40,019 nt of DNA, from contig JAUYCD010000216.1 of the NCBI GenBank assembly GCA_030692375.1, positions 1-40,019 of the forward strand, written 5' to 3'. Position numbers and translations under genes: made by a program. Below, piece after piece: positions 1 to 40,019 of this stretch. The DNA is from Candidatus Latescibacter sp. Lineage in GTDB: Bacteria > Latescibacterota > Latescibacteria > Latescibacterales > Latescibacteraceae. Each line of letters begins with the position of its first letter. The stretch's first letter is position 1. A model generated the notes under the pieces. The model worked only from the letters and a program-made list of their open reading frames with translations, had not been told where the DNA came from and ran no database searches.

Positions 1-404
1 TTTCTTGGGCGGTGACCGTCCGGGCACATGATGTTTTGCACGAAATCACCAGGTCCGACGCAGTTGTCGTGAAAGTCGGCTACGACACCGGCGAGGCGAT
101 GCGATATGCCGAAGTTACCATTTTTTCGCCGCGCGACAAAAAGATCGAATTCCAGAACGGCAGGACCGACGCCAACGGTTCTTTCGCTTTTCTGCCGGAT
201 ATGCCGGGAGAATGGAAAATCGTCGTCAACGACGGAACAGGCCATGGTCTCTCCACCACTTTTTCAGTCGATAAAACGATGAATGTTAAAATTACACCGG
301 GAAAGTTTGCGCGTCTGAAGAAACTGTTAATCGGAATCAGCGTACTTTTCGGAATCTCCGGTATATTTTCCTACTTTCGGGCACGAAGATTATTACGGTT
401 ATGA
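1..404 (+). CDS. NikL/CbiL-like auxiliary protein of a nickel/cobalt ECF transporter (5' end missing)
   Basis: The reading frame is open to the left edge. The residues just before the first possible GTG (position 12) read Ser-Trp-Ala, which looks like the end of a signal peptide, so the gene very probably begins outside the window. The visible part is a carboxypeptidase-regulatory-like beta-sandwich (pattern YAEVTIFSP, then G-x-T-D-A-N-G-S-F-A-F-L-P), followed by one hydrophobic helix (LLIGISVLFGISGIFSYF) and a short basic tail. A periplasmic domain tethered by one C-terminal helix is the architecture of the NikL/CbiL accessory component that accompanies NikM/CbiM in ECF-type Ni/Co importers. 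That assignment is inference from architecture, because the partner genes are not in the window. The stop TGA overlaps an ATG (positions 401-403) in the ATGA arrangement usual for operons, but that following frame closes after ten codons. Confidence 0.5.
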   Translation, partial: SWAVTVRAHDVLHEITRSDAVVVKVGYDTGEAMRYAEVTIFSPRDKKIEFQNGRTDANGSFAFLPDMPGEWKIVVNDGTGHGLSTTFSVDKTMNVKITPGKFARLKKLLIGISVLFGISGIFSYFRARRLLRL

Positions 405-433
405 TCAGCCTGTTCGATTTCCTCTTCCCCTGA
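401..433 (+). pseudogene. Possible truncated start of the next gene of the nik/cbi-like operon
   Basis: An ATG overlaps the stop of the preceding gene (ATGA) and opens a ten-codon frame, MISLFDFLFP, that ends in TGA at 431-433. The 3' end of the predicted group II intron begins about 25 bases further on. Overlapping starts of this kind usually mark a translationally coupled downstream gene, for example the transmembrane component of the transporter. The sequence may therefore be the stump of a gene lost by rearrangement. The peptide is too short to recognise and could equally be chance. Confidence 0.2.
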
Positions 434-456
434 GTAATCACCGCTTTTTCACCATA

Positions 457-1159
457 AGCGAGTAGGGGGATTACTCACGGTTTCCCCCTCTCACACCACC
501 GGACGTACGTACTGCGTATCACGGCGGTTTCCTCTGTCGGTTGAGCCGTTAGTGTGATTGGCCAAGAAGTAGCAGTGTTCAACGCCGCAAATGCTTGCAG
601 CTCCTCGTGTACTGAAGCTTCGGTTCCGCCGTCACTGCATGTACCGTGGCGCATTACCTCCTTTGCAGGTAGGTAATGCCTTTGCTGCTGCTCTACATTC
701 GTCGAGTATCCCCTACATACCTTGCAACAGAAGATTCGGCCCTTCGGCATCGAATTCAAGATGCCTACTATGGCCTCTGCTGAATTCTATCCGCCCTTCC
801 AGTGACGCCGCCGCCCCTGTAGTCGTCATCGCGACGACAGGTAGAGAGACCTCCCAGGGTAAGACATAACTCTTTCCCCCGGCCCTCGCCGGATTTACCT
901 GTGCGCGTGTCCGGATAGTTATCGGGCGTCTCCGTCCATTGCCGGATTACCCCACCGCACCGGCCTTGTATCCGGTTTCTGTTCGTCGAGTCCGGGATTT
1001 GCCTCCGGCTTCATTGGGGTCCCCGATTGTGCTTTGCACAATTCTGGGTGCCCTTCAGACCCAGCCTCGCGGCTACGCCCTTGCCTTTGGCTAACAGTTC
1101 CTCCTATCAGGCCTGTAAGGGACTTCCACCCTCAAGTGAACGCGCCCTGCCGGGCGCAC
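457..1159 (-). ncRNA. Group II intron without reverse-transcriptase ORF (probably class C)
   Basis: Read on the minus strand, the segment starts with the canonical GTGCG (1159-1155) and a GC-rich stem, and ends with recognisable domains V and VI. Domain V lies at about 495-530. Its lower stem pairs ACCGCCG with CGGTGGT, it contains a CGC catalytic-triad position, and its 3' strand has the characteristic ACGTCCGGTGGTGTGAGAGG. Domain VI follows as GAGAGGGGG paired with CCCCCTACTC, with the bulged A of TACTC as likely branch point. Domain I-like text (CCTGATAGGAGGAACTG, AGCCAAAGGCAAGGG) is present near the 5' end. The total of about 700 nt fits the RNA part alone. The roughly 1.2 kb maturase/RT gene normally in domain IV is absent, and the only minus-strand frame (475-759) runs into domain V and resembles no RT. 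Insertion immediately downstream of a terminator T-tract and the CGC triad both point to class C. The exact 3' boundary is uncertain by a few bases. Confidence 0.75.
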
Positions 1160-1190
1160 AAAAAGGAAGCCGGTCCCACGGGAGACCGGC
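1160..1190 (-). terminator. Rho-independent terminator of the cupin/SMP-30 gene
   Basis: A perfect 7-bp GC-rich stem (GCCGGTC/GACCGGC, 1169-1175 with 1184-1190) is followed on the minus strand by TTCCTTTTT. It lies 29 bases behind the stop codon of the gene at 1220-3184. The intron 5' end begins at the base after the T-tract. Confidence 0.85.
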
Positions 1191-1219
1191 TGTGTGTATC
1201 AAACCTATAGATCAGAGGA

Positions 1220-3184
1220 TTACTGCGCTTTCTTCGGGAGCACGAGCCCCTTCATCTTGGTCTGGATGGAGTATATCTTGTCCCATGACATCATGTAGAG
1301 CACGTCGTTGTTCGGGCCGCCGAAGCAGAGGTTTACCGGGAAGTAGGGAGTAAAGATGTTCCCGATGTACTCGCCTTTCGAGTTGAATATCTGGACGCCG
1401 GTATTGGTCGCCTCGTAGAGGTTCCCCTGCTCGTCCATGGCGCAGCCGTCGGCGCATGAATGGCGGGTTTCGCCGTCATATTCCGATGGAGGCAGGAAAA
1501 GCAGACAGAAATTGCGCTTGTTTGCCAGGGTGCCGTCATCCTTCACATCATAGACAGCCACATGATTCGCGACATCGCTCAAGCGGTTTTTGTCGTGGTA
1601 GGTGTTGTTGACATAGAGAAGCTTGCAGTCGGGACTGAGTTCTATGCCGTTTTCCATGCCGAATTCGCCCGGATTGACAACCTGGATGACTTTTTTACCG
1701 TCCGGCGTGATATAGTTGACTGTCTTGCCCGGCCGCGCCGGTTTATCGAAAATGAATTGCGGGTCGGTGAAATAGATTCCGCCTTTAGAATCTACCACCG
1801 CATCGTTCGGGCCGTCAAGGCGGGTGCCGTCGCTGAGTTTGTCGGCGAGAACCTTGACGGTTTTACCTTCCGGGGTGACTTCGAGCACCTGGTGTCCGGC
1901 CATGTTGCAGACAACAAGGTTGCCATTGGGCAAAAGCGCCATACCGTTGGTCTGCTTGCCTTTGACGATATATTTGTATTGGCCGGTAGCGAGGTCGAGT
2001 GAAACAAGGTTGCTCTTCGAAGCGTCGCTCTTCCAGGTGCCGGAGGGAATGTCGAAGAACATACTGGAGAAGATGAGCTTGCCTTTTACATAAGCGCCGC
2101 CTTCGCCGAAAGCGATACCGGGTTTGGTGGCAGCGCCGTCGAGTATGAGCTTCGGCTCTTCTCCCGCGGGTATGATGGCGTTGTAAGCGTCATAACGCTC
2201 CTTTTCCCTCACTATGTAATCGGCCTCGCGGACCGGCCAGAACACGTCGAGCACATCGCAGCCCTGCGGGCTGTTGTGGCCGCCGTGAACCATGTATGCG
2301 GGCAGGTAGAGCGCATCGCCGACTTTCATGTTAACCTTCTGGTCGAGGATAAGCTCTTCTGTCGAACCGCGGAGGACGATCATGAGTTGCTCTTCCGGAT
2401 GGTTATGAAGCTTGAAACTGCTGCCCGGCTCCATGAAGAGGAAGCTTGCCTGGGCGTCCTTGTTGTTCAAAAGCTGGGACCAGCATTGGGCTATCAGCAG
2501 GGAGCGCTGAATGTCATAAAAGTTGAATACCTTGTTCACCGGATAACGGGATGCGGCGGAATAATTCCCGAAATTCGGATTCTGCGGCGGGGTAGCGCCG
2601 GCTTTCTGAAGGTAATCGAGACGCATCGGAGCATAGATTTCCAGGAACTCAGCGCCCTTGGGCCCCGCTTTCACAGCATTCTCCGCTCCCTTGTCGAGGA
2701 TAAGGGCATGCTTGTATCCGACATGTCCGGTTGAGAAGAAGTATCCGGGAGGCAGGTCGGTGCATTCCATCTTCTCCATCTTGCCGTTGACCATCTGTTC
2801 GACAGAGCCTTTGAACATCACCATCATGCGCGAAGTATCGAGAGTTTCCTTGGGGATTTCCGAGTTTGGATCCATGGTCACCCAGCTCACCAGGACAGCT
2901 TTGCCCCAGTAGACTTTGCTTTTAACCCCGGGAGCGATTTCGATAACCTTGAGCGCTTCGCTGGGTGTAACTTTACCCGGTTCTAGGCTGGGGGTGATGC
3001 CGGTCTCGACCAGATCGGCACGCTCCCGGACTATAATAGGATTTTCCTTGATAATCTTGTCATTCAACGCTTTCCATGCCGGCTGATTCGATTTCGAGCA
3101 GCCGGGCAATGTCAGAAACAGCACCGACAAGAGTACTGACAAAGAAACCGGGACCAGAAACTTTGCACGCTTGAGACGTTTCAT
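1220..3184 (-). CDS. Lipoprotein with two cupin domains and a C-terminal SMP-30/gluconolactonase beta-propeller
   Basis: The 654-residue protein begins with a lipoprotein signal peptide (MKRLKRAKFLVPVSLSVLLS, lipobox LPGC near residue 29) and has a good SD (AGGAGG) before the ATG. Residues about 60-180 form a cupin-like fold without the metal-binding HxH. Residues about 190-330 form a second cupin with the full pattern HNHPEEQ and a later histidine (YMVHGGH), expected to bind a metal. Residues about 370-645 match the SMP-30/lactonase propeller, with the typical LDGPNDAVVD, ENGIELSPD and CADGCAMDEQGN segments that carry the Asn/Asp metal ligands. A role in periplasmic sugar-acid or lactone chemistry is plausible, but the substrate is unknown. 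It is a single-gene unit ended by the terminator at 1160-1190 and divergent from lpxH. The fusion of two cupins to a propeller is unusual. Confidence 0.75.
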   Translation of the reverse strand: MKRLKRAKFLVPVSLSVLLSVLFLTLPGCSKSNQPAWKALNDKIIKENPIIVRERADLVETGITPSLEPGKVTPSEALKVIEIAPGVKSKVYWGKAVLVSWVTMDPNSEIPKETLDTSRMMVMFKGSVEQMVNGKMEKMECTDLPPGYFFSTGHVGYKHALILDKGAENAVKAGPKGAEFLEIYAPMRLDYLQKAGATPPQNPNFGNYSAASRYPVNKVFNFYDIQRSLLIAQCWSQLLNNKDAQASFLFMEPGSSFKLHNHPEEQLMIVLRGSTEELILDQKVNMKVGDALYLPAYMVHGGHNSPQGCDVLDVFWPVREADYIVREKERYDAYNAIIPAGEEPKLILDGAATKPGIAFGEGGAYVKGKLIFSSMFFDIPSGTWKSDASKSNLVSLDLATGQYKYIVKGKQTNGMALLPNGNLVVCNMAGHQVLEVTPEGKTVKVLADKLSDGTRLDGPNDAVVDSKGGIYFTDPQFIFDKPARPGKTVNYITPDGKKVIQVVNPGEFGMENGIELSPDCKLLYVNNTYHDKNRLSDVANHVAVYDVKDDGTLANKRNFCLLFLPPSEYDGETRHSCADGCAMDEQGNLYEATNTGVQIFNSKGEYIGNIFTPYFPVNLCFGGPNNDVLYMMSWDKIYSIQTKMKGLVLPKKAQ

Positions 3185-3240
3185 ACCACCCTCCTGGGTA
3201 AACGGTTAAACTGATACATCGTACAATATGTTTGTAAAAG

Positions 3241-3268
3241 TTGCACTCTTAAAAATTTAACCTATTAT
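3241..3268 (+). promoter_or_regulatory. Candidate sigma70-type promoter for lpxH
   Basis: TTGCAC (3241-3246) and TATTAT (3263-3268) are separated by 16 bases, in the 156-base divergent gap between the cupin/SMP-30 gene and lpxH. The distance to the lpxH ATG is about 70 bases. This is a motif match by eye only, in an AT-rich stretch where chance matches are common. Confidence 0.3.
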
Positions 3269-3340
3269 CGTATATTGCAGCAGGTTTCGCAAGCGATATT
3301 ATTATTGAAATAACGGCTTCCCAACCATTATATTTCAAAA

Positions 3341-4114
3341 ATGCAACTACATACTCGTACACTGCCGGATCGAATCGTATTCATCGCCGATGCCCACCTG
3401 GGTATGCCGGGAGAAGACCGCGCACATGTTCAGGAGCTGGTTTCCTTCCTCCGAGGGCTTCGAGGCGGCGTTTCTCATCTTTATATAGCCGGAGATCTCT
3501 TCGACTTCTGGTTCGAATACCGGAGCGCGGTTCCGGCCATCGCGCCGCAGGTGGTATTCGAGCTCTATAACCTGGTACAGGCAGGAACCAGTGTCACTCT
3601 TCTGGCGGGGAATCATGATTACTGGTTTGGACCCTATCTGCGGGATGAAGTGGGGCTGAATCTCCATCATGATGCTCTGATTGTCGAGCACCAGAGATTA
3701 AGGCTCTATCTTCATCATGGCGATGGGCTTTATCCCGGGGATTATGGATACCGCTTTCTTAAGAGGATTGTGCGCAGCAAATTATCCATCGCTCTCTTTT
3801 CCCTGATCCATCCCGACCTGGCGCGGCGAATTGCGGAAATAACATCCAAAACGTCCCGCCAATACCTTGCTCCCCCTCCCGGAAGAGACGAATGGTACGC
3901 CGGACTTTTCCGTACCATCGCCGATCAGCGACTCAGTGAAGGCTATGATGCGGTAATTTACGGACATTCCCATGTACCTCTTATCGATGATCGTGAAAAA
4001 GGGAAATTGATACTCCTCGGCGACTGGATCACACACGAGACCTATGTGCTGCTGGAAAACGGAAATTTCACTCTCCATTCCTGGAAAAAGCAAGGAGCAA
4101 AATTGACTGTCTGA
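3341..4114 (+). CDS. lpxH: UDP-2,3-diacylglucosamine diphosphatase LpxH
   Basis: The 257-residue calcineurin-like phosphoesterase hydrolyses UDP-2,3-diacyl-GlcN to lipid X, step four of lipid A synthesis, at the inner face of the inner membrane. All metal-binding blocks are visible in order: DAHLG (res 17-21), GDLFDFW, GNHDYW, HHGDG and GHSH. The aromatic FDFWFEY after GDL and the C-terminal GDWITHETY are typical of LpxH rather than generic phosphoesterases. The start is the only Met before DAHLG. There is no clear SD, and the leader is AT-rich. The gene stands alone, away from the other lpx genes at 11-17 kb. Its last codons and the stop TGA (4112-4114) fall within the R2 repeat that begins at about 4102, so the repeat appears to supply the stop codon. 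Confidence 0.9.
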   Translation: MQLHTRTLPDRIVFIADAHLGMPGEDRAHVQELVSFLRGLRGGVSHLYIAGDLFDFWFEYRSAVPAIAPQVVFELYNLVQAGTSVTLLAGNHDYWFGPYLRDEVGLNLHHDALIVEHQRLRLYLHHGDGLYPGDYGYRFLKRIVRSKLSIALFSLIHPDLARRIAEITSKTSRQYLAPPPGRDEWYAGLFRTIADQRLSEGYDAVIYGHSHVPLIDDREKGKLILLGDWITHETYVLLENGNFTLHSWKKQGAKLTV

Positions 4115-4260
4115 ACCACTGATGCGCATGATGAAAATGATAAAAGATGATAAAAGAATCTTTCATCACAGAGCCTTTTGCAATTGGCTCGTATAAAACG
4201 ACTTTTGCAATTAGCTCATCTTTTATCACAATCATCACACGAATCAGTGGTTCAGACAAT
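4102..4260. repeat. R2 repeats: inverted pair with a nested palindrome, behind lpxH
   Basis: The left arm (4102-4150) reads ACTGTCTGAACCACTGATG and onward to AAAAGATGA. The right arm (4216-4260) is its imperfect inverted copy (TCATCTTTTATCACAATCAT to CAGTGGTTCAGACAAT). Between them are two direct copies of CTTTTGCAATTRGCTC (about 4174 and 4202), the first of which forms the palindrome GAGCC-N10-GGCTC. A third R2 copy lies at 13415-13454. The stretch could form a very long hairpin. No gene is present. Confidence 0.8.
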
Positions 4261-4270
4261 CTTTTTATCT

Positions 4271-4318
4271 GTTTTTTGTCTCAAATCCTGTAAATCTTGT
4301 CAATCCTGTCAAAAAAGA
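4271..4318 (-). repeat. R3 repeat, copy 1 (oligo-purine/pyrimidine 'GACAGGAT' element)
   Basis: Reading the minus strand, the segment is a series of near-repeated units GACAGGATTGACAAGATTTA and CAGGATTTGAGAC ending in an A-run. The related copy at 5353-5406 is in the opposite orientation, so the two bracket the aldo/keto reductase gene. The family resembles AT-rich intergenic repeats of environmental bacterial genomes. Confidence 0.65.
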
Positions 4319-4383
4319 TTCTAATCAAATTCAGCTTTTATTCAAGTAATTTAAAGATCATCTTGTTACACGGAGTACCATGC

Positions 4384-5343
4384 ATGGCTTTGCAAAAGAT
4401 AATTCTTGGAAAAAGCGGTATAGAGGTAACAGATCTCTGCTTCGGCACACTCATCCTCGGTCATCTTCAGGCCGACCTTACCCCCGCTGAAGGCGCCAAA
4501 GCGGTGAGCCGGGCGATGGAACTGGGCATCAATTTCATCGATACCGCCAAGGGATATAAAACCTATGCCCCCACCCGCCTCGGCATCGAGGGTTTCAGCG
4601 ATGTGGTCATTGCGTCCAAATCAACCGCCAAAACAGCTCCGGAGATGCGCAAGGATGTGGAAACCTGCCTCCGTGAAATCGGACGTGAAACCATCGATAT
4701 CTTTCACCTCCACCTGATCAGGAACCTCGCGGAAATGCGGGAGCGCGAAGGGGCGCTCGATGCTCTCGTCCGGTGCCGCGAGGCGGGTTTGATACGTACC
4801 ATAGGGCTTTCGGCGCATGGGCCGGACGGTGTGCTTGCGGCTCTTGCCTATGACGAAATCGAGGTGGTGTTTCCGGTTATGAATAAAAAAGGTTTGGGAA
4901 TTATCGGCGGAACCCATCAGGAGATGCTCGAGGCAATACGGCGGGCGCGGATGAGAAATATAGGACTTTACGGCATGAAACCCCTTGCCGGCGGACATTT
5001 TATCGACAATATCCCGGAAGCAATTCAGTATGTGCGGAAATTGGAACTGTTCCACTCCATTGCTGTCGGGCTGAAAACTCCCGATGAAGTTGAGACCATG
5101 GTCGGCCTGTTTGCAGGCGATCCCGAAGCTTATGACCGCGCTCTCGCCGCCGGAGTGAACCGCGCGGGAATGAAACGCCTTATCGTCTATGATGCCTGCA
5201 AGCGGTGCGGCGTCTGTATCGATGCCTGTGCGCAGGGAGCGCTCTTTCTGGGAGAAGAAAAAGCGGAGGTTAAAAGCGACCTCTGCATCCTTTGCGGCTA
5301 CTGCGCCGCTTCCTGTCCGAATTTCGTGATACGGGTGATATGA
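4384..5343 (+). CDS. Aldo/keto reductase with C-terminal 2x[4Fe-4S] ferredoxin domain
   Basis: The 319-residue protein has an AKR TIM barrel (FGTLILGHLQ, GINFIDTAKGYKTY with the catalytic Asp/Tyr, ASKST with the Lys, IDIFHLHLIR with the His). A dicluster ferredoxin tail follows: CKRCGVCIDACAQGA, then CILCGYCAASCP, each with CxxCxxCxxxC. This is the AKR-4Fe-4S family of NAD(P)H- or ferredoxin-linked oxidoreductases, and the substrate cannot be read from sequence. The ATG at 4384 is preferred because GGAG lies 8 bases upstream. An in-frame extension to 4297 would translate repeat R3 and is rejected. The gene is monocistronic and flanked by inverted R3 copies (4271-4318 and 5353-5406), so it may have moved as a cassette. 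Confidence 0.85.
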   Translation: MALQKIILGKSGIEVTDLCFGTLILGHLQADLTPAEGAKAVSRAMELGINFIDTAKGYKTYAPTRLGIEGFSDVVIASKSTAKTAPEMRKDVETCLREIGRETIDIFHLHLIRNLAEMREREGALDALVRCREAGLIRTIGLSAHGPDGVLAALAYDEIEVVFPVMNKKGLGIIGGTHQEMLEAIRRARMRNIGLYGMKPLAGGHFIDNIPEAIQYVRKLELFHSIAVGLKTPDEVETMVGLFAGDPEAYDRALAAGVNRAGMKRLIVYDACKRCGVCIDACAQGALFLGEEKAEVKSDLCILCGYCAASCPNFVIRVI

Positions 5344-5352
5344 AATTGTATA

Positions 5353-5406
5353 GACAGGATTTACAAGATTTACAAGATTTTACCATCCTGTCGAAAATGT
5401 AAATCC
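5353..5406 (+). repeat. R3 repeat, copy 2
   Basis: GACAGGATTTACAAGATTTA followed by a further CAAGATTTTA unit and ATCCTGTC. It is inverted relative to copy 1 (4271-4318). It starts nine bases behind the stop codon of the aldo/keto reductase. Confidence 0.6.
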
Positions 5407-5443
5407 CTTTTTTTGCTTCGGTGATTAAACAGTTCAATTGGAC

Positions 5444-5474
5444 GATGTCATGCCGAACTTGTTTCGGCATCTAT
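5444..5474. repeat. R1 palindromic element, copy A (half element)
   Basis: Only one hairpin of the R1 twin-hairpin element is clear: ATGCCGAA/TTCGGCAT around CTTG, preceded by half of the central palindrome (TGTCAT). The second hairpin is absent or decayed. It lies between the convergent AKR and DUF362 genes. Confidence 0.7.
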
Positions 5475-5536
5475 CTACAACAATGCCTTCGTATATTTAA
5501 CCGCCGGATCGATACCAGGCAAGTAGTATCGGATTC

Positions 5537-6931
5537 TCAGAAATACCGTAACGGCATATCTTTCAAGCCATACACATTCACTCCCATCCTCGCGCGGGGA
5601 AGATTCCGGTAATCGATTTTCTCGACCCCTCTGTCGGTGATCTCGTAGAACGTGATTTTATCGATATCGTTCTGCCCCAGTCCTCGCTCGTTCGCAATGC
5701 GCAGGAAAGGCATCTCACGGGGGTCATGGCCCATGAGCCAGGCTGCCGCCGCATCGCATGCCGCCATCGACCGTGATATGGTCACAAAATTGTTCAAATG
5801 CAGAACATCAGCGCCATCCACTCCGACTATTCCTTCCACCAGGGAAACATACGGATGTACATTTGACGCTGCATCCATCATGCGCTGACCCCAGTGCTCC
5901 CCCCAGAACAGCTTGTAGTCTGCGTTATTGGCGCCTTTCTTGAACGCCTCCCAGCCGCCGCTTGAGAAATAAGCCTTTGCGAAGCCTCCCTCGTCCCAGT
6001 ATTTGTAGTTCATCTGAGCGTGTTTCACATACAGTTGTTCTATCCGGCGCTGGTAATCGGGATTGAATATTTTCTTGCCTGGCTGGATACCTATCGGGCG
6101 TTTGAGATCGTTCCAGGGCTGGCAGATATGCATGTAACCTACCGGCATGGTTCCCTGGAGATTTTTCAGCGACAGGGTGGTGAAACCGAGCTGGTGGATA
6201 CGGTCCTTGGCCATGTTGATGAGAGTGGTATCATTCGCCTGTAGAAGCCGGAAGAAGGGAACTTTGAGCATAACCACCCCCTGGGGGTTATCGATCCAGG
6301 TGACTTCTTCCGGCAGGTAATCCTCCCAGTTCTCGTATTTCCCCTCGGTCAGGAACAGGCCGTGTTTATGCATCATCTCGGCGACACCGGATTCCACAAA
6401 ATGAATATGTTTCGCCGCCCCGTTGGCGCCGACCACAATGTTGGTATTGCCCATTTCTTTAAGCGCATCTCCAAAACCGGCCACAAAAGAAGGATGTGTG
6501 GAAACGCCGTTATTCACACTCCGCTGGTCGGCGGTGAAACCTCCCACATAGTTCGGTTGTATGAACGTGGTTCCGCCTTTCCTGTTCCCCTTGCGGAACA
6601 TCCTTTTTGCGACTGAATAGCCAGCCTGAAGGAACTGCTCGTTCTCCGCCGGAAATCTGCCGTCCGGCTCTTTCTGCGATGTAACCGTGGTTCGAATCAC
6701 AAAAACAGCGCCGGGATTTTCCAGAATCTCCTCACGGAGGACCGGAGAGATATTGTTTGCCTTCCCTTTTTCCGCCCAAGTAAGGCCGTCCCGTACCAGG
6801 TGCATTCCCGGATCGAGATGTTCTTTTGCCGATTCAAGGTCTTTACCGCTCGCCCATACGCGTTCGGGAAAGACAGGCAGGGCGGTAAACAGCGCCGCTC
6901 CGGCGGCGAGAAATTCACGTCTGCTTTTCAT
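5537..6931 (-). CDS. Tat-exported DUF362 domain protein
   Basis: The 464-residue protein begins with a twin-arginine signal (MKSRREFLAAGAALFTALPV, cleavage probably near VWASG), so it is exported folded. The body matches the DUF362 family: NIVVGANGAAKH, the block LKVPFFRLLQAND, TTLSLKNLQGTMPVGYMH, and the C-terminal ACDAAAAWLMGHDPREM and IANERGLGQNDID. The biochemical role of DUF362 is not established. Tat export suggests a cofactor or metal, but no cysteine cluster is present. The start was placed at 6931. A longer frame to 7027 would translate the adjacent R1 repeat and displace the Tat motif from the N-terminus. It lies 248 bases downstream of the tandem-SIS gene, separated by R1 copy B, so co-transcription is uncertain. 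Confidence 0.7.
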   Translation of the reverse strand: MKSRREFLAAGAALFTALPVFPERVWASGKDLESAKEHLDPGMHLVRDGLTWAEKGKANNISPVLREEILENPGAVFVIRTTVTSQKEPDGRFPAENEQFLQAGYSVAKRMFRKGNRKGGTTFIQPNYVGGFTADQRSVNNGVSTHPSFVAGFGDALKEMGNTNIVVGANGAAKHIHFVESGVAEMMHKHGLFLTEGKYENWEDYLPEEVTWIDNPQGVVMLKVPFFRLLQANDTTLINMAKDRIHQLGFTTLSLKNLQGTMPVGYMHICQPWNDLKRPIGIQPGKKIFNPDYQRRIEQLYVKHAQMNYKYWDEGGFAKAYFSSGGWEAFKKGANNADYKLFWGEHWGQRMMDAASNVHPYVSLVEGIVGVDGADVLHLNNFVTISRSMAACDAAAAWLMGHDPREMPFLRIANERGLGQNDIDKITFYEITDRGVEKIDYRNLPRARMGVNVYGLKDMPLRYF

Positions 6932-6992
6932 AATGTATCCCCCTTTTGTTGCATTTTCTACCCGAAATTCTACATGATCGTGGAGGAAAAAT

Positions 6993-7098
6993 AGATCCTG
7001 AAACAAGTTCAGGATGACACGTGTCATGCCGAACTTGTTGCCGCTTCGCGGGAACGATGAAAGCGCAGCGCATCTTTTAGCAACCGTTTCGGCATCTA
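6993..7098. repeat. R1 palindromic element, copy B, with expanded loop
   Basis: The first hairpin is intact (AGATCCTGAA-ACAAG-TTCAGGAT). The centre is ATGACACGTGTCAT. The second hairpin (TGCCGAACTT ... GTTTCGGCAT) carries a 49-nt loop insertion at 7037-7085. It begins GTTGCCGCTTCGCGGGAACG and itself contains an extra CGCAGCGCATCTTTTAG. It lies between the tandem-SIS and DUF362 genes. Confidence 0.85.
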
Positions 7099-7179
7099 TT
7101 CCGATAAATTAGGCCAGTATCATGTATATAACGTCATTCTCCACAGGAAGTTTAGTTGTCAGGACATGAGAATCGGCCA

Positions 7180-8589
7180 TTAATATCCGCGTTGTCTGAA
7201 CGTTCGACGTACGGCGACGAGTTTTTCCATTCCCCCTTTGAGACCGCCGTTCAGAAAAATTCCCGGTGCATTCCCGGTTCTTTCAACAATCTGCTCGGCA
7301 ATCTGGCCGCAAATCGCCCAGAATATCTGATTCTGTATCAACCCGGACGTGGGCGATACTTTTCTTTGTATACCTGGTAATGCAAAAAGGCCGTATGAGT
7401 CGCATCCTGCGCCCACATGAACGTCCGCTTCCTTGCAGACTGTCCTGCCGTCGGGAACTATCCCGTTTCGGGTCGTCGGTCCGATCACCGCGGTACCCAT
7501 GCCGGATTTTTTGAACAATTCAAGGCATTCTATATCTTCAGCGTTGTCCGGGTACGCCGTACCCATGATGACTATATCGTTTCCAGTAGGTTTAAACGCT
7601 TCGTCGACCACTTTCTTTTCGTCGGTGACACGGTCAACGATGGTATACTTTGCAATTTTAATGTTATCGGGGGGGCCCCATAATCCGTAAGTCAGGGCCA
7701 GTCCCGCCCTTCTTTCCACTGCTTCAAGGCACAACGCATCTTCATATCGGCTGTAACAGTAGACTCTTCCTCCGGTCAGCACAGCATGGACTGCCATTGT
7801 GGCTATTTCGTTGATTGAGACGAATTCGTCTTCAATGGCTTTATGCTGTTGTAGTGCGGTGTCATAGTACAGCTCGCCGAGGGGGCGCGATAGGTTCGCC
7901 TTGAACTTGGTACCGCCAATCGGAGGTTCATCGCCGTATACTGCGAATGAAACGGCATCGCGGGCGAGAATTCGCGCCGTATCCGACATCATGATCCAGA
8001 ATGTCATCATCCCGAGCGCTCCGGTCACCGGCCCTAGTGGGGCGGTCTCGCCGGGGACGTGGATGAAAGCGCCGTAAGCGGTATCGAATGTTTCTATCCA
8101 GATATCGGCATACGGGCATATTTTCAGGCTCTGGACTTCCGGTAGCAGAAGTTCGGCGTATTGTATATCGCTGCCACCCCAGGGGGTACATCCTCCGATG
8201 ATGAAAACGCCTTTTTTGTGATTATTTTCCATTCCGGATCCACCACCCCGGTTGGCAAGCAGCAGGTCGTCTTTTTCATACGGTATTGTTTTATTTTCAA
8301 AAATATTTGTATCTCCCGGCCGGTTCGGCCAGAAATCGTTGTTTACAGAATGTCCTGTTTCCCATACTCTATGGCATTTTTTCCCTTTTTTGATCGTGTC
8401 GGCTATTCTATACGAGGCCTCAAGCATTTCTTCTGACTGAGTGCTTTTTATTTTCTCGAAAATTTGCCGCATTTTCTCCAAATACTGGAGACCCAACGGC
8501 TTCGTTACGCCGGCCGGACATGTTTCAGGCAGTCCTGCGGCACCGTATAGCGCCATTGAAATTAGTTTCAACAGTGTACGTCGTTTCAT
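7180..8589 (-). CDS. Predicted exported protein with two tandem SIS (phosphosugar-binding) domains
   Basis: The 469-residue protein has a short Tat-like signal (MKRRTLLKLISMALYGAAGL). Module 1 (about residues 30-240) resembles sugar isomerase (SIS) proteins: a helical lead LEKMRQIFEKIKSTQSEEML, then VWETGHSVN in the place of the usual GTGHS, then FIIGGCTPWGGSD, and the closing PGETAPLGPVTGALGMM. Module 2 (about 260-465) repeats the scheme, with GGRVYCYSRYEDAL, IVIMGTAYPDN and PGIQRKVSPTSGLIQNQIF. The repeated closing motif PG-x(5-6)-[GS]P-[VT]-[TS]-G supports two copies of one fold. SIS domains normally bind phosphosugars in the cytoplasm, so an export signal is odd. The start codon lies 12 bases behind the stop of the NlpC/P60-like gene, which argues for one operon and a cell-wall-related role. 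Function beyond this is unknown. Confidence 0.55.
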   Translation of the reverse strand: MKRRTLLKLISMALYGAAGLPETCPAGVTKPLGLQYLEKMRQIFEKIKSTQSEEMLEASYRIADTIKKGKKCHRVWETGHSVNNDFWPNRPGDTNIFENKTIPYEKDDLLLANRGGGSGMENNHKKGVFIIGGCTPWGGSDIQYAELLLPEVQSLKICPYADIWIETFDTAYGAFIHVPGETAPLGPVTGALGMMTFWIMMSDTARILARDAVSFAVYGDEPPIGGTKFKANLSRPLGELYYDTALQQHKAIEDEFVSINEIATMAVHAVLTGGRVYCYSRYEDALCLEAVERRAGLALTYGLWGPPDNIKIAKYTIVDRVTDEKKVVDEAFKPTGNDIVIMGTAYPDNAEDIECLELFKKSGMGTAVIGPTTRNGIVPDGRTVCKEADVHVGAGCDSYGLFALPGIQRKVSPTSGLIQNQIFWAICGQIAEQIVERTGNAPGIFLNGGLKGGMEKLVAVRRTFRQRGY

Positions 8590-8601
8590 TGTACTATCCT
8601 C

Positions 8602-10059
8602 TTACCTGATATCGTTTAAGATGGGTAATTTCAGCCCAAGAAATGTCACTCTGTTCTTGAGGAAGTAATTAGGCATTGTGATATCACCTACACAGCACCT
8701 CCTTATCTCAAGCCAGACACCATCTTCACGCTGATAGTTATATCCGTGCATATCGAATACGATGGGTGTGCCGTTGTATTCACCCAGCAGCAGATTGCTG
8801 TGGGGTCCGCCACTTTCGCAGTTCATGAGTGTAACGAAGGGTTCGTGCCTGAGTATCGCCGCATACTGCGCCTTTCTGTCCATTTTGGGATATACGATCG
8901 TGTCGTCATCGCCGAAATGGGTGAACAGCAATCCTTCGTAGGGCAGTTTGAATCCGAAACATGCAAAAATATCCCTCAGATTACTGTCGTGGTTCCTCCC
9001 GTACCATCCGCCTGTCCAGTCGTAGGTGTTGTCAAGGAGCTTGAACGCTGTTGTCACTATATTCCGGCGTGTGTATGGTAGATATCCTGCATGTACATCG
9101 GCCTCAGATGCAAGCCATGCTCTTTCAACTGCGAACGTTCCGTCAGTTTTTCGTACCGGCGATTGAATAATCCGCGGATTGCCTCCATCCGAAAGAGGAA
9201 GGTGCGCGCCCATTCGCAGCCAGCCGGAGACATACAGACACCGGTCATCCGAATAATACGGCACCCTGTCACCGGTGCAGAGGATGAATCTGTCGTTCTT
9301 CATATACGACGAAATTACGTCTCTGTCGGCGAATGCAACATCCTCGGAATTCAACCAGCCGTAACCGTCCTCAGACAACACGAATACATATGCTCCTGTG
9401 CGCGATCTGTGAAGCACACTTACCGGGCTGGCGATTTTAATCACGCAGAGGTTCCACTGATCCCAACAGTGTGTTCCATGACCGGGATACCCCTCCTGCT
9501 GGGGCAGCCATGACGGTATTATCCTCTGACGGGCCGTTCGAACAGTAATTCCATATTGCACGCGGCATTCTTTTCCCAGAAGATCGATGGCCATTTCTCT
9601 TTCAAAGGCGTCGATTTCCCGTTCGCTGTATTCGATGGAAGCGACATTGGCGAAATGACCGCTTAGCATGAAGCTGATTTCACGGGTGATCTGCCGCCTG
9701 ACACTGTCGGCGATTTCCACGGGCGACATCGTATCCAGGTCGGGAAAAGCGATGACATGACCTTGACGGTACAAAAGACGGTTGGCATTGGGAATCCTGT
9801 CGGGATTAGCCCCCTTGAAGGGATGCTCTGAGTGTATTTTCTGCCGGTAATTTTCATTCATACGCTGAATTTGTACCTGCGACAATATAATCTCATCAGG
9901 TTTTTCCATACGTGCTATCCAGTATGAAGGATCGCGCATTTCCGGCAATGTACCCGGTATGACATCGGGAGCTCTTTTATATGGTTCCGCCTGGGATAAT
10001 GAAACAATGGATCCCAAAGCGCAGAGGATAAGGAGTACTATTCTCACGTGAAATTTCAT
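8602..10059 (-). CDS. SH3b-NlpC/P60-like exported protein without catalytic cysteine
   Basis: The 485-residue protein has a Sec signal (MKFHVRIVLLILCALGSIV, cleavage near SQAEP). The N-terminal region and the central block (VSVLHRSRTGAYVFVLSEDG, GWLNSEDVAF) match the stabilising and SH3b domains of the YkfC-like NlpC/P60 peptidases. These normally cleave D-Glu/meso-DAP bonds in peptidoglycan fragments. The catalytic domain is recognisable (YDWTGGWYGRN at 346-356, NLRDIFACFGFKLP). However, the DCSS motif is replaced by N356-H357-D358-S359, so the nucleophilic Cys is missing. The second catalytic position is kept (GGPHSNLLLG, H420). It is probably a pseudo-peptidase or binding protein. It heads an apparent operon with the tandem-SIS gene and follows the CapA-like gene after a 104-base gap. 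Confidence 0.65.
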   Translation of the reverse strand: MKFHVRIVLLILCALGSIVSLSQAEPYKRAPDVIPGTLPEMRDPSYWIARMEKPDEIILSQVQIQRMNENYRQKIHSEHPFKGANPDRIPNANRLLYRQGHVIAFPDLDTMSPVEIADSVRRQITREISFMLSGHFANVASIEYSEREIDAFEREMAIDLLGKECRVQYGITVRTARQRIIPSWLPQQEGYPGHGTHCWDQWNLCVIKIASPVSVLHRSRTGAYVFVLSEDGYGWLNSEDVAFADRDVISSYMKNDRFILCTGDRVPYYSDDRCLYVSGWLRMGAHLPLSDGGNPRIIQSPVRKTDGTFAVERAWLASEADVHAGYLPYTRRNIVTTAFKLLDNTYDWTGGWYGRNHDSNLRDIFACFGFKLPYEGLLFTHFGDDDTIVYPKMDRKAQYAAILRHEPFVTLMNCESGGPHSNLLLGEYNGTPIVFDMHGYNYQREDGVWLEIRRCCVGDITMPNYFLKNRVTFLGLKLPILNDIR

Positions 10060-10163
10060 GAAACACCTCTTTTAAAATCAGGCGGTTCGAATTGCTTGCA
10101 TCCGTGAAATAAACTACAATAATACAATTTCCGTTGCATCAATATATTTATTGATCGACCGCT

Positions 10164-11174
10164 TTATTCCAGGAATATCTCTGTATCTCCATCGCGAAAA
10201 ACTGCTGCAAATCCCTCGGACAGCGCCTTAATCCGATCGGTTATACGGATGGAATCCGTGCATCCTGCTAATTCAGGCCGATACATGCGGTCGGGAATAA
10301 TAACCGGAACGATATGGGGCGATTCCACTTTTCCCTCACGGAAGGTGCAGGCGAAGAGAATTGATTCACGCTGCTCCGGTTTATGCTGATCGAAAACAAA
10401 GTTCCCCAGGCTGTAGAGAATGAATTTTCCACGGTATTTTTCAATACTCTGAATCACATGGGGGTGATGGCCGATGACCAGATCGGCGCCGCTGTCGATA
10501 CAAAGGTGGGCAAGCTGCACCTGCTCTTGGGCTGGTCTGGCGGCATATTCCACCCCCCAATGGAAGGTAACGATTACATAATCCGCAGTGGGTCGGCATT
10601 TTTCCACTTCGGCCCTGACTGTCGCACTGTCCGCTATGGCCGGGCAGGGAAAATCTGCATTCAGCCCTGCTCCAAAATATGGCACTGCGGCAAAGGATAG
10701 AAAAGCAAAGGTGTAACCGTTTTTTTGTATTAACCGGGCGCTTGCAGCCTCCGATTTGTTTTTTCCCGCCCCCAACGCCGCCAGGCCGTTTTTCTCAAGG
10801 ATATTTCGGGTTTCCAGGAGCGCCTGACGTCCGTAATCCAGTATATGGTTGTTTGCCAGGCAAAAGATATCGAAACCTGACCGTTTCAGAACCTCCACAT
10901 ATGCCGAATCGGCGCAGAAACGCATATTTTCGACAGAGGTTCTTTTTTTGGCGGACATGGGACCTTCCAGGTTGCAGATAGCCAGGTCGCTGGATTGTAC
11001 AAAATCCCTTACCGACTCGAAGAGGTAATCAAAACCATGCTGACGGATTTTTGCACCACATCCACGGTCGAGGAGAACATCTCCGGCGGCGCAGAATGTC
11101 ACCGTATCTCCGGCCGATACCTCCCGGGCAGATACAAGAAGAACTATCGAGAAAAAAACGATGATGTTTCGCAT
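10164..11174 (-). CDS. CapA/PgsA-family metallophosphatase-fold protein
   Basis: The 336-residue protein has a signal peptide (MRNIIVFFSIVLLVSAREVS). The CapA fold follows: FCAAGDVLLDRG, LAICNLEGP, FDIFCLANNHILDYG, a Trp/His block (VIVTFHWGVEYA), GADLVIGHHPHVIQ and FILYSLGNFVFDQ. CapA proteins take part in poly-gamma-glutamate capsule synthesis in some bacilli. In Gram-negatives they are widespread with unknown substrate, so a cell-surface polymer role is only inferred. The start codon lies three bases after the stop of lpxB, so it is probably the distal gene of the lipid A operon and may be read through towards the NlpC/P60-like gene. Confidence 0.8.
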   Translation of the reverse strand: MRNIIVFFSIVLLVSAREVSAGDTVTFCAAGDVLLDRGCGAKIRQHGFDYLFESVRDFVQSSDLAICNLEGPMSAKKRTSVENMRFCADSAYVEVLKRSGFDIFCLANNHILDYGRQALLETRNILEKNGLAALGAGKNKSEAASARLIQKNGYTFAFLSFAAVPYFGAGLNADFPCPAIADSATVRAEVEKCRPTADYVIVTFHWGVEYAARPAQEQVQLAHLCIDSGADLVIGHHPHVIQSIEKYRGKFILYSLGNFVFDQHKPEQRESILFACTFREGKVESPHIVPVIIPDRMYRPELAGCTDSIRITDRIKALSEGFAAVFRDGDTEIFLE

Positions 11175-11177
11175 TCG

Positions 11178-12299
11178 TTACGCTATCATTTCCAGGGCAA
11201 TCGAAGCAGCACGCCGCGCTGCGCCCGGGAGACCGAGTTTATCTTTTGCAGCACAGAGCGATTGTACGACTGAATTATGCAGCTGCTTGTCTGTGATAAA
11301 TTGTATAAGGTGACCGGCTATTTTTTCCGGTGTCACCTCATTCTGCCAAAGCTCGGGAACAATCCGCGAGCCGGCGACGATATTTATCAATCCGATATTC
11401 GGAATCTTTACCAGCAGTTTGCCTATATGGTAAGTAAGCGGAGAAGTGCGGTAGAGAATAACCATGGGAGTGCCAATTATCCCGGCTTCCAGTGTCGCTG
11501 TGCCGGAGGTTACAGCCAGGGCATCGGCATGGTACATGACGTCATAAGTATTACCCTTGACCGGTATGATTCCGGTGCCTCGGATGAAAGGCAGATACCG
11601 GCTCTCATCGATATCCGGAGCGCATCCGAGGACAGCAGCGACCGGTCCGATTTTTTCTTTAACTAGTGCTATGCTCTCGGCCATGGGGGGAAGGATACGG
11701 TTGATTTCCTGGGTTCGCGACCCGGGGAGGAGTCCGATGAGCGGAGTATTCTCGGCGCCGACCCTTGTGCGGAATGCCTCCCTGGTTTCGGAAGGATGCA
11801 CCATATCCAGGAGGGGATATCCCACAAAATCTGCTTCGATGCCGTACCGGCGGTAAAATTCCTGTTCGAACCTGAAGAGCACTACCATCCGGTCCACATA
11901 CCTGCGGATCATGCTCACCCTGCTCGTATGCCAGGCCCAGAGCTGGGGGCTGATATAATACATGACTGGAATTTCGCGTCGTTTTATACGGGGGGCGAGC
12001 TTGAGGTTGAAACCGGGGTAGTCGATGAGAATGGCCAGGTGAGGTTTCCAGGTGTCGAGAAGCGATTCGAGCATCTTCATGGTGCGGCGGATAAAGGGAA
12101 GATGCCGGAAAACCTCGGCGAGTCCCATGAAGTTCATGTCCCTGACATGACGGAGAGCATTCAGCCCCTCGCCGATCATGAGCGAACCGCCGATGCCTTT
12201 AAATTCAAGGCCGGGCATGCCGAGTTTCATCTGGCGCATGAGAGCGGAACCCTGCAGGTCCCCGGATGTCTCACCTGCGATGATGAGTACCCGTTTCAT
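11178..12299 (-). CDS. lpxB: Lipid-A-disaccharide synthase LpxB
   Basis: The 373-residue GT19 glycosyltransferase condenses UDP-2,3-diacylglucosamine with lipid X to make the lipid A disaccharide at the inner membrane. The N-terminal IAGETSGDLQGSALMRQM, the middle YYISPQLWAWHTSRV and GLLPGSRTQEI, and the C-terminal TSGTATLEAGIIGTPMVILY are diagnostic for the family. The length is normal. The start overlaps the stop of the Gfo/Idh gene by four bases (ATGA), which shows translational coupling. Confidence 0.95.
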   Translation of the reverse strand: MKRVLIIAGETSGDLQGSALMRQMKLGMPGLEFKGIGGSLMIGEGLNALRHVRDMNFMGLAEVFRHLPFIRRTMKMLESLLDTWKPHLAILIDYPGFNLKLAPRIKRREIPVMYYISPQLWAWHTSRVSMIRRYVDRMVVLFRFEQEFYRRYGIEADFVGYPLLDMVHPSETREAFRTRVGAENTPLIGLLPGSRTQEINRILPPMAESIALVKEKIGPVAAVLGCAPDIDESRYLPFIRGTGIIPVKGNTYDVMYHADALAVTSGTATLEAGIIGTPMVILYRTSPLTYHIGKLLVKIPNIGLINIVAGSRIVPELWQNEVTPEKIAGHLIQFITDKQLHNSVVQSLCAAKDKLGLPGAARRAASIALEMIA

Positions 12300-13270
12300 T
12301 CAAGGCTCCGCATGGATAGCTCCATGCTTTCCATAACCTGAGACGCTACTTCCAACGCATTTCGCCCATCTGTGCCGGTCACCCGGGGGTTGGTCCCATC
12401 CCTGACCGCATGAATGAAATCGGCAAACTCGAGTTCAAGGGCGTTCAGTCCGTCCGGGGGATGTTTATGATAGGAAATGCCGTTCATGAGCTGCGGAATG
12501 ACGCCGGGAGACGCTTCCGGTTTGGCATCGGAATGAAGCGAGAACATCTCGGTTTCTCCGGAAAGGAAATCCATGGAAATGTATGCATTCCGTTGGAAGA
12601 TTCGTACCTTCCGCATCTTGCGCTGCGAGATCCGGCTGGCGGTTAGATTGGCGACGCAGCCCCCCTCGAACCGGATACGGGCGTTGGCGATATCGGCTTC
12701 ATCGGAAACCACCGCCACCCCCGAGGCATGCACCGAGACCACCGGCCGCCTCACCATGTCAAGTACGATGTCGATATCATGAATCATCAGATCAAGCACC
12801 ACCGCCACATCGGTGCCGCGGGGATTGAAGACCGAAAGACGGTGCGATTCGACAAATGCCGGTTTGACCAGCTCGTTCTGTATGGAACGATATGCTGCAT
12901 TGAAACGTTCGAGATGGCCGACCGCCAAGGTAAGGCGGCGCTTATCGGCCTCCCGGATCATATCATCGGCTTCTGATGTGCTGACCGCGATAGGTTTTTC
13001 TACCAGAACGGACCTGTCATGTCCCAGGCATTCCAGAACCACTTCATGGTGGGCTGAAGTAGGAACCGCCACAGTCACACAATCCACGGAATCGAGAAGC
13101 TGAGTGAGCGACGAAAAGGGACGGATTCGAAATTGAGCGGCTGCTGTTTCACAGACAGCAGGCCGGATATCAAAAATACCGGCAAGTTCAATTTCCGGCA
13201 GCGTGGACAGGATTCGTACATGGTGAAGGCCGTGGACACCCACTCCCACAACTCCCACACGGATGGCCAT
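12296..13270 (-). CDS. Gfo/Idh/MocA oxidoreductase in the lpx operon (GnnA-like)
   Basis: The 324-residue protein has an N-terminal Rossmann fold (IRVGVVGVGVHGLHHVRIL) and the EKP motif (VLVEKPIAVS). The GHLERFNAAYR and MIHDIDIVLDMV blocks belong to the Gfo/Idh/MocA family. A related gene, gnnA, lies between lpxA and lpxB in Acidithiobacillus. It oxidises C3 of UDP-GlcNAc so that a transaminase (GnnB) can make the 3-amino sugar for amide-linked lipid A. The same lpxA-X-lpxB position here suggests the same or a related role, but no gnnB lies in the window, so the function is not settled. The start at 13270 is preferred. The frame open to 13327 is read through the R1 repeat that abuts this ATG. 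Confidence 0.75.
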   Translation of the reverse strand: MAIRVGVVGVGVHGLHHVRILSTLPEIELAGIFDIRPAVCETAAAQFRIRPFSSLTQLLDSVDCVTVAVPTSAHHEVVLECLGHDRSVLVEKPIAVSTSEADDMIREADKRRLTLAVGHLERFNAAYRSIQNELVKPAFVESHRLSVFNPRGTDVAVVLDLMIHDIDIVLDMVRRPVVSVHASGVAVVSDEADIANARIRFEGGCVANLTASRISQRKMRKVRIFQRNAYISMDFLSGETEMFSLHSDAKPEASPGVIPQLMNGISYHKHPPDGLNALELEFADFIHAVRDGTNPRVTGTDGRNALEVASQVMESMELSMRSLE

Positions 13271-13355
13271 AGATTTCCCCAACGGTTTCATCGTTCCCGC
13301 GAAGCGGCAACAAGTTCGGCATGACACGTGTCATCCTGAACTCGTTTCAGGATCT
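13271..13355. repeat. R1 palindromic element, copy C, abutting a start codon
   Basis: The element has one hairpin with a 28-nt loop unit (13284-13311), a worn left arm, the centre ATGACACGTGTCAT and an intact second hairpin ATCCTGAACTCGTTTCAGGA. The flank TCTAAACACTCAT is shared with copies E and F. It touches the ATG of the Gfo/Idh gene, so the ribosome-binding region of that gene (GGGGAAATCT) lies in the altered arm of the repeat. Confidence 0.85.
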
Positions 13356-13414
13356 AAACACTCATAACATGCGCAAGTATTTATGACGTCATGATGACAT
13401 ACTCATAAGCTTTT

Positions 13415-13454
13415 CATCATCTTTTATCACAAGCATCACACACATCAGTCAGAC
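13415..13454 (-). repeat. R2 repeat, third copy
   Basis: CATCATCTTTTATCACAAGC and onward to ATCAGTCAGAC matches the right arm at 4216-4260 with a few changes and a short deletion. It lies with R1 copy C in the 248-base gap between lpxA and the Gfo/Idh gene, which contains no other recognisable feature. Confidence 0.6.
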
Positions 13455-13518
13455 TTTCTTTTTTACTTGGCGAACTTTACGATAAATGCTCTTTTTATTC
13501 TGTCTTCTGTCTTCTTCC

Positions 13519-14295
13519 TTACATTATCACCCCGCGCTCGCTCGAGAGGATAAATTCTCTCAGGTGCGCCACTTCCGGCCCCATATCCCCCAATGCTTCC
13601 AGTTCAAGGAGGGAAGTCTTCATATCGTGCTTGGAGCGAAAGAGAAGATGGTATGCCTTTTTCAGCCGCGTGATGGTTTCTTCGGAGAATCCGCGGCGGG
13701 CCAGGCCGATTTTGTTGATATCCACCGGTTTCAGCGGGTCTCCGACCGCAGTCACGTACGGGGGTACATCTTTCGGTACACGCCAGCCGCCGCCCACCAT
13801 GGCATGGCACCCAATCCGCACGAACTGGTGGATAGGCACCAGCCCTCCGATAATCACCCAGTCTTCAAGGGTCACATGACCGGCCAGGGTGGCGCTGTTG
13901 GAGAGAATGCAGTGATCCCCCACCACACAGTCATGCGCCACATGGCTGTACGACATGAGAAGGCAGTCGGAGCCGACAACGGTTTTTCCGTGGGCGGCTG
14001 TTCCACGGTTGAGGGTTGCAAATTCACGGATCACTGTGCGATTTCCGACTTCCAGGGTTGTTTCCTCCCCTCCGAATTTCAGATCCTGTGGAACGGAACC
14101 GACCACCGCATACGAGAAGACTTTAACCTCCTCTCCCAGACGGGCGCCCCAGGCAATGAGAGCGCCCGGCCCTATAACCGCGCCTCGTCCGATTATCACG
14201 TTGTCTTCCACCACAGCATGAGGTCCAATGGAGGTGTCCGGCCCGATGACAGCTCCGGGTGTAATAACCGCTGTAGGATGAATGGTTGCGGTCAT
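13519..14295 (-). CDS. lpxA: Acyl-[ACP]--UDP-N-acetylglucosamine O-acyltransferase LpxA
   Basis: This 258-residue left-handed beta-helix enzyme performs the first acylation of UDP-GlcNAc. The hexapeptide repeats start at [20 protein letters not shown]. The catalytic histidine lies in [13 protein letters not shown]. The C-terminal part ([32 protein letters not shown]) aligns with E. coli LpxA. The residue equivalent to E. coli Gly173, the acyl-chain ruler, appears to be Gly, which is compatible with a long acyl chain (inference from a by-eye alignment). The ATG overlaps the stop of lpxC-fabZ by four bases. Downstream, a 248-base repeat-bearing gap separates it from the Gfo/Idh gene. Confidence 0.95.
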
Positions 14296-15701
14296 GCCTG
14301 AAAATCCTTTTCGTTCACCACAATGGCGCTGAGTTCAGCTTCCACCACCAGGTCGTTCGAGACAAAGCCTTTGCCTGCCATAACGAACAAATTCTGACGG
14401 CGTTTTAGAATCTCCATTTCAAATCTGACCTGATCCCCAGGCTCCACCGGTTTACGGAATTTCGCTTTGTTGATGCCAGTAAAGAGAATGAGTTTCCCCT
14501 CAGTGCTGGTCTTGGCATCGAGCATGAGAATGCCGCCCACCTGGGCCATCGCTTCGATGAGGAGTACTCCCGGCATTATAGGCCGTGCAGGGAAATGCCC
14601 CTGGAAAAACGGCTCGTTGACGGTAACGTTTTTTATGCCCACCACCTTTTTCCCAGGGATAAGGTCGATGATCCGGTCTACCAGGAGGAAAGGATAACGG
14701 TGCGGCATGATTTTCTTTATTGCGTTGACATCGAGGAGATAACCGTGGGTTTTACGGTCCTGGAATTTCATTTTGATACGGCTTTTTTCCCAGAAAGACT
14801 TTATCTTTCGTACAAGTTCGATGTTCGCCTTATGCCCGGAACGGGCAGCCATGATATGCCCTTTGATGGGGTGTCCCAAAAGGTACAGATCGCCGATGAG
14901 GTCCAGGGTTTTATGACGGGCGAATTCATTGGGGAAGCGGAGCGGAGTTCCGTTAAGTATGCCGTTTGCTCCGCGGGAAACATCAATATTGTCATTGAAC
15001 AGCCGGGTAAGGTAGGCGACTTCTTTCTCATCCCAGGGTTTGTCTATGACAACCAGCGCGTTATCGGTAGTCCCCCCCTTGGCCAGACCTGCCTCTTTCA
15101 GCATTTCCACCTCACTCAGAAAACAAAAGGTTCGGGAAGGAGCATATTCGGCCTCGAATTCGCTGATGGAATACATGGAGGTGTACTGGGTGCCGATGGC
15201 GGGATTATGGTAATCGATCATGAATGTTATACGGAAATCATCGGAAGGAAGAGCAACCAGTTCCACCCCCTCACCCTTCACCCTGTCATACCCGATGGTT
15301 TCATCAATCACGATGTAGTCACGGGGTGAATCCTGTTCCATTCTACCGGCAGAGCGCAGGGCTTTCACAAATTCCAGGGAGGAACCGTCGCATACCGGCG
15401 GTTCAATACCGCAGATGTCTACATATGCATTATCAATTTCGAGTCCCGCCAAAGCAGCCAGTACATGTTCTACAGTGTGCACTTTGGCGTTTCCTTTTCC
15501 GATTGTCGTTCCGCGGCTGATGTCCACTACATTATCGATCAGGGCCGGTATTTCCGGTGAACCTTCCAGATCGGTACGTCGAAAAATAATCCCCGTGTTT
15601 ATGGGAGCAGGCCGAAAAATAATTTCGCTCTGTGTTCCCGTGTGAAGGCCAATCCCCTTCACCGCCGCTTCACCGGCAACTGTTGACTGCCTTTCGAACA
15701 T
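14292..15701 (-). CDS. lpxC/fabZ: Bifunctional LpxC-FabZ: UDP-3-O-acyl-GlcNAc deacetylase / 3-hydroxyacyl-ACP dehydratase
   Basis: The protein of 469 residues joins two enzymes. Residues about 1-310 are LpxC, the zinc deacetylase that commits to lipid [20 protein letters not shown], the zinc-site [17 protein letters not shown] and [14 protein letters not shown], and the catalytic [13 protein letters not shown]. Residues about 325-469 are Fab[15 protein letters not shown] with the catalytic His, and [20 protein letters not shown] with the catalytic Glu. This fusion is a hallmark of the FCB group. The ATG at 15701 is chosen over an in-frame TTG at 15707 because AGGAG lies six bases upstream. 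That SD is within the last codons of lpxD, just behind the repeat encoded in the LpxD tail. Confidence 0.95.
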
Positions 15702-15703
15702 TC

Positions 15704-16795
15704 TCAACTCCTCTTTAGATTCCGAAACAAGTTCGGAATGACGTCATCCTGAACTCGTTTCAGGATCGTTTCCAGTTCCTCGATCTTTTTTTCCTGCACT
15801 TTTATTTTTTTTATCAGATCGGGAAGGCTTCGCAGCGCTCCTTCGATACGCATGGCCTGCATGTGGTTCTTGGCGGGGTATCCGGAAACCGTTTCCCCCG
15901 GGGGGACATCCTTTGTCACACCGGCCTGTGCGCCGATGGAGGCTTTATCCCCTATTTTGATGTGTCCGGCCAGACCGGCCTGCCCTCCCATCCTGACCCA
16001 GTTTCCGATCGAAGTAGAGCCGGAGATACCCACCTGAGATGCAATCACCGTGTGCGCCCCTATACTGACATTATGGGCAACCTGGACAAGATTGTCGATC
16101 TTGGTTCCGTTTTCGATCGTCGTCACCCCGAAGGCTGCCCGATCCACACAGGAATTGGCGCCTATCTCCACATCATCCCCGATTCGAACCGTTCCGATCT
16201 GAGGAATCTTATGGTAACGGTCGCCGTGGGGGGCGAAACCGAAACCATCGGAACCGATCACTACTCCGGAATGGAGAATAACCCGGTCGCCGACCGTGCA
16301 GCCATCCATAATGGTCACCCGTGGATAGAGCAGACAGTCATTCCCTACCCTGCTCCCGGCCAGGATTACAGAACCTGGCCCGATGACCGTGTTATCTCCG
16401 ATAGAGACGCCGGCGCCGATGACTGCATACGCCCCGACAGACATACCGCTGCCCAGATTAGCCTCCGGGTGAATCTCCGCAAGGGGATGGATACCATCGG
16501 CTACAGAAAGCGGAGTTCTTGTGTTGAAGAATTCGAGAAGCTGCAGAAAGGCGAAATACGGGTCGGGAACAACAAGAGAGATATATTTGGAAGGCAGCAT
16601 GGTCTCTTTGGATATAATAACCGCACGGGTGTGGGAAGACACCAGATACCCGACATACTTCGGATTGGAAAGAAAACATATCTCATCCGGGCCGGCGTCT
16701 TCCACAGAAGCGACGCCCCGCACCTCGATGTTTTCGAAATTGGGGGGAATTTCGGCTCCGATTATCTGACAGATTAAATCGAGTCTGACACTCAT
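15704..16795 (-). CDS. lpxD: UDP-3-O-(acyl)glucosamine N-acyltransferase LpxD with repeat-encoded C-terminus
   Basis: The 363-residue protein performs the third step of lipid A synthesis. The N-terminal uridine-binding domain ([20 protein letters not shown]) precedes a left-handed beta-helix of hexapeptide repeats ([20 protein letters not shown]). The catalytic-site region is [20 protein letters not shown], followed by VDRAAFG and [15 protein letters not shown]-terminal coiled helix follows ([19 protein letters not shown]). The final residues, about 344-360 ([14 protein letters not shown]), are translated from R1 copy D, a palindromic repeat otherwise found between genes. The native C-terminus has therefore been replaced or extended by the element. 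The start overlaps the skp stop by four bases. Confidence 0.92.
15717..15767. repeat. R1 palindromic element, copy D, inside lpxD
   Basis: A complete twin hairpin: ATTCCGAA-ACAAG-TTCGGAAT, centre ATGACGTCAT, then ATCCTGAA-CTCG-TTTCAGGAT. It is wholly inside the lpxD reading frame, ending 11 bases before its stop codon. The first arm has a paired change relative to other copies (TCCGAA/TTCGGA instead of GCCGAA/TTCGGC), so the stem is kept. Confidence 0.9.
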
Positions 16796-17382
16796 TTTTT
16801 GGGGATTTCCTTTTCCAACTCCTTGAGAACAGTATCGGAAAGATCATATTTCTGATTGGCGTAAAGTACAGGTCCCTCTGCATCGAGGATATAATCATAC
16901 CCGTCATTCTTTCCGAGACGAGTGATTGCGGCATTGATTTTGTCAATTACGGGAGTCAAAAGTTCTTTCTGTTTGATTTCCAGTTTCCCGCCGGTCTTGT
17001 AAAGTTCCTGGTAATCGGCGTCAAGTGATTCTCTTATCTTCCGGAGCTCTTCCGCTTTGGTCTTTTTAATCTCTTCGGTCATCAGGATGGCGTTCTGATC
17101 GGCTTCTTTTACTTTATTCTGGTAATCCTGAGAATTTTTCTGCAGCTTGTCCAGTTCCTGTTTCTGATAGGCATCGACCTGCTTCTGAGCTTCCTGATAG
17201 GGGGGGTATTTGCTGAATATATACTGCGGGCGAATATAACCGACTTTCAGTTCCGCAGCCAGACCGATGGAATACAGTAGCGAGAGAGAGAGAATAAAAG
17301 AAAACAAGAAACAATATAGACCCGGCCAAAGGCCGGGCCTGAATTGTTTCTCTTTAGCCGGGATTTTCAAACAACGAACCAT
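16792..17382 (-). CDS. skp: Periplasmic chaperone Skp/OmpH
   Basis: The 196-residue protein matches Skp/OmpH, which escorts unfolded outer-membrane proteins to the Bam complex. After the signal peptide it reads AELKVGYIRPQYIFSKYPPY. Two long charged helices follow (EAQKQVDAYQKQELDKLQKN and ADQNAILMTEEIKKTKAEEL), then the C-terminal beta/alpha part with NDGYDYILDAEGPVLYANQK. The start at 17382 has SD AAAGGAG. A frame further upstream into bamA is rejected. The signal peptide is unusual: an additional n-region of about 25 residues (KQFRPGLWPGLYCF at 12-25) is encoded by a 43-base near-perfect palindrome. The gene lies between bamA and lpxD, the order seen in many Gram-negatives. Confidence 0.88.
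   Translation of the reverse strand: MVRCLKIPAKEKQFRPGLWPGLYCFLFSFILSLSLLYSIGLAAELKVGYIRPQYIFSKYPPYQEAQKQVDAYQKQELDKLQKNSQDYQNKVKEADQNAILMTEEIKKTKAEELRKIRESLDADYQELYKTGGKLEIKQKELLTPVIDKINAAITRLGKNDGYDYILDAEGPVLYANQKYDLSDTVLKELEKEIPKK
17308..17350. repeat. R6: 43-base near-perfect palindrome inside the skp signal-peptide region
   Basis: Arms of 20 bases (GAAACAATATAGACCCGGCC and its inverted partner ending in GAATTGTTTC) surround the loop AAA. The innermost CCCGGCC/GGCCGGG pairing is perfect. The length is not a multiple of three, but the frame stays open through it. Confidence 0.85.
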
Positions 17383-17401
17383 TCGCTGCTCCTTTCTATC
17401 A

Positions 17402-17445
17402 GGAATTTTCGTAGAAAATTCCGAGGAAATTTCAAAGAAAATTCC
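17402..17445. repeat. Two tandem AT-rich hairpins between bamA and skp
   Basis: GGAATTTTC-GTA-GAAAATTCC (17402-17422) is followed after two bases by GGAAATTTC-N4-GAAAATTCC (17424-17445). The second ends one base before the bamA stop codon. The hairpins occupy most of the 64-base bamA-skp gap and could act as an mRNA processing or stability element. There is no T-tract, so a terminator is unlikely. Confidence 0.6.
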
Positions 17446-17446
17446 G

Positions 17447-19744
17447 TCAGAAAATATTGCCAAATTGAAAATGGGTACGCCAGCCGCTAGCTTTATCTGC
17501 GCCTTCCAACCGGTCGAACCCATAGCCTGCATCGAAACCGATAAGCCCAATCCCTGGAATGCTGACCCTTACACCCACACCGGCGGAGCGTTTTACATCG
17601 AATGGATTTGTTTCACCCAGGCTACGCCATGCATTTCCGAAATCATAGAAAATGAGGCCGTATACCATCTTGCTCACAATCGGAATCTGGAGCTCAAAAT
17701 TGTTCACCAGCATGGTTTCTCCCCCGATTTCCGCACCCGAGAGCATGGGTCCTACTTCACGGTTGGGATATCCGCGCACGAAACCGTCGAAACTGGTTCC
17801 GCCGGGCAAGAACCGTTCAGAGTAAGGTACATATCTGTCCTGCTTGTATCCCTTAAGAAATCCTATCCTCGACCGGTTGCAGAAAGACAGGTTCCAAAAC
17901 AGGGGAGCATAGAATTCGTTGTTCAACAGGTACTTGGAATACGAGAGGTCGCCGCCGAACGGACCTCCTGCCACCTCCACCGTGGCGGCTGTCCTCGATC
18001 CGTCTGTCGCAAATGTCGGATCGTCCCGTATATCCCGGATGAGCATCAAACTCAGAGCGGATGTTTTTCCGGTCAGGAGGTATTGCCGGTAAATTAAGGA
18101 AGGATTGGTATAGTTAATGTTTTCCAGGCGGTATGAAAGATAGAGCCGTGAATCACTCGGCCATTTTAATTTCCGGCCCATGCGGATATAACCGCCCTGC
18201 TGGTGCTCCTGTGAGAATGCACTGGTATAGTCGCTCCGCTGGATATCGTATATCTCAGCAGAAAAGCTGGTCTTGGTATCAAAAAGCCAGGGTTCGGAAA
18301 ATCCAAGCTGAAAGCCTTTACGGATGGCGCCCATGTCCCAGCTGCAGTTAAACGATTGCCCGCGCCCGAAAAGATTGGCGTTGGAAAAGGACAAAGTCCC
18401 TACCAGTTTGTCACGTTCGGAAAATCCGGCGCCGAGCGATGCCACTCCGGTTTGTTTTTCGGAGACCTTGTAGATCAGATTAACATCTTTGCCGTTTTCA
18501 TCAAAGGCATATGTGGGTTCTACTCCCTCTTTTCCTTTTTCAGTGCCGCCGAAAAAGTTCAAGAGATTGATATTTCGAGCAGATTCTTCAAATTTGGTAC
18601 GGTTGAACGCATCCCCCGGCAGAAGCTGTATTTCACGCCGGATAACCTTGTCTACTGTTTTAGTGTTCCCCGCTATGATAACTTTGGAGATTTTGGCAAT
18701 GGTATCTTCCGCAATGTCAAACTGGATGTCCACCGAATCGTTGTGCGCTACCTGTATCGGATCTACCCCTGCCCGGAGATACCCTGCATCGTTATAGTGT
18801 ACCGTGATTTCCTGCCAGGCCCTGCCTACAAGCATTTCGTTGAAAGTATCCCCTGTATTGTAGAGGATGAAAGGACGAAGCTCGCGCTCGGAGAAAACCG
18901 AATTCCCCTGGAATGTGGTCTTTCCGAATTTATACTGCTGGCCTTCATTGACAGTCAGGATAATCTTGGCGGTATCGTTCTTATAATCGACTTCCAGACT
19001 ATCAGCGAGAATGCCGGCGTCACGGTATCCTTTGGACTTATAGAAAGCCACGATTTTTTCTTTGTCTTTCTCCACAGTCTCCTGCTTATACTCGCCCGAG
19101 CTGTACCAGTGGTCTTCCTTGGTATCCATAAGTTTTTTAAGTTTGCCCGTGGTGAAATTTTTATTTCCCTCGAATATGATTGATTTCACTTTTACTTTCC
19201 GGCCTTCGTGCATACTGATAAGTACATCAACCTTGGGAATGCTGTCCTGCGGGACAGGAGTGAGCTTTATATCCACTGTCGCCGCCCGGAATCCCTTCTT
19301 GTAGTACATGTCAAGAATCTGCTTGTTCATCTTGGCAACTTTACGATTTCCGATCGCCCGGTTTTTTGCAATATCGATGGCCGGGATGATATCCTGTTCC
19401 TTGAATTCTTTGAACCCATCGAGTTTGAAAGTATTTACTGCCGGTAGTTCTTTTACATGGATAATGACTTTGACGCCGTTGTCCTGCTGCTCGGTAGCGA
19501 TGCGGATGTCTTCGAAAATATCGAGAGACCACAAACGCTTTATGGCTTCTGAGGTATTATCTACGGAAAGCAGGCTGCCGACCAAAAGCCCGCTTTGATT
19601 AATGATCAATGGCGTCTTTGCCTGAATATTCCCTTCGACAGTAATTTCCAGAATTCTGGTATTGGTCTGTGCGAAAACGCTATTCTGCGGACAGACAAGA
19701 AGTAACATGAAGAGGCCGGCTGTCGCCAGGCAGATACTTTTCAT
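17447..19744 (-). CDS. bamA: Outer membrane protein assembly factor BamA
   Basis: The 765-residue Omp85 protein inserts beta-barrel proteins into the outer membrane. A signal peptide (MKSICLATAGLFMLLLVCPQ, cleavage near VFAQ) precedes POTRA domains over about residues 30-400 (ILEITVEGNIQAKTPLIINQ, KVKSIIFEGNKNF, YKFGKTTFQGNSVFSERELR, KISKVIIAGNTKTVDKVIRR). The C-terminal 16-strand barrel contains the conserved VRGYPNREVGP (VRGF/Y motif of L6) and GVGVRVSIPGIGLIGFDAGY, and ends in a terminal Phe as barrels do. It is the first gene of the bamA-skp-lpxD-lpxC/fabZ-lpxA-Gfo/Idh-lpxB unit, with its own candidate promoter and SD AAGGGA. Confidence 0.95.
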   Translation of the reverse strand: MKSICLATAGLFMLLLVCPQNSVFAQTNTRILEITVEGNIQAKTPLIINQSGLLVGSLLSVDNTSEAIKRLWSLDIFEDIRIATEQQDNGVKVIIHVKELPAVNTFKLDGFKEFKEQDIIPAIDIAKNRAIGNRKVAKMNKQILDMYYKKGFRAATVDIKLTPVPQDSIPKVDVLISMHEGRKVKVKSIIFEGNKNFTTGKLKKLMDTKEDHWYSSGEYKQETVEKDKEKIVAFYKSKGYRDAGILADSLEVDYKNDTAKIILTVNEGQQYKFGKTTFQGNSVFSERELRPFILYNTGDTFNEMLVGRAWQEITVHYNDAGYLRAGVDPIQVAHNDSVDIQFDIAEDTIAKISKVIIAGNTKTVDKVIRREIQLLPGDAFNRTKFEESARNINLLNFFGGTEKGKEGVEPTYAFDENGKDVNLIYKVSEKQTGVASLGAGFSERDKLVGTLSFSNANLFGRGQSFNCSWDMGAIRKGFQLGFSEPWLFDTKTSFSAEIYDIQRSDYTSAFSQEHQQGGYIRMGRKLKWPSDSRLYLSYRLENINYTNPSLIYRQYLLTGKTSALSLMLIRDIRDDPTFATDGSRTAATVEVAGGPFGGDLSYSKYLLNNEFYAPLFWNLSFCNRSRIGFLKGYKQDRYVPYSERFLPGGTSFDGFVRGYPNREVGPMLSGAEIGGETMLVNNFELQIPIVSKMVYGLIFYDFGNAWRSLGETNPFDVKRSAGVGVRVSIPGIGLIGFDAGYGFDRLEGADKASGWRTHFQFGNIF

Positions 19745-19782
19745 GGTTTTCCCTTTTCAATGATTTCATTTGCAGTTTTTCA

Positions 19783-19810
19783 AATATAAAAAATCTTCTA
19801 CCCAATTCAA
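19783..19810 (-). promoter_or_regulatory. Candidate promoter of the bamA-lpx operon
   Basis: On the minus strand TTGAAT (19810-19805) and TATATT (19788-19783) are separated by 16 bases, about 40 bases before the bamA start codon. This is a motif match only. Confidence 0.4.
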
Positions 19811-19879
19811 AGCGAATTACCGGTCAGAATCCAAAATCACGGCGAATTTCCACCCGGCAGTCATTATGTTTGAGTGTTT

Positions 19880-19990
19880 AGATCCTGAAACGAGTTCAGG
19901 ATGACACGTGTCATGCCGAACTTGTTGCCGCTTCGCGGGAACGATGAAACCGTTGCCTCAGGCGGGAACGATGAAACCGTTTCGGCATCT
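19880..19990. repeat. R1 palindromic element, copy E, with two tandem loop units
   Basis: Hairpin AGATCCTGAA-ACGAG-TTCAGGAT, centre ATGACACGTGTCAT, then TGCCGAACTT ... GTTTCGGCAT, whose loop carries two units in tandem. Unit 1 is 28 nt (19924-19951, starts GTTGCCGCTTCGCGGGAACG). Unit 2 is 27 nt (19952-19978, starts GTTGCCTCAGGCGGGAACG). Both end GATGAAACC. The 408-base gap between bamA and clpC holds the bamA promoter, this repeat and the clpC terminator. I see no gene in it. Confidence 0.88.
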
Positions 19991-20053
19991 ATTTTGAAAA
20001 AAACGCAATAAAATATGATGAATCTCCGGTTCCCGCCTCTGCTTTTGGGAATG

Positions 20054-20096
20054 AATAAAAAAGCGCCTCGTCCTTTTTACAGGAATAGAAGCGCTA
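20054..20096 (-). terminator. Rho-independent terminator of the mcsA-mcsB-clpC unit
   Basis: On the minus strand, AGCGC ... CCT-GTAAAA-AGG ... GCGCT forms a long interrupted stem (20062-20095) followed by TTTTTTATT. It lies about 60 bases behind the clpC stop. Confidence 0.7.
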
Positions 20097-20152
20097 TAAT
20101 TTACCGTTTTTACAGCCTGTTTTGTAAAAAATAATCCTCATGGGCCGTATTT

Positions 20153-22594
20153 TCAGTTCTTTTCAGCTTTGCTTTTGAGCATTTCCTCAAAAATAATTTT
20201 GTTCTCATCCAGATCGATCTTGATCATGGAACCTTCCCCGAATCTTCCGGAGAGGAGTTCCTCGGAAAGCGAATTTTCAATGTATTTCTGGATAACCCTT
20301 TTCAGCGGCCGAGCCCCGTATGTCGGACTGTAGCCTTCGTTAGCCAGAAATTCCTTGGCTTTCTGGGTGATGACTATATCCATATCCTTTTCTACCAGTC
20401 TCTTCCGAACATCTTTCAACAGTATGTCGATTATCTTAAGGATCGATTCACGGGAGAGAGCATGGAACACCACGATATCATCGACGCGATTGAGGAATTC
20501 AGGGTTGAAGGTTTTCTTAAGTTCGGTCATCACCTTGCCTTCCATCATCTTGTATTCATCCGCGGCCTCTGAGGAATGGAATCCGAGATTCGCGCCCGTT
20601 CCGATCTGACGGGTGCCGAGGTTTGAAGTCATGATGATAATGGTATTCTTGAAATCGACCTTGCGTCCCAGGCTGTCAGTAAGATGGCCGGAATCTAATA
20701 TCTGCAGGAGCACATTGAACACATCGGGATGCGCTTTTTCAATTTCATCCAAAAGCACGATGCTGTAGGGCTTGCGGCGGACTTTTTCCGTTATCTGGCC
20801 GCCCTCTTCATATCCGACATAACCGGGAGGAGCGCCTACCAGGCGGGAAACATTGAATTTCTCCATGTATTCCGACATATCAATCCTGATGAGAGCGTTC
20901 GGGTCTTCGAACAGGTAGTCGGCCAGCGCCCGCGCAAGCTCGGTTTTCCCGACACCGGTCGGACCAAGGAAGATAAAGGAGCCGATGGGTCTTTCCGGGT
21001 CCTTGAGCCCGGCGCGCGTCCGCCGGATGGCCCGTGAAATCGCCGCTATGGCGCTTTCCTGTCCCACGATCCTCTGGGTGAGCTCTTCTTCCATTTTGAG
21101 AAGACGTTCGGATTCCGTTCTCTCAAGTCTGAAGAGAGGGATTCCGGTCATGGTGCTGGTCACAAAGGAAACATCATCTTCGGTGACAGTGACCATCTCA
21201 TGGGCAATTTTCTCGCGCCATTCAGCTTTGACACGCTCAATGTCCTCTTTCCTGATGCGCTCAAGGTCTCTGAGCCTTGCAGCATTCTCGTAATCCTGCA
21301 GTTCTATGGCATGGTTCTTCTTCGTCTCGATATCACGGATTTCTTTTTCCATCTCCTTGATGTGCGGAGGAAGAGTTATCTTATTGAGATGAATCCGTGA
21401 AGAAGTCTCGTCTATAAGGTCCAAAGCTTTATCCGGAAGAAACCGGTTGGACATATACCGATCGCTGAGTTTCACCGATGCTTCAACCGCCTCATCGGAG
21501 ATGATCACATTATGGTGCTCTTCGTACCGCGACCTCAGACCTTTGAGAATCTGAATCGAATCCTCCACTGAAGGCGGATCGACCATGATCTGCTGGAACC
21601 GTCTCTCCAGCGCGCCATCCTTTTCGATATATTTGCGGTATTCGTCGAGGGTGGTGGCGCCTATGCACTGGAGTTCGCCCCGCGAGAGGGCCGGTTTGAA
21701 CATGTTAGAAGCATCCAGGGTGCCTTCCGCAGAACCGGCGCCAACAATGGTATGGATTTCATCGATAAAGATGATGATTTCCTTGGTCTGGGCTAGTTCA
21801 TTGAGGATGGATTTGACCCGTTCCTCGAACTGACCGCGATACTTTGTTCCTGCTACCATGCTTCCCATATCGAGAGAGATTATGCGCTTGCCGATAAGAT
21901 TCTGAGGAACATTTCCCTCGTGGATCTTCTGGGCAAGACCCTCTACAATGGCGGTTTTCCCGACTCCAGGCTCTCCGATCAAAACCGGATTATTTTTTTT
22001 ACGACGGGAGAGTATCTGACTCATTCGTTCTATTTCCAGATCCCGTCCGATGATCGGGTCGAGTTTACCCTGACGTGCCAGTTCAGTCAAATCTCTGCCG
22101 TAGTGTTCGATAAAAGGCATTCCGCCTTTTTCCCGATCGCCTTTCTGTGCTTTTTTGCTGCCGGATATGATGCTTAATACCTCTTCTTTCACACTTTTGT
22201 AATCGGTTCCGAAAACATTGAGAATTTGTGCGGCGATGCCGTTCTTGTTCTTGGTGAGAGCCATCAGGAGATGTTCGGTTCCAATATAATTATTATTCAT
22301 TTCACGGGCTTCCTGGGCGGCAATCTCCAAAACCTGTTTGGCCATGGGAGTAAAAGGCACTTCGGAAAGCATCATCCCGCCTGAAGAAGTCTGAACCGCA
22401 TCCTCGATGGATTTTCTCAGTGCATCGAGCTGAATTCCCATGTTGGCCAGAACTGCCACCGCAACACCCTGCCCTTCCTTCACCAGACCGAGGAGGAGAT
22501 GTTCGGTGCCGATATAATCGTGCCCGAGCCTTACAGATTCTTCCCGCGCATATTGAAGAACCTTTTTCACTCTATCCGTAAACATGTTGTTCAT
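20153..22594 (-). CDS. clpC: ATP-dependent Clp protease ATP-binding subunit ClpC
   Basis: The 813-residue Hsp100 unfoldase delivers substrates to ClpP. Two N-domain repeats ([20 protein letters not shown], then [20 protein letters not shown]) occupy residues 1-145. The D1 AAA+ domain has Walker [10 protein letters not shown]. The middle domain contains a UVR motif ([20 protein letters not shown]) that distinguishes ClpC from ClpA and ClpB. D2 has GPTGVGKTE and [14 protein letters not shown]. It is the third gene of mcsA-mcsB-clpC. In Bacillus, McsB marks substrates with phosphoarginine for ClpC. No ctsR repressor gene accompanies the cluster. The SD GGAGG lies upstream in the 72-base gap after mcsB. 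Confidence 0.95.
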
Positions 22595-22666
22595 TTTTCG
22601 TTTTCCACCTCCGGGAACTGGTACAGAAAAGATTTGAATCTGTCAACACTATATAATGTAATGCAA

Positions 22667-23722
22667 TTACATTCTCACGTCAATAAAACGTTCACGAACC
22701 AATTCGGCCCTCAGCATGTCCCGCTCCATCGTCTCTATCAGATGACCCTGACGAGCCTGCAGATGAGCGGGTTGGGTCAAGACCATCATTTCGTTGAGAG
22801 ATTCAAGGTTGGGTTTGTCTAAAACCCGCAGGAAATGACCCAAACGAACCGCCGAACTGAGGTTCATGAATTCATTGGTCGAAAGCATCCTCGCTGATTT
22901 TAATATGCCAATACTGCGCCAGATTTTGTCTTCGATCTGGCTTTTTGCCTCTTTTATGAGGGTTTCCGCGGATTTTTTTTCGTACTCAATTATCTTCATA
23001 ACTGCGGATATGAGTTCATCGATAATTGCCCGCTCAGTCCTGCCGAGTGATGATTTGTTGGATATCTGGAAAAGATTTCCTATCACATCGGAACCCTCTC
23101 CATAATAGCCTCGTACCGCCAGCCCGATCTGTCCGGCGCTGTGTATCACATGCTGAATCTCTTGGGTCAATACGAGCGCCGGAAGATGTATGAGTATGGA
23201 AACCCTCAGCCCGGTGCCGATATTGGTCGGACATGCAGTAAGATATCCGTATTCACGGGAAAATGAAAAAGGTATGGCCTGCGCCAGACGGTCGTCGATG
23301 CTGTCCACATCTTCCCATGCCCCCATCGGGTTGAATCCCGAACGAAAAGACTGCATGCGAAGATGATCCTCTTCATTGATCAGGATTGAACACCGCTCGC
23401 CTTCCAGAACAAGAACACCACGGTTGGCGTTCTGAGAGGCCAGTGTGGGGCTGATCAGATGGCGCTCGATGAAAATGTTCTTGTGCAGGTCATCCAGATC
23501 CTCGTTGCGAAAAAAATCAAGAGAATCAAATCCGGCTATTTTTGCCGCCTCCAGTACAGTGCTCACTATTTCGCTGAGCTTGTCATTTCCGGCGCAGTGA
23601 ACATAGGGAAACCCTGCAACATTCCGCGCCAGCCTGGCGCGGGATGAAATCACAATTTCGGTTTCCGGCCCATCCGGATTCAACCATCCCGGTACCGTAA
23701 GGAGTATATTTTCAAATTTCAT
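22667..23722 (-). CDS. mcsB: Protein arginine kinase McsB
   Basis: The 351-residue phosphagen-kinase-like enzyme phosphorylates arginines in proteins. Visible family blocks are IVISSRARLARNVAGFPY at the N-terminus, FIERHLISPTLA, ILINEEDHLRMQSFRSGFN, and LTACPTNIGTGLRVSILIHL in the nucleotide-binding half. Near the C-terminus RDMLRA (about 334-339) matches the RDxxRA phosphoarginine-sensing motif known from Bacillus McsB. The ATG at 23722 is preferred. A TTG 21 bases upstream is possible but lies inside mcsA, and either start overlaps the mcsA stop. It is translationally coupled to mcsA, its activator. Confidence 0.93.
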   Translation of the reverse strand: MKFENILLTVPGWLNPDGPETEIVISSRARLARNVAGFPYVHCAGNDKLSEIVSTVLEAAKIAGFDSLDFFRNEDLDDLHKNIFIERHLISPTLASQNANRGVLVLEGERCSILINEEDHLRMQSFRSGFNPMGAWEDVDSIDDRLAQAIPFSFSREYGYLTACPTNIGTGLRVSILIHLPALVLTQEIQHVIHSAGQIGLAVRGYYGEGSDVIGNLFQISNKSSLGRTERAIIDELISAVMKIIEYEKKSAETLIKEAKSQIEDKIWRSIGILKSARMLSTNEFMNLSSAVRLGHFLRVLDKPNLESLNEMMVLTQPAHLQARQGHLIETMERDMLRAELVRERFIDVRM

Positions 23723-24230
23723 TTTTCGAAACTTTTTCCTCAAGATTTGCTATCTTGTCACGGAGTTCGGCGGCACGTTCGAATTCTTCCGATTTGATGC
23801 ATCGCTGCAATCGCATTCGAAGCGCCCGGAGATGATTTTTCAATTCCATATCATTCGAAATGCTCAAAGGGGTTTTACCTTTATGAACGGTTGAGCCGTG
23901 AATTTGTTTCAATAAATCTACAAAATGTTTTCCAAAAGCGCTGTGACACCGGTCACAGCCGAAGAAACTATTCTTCTTGAATTCAGCATAGGTGAGACCG
24001 CACTGCCCGCAGGAAATGTTCGCAGGATATGTTTCCTCCTCTTTGTCGAAGTCGGGTGGTTTGGATTCAAATAACTGTTCCGACTGAGGTATTCCGGCGG
24101 ACGATATTTTTACTGTGAGACCTCTTATCTTTGCACATTCGTTACATATGTTCAAAGTAATTTTTTCATTGTTTACTATCTTTGTGAAAATAATATTAGC
24201 ATTATTTTCCTTGCAAATCTGGCATTTCAT
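23712..24230 (-). CDS. mcsA: McsA, zinc-finger activator of protein arginine kinase
   Basis: The 172-residue protein carries two zinc-binding modules: CQICKENNANI with NICNECAKI (residues 3-34), then CGQCGLTYAEFKK with GCDRCHSAFG (about 75-105). A C-terminal UVR domain follows (LRMRLQRCIKSEEFERAAEL). This is the complete McsA architecture. McsA binds and activates McsB and links it to ClpC. The gene opens the operon; 55 bases separate it from lolD upstream on the same strand, so read-through is possible. Confidence 0.93.
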   Translation of the reverse strand: MKCQICKENNANIIFTKIVNNEKITLNICNECAKIRGLTVKISSAGIPQSEQLFESKPPDFDKEEETYPANISCGQCGLTYAEFKKNSFFGCDRCHSAFGKHFVDLLKQIHGSTVHKGKTPLSISNDMELKNHLRALRMRLQRCIKSEEFERAAELRDKIANLEEKVSKNEI

Positions 24231-24285
24231 ATACTGTCACTTCCCATAAAAGATGCCGTTTTAATGCATGAGACAGACACCAGAA

Positions 24286-25008
24286 TTAAACGCTTTTAAA
24301 TAATAATCGTTCATTCGTATTTTTCAAATCAATTTCTTTTGTTTTGCCGTCCGAAAGAAGCGCCACTTTGTCTGCCTTTTCAGCAAGCAATAAATCATGG
24401 GTCACAAGGACAAAAGTGGATTTGTGCTCCCTGGCCAGATTCCAGATAAGTTCATGTAAAATATCTGAGTTGTGACGGTCAAGGTTGCCGGAAGGTTCAT
24501 CTGCAAAAATCATAGCCGGTTCATTCATGAGCGCTCGCGCCACCGCCACTCGCTGCAGTTCGCCCCCCGAGAGCTCGCCCGGACGATGCTCCAGCCGCTC
24601 GGAAAGTCCTACACTTTCAAGCAGAAATTTTGCTCTATCCCGAGCTTTTGCCCCATTCTTCCCTCGTATCACCGCCGGCATCATGACATTTTCCACCGCA
24701 TTGAACTCCGGCAGAAGGTGATGAAACTGGAAGATAAAACCAACCCGGTTGTTCCGATAAGAAGCCAGTTCCTCTTCCGATTTTCCAATGAGGCTTTCAC
24801 CATCCAGAATCAGGTCCCCGGAGGTGGGACGGTCCAGCATTCCAAGAATGTGAAGCAATGTAGATTTGCCAGCCCCGGACGCACCCACGATCGCCAGTAT
24901 CTGACCTTCAATCAGATCCAGCTCCACTCCTTTCAATACTTCGAGGACGGACCCTCCCATGTAATAATTTTTCGTTATACCCCGTGCAGTCAATATGATT
25001 CGAGCCAA
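24286..25008 (-). CDS. lolD: Lipoprotein-releasing ABC transporter ATPase LolD
   Basis: The 240-residue ABC ATPase has Walker A GASGAGKSTLLHILG, the Q-loop, signature LSGGELQRVAVARAL, Walker B MIFADEPSGNLD and the switch His in FVLVTHD. Its partner is the LolC/E-type permease encoded 28 bases upstream, so it probably powers extraction of lipoproteins from the inner membrane for delivery to the outer membrane. The frame is open for another 61 codons upstream, but those overlap the permease gene and look unlike protein. I place the start at TTG 25008, with AAGGA about seven bases before it, so residue 1 precedes ARIILTARG. A macrolide-exporter-type ATPase is the main alternative. Confidence 0.85.
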   Translation of the reverse strand: MARIILTARGITKNYYMGGSVLEVLKGVELDLIEGQILAIVGASGAGKSTLLHILGMLDRPTSGDLILDGESLIGKSEEELASYRNNRVGFIFQFHHLLPEFNAVENVMMPAVIRGKNGAKARDRAKFLLESVGLSERLEHRPGELSGGELQRVAVARALMNEPAMIFADEPSGNLDRHNSDILHELIWNLAREHKSTFVLVTHDLLLAEKADKVALLSDGKTKEIDLKNTNERLLFKSV

Positions 25009-25036
25009 CTTTTTTCCTTCTCTCGCGTTCCTGCGC

Positions 25037-26293
25037 CTATTCCGATCTGATCGCATCCACCGGAGCAAGCTGCGCCGCCTTTTTCGCCGGGTAATAGCTT
25101 GAGAACCAGCACAGGAACAGCGCAACCGCTGTAATAGACAAAATATCGGTAAGCTGCATGTCCATCGGAACAGCGCTGATAAAATATACATCGGAAGGGA
25201 GGCTGATCAACTGGTACTTGTCCTGAAGAAAACTGAACATGATTCCCACCATCCCCCCGATGGCGGTTCCCACAACCCCCACGAATGCGCCCTGATAGAC
25301 AAATATCCGCATTATGCTCCGGTTTGAGGCGCCCATCGATTTCAAAATTCCGATCTCACGGGTTTTGTCCATGACCATCATGATCTGCGAACTCACAATA
25401 TTGAACGCCGCTACAATGATGATGAGGCTGAGAACGATAAAGGCAGCCCATTTCTCAAGTTTCATCCATTTAAACAGCACCCTGTTTCGTTCTATCCAAC
25501 TGATGCTGGTAAAAGGGTAACCGCCCAGTGATTTCTCAATGTATCCACCTTCTCCCGTGTACTTTTCCGCTTTGAACATATCGTTCAGCTTCAGGGAAAT
25601 GCCCGAAATTTTCCCATCGAGATTCAAAATCTTCTGTGCGCGGTGTATATCGATAAGCACCACACTGTTATCGTATTCATAGTATCCGCTGTTGAAAAGA
25701 CCCCGAATTCGAAATACATTGATTGCGGGAAGGGTGTTATCACGGAGAAGACTTTCCATGTCTACTTCTCCATAGAGGTAAATATAATCTCCGATGGAGA
25801 CATTTCCTAACGCTGACGCCACATATTGCCCCAGAACCACTCCCGGAATGTTTTTGTCATCGGGAGAAAAATCGAAATCTCCGATGGTAACATATTTCCG
25901 GATGTCGGAAACCGTATCAACCGTTTCCCTGTCCACACCCCTTACCATCACTGCAACCGGTTTCCCCTTCTCCTTCGGAGTGGCCACCGTTTCATAGGAG
26001 CAGAATGGCGAGACGCCTGCAACGCCCGGCATGCTCTTCAGTTTCCTGAGAACCTGGCCTGAATCTGGAATTCCTCTTTCCAATGGACGGCTCACCCATA
26101 CATGTCCGTCCATTCCGACCAGCCGGGTACGTAATTCCTTGGTAAATCCATTCATAAGTGAAAGCACGATTATCAGCGCTCCCACCCCAACCGCCACCCC
26201 GATGATGGATATTATCGATATGATGGAGATAAATCCGGTTTTTTTCCTGGTTAACAGATACCGCCAGGCTACAAAGAATTCAAACGTTTCCAT
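25037..26293 (-). CDS. Lipoprotein-releasing system permease LolC/LolE family
   Basis: The 418-residue protein has the MacB/LolCE topology. The first membrane helix follows FVAWRYLLTRKKTGF and reads IIGVAVGVGALIIVLSLMNG. A large periplasmic domain (about 50-270) follows, then three C-terminal helices, including the FtsX-like stretch IIVAAFNIVSSQIMMVMDKT-REIGILKSMGAS. With LolD it would form the lipoprotein exporter; a single LolC/E-like gene implies a homodimeric permease (LolF type), which I infer. The ATG at 26293 is chosen, with GGGG seven bases upstream; an ATG at 26341 has no SD. A 30-base segment around this start (26281-26310) is duplicated inside the gene (25918-25947, 27 of 30 identical). 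Confidence 0.85.
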   Translation of the reverse strand: METFEFFVAWRYLLTRKKTGFISIISIISIIGVAVGVGALIIVLSLMNGFTKELRTRLVGMDGHVWVSRPLERGIPDSGQVLRKLKSMPGVAGVSPFCSYETVATPKEKGKPVAVMVRGVDRETVDTVSDIRKYVTIGDFDFSPDDKNIPGVVLGQYVASALGNVSIGDYIYLYGEVDMESLLRDNTLPAINVFRIRGLFNSGYYEYDNSVVLIDIHRAQKILNLDGKISGISLKLNDMFKAEKYTGEGGYIEKSLGGYPFTSISWIERNRVLFKWMKLEKWAAFIVLSLIIIVAAFNIVSSQIMMVMDKTREIGILKSMGASNRSIMRIFVYQGAFVGVVGTAIGGMVGIMFSFLQDKYQLISLPSDVYFISAVPMDMQLTDILSITAVALFLCWFSSYYPAKKAAQLAPVDAIRSE

Positions 26294-26528
26294 ATCCACA
26301 CCCCTTACCACCACTTTCAGGCACTTTGACATGTTCTCCATGCTTTTTTATAAATAAACCGTATACACCGATAATATACAAAATATATATTGTACTTGAG
26401 GAAAAAATTTGCATTGCTTTGCATTATCAAATTGATACCGCCGGATACCACCATACTGTAATTTACCGGGAACTATTCTGTTTCATAGAGGTATAATAAC
26501 ATTGTATCATCAAAGAGAGGAGCATGCC

Positions 26529-27332
26529 ATGTTGAAGTCACGTACGATTTTCTGGTTCTCTGCACTGTCCATTTTCTGGACTCTGGGCGCCTGCTGGGCG
26601 CAAATCGATGGTTCCCATAAAAAGCCCACTGTGGTTATCGATCCTTCCAATAAACAGAATATCCGGGGAAACATCTCTATTGCATTCGCCTGGGGCGACC
26701 ACTTTTCACCCCCGCAGCAGTACCTCCGAGGGATAATCAATCTGAAAGATGCCATGCTGAAATGGACGAAGATAGATACCGCAATGGAAAACCATCTCCT
26801 TTTGGGATCGCCGCAACTTCTTGACATGGCGTTCGTATATGTTACCACAGACAACTCATTCGACCTCAGCGGCACAGAAAAAGCCAATGTAAAAAAATAC
26901 CTCGAGAACGGCGGATTCATGATGATCGAAAATCCCCAGCCCAGAACCGAGGCTGGGCCAGCCGCAGCCGCGCTGAAACAGATGATCCGTGACGCCCTGG
27001 GTTCTTCACGTGCGCGTTTCCAGCCGATTCCCATATCGAATCCCATTTATCATTCTTTTTTCGATTTCGATGACGGACCTCCGAACGGTTCAGAAATCGG
27101 CCTCTCGGTGAGCGGCACCTCTGTAACATCGCAAAGAATGCAGAGTATCACGAAACCGGTGCTTTACCTTGAAGGCGTATGGATAAATGATAGGCTGGCG
27201 GTGGTTTTTTCAAACAAAGGCTATATCGTAAAATGGACCGACATGCAGAGCAATGATCCGCAGTTGAAAATGGGAGTGAATCTTATCGTATTCGCCCTAA
27301 CCCAGGAGGGTGGTATTGCTACGAAGAAATAA
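26529..27332 (+). CDS. DUF4159 domain exported protein
   Basis: The 267-residue protein has a signal peptide (MLKSRTIFWFSALSIFWTLG, cleavage near CWAQ). It matches DUF4159: RGNISIAFAWGDHFSPPQQY, then LLDMAFVYVTTDNSFDLS, NVKKYLENGGFMMIENP, and a closing ALTQEG. DUF4159 has a flavodoxin/GATase-like fold of unknown biochemical role, frequent in FCB and Planctomycete genomes near MoxR/DUF58 clusters, which are not present here. The start has AGAGGAG upstream. A TATAAT at 26492-26497 may be its -10 box, but no good -35 is visible. It is divergent from the LolC/E gene and convergent with padR, nine bases apart. Confidence 0.7.
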   Translation: MLKSRTIFWFSALSIFWTLGACWAQIDGSHKKPTVVIDPSNKQNIRGNISIAFAWGDHFSPPQQYLRGIINLKDAMLKWTKIDTAMENHLLLGSPQLLDMAFVYVTTDNSFDLSGTEKANVKKYLENGGFMMIENPQPRTEAGPAAAALKQMIRDALGSSRARFQPIPISNPIYHSFFDFDDGPPNGSEIGLSVSGTSVTSQRMQSITKPVLYLEGVWINDRLAVVFSNKGYIVKWTDMQSNDPQLKMGVNLIVFALTQEGGIATKK

Positions 27333-27341
27333 CCTTTGATT

Positions 27342-27926
27342 TCAAAAGTGGTTTGATTTCGTTTCCGCCCAGGTCATATTCAGGACATCTCCCTTAACGG
27401 AAGTGAGAATGTCTTCAAACCAGATGAGCCAGTCAAGCTCTGATTTCAGGAATTCAAGGCGGCGTTTGTAGAGAACATATACAAGAAAGGGATAGGAATC
27501 CTTGTCTTCCGGCCACCCATGCTCTAATTCCTCAATCTGCCTGCGGGCGGCGATACTGCGTTTACGCACCGTCTCCGCCAGGATATGTGCCTCGGGAGAA
27601 CCTGCCACCAAGGCGACCAGATAAGCATCCAACTCATATTTGGTCTGAAAGTCAAAATCAAATTCACTTTTCAGAAATCCATCCAGCGCTTTTTCTCCCG
27701 CCTGATTAATATGGTAAACCTTGCGCATCGGCCAGGGGCCGTTCTGCTCAAAAGTTTTATCCAGGAGGTTATATTTCTCCAGGCGGTCGAGTGTTTTGTA
27801 CAGGCCGGCCCTTGAAAAATTTACCCATTCATCCGAGCGGCTTTCTTTCACATGGACAAGAATGTTATATCCATACCCAATACCTCTTTTTACATAAGAC
27901 AGGATGAGCGCCTCATTGAGTGTCAT
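27342..27926 (-). CDS. PadR-family transcriptional regulator
   Basis: The 194-residue protein shows the PadR winged-helix domain: MTLNEALILSYVKRGIGYGY, VNFSRAGLYKTLDRLEKYNL, and the wing VYHINQAGEKALDGFL. It also has the C-terminal helical dimerisation region (Vir_C type) with RRQIEELEHG and RRLEFLKSELDWLIWFE. PadR proteins are usually repressors that sense small molecules. The target is unknown, and no obvious operator was identified. I take ATG 27926, with GGAG six bases upstream; in-frame starts four and two codons earlier (GTG 27938, ATG 27932) are possible. Confidence 0.85.
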   Translation of the reverse strand: MTLNEALILSYVKRGIGYGYNILVHVKESRSDEWVNFSRAGLYKTLDRLEKYNLLDKTFEQNGPWPMRKVYHINQAGEKALDGFLKSEFDFDFQTKYELDAYLVALVAGSPEAHILAETVRKRSIAARRQIEELEHGWPEDKDSYPFLVYVLYKRRLEFLKSELDWLIWFEDILTSVKGDVLNMTWAETKSNHF

Positions 27927-27961
27927 ATGCATCTCCACCTCGAGAGTAAAGGATGTGCAGG

Positions 27962-29380
27962 CTATTGCATAAATTCCACTGCCGAAGAAATTCCCCTGAT
28001 TCCCATCTTGCTTACCGGCGTAATGATGAAAAGATTATTGGGAGATCGAGGTTCAAAAACATTACCGGCTTTGATCGTTTTTTTATCCGCCGAGACCTCG
28101 AAATAATCGAAGTTCGGAGTCAGCGAAGTAAAATACAACACCATTTGACCTTCCTTTTTTCTTTCAACAGTCATGTTGACATTGTCGAGTGTCCAATTGA
28201 AATCAGTGTGCTTATGAGTCACATACTTGACTCCGCCCGGCGAGAACTTGTAGATTTTATCAAATCCTCCCTCCGAAATCGGAGAGAGATCATCTTCCCA
28301 GACAAGATGGGTCTGGTAGAGAGTCTTCCAGGGTATTGACCCGCCGCGAGGGCTTTTGGAGAGAATATCGTTCATTCGCCACATATAAATGTATTTAAAC
28401 CTTGGCAGAACCGTATCCCGGAGAGAGGCAATATCGGTTGATTCACTCAAAGGAGAGACCGGATAGATTTCCCGAATCCGGTTTTCCGCGGCCACAGTGT
28501 GCAGATCCAGGGCAGATTGTGGAATGTTGTCCCTGAGATAGCATGCTGCACGGTTATATGCATCAAATACCACCCATTTTTGCAAATATTTCATATATGT
28601 TTCACATACATCATGGGTCAAAAGGCTGCCGTTGGCATCAAATGTATGCATGCTCACAATGCGGGAATTATATCCGCAGGCCAGGCTCAATTGACAGAGA
28701 AAGGCAGCATATACCTCACTCGTCCCCCCGATTCCCTTGGACCGCCTGTTCTCTGTGATGAGGAAAGCGGAAGGCCCGGCTGCCGCATTGTTTGCCTTAA
28801 GTGTACCACCTTCCAGAAAAGAGAAGGCATACCGTGTGAGCGAATTCATCTTGTCCATTTCGCTTAAGTTGGCAGTAAGTACACGATCCAGACTGTGAAG
28901 CTTATAGAGGCTTTTGAGAGAGGCGATGTCGTTCTCATAATCGAAGGGATATGACGGGAATTCCCAGCTATAATTTTCAAAAAGGGCTACACTGATCTTC
29001 GGTAAATCTTTCAAATTGATGACATCAGCGACAACGTCTATATTGGGAGTAGGGGTGGGAAGAGGAACCTTGATTATGCCGAAATCAGTAAGCTTCCCCT
29101 TTCGTGAGCTCTCGATTCTGCTCCCCTTATTAAAAGGATCTGATTCACCGGTCATGAACGAAGGTTCTTTTCTGATCGGCCCGGGGTCCCCGCTCGTTCG
29201 AAGAACGTGCGGGGTGATAGTTGAAACACTTTTCCCCAGCGCAGCGTGAGAAACTGACGGCTCCCGATCGTTTTCTTTGGCGGTACATCCCCATACTGCA
29301 ACGGCAAGAAACAAAATGAAAAGCAGCCGGGGTCCCCGCTCGTACGCAGTACGTGCGGGGTGATACGAGACCTTTTTCAC
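27962..29380 (-). CDS. Transglutaminase-like lipoprotein containing two palindromic repeats
   Basis: The 472-residue protein has a lipoprotein signal (LLFILFLAVAVWGC, Cys about residue 32). A central transglutaminase-like core follows: SKGIGGTSEVYAAFLCQLSL, then GYNSRIVSMHTFD, LTHDVCETYM and KWVVFDAYNR. The His (256) and Asp (273) of the usual triad are present. The position of the nucleophilic Cys appears to be Thr220 (GGTSEVYA), so catalysis is doubtful. The C-terminal part (about 370-470) is beta-rich and unrecognised. Two R4 repeats are translated here in different frames: residues about 6-18 (YHPARTAYERGPR, ahead of the signal core) and about 55-67 (ITPHVLRTSGDPG, in the linker). Confidence 0.55.
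   Translation of the reverse strand: MKKVSYHPARTAYERGPRLLFILFLAVAVWGCTAKENDREPSVSHAALGKSVSTITPHVLRTSGDPGPIRKEPSFMTGESDPFNKGSRIESSRKGKLTDFGIIKVPLPTPTPNIDVVADVINLKDLPKISVALFENYSWEFPSYPFDYENDIASLKSLYKLHSLDRVLTANLSEMDKMNSLTRYAFSFLEGGTLKANNAAAGPSAFLITENRRSKGIGGTSEVYAAFLCQLSLACGYNSRIVSMHTFDANGSLLTHDVCETYMKYLQKWVVFDAYNRAACYLRDNIPQSALDLHTVAAENRIREIYPVSPLSESTDIASLRDTVLPRFKYIYMWRMNDILSKSPRGGSIPWKTLYQTHLVWEDDLSPISEGGFDKIYKFSPGGVKYVTHKHTDFNWTLDNVNMTVERKKEGQMVLYFTSLTPNFDYFEVSADKKTIKAGNVFEPRSPNNLFIITPVSKMGIRGISSAVEFMQ
29181..29219. repeat. R4 palindromic repeat, copy 1 (in lipoprotein linker)
   Basis: CCGGGGTCCCCGCTCGTTCG followed by AAGAACGTGCGGGGTGATA. CCCCGC and GCGGGG form the stem. It is almost identical to the copy at 29327-29365 and is translated on the minus strand as ITPHVLRTSGDPG. 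Confidence 0.85.
29327..29365. repeat. R4 palindromic repeat, copy 2 (in lipoprotein signal region)
   Basis: CCGGGGTCCCCGCTCGTACG followed by CAGTACGTGCGGGGTGATA. It has the same orientation as copy 1, 146 bases away, and is read in a different frame as YHPARTAYERGPR. Confidence 0.85.
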
Positions 29381-29470
29381 TCTCTTCTCCTTGATACGAA
29401 AAAAAAATAACCAAAATAATCCTTTAATGAATCAGAAATATCTCTCATTGTCAATTCAAATTTACATAAT

Positions 29471-29554
29471 AGATGCCGAAACAAGTTCGGCATGACACAT
29501 GTCATCCTGAACTCGTTGCCGTTTCTCGGGAACGATAAAACCGTTTCAGGATCT
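29471..29554. repeat. R1 palindromic element, copy F, with loop unit in the other hairpin
   Basis: Hairpin ATGCCGAA-ACAAG-TTCGGCAT is intact and the centre is ATGACACATGTCAT. The second hairpin (TCCTGAACTC ... GTTTCAGGAT) carries a 28-nt unit (29515-29542, starts GTTGCCGTTTCTCGGGAACG). In copies B, C and E the unit sits in the opposite hairpin. The flank TCTAAACACTCA is shared with copies C and E. Confidence 0.88.
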
Positions 29555-29597
29555 AAACACTCAAACCAAACGGAATCACTGTGCATCCCGCTCATTT

Positions 29598-31421
29598 TCA
29601 AAACAGAATATCGCTCTGAACTGTACATTCCTGCACAGTCTGCATGAGATCAGAATGAATGAACCGGTATCTGCATGACACCGGACCCCAGACAAGGAGC
29701 ATGACCGCAGTTTCTCCCCTGCCCCACACCGGCATGGTATAACTCCGTCCGGGAACGTTTTCTTCAGAGATATACAACCGTGAGTCGTAATCCGGGATGG
29801 AAAATAGTCCCGCAGAACATCTGAGGTTCCAGGAACGTTTTCCTCGAAAGGTGAGAGCTGTACTAAAAAACGGCCCCCCTTTCCCTTCACTTTCAGACCA
29901 GACGGTTATAGTTTTCCATCCTAGAGGAGAAGAACGATTCGGTTTTTTCTCGAAACAAAAGCGATAATTCTTCCTCTCCTTATTTGTTTCGTTATCCTGG
30001 ACTGATCGTACTGTGATAACTCCTGTACAACTGTTTCGAAAATATTTATACAGAGAAAAGCAGGCTCGCATACGAGTATCCGGCAAATCACGGGAGTATG
30101 TGCGACTCATCAGGCGAGCCATATCCAATGATGCGGAAAATTTCAATGACAGGGGTAATTCGATTTCAGCCGATGAATACAGCCCGCGTTCATTAGCTGT
30201 ATAGCCGAAGGATGAAAATCCACCTGCATGACGGGACCAGTAATCGGGGCTGTAGTCACGATATAGCAGACTTGCGCCAGCTTTTTTCTTCCTTATCTCT
30301 ATCCCTCCGACAGTTGCTCCTCCGGCATTTTGAAGCTCGGCATGTTCAAAAAAAACGACTACAGGCTTGAGCTGCAGGTTCCCGGCAAACCCGGTATGAA
30401 CGAAAGTGTCTCCCGAAGGATTGTTTACATACCGCTCGCCGGGTCTTTGCGCAAGCGAAGGCGAATACCGGGAAATAGCTCCGGTCGCCGACAGCTCGCC
30501 TATTCTTCCCCACCTGAGCGATACATGACCTCCCTGGATAGTTTCTGCCAGGTTATCCCGCGGAAAACCAGCCTTATGGATTCCTGAATCACCAATCATT
30601 GTGGCTTTTCCATTTTCATCTATTGTGGCATCGAGGCGCCGCACCGATGAGAAAACCTGGAAGGAAGCCGGTCCTCTTGCGGTTTTCCCAAGGAAACCGC
30701 GCAGAAACAATGTTTCTTCAAACGAAGTGTTGCCGGAAATTTCAGCATCGCGAGAGAATACATCCACCCCGTTCGCATAGGAGCGCCCATACCTTGAAAA
30801 AATCAATCCCTGTGCATATCCGGGGCGGAAATCTCCCAGGATGATCTGGCTCCGCCCCTGATCAAGGGACAATGCTGCATAAGACGAATAGGAATCAAGC
30901 GCTCTCGGCTCAGAGGCGTCACGTTCGGCCAGGAGCGAAAAAATAATATTTTTTTCCTGAATTGCGGCAGCCTTGAAATAGTATTTCCCCTGGGCTTTAG
31001 GGGTAGGCTGCTGAAGAATATAGCCGGTTCGACACACTCCATGTACCGTCTCAGGCTTAAGCATGGCATATCGCGTTTGGATATACCATAGGATCGATGA
31101 CTGAAAGGGGCTCAATAGCGGCAACTCCGCGTCAGGAATATCGGGGATAAAATAATCCGGCGCGCCTTTTGATTTCAGTGAATCCCTTAGACTTACAATC
31201 ATTCCGGCGTCTGCGGGAGTGAAAAAAGGCAAAGAACTCCATTCGGATGCTGAGGCTCCGCGATAATCAAAATCGGGAGGTATATCGGTAAGAATGTCAT
31301 CAAGGTTTATTTCCTCGTCAAGTAAACCCGAAGGCAAATCGGCGTAGGCGCGTGAGATTTCACTCACTGAAAGAACCATGGCAACGAGCATGATAAAAAC
31401 TGAAAAATGGGTGCTTTTCAT
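29598..31421 (-). CDS. Predicted outer-membrane beta-barrel protein with degenerate helix-hairpin-helix N-terminus
   Basis: The 607-residue protein has a signal peptide (MKSTHFSVFIMLVAMVLSVS, cleavage near AYA-D). The N-terminal INLDDILTDIPPDF and SEWSSLPFFTPADAGMIVSL resemble the ComEA-type helix-hairpin-helix repeats found at the start of many FCB barrel proteins, but without the classical G-I-G core. From about residue 140 the sequence alternates polar and hydrophobic residues as in beta-strands (YAALSLDQGRSQIILGDFRP-GYAQGLIFSRYGRSY). The protein ends in Phe (QSDILF), as outer-membrane barrels do. No substrate can be inferred. It lies upstream of the transglutaminase-like lipoprotein gene on the same strand, with R1 copy F between them. 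Confidence 0.6.
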   Translation of the reverse strand: MKSTHFSVFIMLVAMVLSVSEISRAYADLPSGLLDEEINLDDILTDIPPDFDYRGASASEWSSLPFFTPADAGMIVSLRDSLKSKGAPDYFIPDIPDAELPLLSPFQSSILWYIQTRYAMLKPETVHGVCRTGYILQQPTPKAQGKYYFKAAAIQEKNIIFSLLAERDASEPRALDSYSSYAALSLDQGRSQIILGDFRPGYAQGLIFSRYGRSYANGVDVFSRDAEISGNTSFEETLFLRGFLGKTARGPASFQVFSSVRRLDATIDENGKATMIGDSGIHKAGFPRDNLAETIQGGHVSLRWGRIGELSATGAISRYSPSLAQRPGERYVNNPSGDTFVHTGFAGNLQLKPVVVFFEHAELQNAGGATVGGIEIRKKKAGASLLYRDYSPDYWSRHAGGFSSFGYTANERGLYSSAEIELPLSLKFSASLDMARLMSRTYSRDLPDTRMRACFSLYKYFRNSCTGVITVRSVQDNETNKERKNYRFCFEKKPNRSSPLGWKTITVWSESEGKGGPFFSTALTFRGKRSWNLRCSAGLFSIPDYDSRLYISEENVPGRSYTMPVWGRGETAVMLLVWGPVSCRYRFIHSDLMQTVQECTVQSDILF

Positions 31422-31430
31422 CTCTTTCTA

Positions 31431-31527
31431 AACTCACCCCTTGGTCCCATCTCTATTATAAAGAGGGGATAAATCGTTGCAGGCCATGTTATTCCCCCTC
31501 TATTAGAGAGGGGGTCAGGGGGGAGTT
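31431..31527. repeat. R5: long imperfect palindrome with inner hairpins
   Basis: The outer arms (AACTCACCCCTTGGTCCC and its inverted counterpart GGGGGTCAGGGGGGAGTT) continue inward into CTCTATTATAAAGAGGGGA and TCCCCCTCTATTAGAGAGGG. The whole can fold as a long stem around about 23 central bases, or as two shorter hairpins. The right end coincides with the stop codon of the gene at 31526-33337. It fills most of the 104-base gap to the barrel gene. Confidence 0.75.
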
Positions 31528-33337
31528 ATTGCCCACGCTTCACTTGCGGGGCCCTGGTGTAAATCCCGTTCTGGATATGGGTGAATTCCACAGCGATATT
31601 GGTGTGACGCACGGGATCTATCGTTATCAACGAGGAGGAGCCTTGAAAGGATTTAACCGTTTCCATTGCCTTCAGCAGGGCTTCGGGATCTCGGGCGCCT
31701 CTTGAAAGAATGTCGGAAATGACTGCCCCGGCATCGTAGCCTTTCATGGCGATGACATCACGTTCATCACGGAAGGTGTCGCCTTTCAGAAATGAGGTTC
31801 CGGTCCCGCCGGAAAGCTCCCCCACCGGAGCCACCAGGTAGGCGCCTTCCACATATTGTTTTCCCTCTTCCGGAAGGGTAGGATCATTCCAGCCGGAATC
31901 TCCCAAAAGAACGGCATTAATATTGTATTCCATGATACGGCTGGCGATTTTTATGGCATCCGGCATGGTAGCGGAGATGAAGATAGCCTGGATGGTATCG
32001 ACCGGAAGGAGTTTCTGCGAAGAATATATGCTTGAGTCTTTACCGGATGTATCGGGAAGGGCGACATTGCTCTCGCTAATTTTTACCGTGTCTGCAAATG
32101 TTTCCGCTTTTGGAGCATGATCGCGGATTTCCTGGATCAGCCGGGAAATGTCCTCCGACTCCGATTCAGGATTAAAGAAAGCAGTCCATACTACCTTCCC
32201 TTTCAGTTTTTCCATCTCACGGGTGAAAGAGCGCGCGGCCTCTTCGCCCCAGTTGTCTTTGCTTGCCACTACAACGGTGGTGGTTAAACCAAGGGTAGTT
32301 ACCGTAAAGGCGGCAATTTTTTCGGCCTGCACTGCGGCAGTCAGGTTGAGCTGAAAGACATATTTCCCGATACGGGTTAATCCCGTGTCTGTAGCGGTGG
32401 GAGCGATGAACGGGATGCCGCTGTCATTGGATTCCACAGCCGCAGGTATGTTGGCGGCGCTGTATACCGGTCCGATTATGGCAATCACGCCATCGAGGAC
32501 GAGCTTTCGGACCTTGAGGACTGAAGTCACCGCATCGGATTCGGTATCTTCCACGATAAGTTCGACTTTACGGCCACCAAAGCTGTCGCGAAGAGCAAGG
32601 CCGGCTTTAACTCCCTTGAGAAGCTGCATACCCGTTTCAGCATGAGGACCGGTCAAAGGACAGATACAGCCGATTTTCAGGGATGAGCTGTTTTCCCAGG
32701 CCTTTCGGGCTGGTTTTCCCGTTGATTCTGTAGAAGGCTCTTCAACTGCCGCCAGCAATGGAGAAGGAATGCCTTTTCCGGGAGACAGAGATTCGAGATC
32801 GTTTATCCCGATATGGTGTGCTGCAAGGGCAGCATTGAAAGATTCATTATCTACCAGGGGTTTAACCGAATAGCGGAGAGCTTTCAGACTGTGATCGCGA
32901 AGAATGCGATCTTTGGTGGTTCCGGCAAGAGATGCCAAAAGCTCCAGGGCATTTTTGGAATCCCCTTTCCGGAGTTTACAGGCCGCTTCCATGTAGAATG
33001 TCCATTCCCGGTAACGGGAGTGGGGGAAAACGGTGCGCAGCCTGACCGCAAGAGAATCCGCTTCTGTATACGCGCCAAGATTATAATAGGTTTTTGCCAG
33101 CATTACATATGCAGAGGTTTCTCGGGGCGAATTCTTGTAGATATCGAGAATCTCGCGGAAATCCAGACGTGCAGCTACAAACTTTCCCTGTTTATACAGG
33201 GCGATGCCGTGCTTAAACAGTGCTTCGGCGTCATTCGTCTGCGCCAGAATCATCTCTGTCCACAGAAAAAAAAGTGAGAGGGAAACAGTTCCGAATGCCA
33301 GGATGAATAGTTTTCTCTTGGACATGGGTAATATCAC
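31526..33337 (-). CDS. TPR plus periplasmic-binding (ABC-type amino-acid receptor/LppC-like) exported protein
   Basis: The 603-residue protein has a signal peptide (MSKRKLFILAFGTVSLSLFF, cleavage near ILAQ). TPR-like helices occupy about residues 35-180 (AEALFKHGIALYKQGKFVAA, YVMLAKTYYNLGAYTEADSL). A type-1 periplasmic-binding fold follows from about residue 220 (LKIGCICPLTGPHAETGMQL, IAIIGPVYSAANIPAA, PFIAPTATDTGLTRIG, MKGYDAGAVISDIL). TPR-PBP1 is the layout of LpoA/LppC-type penicillin-binding-protein activators; a peptide- or amino-acid-sensing receptor is the alternative. It ends the rpsF-rplI transcription unit. A GTG at 33337 overlaps the stop of the BFN gene (GTGA coupling), and an ATG at 33325 is equally possible. 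Neither has a strong SD. Confidence 0.7.
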   Translation of the reverse strand: MILPMSKRKLFILAFGTVSLSLFFLWTEMILAQTNDAEALFKHGIALYKQGKFVAARLDFREILDIYKNSPRETSAYVMLAKTYYNLGAYTEADSLAVRLRTVFPHSRYREWTFYMEAACKLRKGDSKNALELLASLAGTTKDRILRDHSLKALRYSVKPLVDNESFNAALAAHHIGINDLESLSPGKGIPSPLLAAVEEPSTESTGKPARKAWENSSSLKIGCICPLTGPHAETGMQLLKGVKAGLALRDSFGGRKVELIVEDTESDAVTSVLKVRKLVLDGVIAIIGPVYSAANIPAAVESNDSGIPFIAPTATDTGLTRIGKYVFQLNLTAAVQAEKIAAFTVTTLGLTTTVVVASKDNWGEEAARSFTREMEKLKGKVVWTAFFNPESESEDISRLIQEIRDHAPKAETFADTVKISESNVALPDTSGKDSSIYSSQKLLPVDTIQAIFISATMPDAIKIASRIMEYNINAVLLGDSGWNDPTLPEEGKQYVEGAYLVAPVGELSGGTGTSFLKGDTFRDERDVIAMKGYDAGAVISDILSRGARDPEALLKAMETVKSFQGSSSLITIDPVRHTNIAVEFTHIQNGIYTRAPQVKRGQ

Positions 33338-33879
33338 AGGTTGTAATTTCCGAAATCTTCAGGCTTAATGTTTCTGAGTCGTTTACGGAGGTCCATTTTT
33401 GCGAGGAAATCTTCTTCATTTTCTTCCTCCTGCATATCTTCATCGAACTCTCCGTCTTCGGGGCCTTCCTCATCAGTTGGCGAAAGTTCAACGAGTGAAT
33501 CCTCCAGCTCCTCAGAAACATAGATAGGCGATTTCATCTTGAGAGCCATGGTAATAGAATCGGATGGCCGGGCGTCAATTTCGATAATCTCGTTTTCCGA
33601 TGCCAGAATATAAAATTTTGCATAAAACGTATTTTTCTTGAGTGCGCTGACAACCACTTTCTGCAGGCGGGCATTGAAACCGTTCAGGATGGCTTTCAGG
33701 AGATCGTGAGTCAGCGGTCTCTTGTATGTCATGCCGGACAACTCCAGTGCGATCAAACCCGCCTCATTCGGTCCAATCCAAATTGGAAGAATACGTTCAC
33801 CATCACGCTCTTTTAATAGTACCACCGGCGCGTTGGAGATGGTATCAAACGCTAGTCCGGAGACATATACCTCAATCAT
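33334..33879 (-). CDS. Bifunctional nuclease (BFN/DUF151) family protein
   Basis: The 181-residue protein matches the BFN domain: EVYVSGLAFDTISNAPVVLL, RILPIWIGPNEAGLIALELS, RPLTHDLLKAILNGFNARL, and IEIDARPSDSITMALKMKSP-IYVSEEL. Members have been reported as DNases/RNases in plants and as a structural family in Thermotoga. An acidic linker (about residues 135-158, rich in Glu/Asp) leads to a short basic C-terminus (LAKMDLRKRLRNIKPEDFGN). The gene sits 35 bases behind rplI and is coupled to the following TPR-PBP gene by overlapping stop and start. Confidence 0.85.
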   Translation of the reverse strand: MIEVYVSGLAFDTISNAPVVLLKERDGERILPIWIGPNEAGLIALELSGMTYKRPLTHDLLKAILNGFNARLQKVVVSALKKNTFYAKFYILASENEIIEIDARPSDSITMALKMKSPIYVSEELEDSLVELSPTDEEGPEDGEFDEDMQEEENEEDFLAKMDLRKRLRNIKPEDFGNYNL

Positions 33880-33914
33880 GCGATGCGTTCCGTTTAGGGG
33901 GGATATTTTTACCG

Positions 33915-34358
33915 TTATTCTTTAACCACCCACACTTTGATCAGAGCTTCTATTCCCGGCGCGAGACTGATTCCGACCTCATACACCCCGAGCTCCTTGA
34001 TCGGCTCATCGAGAATTATCTTACGATGATTGATATCGTATCCTTTTTCCTTGAGAAGATCGGAAATATTCTGCTGAGTGACCGATCCGAAAAGCCTTCC
34101 ATCCTCGCTGACCTTGACTGTGGTGGTAAGAGAAACCTTCTCCAGCTCAGCTTTTTTCTTTTCGGCTTCCACAAACTGAAGCTCCACCTTTTTCATCTTC
34201 TGATGTTTCTCAAAATCGAATATTTTGATGTTACTGTTTGTCGCCATATATGCCAGTCCGCGCGGAATGAGATAATTCCGGGCAAATCCGGGTTTAACCT
34301 CGATAATTTCACCAGCAGTGCCTGTTCCTTTAACATTCTCTCGCAGAATTAGTTTCAT
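33915..34358 (-). CDS. rplI: 50S ribosomal protein L9
   Basis: The 147-residue protein of normal length begins with the L9 signature MKLILRENVKGTGTAGEIIE, followed by VKPGFARNYLIPRGLAYMAT. A long connecting helix follows (EKHQKMKKVELQFVEAEKKK), then the C-terminal rRNA-binding domain (LFGSVTQQNISDLLKEKGYD). Its start overlaps the stop of the DUF2232 gene (ATGA). Confidence 0.97.
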   Translation of the reverse strand: MKLILRENVKGTGTAGEIIEVKPGFARNYLIPRGLAYMATNSNIKIFDFEKHQKMKKVELQFVEAEKKKAELEKVSLTTTVKVSEDGRLFGSVTQQNISDLLKEKGYDINHRKIILDEPIKELGVYEVGISLAPGIEALIKVWVVKE

Positions 34359-35347
34359 TGTGGTTTTCCTTCTTCTCTGCCTCCCGTATGGGGTGATGAC
34401 AGTGCAAATCGTAAATGATACCAGTTGTCAATAACTCCGACTATGATTAAAAACACTCCGGAAAAAGCAAGCGTTATGAAAAAAATCAGCCAGAACAGAA
34501 TCCTGGGGAGTCTCCCCATGGAAGTACGGTTCATATAATAGGAGACTATGGCCATACCCTGGATCCCGTAAAATCCGGCTGTGACAGCGAAAACATTGAG
34601 CGCAATAACAAAGGTCGGCTCGTATTCACTGAGTACCAGCCCGAAGCCCACCAGGAAAAGCCAGATTGCATGAAAGGGAACGGAGAAAGTATCCAGGGGA
34701 GGAACCGGTTCCGGAACCTCTCTCGCTTTCTTCATCACCCAGCCGCTTAAAAGAAAAGACAGCCATGCCATTACCACAGAACTGAGAACGAGGATGGACA
34801 GCCCGACTTTAAAAATCCCTTTCATCATTACCAGGACGTTATCTGCCGCATTCTTTGCATTATCCGGGTTCATGAAGGCTTTGTACATCCCCAGGGCTTC
34901 CTGCTTGATGCTTTCAAGAGTCTCCGGGGAAACTCCGCCGATTACCAGTGGCAGTCCCACTGCCAGAGCAAGGATAACACCAGGAAAAGATGCGGCGGCC
35001 AGGCGCCAGGTAAACCTGCTCTTGAACCAGCCGGGTTCGCCGATAATGATTCCTGTGAATGCTGTTTTAAGGAATATTCCGGGAGTAAGCGTCAGATCGG
35101 GAATCAGGAGCGCACAGGAAGCTACAGTACCGGCGACCGTATATATACCCCCGTTTATCCATCCGTATTTCCGCGCCACAACTGCCGCCAGCACAATAAA
35201 CGGTATCTCCGCCGGCCCGATGGTCAGTTGACTCAGCAAATACCGGGATGCATCCATGCTCCCCATAAGCAGGGTAAAGATCAGTCCCGCTAATAATCCT
35301 GCTCCCGGAATGAGTATCCACAGGTGATTTCGGGGCGAAAATTCCAT
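34355..35347 (-). CDS. DUF2232 (YybS-like) multi-pass membrane protein
   Basis: The 330-residue protein has about eight hydrophobic segments (for example LWILIPGAGLLAGLIFTLLM, IPFIVLAAVVARKYG, LILVLSSVVMAWLSFLLSGW, and a last helix IFFITLAFSGVFLIIVGVID). It fits DUF2232, a membrane family often encoded between rpsR and rplI in several phyla; its role is unknown. The start at 35347 (MEFSPRNHLW) excludes an upstream extension to 35407 that is only the translated R1 copy G. The 3' end overlaps rplI by four bases. Confidence 0.75.
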   Translation of the reverse strand: MEFSPRNHLWILIPGAGLLAGLIFTLLMGSMDASRYLLSQLTIGPAEIPFIVLAAVVARKYGWINGGIYTVAGTVASCALLIPDLTLTPGIFLKTAFTGIIIGEPGWFKSRFTWRLAAASFPGVILALAVGLPLVIGGVSPETLESIKQEALGMYKAFMNPDNAKNAADNVLVMMKGIFKVGLSILVLSSVVMAWLSFLLSGWVMKKAREVPEPVPPLDTFSVPFHAIWLFLVGFGLVLSEYEPTFVIALNVFAVTAGFYGIQGMAIVSYYMNRTSMGRLPRILFWLIFFITLAFSGVFLIIVGVIDNWYHLRFALSSPHTGGREEGKPQ

Positions 35348-35376
35348 GCTTCCCGTCTCAATAGCGCCGGCTGGAA

Positions 35377-35428
35377 AGATGCCGAAACAAGTTCGGCATG
35401 ACGTCATCCTGAACTCGTTTCAGGATCT
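35377..35428. repeat. R1 palindromic element, copy G, at the rpsR stop codon
   Basis: A complete minimal element: GATGCCGAA-ACAAG-TTCGGCAT, ATGACGTCAT, ATCCTGAA-CTCG-TTTCAGGATCT. Its right end (TAGATCC on the minus strand) provides the stop codon TAG of rpsR (35429-35427). It lies inside the ribosomal-protein operon. Confidence 0.92.
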
Positions 35429-35660
35429 ACTTCACAGTCTCAGAAGTAAATGGGAGGATACCCATATAACGGGCGCGTTTAATGGCGACAGTCAGCTTTC
35501 GCTGATGCTTCGCACAGTTGCCGGACATGCGGCGGGGGATGATTTTTCCGCGCTCATTAGTGTAGTTTCTCAGCTTCTTCTCATTTTTATAATTAAAATC
35601 GTAGTCCTTGTTCTCACAGAACTTACAAATCTTGATTTTTCCTCTTCTATCGTTCAGCAC
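35427..35660 (-). CDS. rpsR: 30S ribosomal protein S18
   Basis: The 77-residue protein has the S18 core: [39 protein letters not shown] and [14 protein letters not shown]. It begins with GTG, which overlaps the rpsF stop by one base (TAGTG). The stop TAG is formed at the boundary of R1 copy G. S18 pairs with S6 in the ribosome platform, and the two genes are adjacent here without an intervening ssb. Confidence 0.95.
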
Positions 35661-36148
35661 TATTCCTTCTCCTTCTCTTCTTCAGTTTCATCATCTTCCA
35701 CCGGCAGAGCGGTATCTGTTTCTTCTTCCAGGTACTCTTCGGATTCTTCATCTTCTACGGATAAATCCGGTTCTTCAAGATCGGTCTCCGGTTCATTCTT
35801 CACCGTATGCGCGGAAGAGATTTCCATTCCGGCGCCTTCATCGCGTATATACTCGGGATGTTTTCCCTCGTATATGAGCGTCATGAACCTAAGTATATTT
35901 TCATGCAGTCTGAGGTCACGCTCGAATGCTGCAATCATCGAAGGCTCTGCATGATAATAGAAGATGACATAATACCCGTGGGTTCGTTTCTTCATCTCAT
36001 AGGCCATAGTACGCTGTCCCCAGCGGACAATCTGATCGATTTCGGCGCCGAGTTTTTGAAGAATACCGGTAAATCGCTCGATAATCGCCTCACGGGCTGC
36101 TTCTTGAATGGTACCGTCAATGATAAAGGTAGTGTCGTACTTACGCAT
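35660..36148 (-). CDS. rpsF: 30S ribosomal protein S6 with long acidic tail
   Basis: The ferredoxin-like S6 core (residues 1-100: [64 protein letters not shown]) is followed by about 60 residues that are mostly Glu and Asp. Acidic C-terminal tails on S6 are known (E. coli adds glutamates post-translationally), but this genome encodes a long one. It is the first gene of rpsF-rpsR-DUF2232-rplI-BFN-TPR/PBP. A candidate S6:S18 leader immediately precedes it. Confidence 0.95.
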
Positions 36149-36216
36149 TATACCTCCCTGTGGACGCCGGCCCCCACTCGCTGTTGACGAGGGGAGCAGG
36201 GATAGTGAAATAATAT
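36149..36216 (-). promoter_or_regulatory. Candidate S6:S18-binding leader (ribosomal autoregulation) in front of rpsF
   Basis: On the minus strand the leader can fold into an inner stem CTCCCCTCG/CGAGTGGGG (36196-36188 with 36180-36172) with a seven-base loop. An outer stem CCCTG/CAGGG (36201-36197 with 36160-36156) encloses it. The asymmetric 3' internal loop contains GCCGGCG, that is, the CCG triplet characteristic of the S6:S18 motif. The outer stem overlaps the SD (GGGAGG, 36158-36153), so binding of excess S6:S18 could block translation. The identification rests on position, fold and CCG only. Confidence 0.5.
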
Positions 36217-36248
36217 GTCCGGGTTCGAGGCGAACCTAAAACCCGGAC
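36217..36248 (-). terminator. Hairpin behind hppA, probable terminator
   Basis: A nine-base stem GTCCGGGTT/AACCCGGAC with an inner TTCG/CGAA possibility lies 42 bases behind the hppA stop. It is followed on the minus strand by ATATTATTT rather than a clean T-run. Termination is likely but not certain, and the sequence also insulates the rpsF leader. Confidence 0.5.
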
Positions 36249-36290
36249 GCGGGGTATGTATGAAGAAAACATCTGGCGCTCCGAAAATTC

Positions 36291-38306
36291 CTACCTGCCG
36301 AGGTGCAGGAGGATCGGAGCGATCACGAGGGCGACGATGCTCATGAGCTTTATGAGAATATTCATGGCCGGCCCGCTCGTGTCCTTGAACGGATCTCCGA
36401 TGGTATCGCCGACCACAGCCGCCTTGTGGGCGGGTGAACCTTTGCCGCCGTGGAGACCGGCCTCGATTAACTTTTTCGCGTTATCCCATGCGCCGCCGGC
36501 ATTCGCCATGAAGAGGGCCATGAACACGCCGACTACGGTCGCGCCGGCGAGGGTTCCACCGAGCGCCTCACGGCCGAACACAAGACCGACCGCGATGGGG
36601 ACGATGAGCGCAACAAGACCGGGAGCGATCATCTCATGGAGCGCCGCGGTAGTGGAAATCTTCACACACCGCGCGGAATCAGGTTTTACGGTGCCCTCCA
36701 TGATCCCCGGAATCTCGCGGAACTGGCGGCGCACTTCCTCCACCATCTTAAATGCTGCTTTCCCCACCGCCTTCATTGTATGGGATGCGACGAAAAACGG
36801 AACGCACCCGCCGATGAACATCCCTATCACCGTCAGAGGATTAATGATGTTGATGGACTGTATCCCGGCCGCGGAGGTGTATGCGGCGAACAGGGCGAGC
36901 GCGGTAAGAGCGGCGGATCCGATGGCGAATCCCTTTCCCATCGCGGCTGTCGTGTTGCCGAGTGAATCGAGGCGGTCGGTGATTCTACGGGTTTCGGGAC
37001 CGAGGCCGCTCATTTCCGAGATTCCGCCTGCGTTGTCAGCGATGGGACCATAGGCGTCAACGGTCATGATGATTCCGACCGTGGCGAGCATTCCGACCGC
37101 CGAAAGGCCGATTCCGTAAATACCGGATGTCTGGTAAGAAATAAACATCGCGGCGCAGATGAAGAGCACCGGGAAGATGGAGGATTCCATACCGACGGAA
37201 AGGCCGGTGATCGCGTTGGTCGCAGGACCGGTGAGCGAGGCGTCGGCGATCTTGCGGACCGGTGTCGATCCGGTGTAGTATTCAGTGAGAAGACCGATGA
37301 TGATGCCCGCGACGGTCCCCGCGACGATGGCCCAGAACGGCGCATTAGTACCGGTCATACCTGTGATAACAATATACGCCGAAATGAGGAACAGGCCCGC
37401 CGCAATGAATGTCGAGTAGCGGAGCGCGGTAGCGGGGTTGATGTTCTTGAGCAACGGCATGGAAAAGACGCCTATCAGGGAGCTGACCAGTCCCACGAGA
37501 ATGAGGATGAGGGGAAGCTGCATGTACGCGGTCTGATTCTGGAGGATTACATCCCCGAATTTCATGGTCGCCGATGCGGTAGCGGCAATGGCGAGCGAGG
37601 CCACCACCGAACCGACGTACGACTCAAAAATGTCGGCGCCGAGTCCCGCGACATCGCCGACATTATCGCCGACGTTGTCCGCGATGACCGCCGGGTTACG
37701 GGGATCATCCTCGGGGATACCCGCCTCCACCTTCCCCACGAGGTCCGCGCCGACATCGGCCGCCTTGGTGTAGATGCCGCCACCGACCCTCATGAAAAGC
37801 GCCATGGAGGAAGCGCCCATGGCGAAGCCGTTGATGATCGCCGCCTGCTCGGGCGATCTGAAAATATTAAACAAGATGGAAAGTCCAAGGAGTCCAAGGC
37901 TCGCAACCGAGAGCCCCATCACCGAACCGCCGAAGAAAGCCATGCTGAGAGCTTTGCCCTGCCCGAACTGGTTCGCAGCCCAGGCGGTTCTCAAATTCGC
38001 CCGTGTCGCGGCGTTCATGCCGATGTATCCCGCAATGAGGGAGCATAGTCCGCCGGACACATACGCCACCGCAGTGAGCAGTCCCTGCTGCGGAAGAAAA
38101 AAGGTCAGTAACAGGAACACGATCACAATGAAGATGGAGAGCACCGAGTATTGCTGGAAAAGGTACGCCATCGCCCCCTCGTGGATGCGACTGGCGATTT
38201 CTTTCATTACCTCGGTACCCGCTGGCTGACGTTTGATCCAAAGGAAAATCATCAATACGATGACCAGTCCTATGACACCGAAGACAGGTACGAACATGAT
38301 GTTCAT
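36291..38306 (-). CDS. hppA: Membrane-bound pyrophosphatase HppA (K+-dependent type)
   Basis: The 671-residue integral membrane enzyme (about 16 helices) couples PPi hydrolysis to H+ or Na+ pumping. The substrate site is fully present: [40 protein letters not shown], and the C-terminal [20 protein letters not shown]. The segment [20 protein letters not shown] has Ala where K+-independent enzymes have Lys (NTTKA), so it should belong to the K+-dependent class. Na+ versus H+ transport cannot be decided from sequence by eye. It stands as its own unit between pth and rpsF. Confidence 0.95.
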
Positions 38307-38327
38307 GCGGTTCTCCTCCGCGGTAGA

Positions 38328-38975
38328 TTAATTGTTTAAATTTTTTAGGACATTAGTAATTTCAGCATGTGCATTCTCAATTCCGCCGGTTATCCAAGCT
38401 TCTATACACCTGGAAGCATGTTCGAAAGCTTTCTCAATTATTTCACACTCTTGCGGACGAAAAGATTCCAAAACATAAGTTACCATATCGGAACCCGGCG
38501 GCCTCGGTCCTACCCCGATTCTGAGACGGGCAAATTCATCCGTACCGAGCGAGTCGATGATGCTTTTCAGCCCGTTATGGCCTCCCGCGGAGCCTTTCGA
38601 TCTTATGCGCAACCGCCCGATCTCAATGTCCACATCATCGACCACCACGAGCATTTCGGAGATATCTCGTATCAGCCCCTGAGTACGGAGGCTGGTCAGA
38701 GCTTTTCCCGATTCATTCATGTAGGTGTTCGGTTTGACAAGTAGAACTTTTTTCCCTTCTACTTCACCTTCGATCCGGGTAAAGAGCCCGGCGCTTTTTT
38801 TAAATGACCGGTGCATTCCGAAAAAACTCTTTACCGAATCGACAGCGCTTTGTCGAAAAACAATTCTCTGCCCGAATCTGCCTTCCACCATGCCGTCAAG
38901 GAGGATGAATCCGGCATTATGACGCGAATTCCGGTATGCCGCGCCTGGATTCCCAAGCCCCACCACAGCGAGCAA
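38328..38975 (-). CDS. pth: Peptidyl-tRNA hydrolase
   Basis: The 215-residue enzyme releases peptides from stalled peptidyl-tRNA. Catalytic and binding residues are visible: VVGLGNPGAAYRNSRHNAGF (Asn and the catalytic His), KPNTYMNESGKAL, VVVDDVDIEIG (Asp) and GSAGGHNGLKSI. It is slightly longer than the usual 185-195 residues, because of extra sequence around residues 35-70 (AVDSVKSFFGMHRSFKKSAG). It follows rplY by three bases, the familiar rplY-pth pair. Confidence 0.95.
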   Translation of the reverse strand: MLAVVGLGNPGAAYRNSRHNAGFILLDGMVEGRFGQRIVFRQSAVDSVKSFFGMHRSFKKSAGLFTRIEGEVEGKKVLLVKPNTYMNESGKALTSLRTQGLIRDISEMLVVVDDVDIEIGRLRIRSKGSAGGHNGLKSIIDSLGTDEFARLRIGVGPRPPGSDMVTYVLESFRPQECEIIEKAFEHASRCIEAWITGGIENAHAEITNVLKNLNN

Positions 38976-38978
38976 GGG

Positions 38979-39611
38979 TTATTCCTCCTCTTTTTTCTCG
39001 CCGATAACTTCCGGTTCGGCTATTCCAACTTCGGTCGGCTCTTCCACTGCTACCACTCTCGGGGCGACCACATGCACCACGACAGATTCCAGCTCGGCTA
39101 AAATCTCGAATTTTTCATGCGGGAGATCTTTGATATGGATACCGTCGCCGGTATGCAAACTCGTCACATCCAATGAGATGCTTTCAGGAATGTCAGTGGG
39201 TAGACAGGAAATCTCCACAGTGTGCATGATGTGTTCCAAAATACCTCCCTCGTTCTTCACACCGACCGGAATTCCGCCCAGGTGAACGGGGACTGTAACA
39301 TGGATTTTTACTTTGAGAGAGATGTGTTTCAGATCGACATGGATTATATCGCCGGATATGGGGTCATGTTGAATTTCGTAGATAAAGGCTTTCACCTTCT
39401 TTTTTTTGTCGCCGACTGCCAGATCAACCACGACATTTCTGCCGAAGCTGTGAAGCAGGGTAAGGAATTCTTTCGAATCAAGGGAGAGAAGCGATGGATT
39501 TTCTCCCGGACCGTAGAGCACGCCCGGTATATGGCCTTCTTTTCGGAGATGTTTAGATGCCTGCTTCCCTTTAACAGTCCTTACTTGAGCTTTTAATGAT
39601 GCTTCCGCCAT
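38979..39611 (-). CDS. rplY: 50S ribosomal protein L25 (general stress protein CTC type)
   Basis: The 210-residue protein has the N-terminal 5S-rRNA-binding domain (KGKQASKHLRKEGHIPGVLY, NVVVDLAVGDKKKKVKAFIY, HDPISGDIIHVDL) and the C-terminal beta domain of the TL5/CTC form (VHLGGIPVGVKNEGGILEH, LPTDIPESISLDVTSLHTGD). It ends in an acidic tail. The start at 39611 has SD GGAGG; upstream in-frame codons run through the tRNA gene and are rejected. Confidence 0.95.
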   Translation of the reverse strand: MAEASLKAQVRTVKGKQASKHLRKEGHIPGVLYGPGENPSLLSLDSKEFLTLLHSFGRNVVVDLAVGDKKKKVKAFIYEIQHDPISGDIIHVDLKHISLKVKIHVTVPVHLGGIPVGVKNEGGILEHIMHTVEISCLPTDIPESISLDVTSLHTGDGIHIKDLPHEKFEILAELESVVVHVVAPRVVAVEEPTEVGIAEPEVIGEKKEEE

Positions 39612-39664
39612 TAGACCTCCCAGAATTAAACTATGTATAAATATATGGTTATCATAACAGAATC

Positions 39665-39739
39665 TGGCTGGGGCGGGAGGATTCGAACCTCCGATTACGA
39701 GATCCAAAATCTCGTGACTTGCCGCTTGTCGACGCCCCA
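39665..39739 (-). tRNA. tRNA-Gln (UUG), CCA encoded
   Basis: On the minus strand the acceptor stem TGGGGCG pairs with CGCCCCA. The D stem is GAC/GTC, and the anticodon arm CGAGA-TTTTGGA-TCTCG gives anticodon TTG. The T arm is GGAGGTTCGAATCCTCC. U1-A72 and discriminator G are typical for tRNA-Gln. The 3' CCA is encoded (39667-39665). It lies 53 bases upstream of rplY in the same direction, so tRNA-Gln, rplY and pth may share a transcript. Confidence 0.95.
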
Positions 39740-39907
39740 ACGGTTGAAAATTATAGTTTTGTAAAATAACCTTAAAAAAGTGGAAAGTCAAATAAAAATG
39801 AGTGTTTGAAGGTTGAGGATAGAGGTGAAGAATGGTAATGATACTGTTACGGCAATTAATTATACATCGAATTTTGGAAGGCTTGTGAAAAACTCTGTTT
39901 AATTAAT

Positions 39908-39959
39908 AGATGCCGAAACAAGTTCGGCATGACGTCATCCTGAACTCGTTTCAGGATCT
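39908..39959. repeat. R1 palindromic element, copy H
   Basis: A complete minimal element, practically identical to copy G (GATGCCGAA-ACAAG-TTCGGCAT, ATGACGTCAT, ATCCTGAA-CTCG-TTTCAGGATCT). The remaining sequence from 39740 to the right edge is AT-rich. I see no gene in it. Confidence 0.92.
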
Positions 39960-40019
39960 AAATGATATTAAAAAGTAACTTGTTCACATGCATGTGAGAA
40001 TTGGATCCACTAAATCAGG

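What the first reader, a model, noticed from the sequence alone, without database searches (positions are those of the whole stretch)
457..1159. ORF-less class C-like group II intron docked on a transcription terminator
The RNA parts (GTGCG 5' end, domain V with CGC triad, domain VI with bulged A) look intact in about 700 nt, but no RT/maturase frame exists. The 5' end lies exactly behind the T-tract of the SMP-30 gene terminator, the preferred target of class C introns. Such an intron would have to be spliced or mobilised by a protein acting in trans.
Basis: partly seen in the sequence, partly recalled or inferred. Interest (0 to 1): 0.6.

Follow-up and report, generated by a model that had tools for sequence, protein, structure and literature searches.

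The report
ORF-deleted group IIC intron after terminator
This is a real bacterial group IIC intron that inserted behind a gene's transcription terminator and has lost the core of its reverse transcriptase gene while keeping its whole ribozyme RNA; it is a stranded member of a well-known class of mobile RNAs, and no enzyme that could move or splice it was found in the host assembly.

Summary
Minus strand 1159..457 (703 nt) is a group IIC (bacterial class C) intron with all six ribozyme domains, sitting directly behind the T-tract of the SMP-30 gene's terminator. Rfam finds D1 (113.6 bits) and D2-D3 (66.4 bits). Domain V scores 28.2, below its 40-bit cut-off, but RT-bearing relatives with the same domain V layout (L156, L175) are missed by that model altogether, so this is not decay. 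Full-length relatives (L156, L033; the L033 protein's best solved match is the GsI-IIC RT) show that domain I is complete and that about 1.3 kb of RT gene is gone, leaving an N-terminal coding remnant in domain IV. Blemishes: a unique 40-nt hairpin insertion in domain I, a 3' end CU instead of AU, and a 3'-exon hairpin that competes with domain VI. The held assembly (97% complete, 273 contigs) has no second copy and no intron RT; its only RT is a UG19 defence type. Best reading: an immobile, possibly still foldable ORF-deletion derivative. Splicing and mobilisation in trans are untested. ORF-less introns of this design are known (T. elongatus); similar ORF-less IIC copies turned up in three other genomes.

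The parts
1168..1191 (-). Stem-loop of the intrinsic terminator downstream of the SMP-30/cupin gene (stop at 1220)
   Evidence: 10-bp stem, -18 kcal/mol, z -4.1
1160..1164 (-). T-tract and last bases of the 5' exon (IBS1)
   Evidence: sequence; pairs partly with EBS1
457..1159 (-). ORF-less group IIC intron, 703 nt
   Evidence: Rfam hits; alignment to full-length RT-bearing introns L156 and L033
863..1076 (-). Most of domain I (RF02001)
   Evidence: 113.6 bits; 27 of 30 consensus pairs kept once the insertion is removed
1013..1052 (-). 40-nt hairpin insertion in domain I, in none of the compared relatives and single in the held genome
   Evidence: alignments, fold, genome pattern search
936..940 (-). 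EBS1 candidate AAUGG in an 8-nt loop
   Evidence: register taken from 27 IIC introns; window scores 3.0 of 5
739..822 (-). Domains II-III region (RF01998)
   Evidence: 66.4 bits
529..738 (-). Domain IV with decayed N-terminal remnant of the RT ORF; about 1.3 kb of RT core deleted relative to L156/L033
   Evidence: protein local score 70 against shuffle maximum 56; DNA score 42 against 30; alignment
495..528 (-). Domain V with CGC triad, 2-nt bulge and one extra bulged U shared with RT-bearing L156 and L175
457..494 (-). Domain VI with bulged A at 463; 3' end CGCU instead of CGAU
427..443 (-). 3'-exon segment complementary to the domain VI loop (13 of 15 bases by eye), competing with domain VI folding
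   Evidence: -38.9 kcal/mol with exon hairpin, -38.5 with native domain VI

Best explanation
A terminator-targeting group IIC retro-intron inserted behind the terminator of the SMP-30/cupin gene. This copy, or its immediate parent, lost about 1.3 kb of RT coding sequence from domain IV by internal deletion, ending just before domain V. The ribozyme scaffold is complete and may still fold, but without an RT in the genome the copy is immobile. Because it lies in an untranslated gap between convergent genes and behind a terminator, it is probably rarely transcribed and free to drift. Shown: class, boundaries, ORF loss, remnant, absence of a detectable group II RT or second copy. Inferred: immobility, loss of selection, order of deletion and insertion. 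Unknown: whether it self-splices.
For: Rfam D1 and D2-D3 hits. Domain-by-domain alignment to RT-bearing IIC introns L156 and L033, including the RT N-terminus. L033 RT best solved match is GsI-IIC RT, E 8.5e-144. Relatives with a captured 5' flank mostly start directly behind a terminator T-tract. No GIIM domain in the assembly; the only RVT_1 hit is a UG19 DRT; a IIC RT query finds nothing else; one copy only. Drift signs: non-standard 3' end, unique 40-nt insertion, altered domain VI apex.
Against: Domain I keeps 27 of 30 consensus pairs, as good as many RT-bearing relatives, so decay is slight. The CGCU 3' end is shared with another ORF-less intron from the same family (L108), so it may be a working variant. 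The assembly is a fragmented MAG; a multi-copy RT-bearing intron could be unassembled, as the contig breaks inside intron copies of G003 suggest.
Confidence: 0.66

Rival explanations
1. A non-autonomous intron that inserted already ORF-less and is, or was, spliced and mobilised in trans by a IIC RT, as in T. elongatus.
For: Ribozyme well kept; deletion leaves domains V and VI intact; EBS1-IBS1 match as good as in RT-bearing L156; other ORF-less IIC introns exist and form a multi-copy set in G288; T. elongatus precedent with the same architecture (PMC2882425).
Against: No IIC RT and no sibling copy in the assembly. No copy elsewhere with the same deletion junction was recognised.
Confidence: 0.24
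2. A self-sufficient splicing-only intron that needs no protein, like C.te.I1 of Clostridium tetani.
For: All ribozyme domains present; no maturase in the assembly; a precedent is described (PMC4424553).
Against: Intergenic position gives splicing no evident benefit; 3' end CU, the 40-nt insertion and the competing exon hairpin.
Confidence: 0.07
3. Assembly artefact: an RT-bearing intron whose interior was lost by a misjoin.
For: Short-contig MAG; contigs of G003 break inside intron copies.
Against: Unique RT-remnant and domain IV sequence spans the junction; no other copy in the assembly to misjoin with.
Confidence: 0.03

Closest known systems
Group IIC (bacterial class C) introns such as GsI-IIC and the RT-bearing relatives L156 and L033
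   Same: Domain order, GUGYG 5' end, domain V with 2-nt bulge, bulged A in domain VI, EBS1 loop, insertion behind terminators
   Different: No RT ORF; 40-nt insertion in domain I; CU rather than AU 3' end
T. elongatus ORF-less introns TeI3a and others (PMC2882425)
   Same: Internal deletion of the ORF with coding remnants left in domain IV
   Different: Those are multi-copy, not class C (class from own knowledge), and have a driver RT in the same genome; here there is one copy and no RT found
C.te.I1 of Clostridium tetani (PMC4424553)
   Same: ORF-less with no related RT in the genome
   Different: [quoted passage not shown] splicing here is untested

Membership tests
Group IIC intron | Group II domain I and domains II-III detectable by covariance model | tested here: met
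   RF02001 113.6 bits and RF01998 66.4 bits, both above gathering
Group IIC intron | Domain V and VI with catalytic triad, 2-nt bulge and bulged A | tested here: met
   Fold and alignment; RF00029 28.2 bits, below gathering 40, but RT-bearing L156 and L175 get no hit at E up to 1
Group IIC intron | Insertion directly behind an intrinsic terminator | tested here: met
   Terminator stem 1168-1191, T-tract to 1160, intron from 1159
Group IIC intron | EBS1-IBS1 pairing | tested here: inconclusive
   3.0 of 5 for the window; family mean 3.76 against permutation maximum 3.09
Group IIC intron | Homology to introns encoding a class C RT | tested here: met
   L033 RT matches GsI-IIC RT; intron alignment
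Group IIC intron | Standard AY 3' end | tested here: not met
   Window ends CGCU where most relatives end CGAU; ORF-less L108 shares CGCU. Treated as a variant, not as a ground for exclusion
Group IIC intron | Own intact RT/maturase (typical, but absent in ORF-less members) | tested here: not met
   No RT frame, only a remnant
Trans-mobilised ORF-less intron (T. elongatus type) | Related RT elsewhere in the genome | tested here: not met
   No GIIM or IIC RT in the held assembly, subject to MAG incompleteness
Trans-mobilised ORF-less intron (T. elongatus type) | Sibling copies with the same deletion junction | tested here: not met
   One copy only
Self-splicing ORF-less intron (C.te.I1 type) | Splicing without protein | not testable with these tools
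   Needs an in vitro splicing assay

The most novel reading that the evidence does not exclude
Group IIC introns repeatedly shed their RT and persist as compact ORF-less ribozymes that stay structurally sound in genomes without any group II RT (this window, and the multi-copy set in G288), which would imply mobilisation by RTs that come and go by horizontal transfer, or splicing without protein.
Probability: 0.15. Interest if true: 0.5.

Novelty: new member of a known kind. Interest (0 to 1): 0.28.

Why it matters
A 2015 review describes bacterial ORF-less introns as rare and nearly always accompanied by a helper RT in the same genome, with one exception (PMC4424553). A IIC example in an assembly without any detectable group II RT, plus the G288 set, gives concrete cases for asking how long RT-less introns persist and whether they still splice. 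It also shows that the Rfam domain V model misses a IIC sublineage.

Tried and rejected
Domain V extra base as decay: rejected, because RT-bearing L156 and L175 have it. 40-nt insertion as a dispersed repeat: no second copy in the genome at up to 3 mismatches. Domain I deletion: rejected. Empty-site or flank match among the fetched loci: nothing. The 94-aa frame at 475-759 as a functional protein: no NCBIfam hit; it is partly RT remnant. Exact 5'-end pattern in viral contigs: no match. E. coli genomes: no match. Simon et al. 2008 on ORF-less introns is not held.

Full report
Observation. On the minus strand, the SMP-30/cupin gene (stop at 1220; PF08450 and PF07883) is followed by an intrinsic terminator: a 10-bp stem at 1191-1168 and a T-tract ending at 1160. 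At 1159 a GTGCG element starts. Rfam finds RF02001 at 1076-863 with 113.6 bits, RF01998 at 822-739 with 66.4 bits and, below its gathering score, RF00029 at 529-457 with 28.2 bits. Domains V and VI fold as expected, with a CGC triad, a 2-nt bulge and a bulged A at 463. The gene on the other side runs on the plus strand and ends at 404, so the intron lies in a gap between convergent genes.

Class. The closest full-length relatives are L156 (an IMG/VR contig) and L033 (G165), both with an RT frame. The L033 RT matches the group II RT/maturase model TIGR04416 and, among solved structures, GsI-IIC RT best, E 8.5e-144. Most relatives whose 5' flank was captured start directly behind a T-rich terminator tail. 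L112 and L118 differ: their 5' exons show no T-tract. The intron is a class C member.

What was lost. The window intron aligns with L156 and L033 through domains I to III and into the RT coding start, then skips about 1.3 kb and resumes at the end of the RT gene just before domain V. The remnant is supported at protein level (local score 70 against a maximum of 56 in 500 shuffles) and at DNA level (42 against a maximum of 30 in 1000 shuffles for L033; for L156 35 against 35, so not clear there). This is the same kind of event described for the ORF-less introns of T. elongatus (PMC2882425). The exact junction could not be fixed, because the C-terminal side is short and diverged.

Is the RNA intact? 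Domain V has an extra base on its 5' strand compared with most IIC introns, but RT-bearing L156 and L175 have the same layout and are missed by RF00029 even at E up to 1, so the low score belongs to the sublineage. With the insertion removed, domain I keeps 27 of 30 consensus pairs; RT-bearing relatives range from 20 to 30, with L156 at 25 and L033 at 28. The 40-nt insertion at 1052-1013 forms its own hairpin (z -1.9, so weak) and is single in the held genome. RT-bearing L224 has a 26-nt insertion about ten bases away, so the region can tolerate added sequence. In a pattern-based count, the 3' end CGCU occurs only in the window and in ORF-less L108 of the same family, whereas most others end CGAU. 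A 3'-exon segment complementary to the domain VI loop gives a competing fold of equal energy (-38.9 against -38.5 kcal/mol). EBS1-IBS1 pairing was scored in a hand-set register over 27 introns: mean 3.76 of 5 against a permutation maximum of 3.09 in 10000 permutations; the window scores 3.0, like L156. The boundary of L175 was chosen with the pairing in view, so the family mean is slightly favoured; the window's own value is reached by chance with 2 of 26 other exons.

Helper. The held assembly (3.9 Mb, 273 contigs, 97% complete) has one copy, no GIIM domain and one RT, which is a UG19 defence RT. A IIC RT query finds nothing else. A multi-copy RT-bearing intron could be missing from a short-read MAG; G003 of the same family shows contigs that break inside intron copies. 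No such intron-bearing contig end was seen in G000.

Others like it. A search of 386 genomes with RF02001, followed by region fetches, showed ORF-less IIC introns with both D1 and domain V in G064 (L107), G003 (L108) and G288 (L112, L118, probably L283). In G288 (99% complete, 40 contigs) pieces of the family occur at about ten places and no IIC RT was found. L107 and L108 pass all three Rfam thresholds. Short-read assemblies favour short copies, so no rate should be taken from this.

Literature. Bacterial ORF-less introns are reported as rare and nearly always accompanied by related introns whose protein may act in trans, with C.te.I1 as the sole known exception (PMC4424553). A later survey counted 281 of 2381 introns without an IEP in representative genomes and confirmed class C insertion right after terminators (PMC8919778). 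The window intron is therefore a new member of a known kind.

Verdict. The claim that it must act through a trans protein is possible but unsupported. The most likely state is a stranded, perhaps still foldable, ORF-deleted IIC intron under little or no selection.

Noticed in passing
L112, L118, L283 and other G288 loci (G288:C14, C23, C9, C8, C4): About ten places in one 99% complete genome carry ORF-less group IIC introns or pieces of them, and no IIC RT was found there.
   Followed up: partly
L156:3937 and L175:3769: RT-bearing IIC introns whose domain V has one extra base on the 5' strand and is missed by RF00029 even at E up to 1.
   Followed up: partly
L002:235-2334 (G000:C232): A 699-aa UG19-type defence reverse transcriptase (DRT family) is the only RT found in the host assembly.
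   Followed up: no
427-479: Domain VI loop and 3' exon share an imperfect 15-nt inverted match (13 of 15 by eye) that could fold into a competing hairpin; origin unknown, possibly a quasi-palindrome mutation or chance.
   Followed up: partly
L108 (G003:C454): Same-family ORF-less IIC intron that also ends in CGCU instead of CGAU.
   Followed up: partly
L224:2059-2258: RT-bearing IIC intron with a 26-nt insertion in domain I about ten bases from the window's 40-nt insertion site.
   Followed up: no
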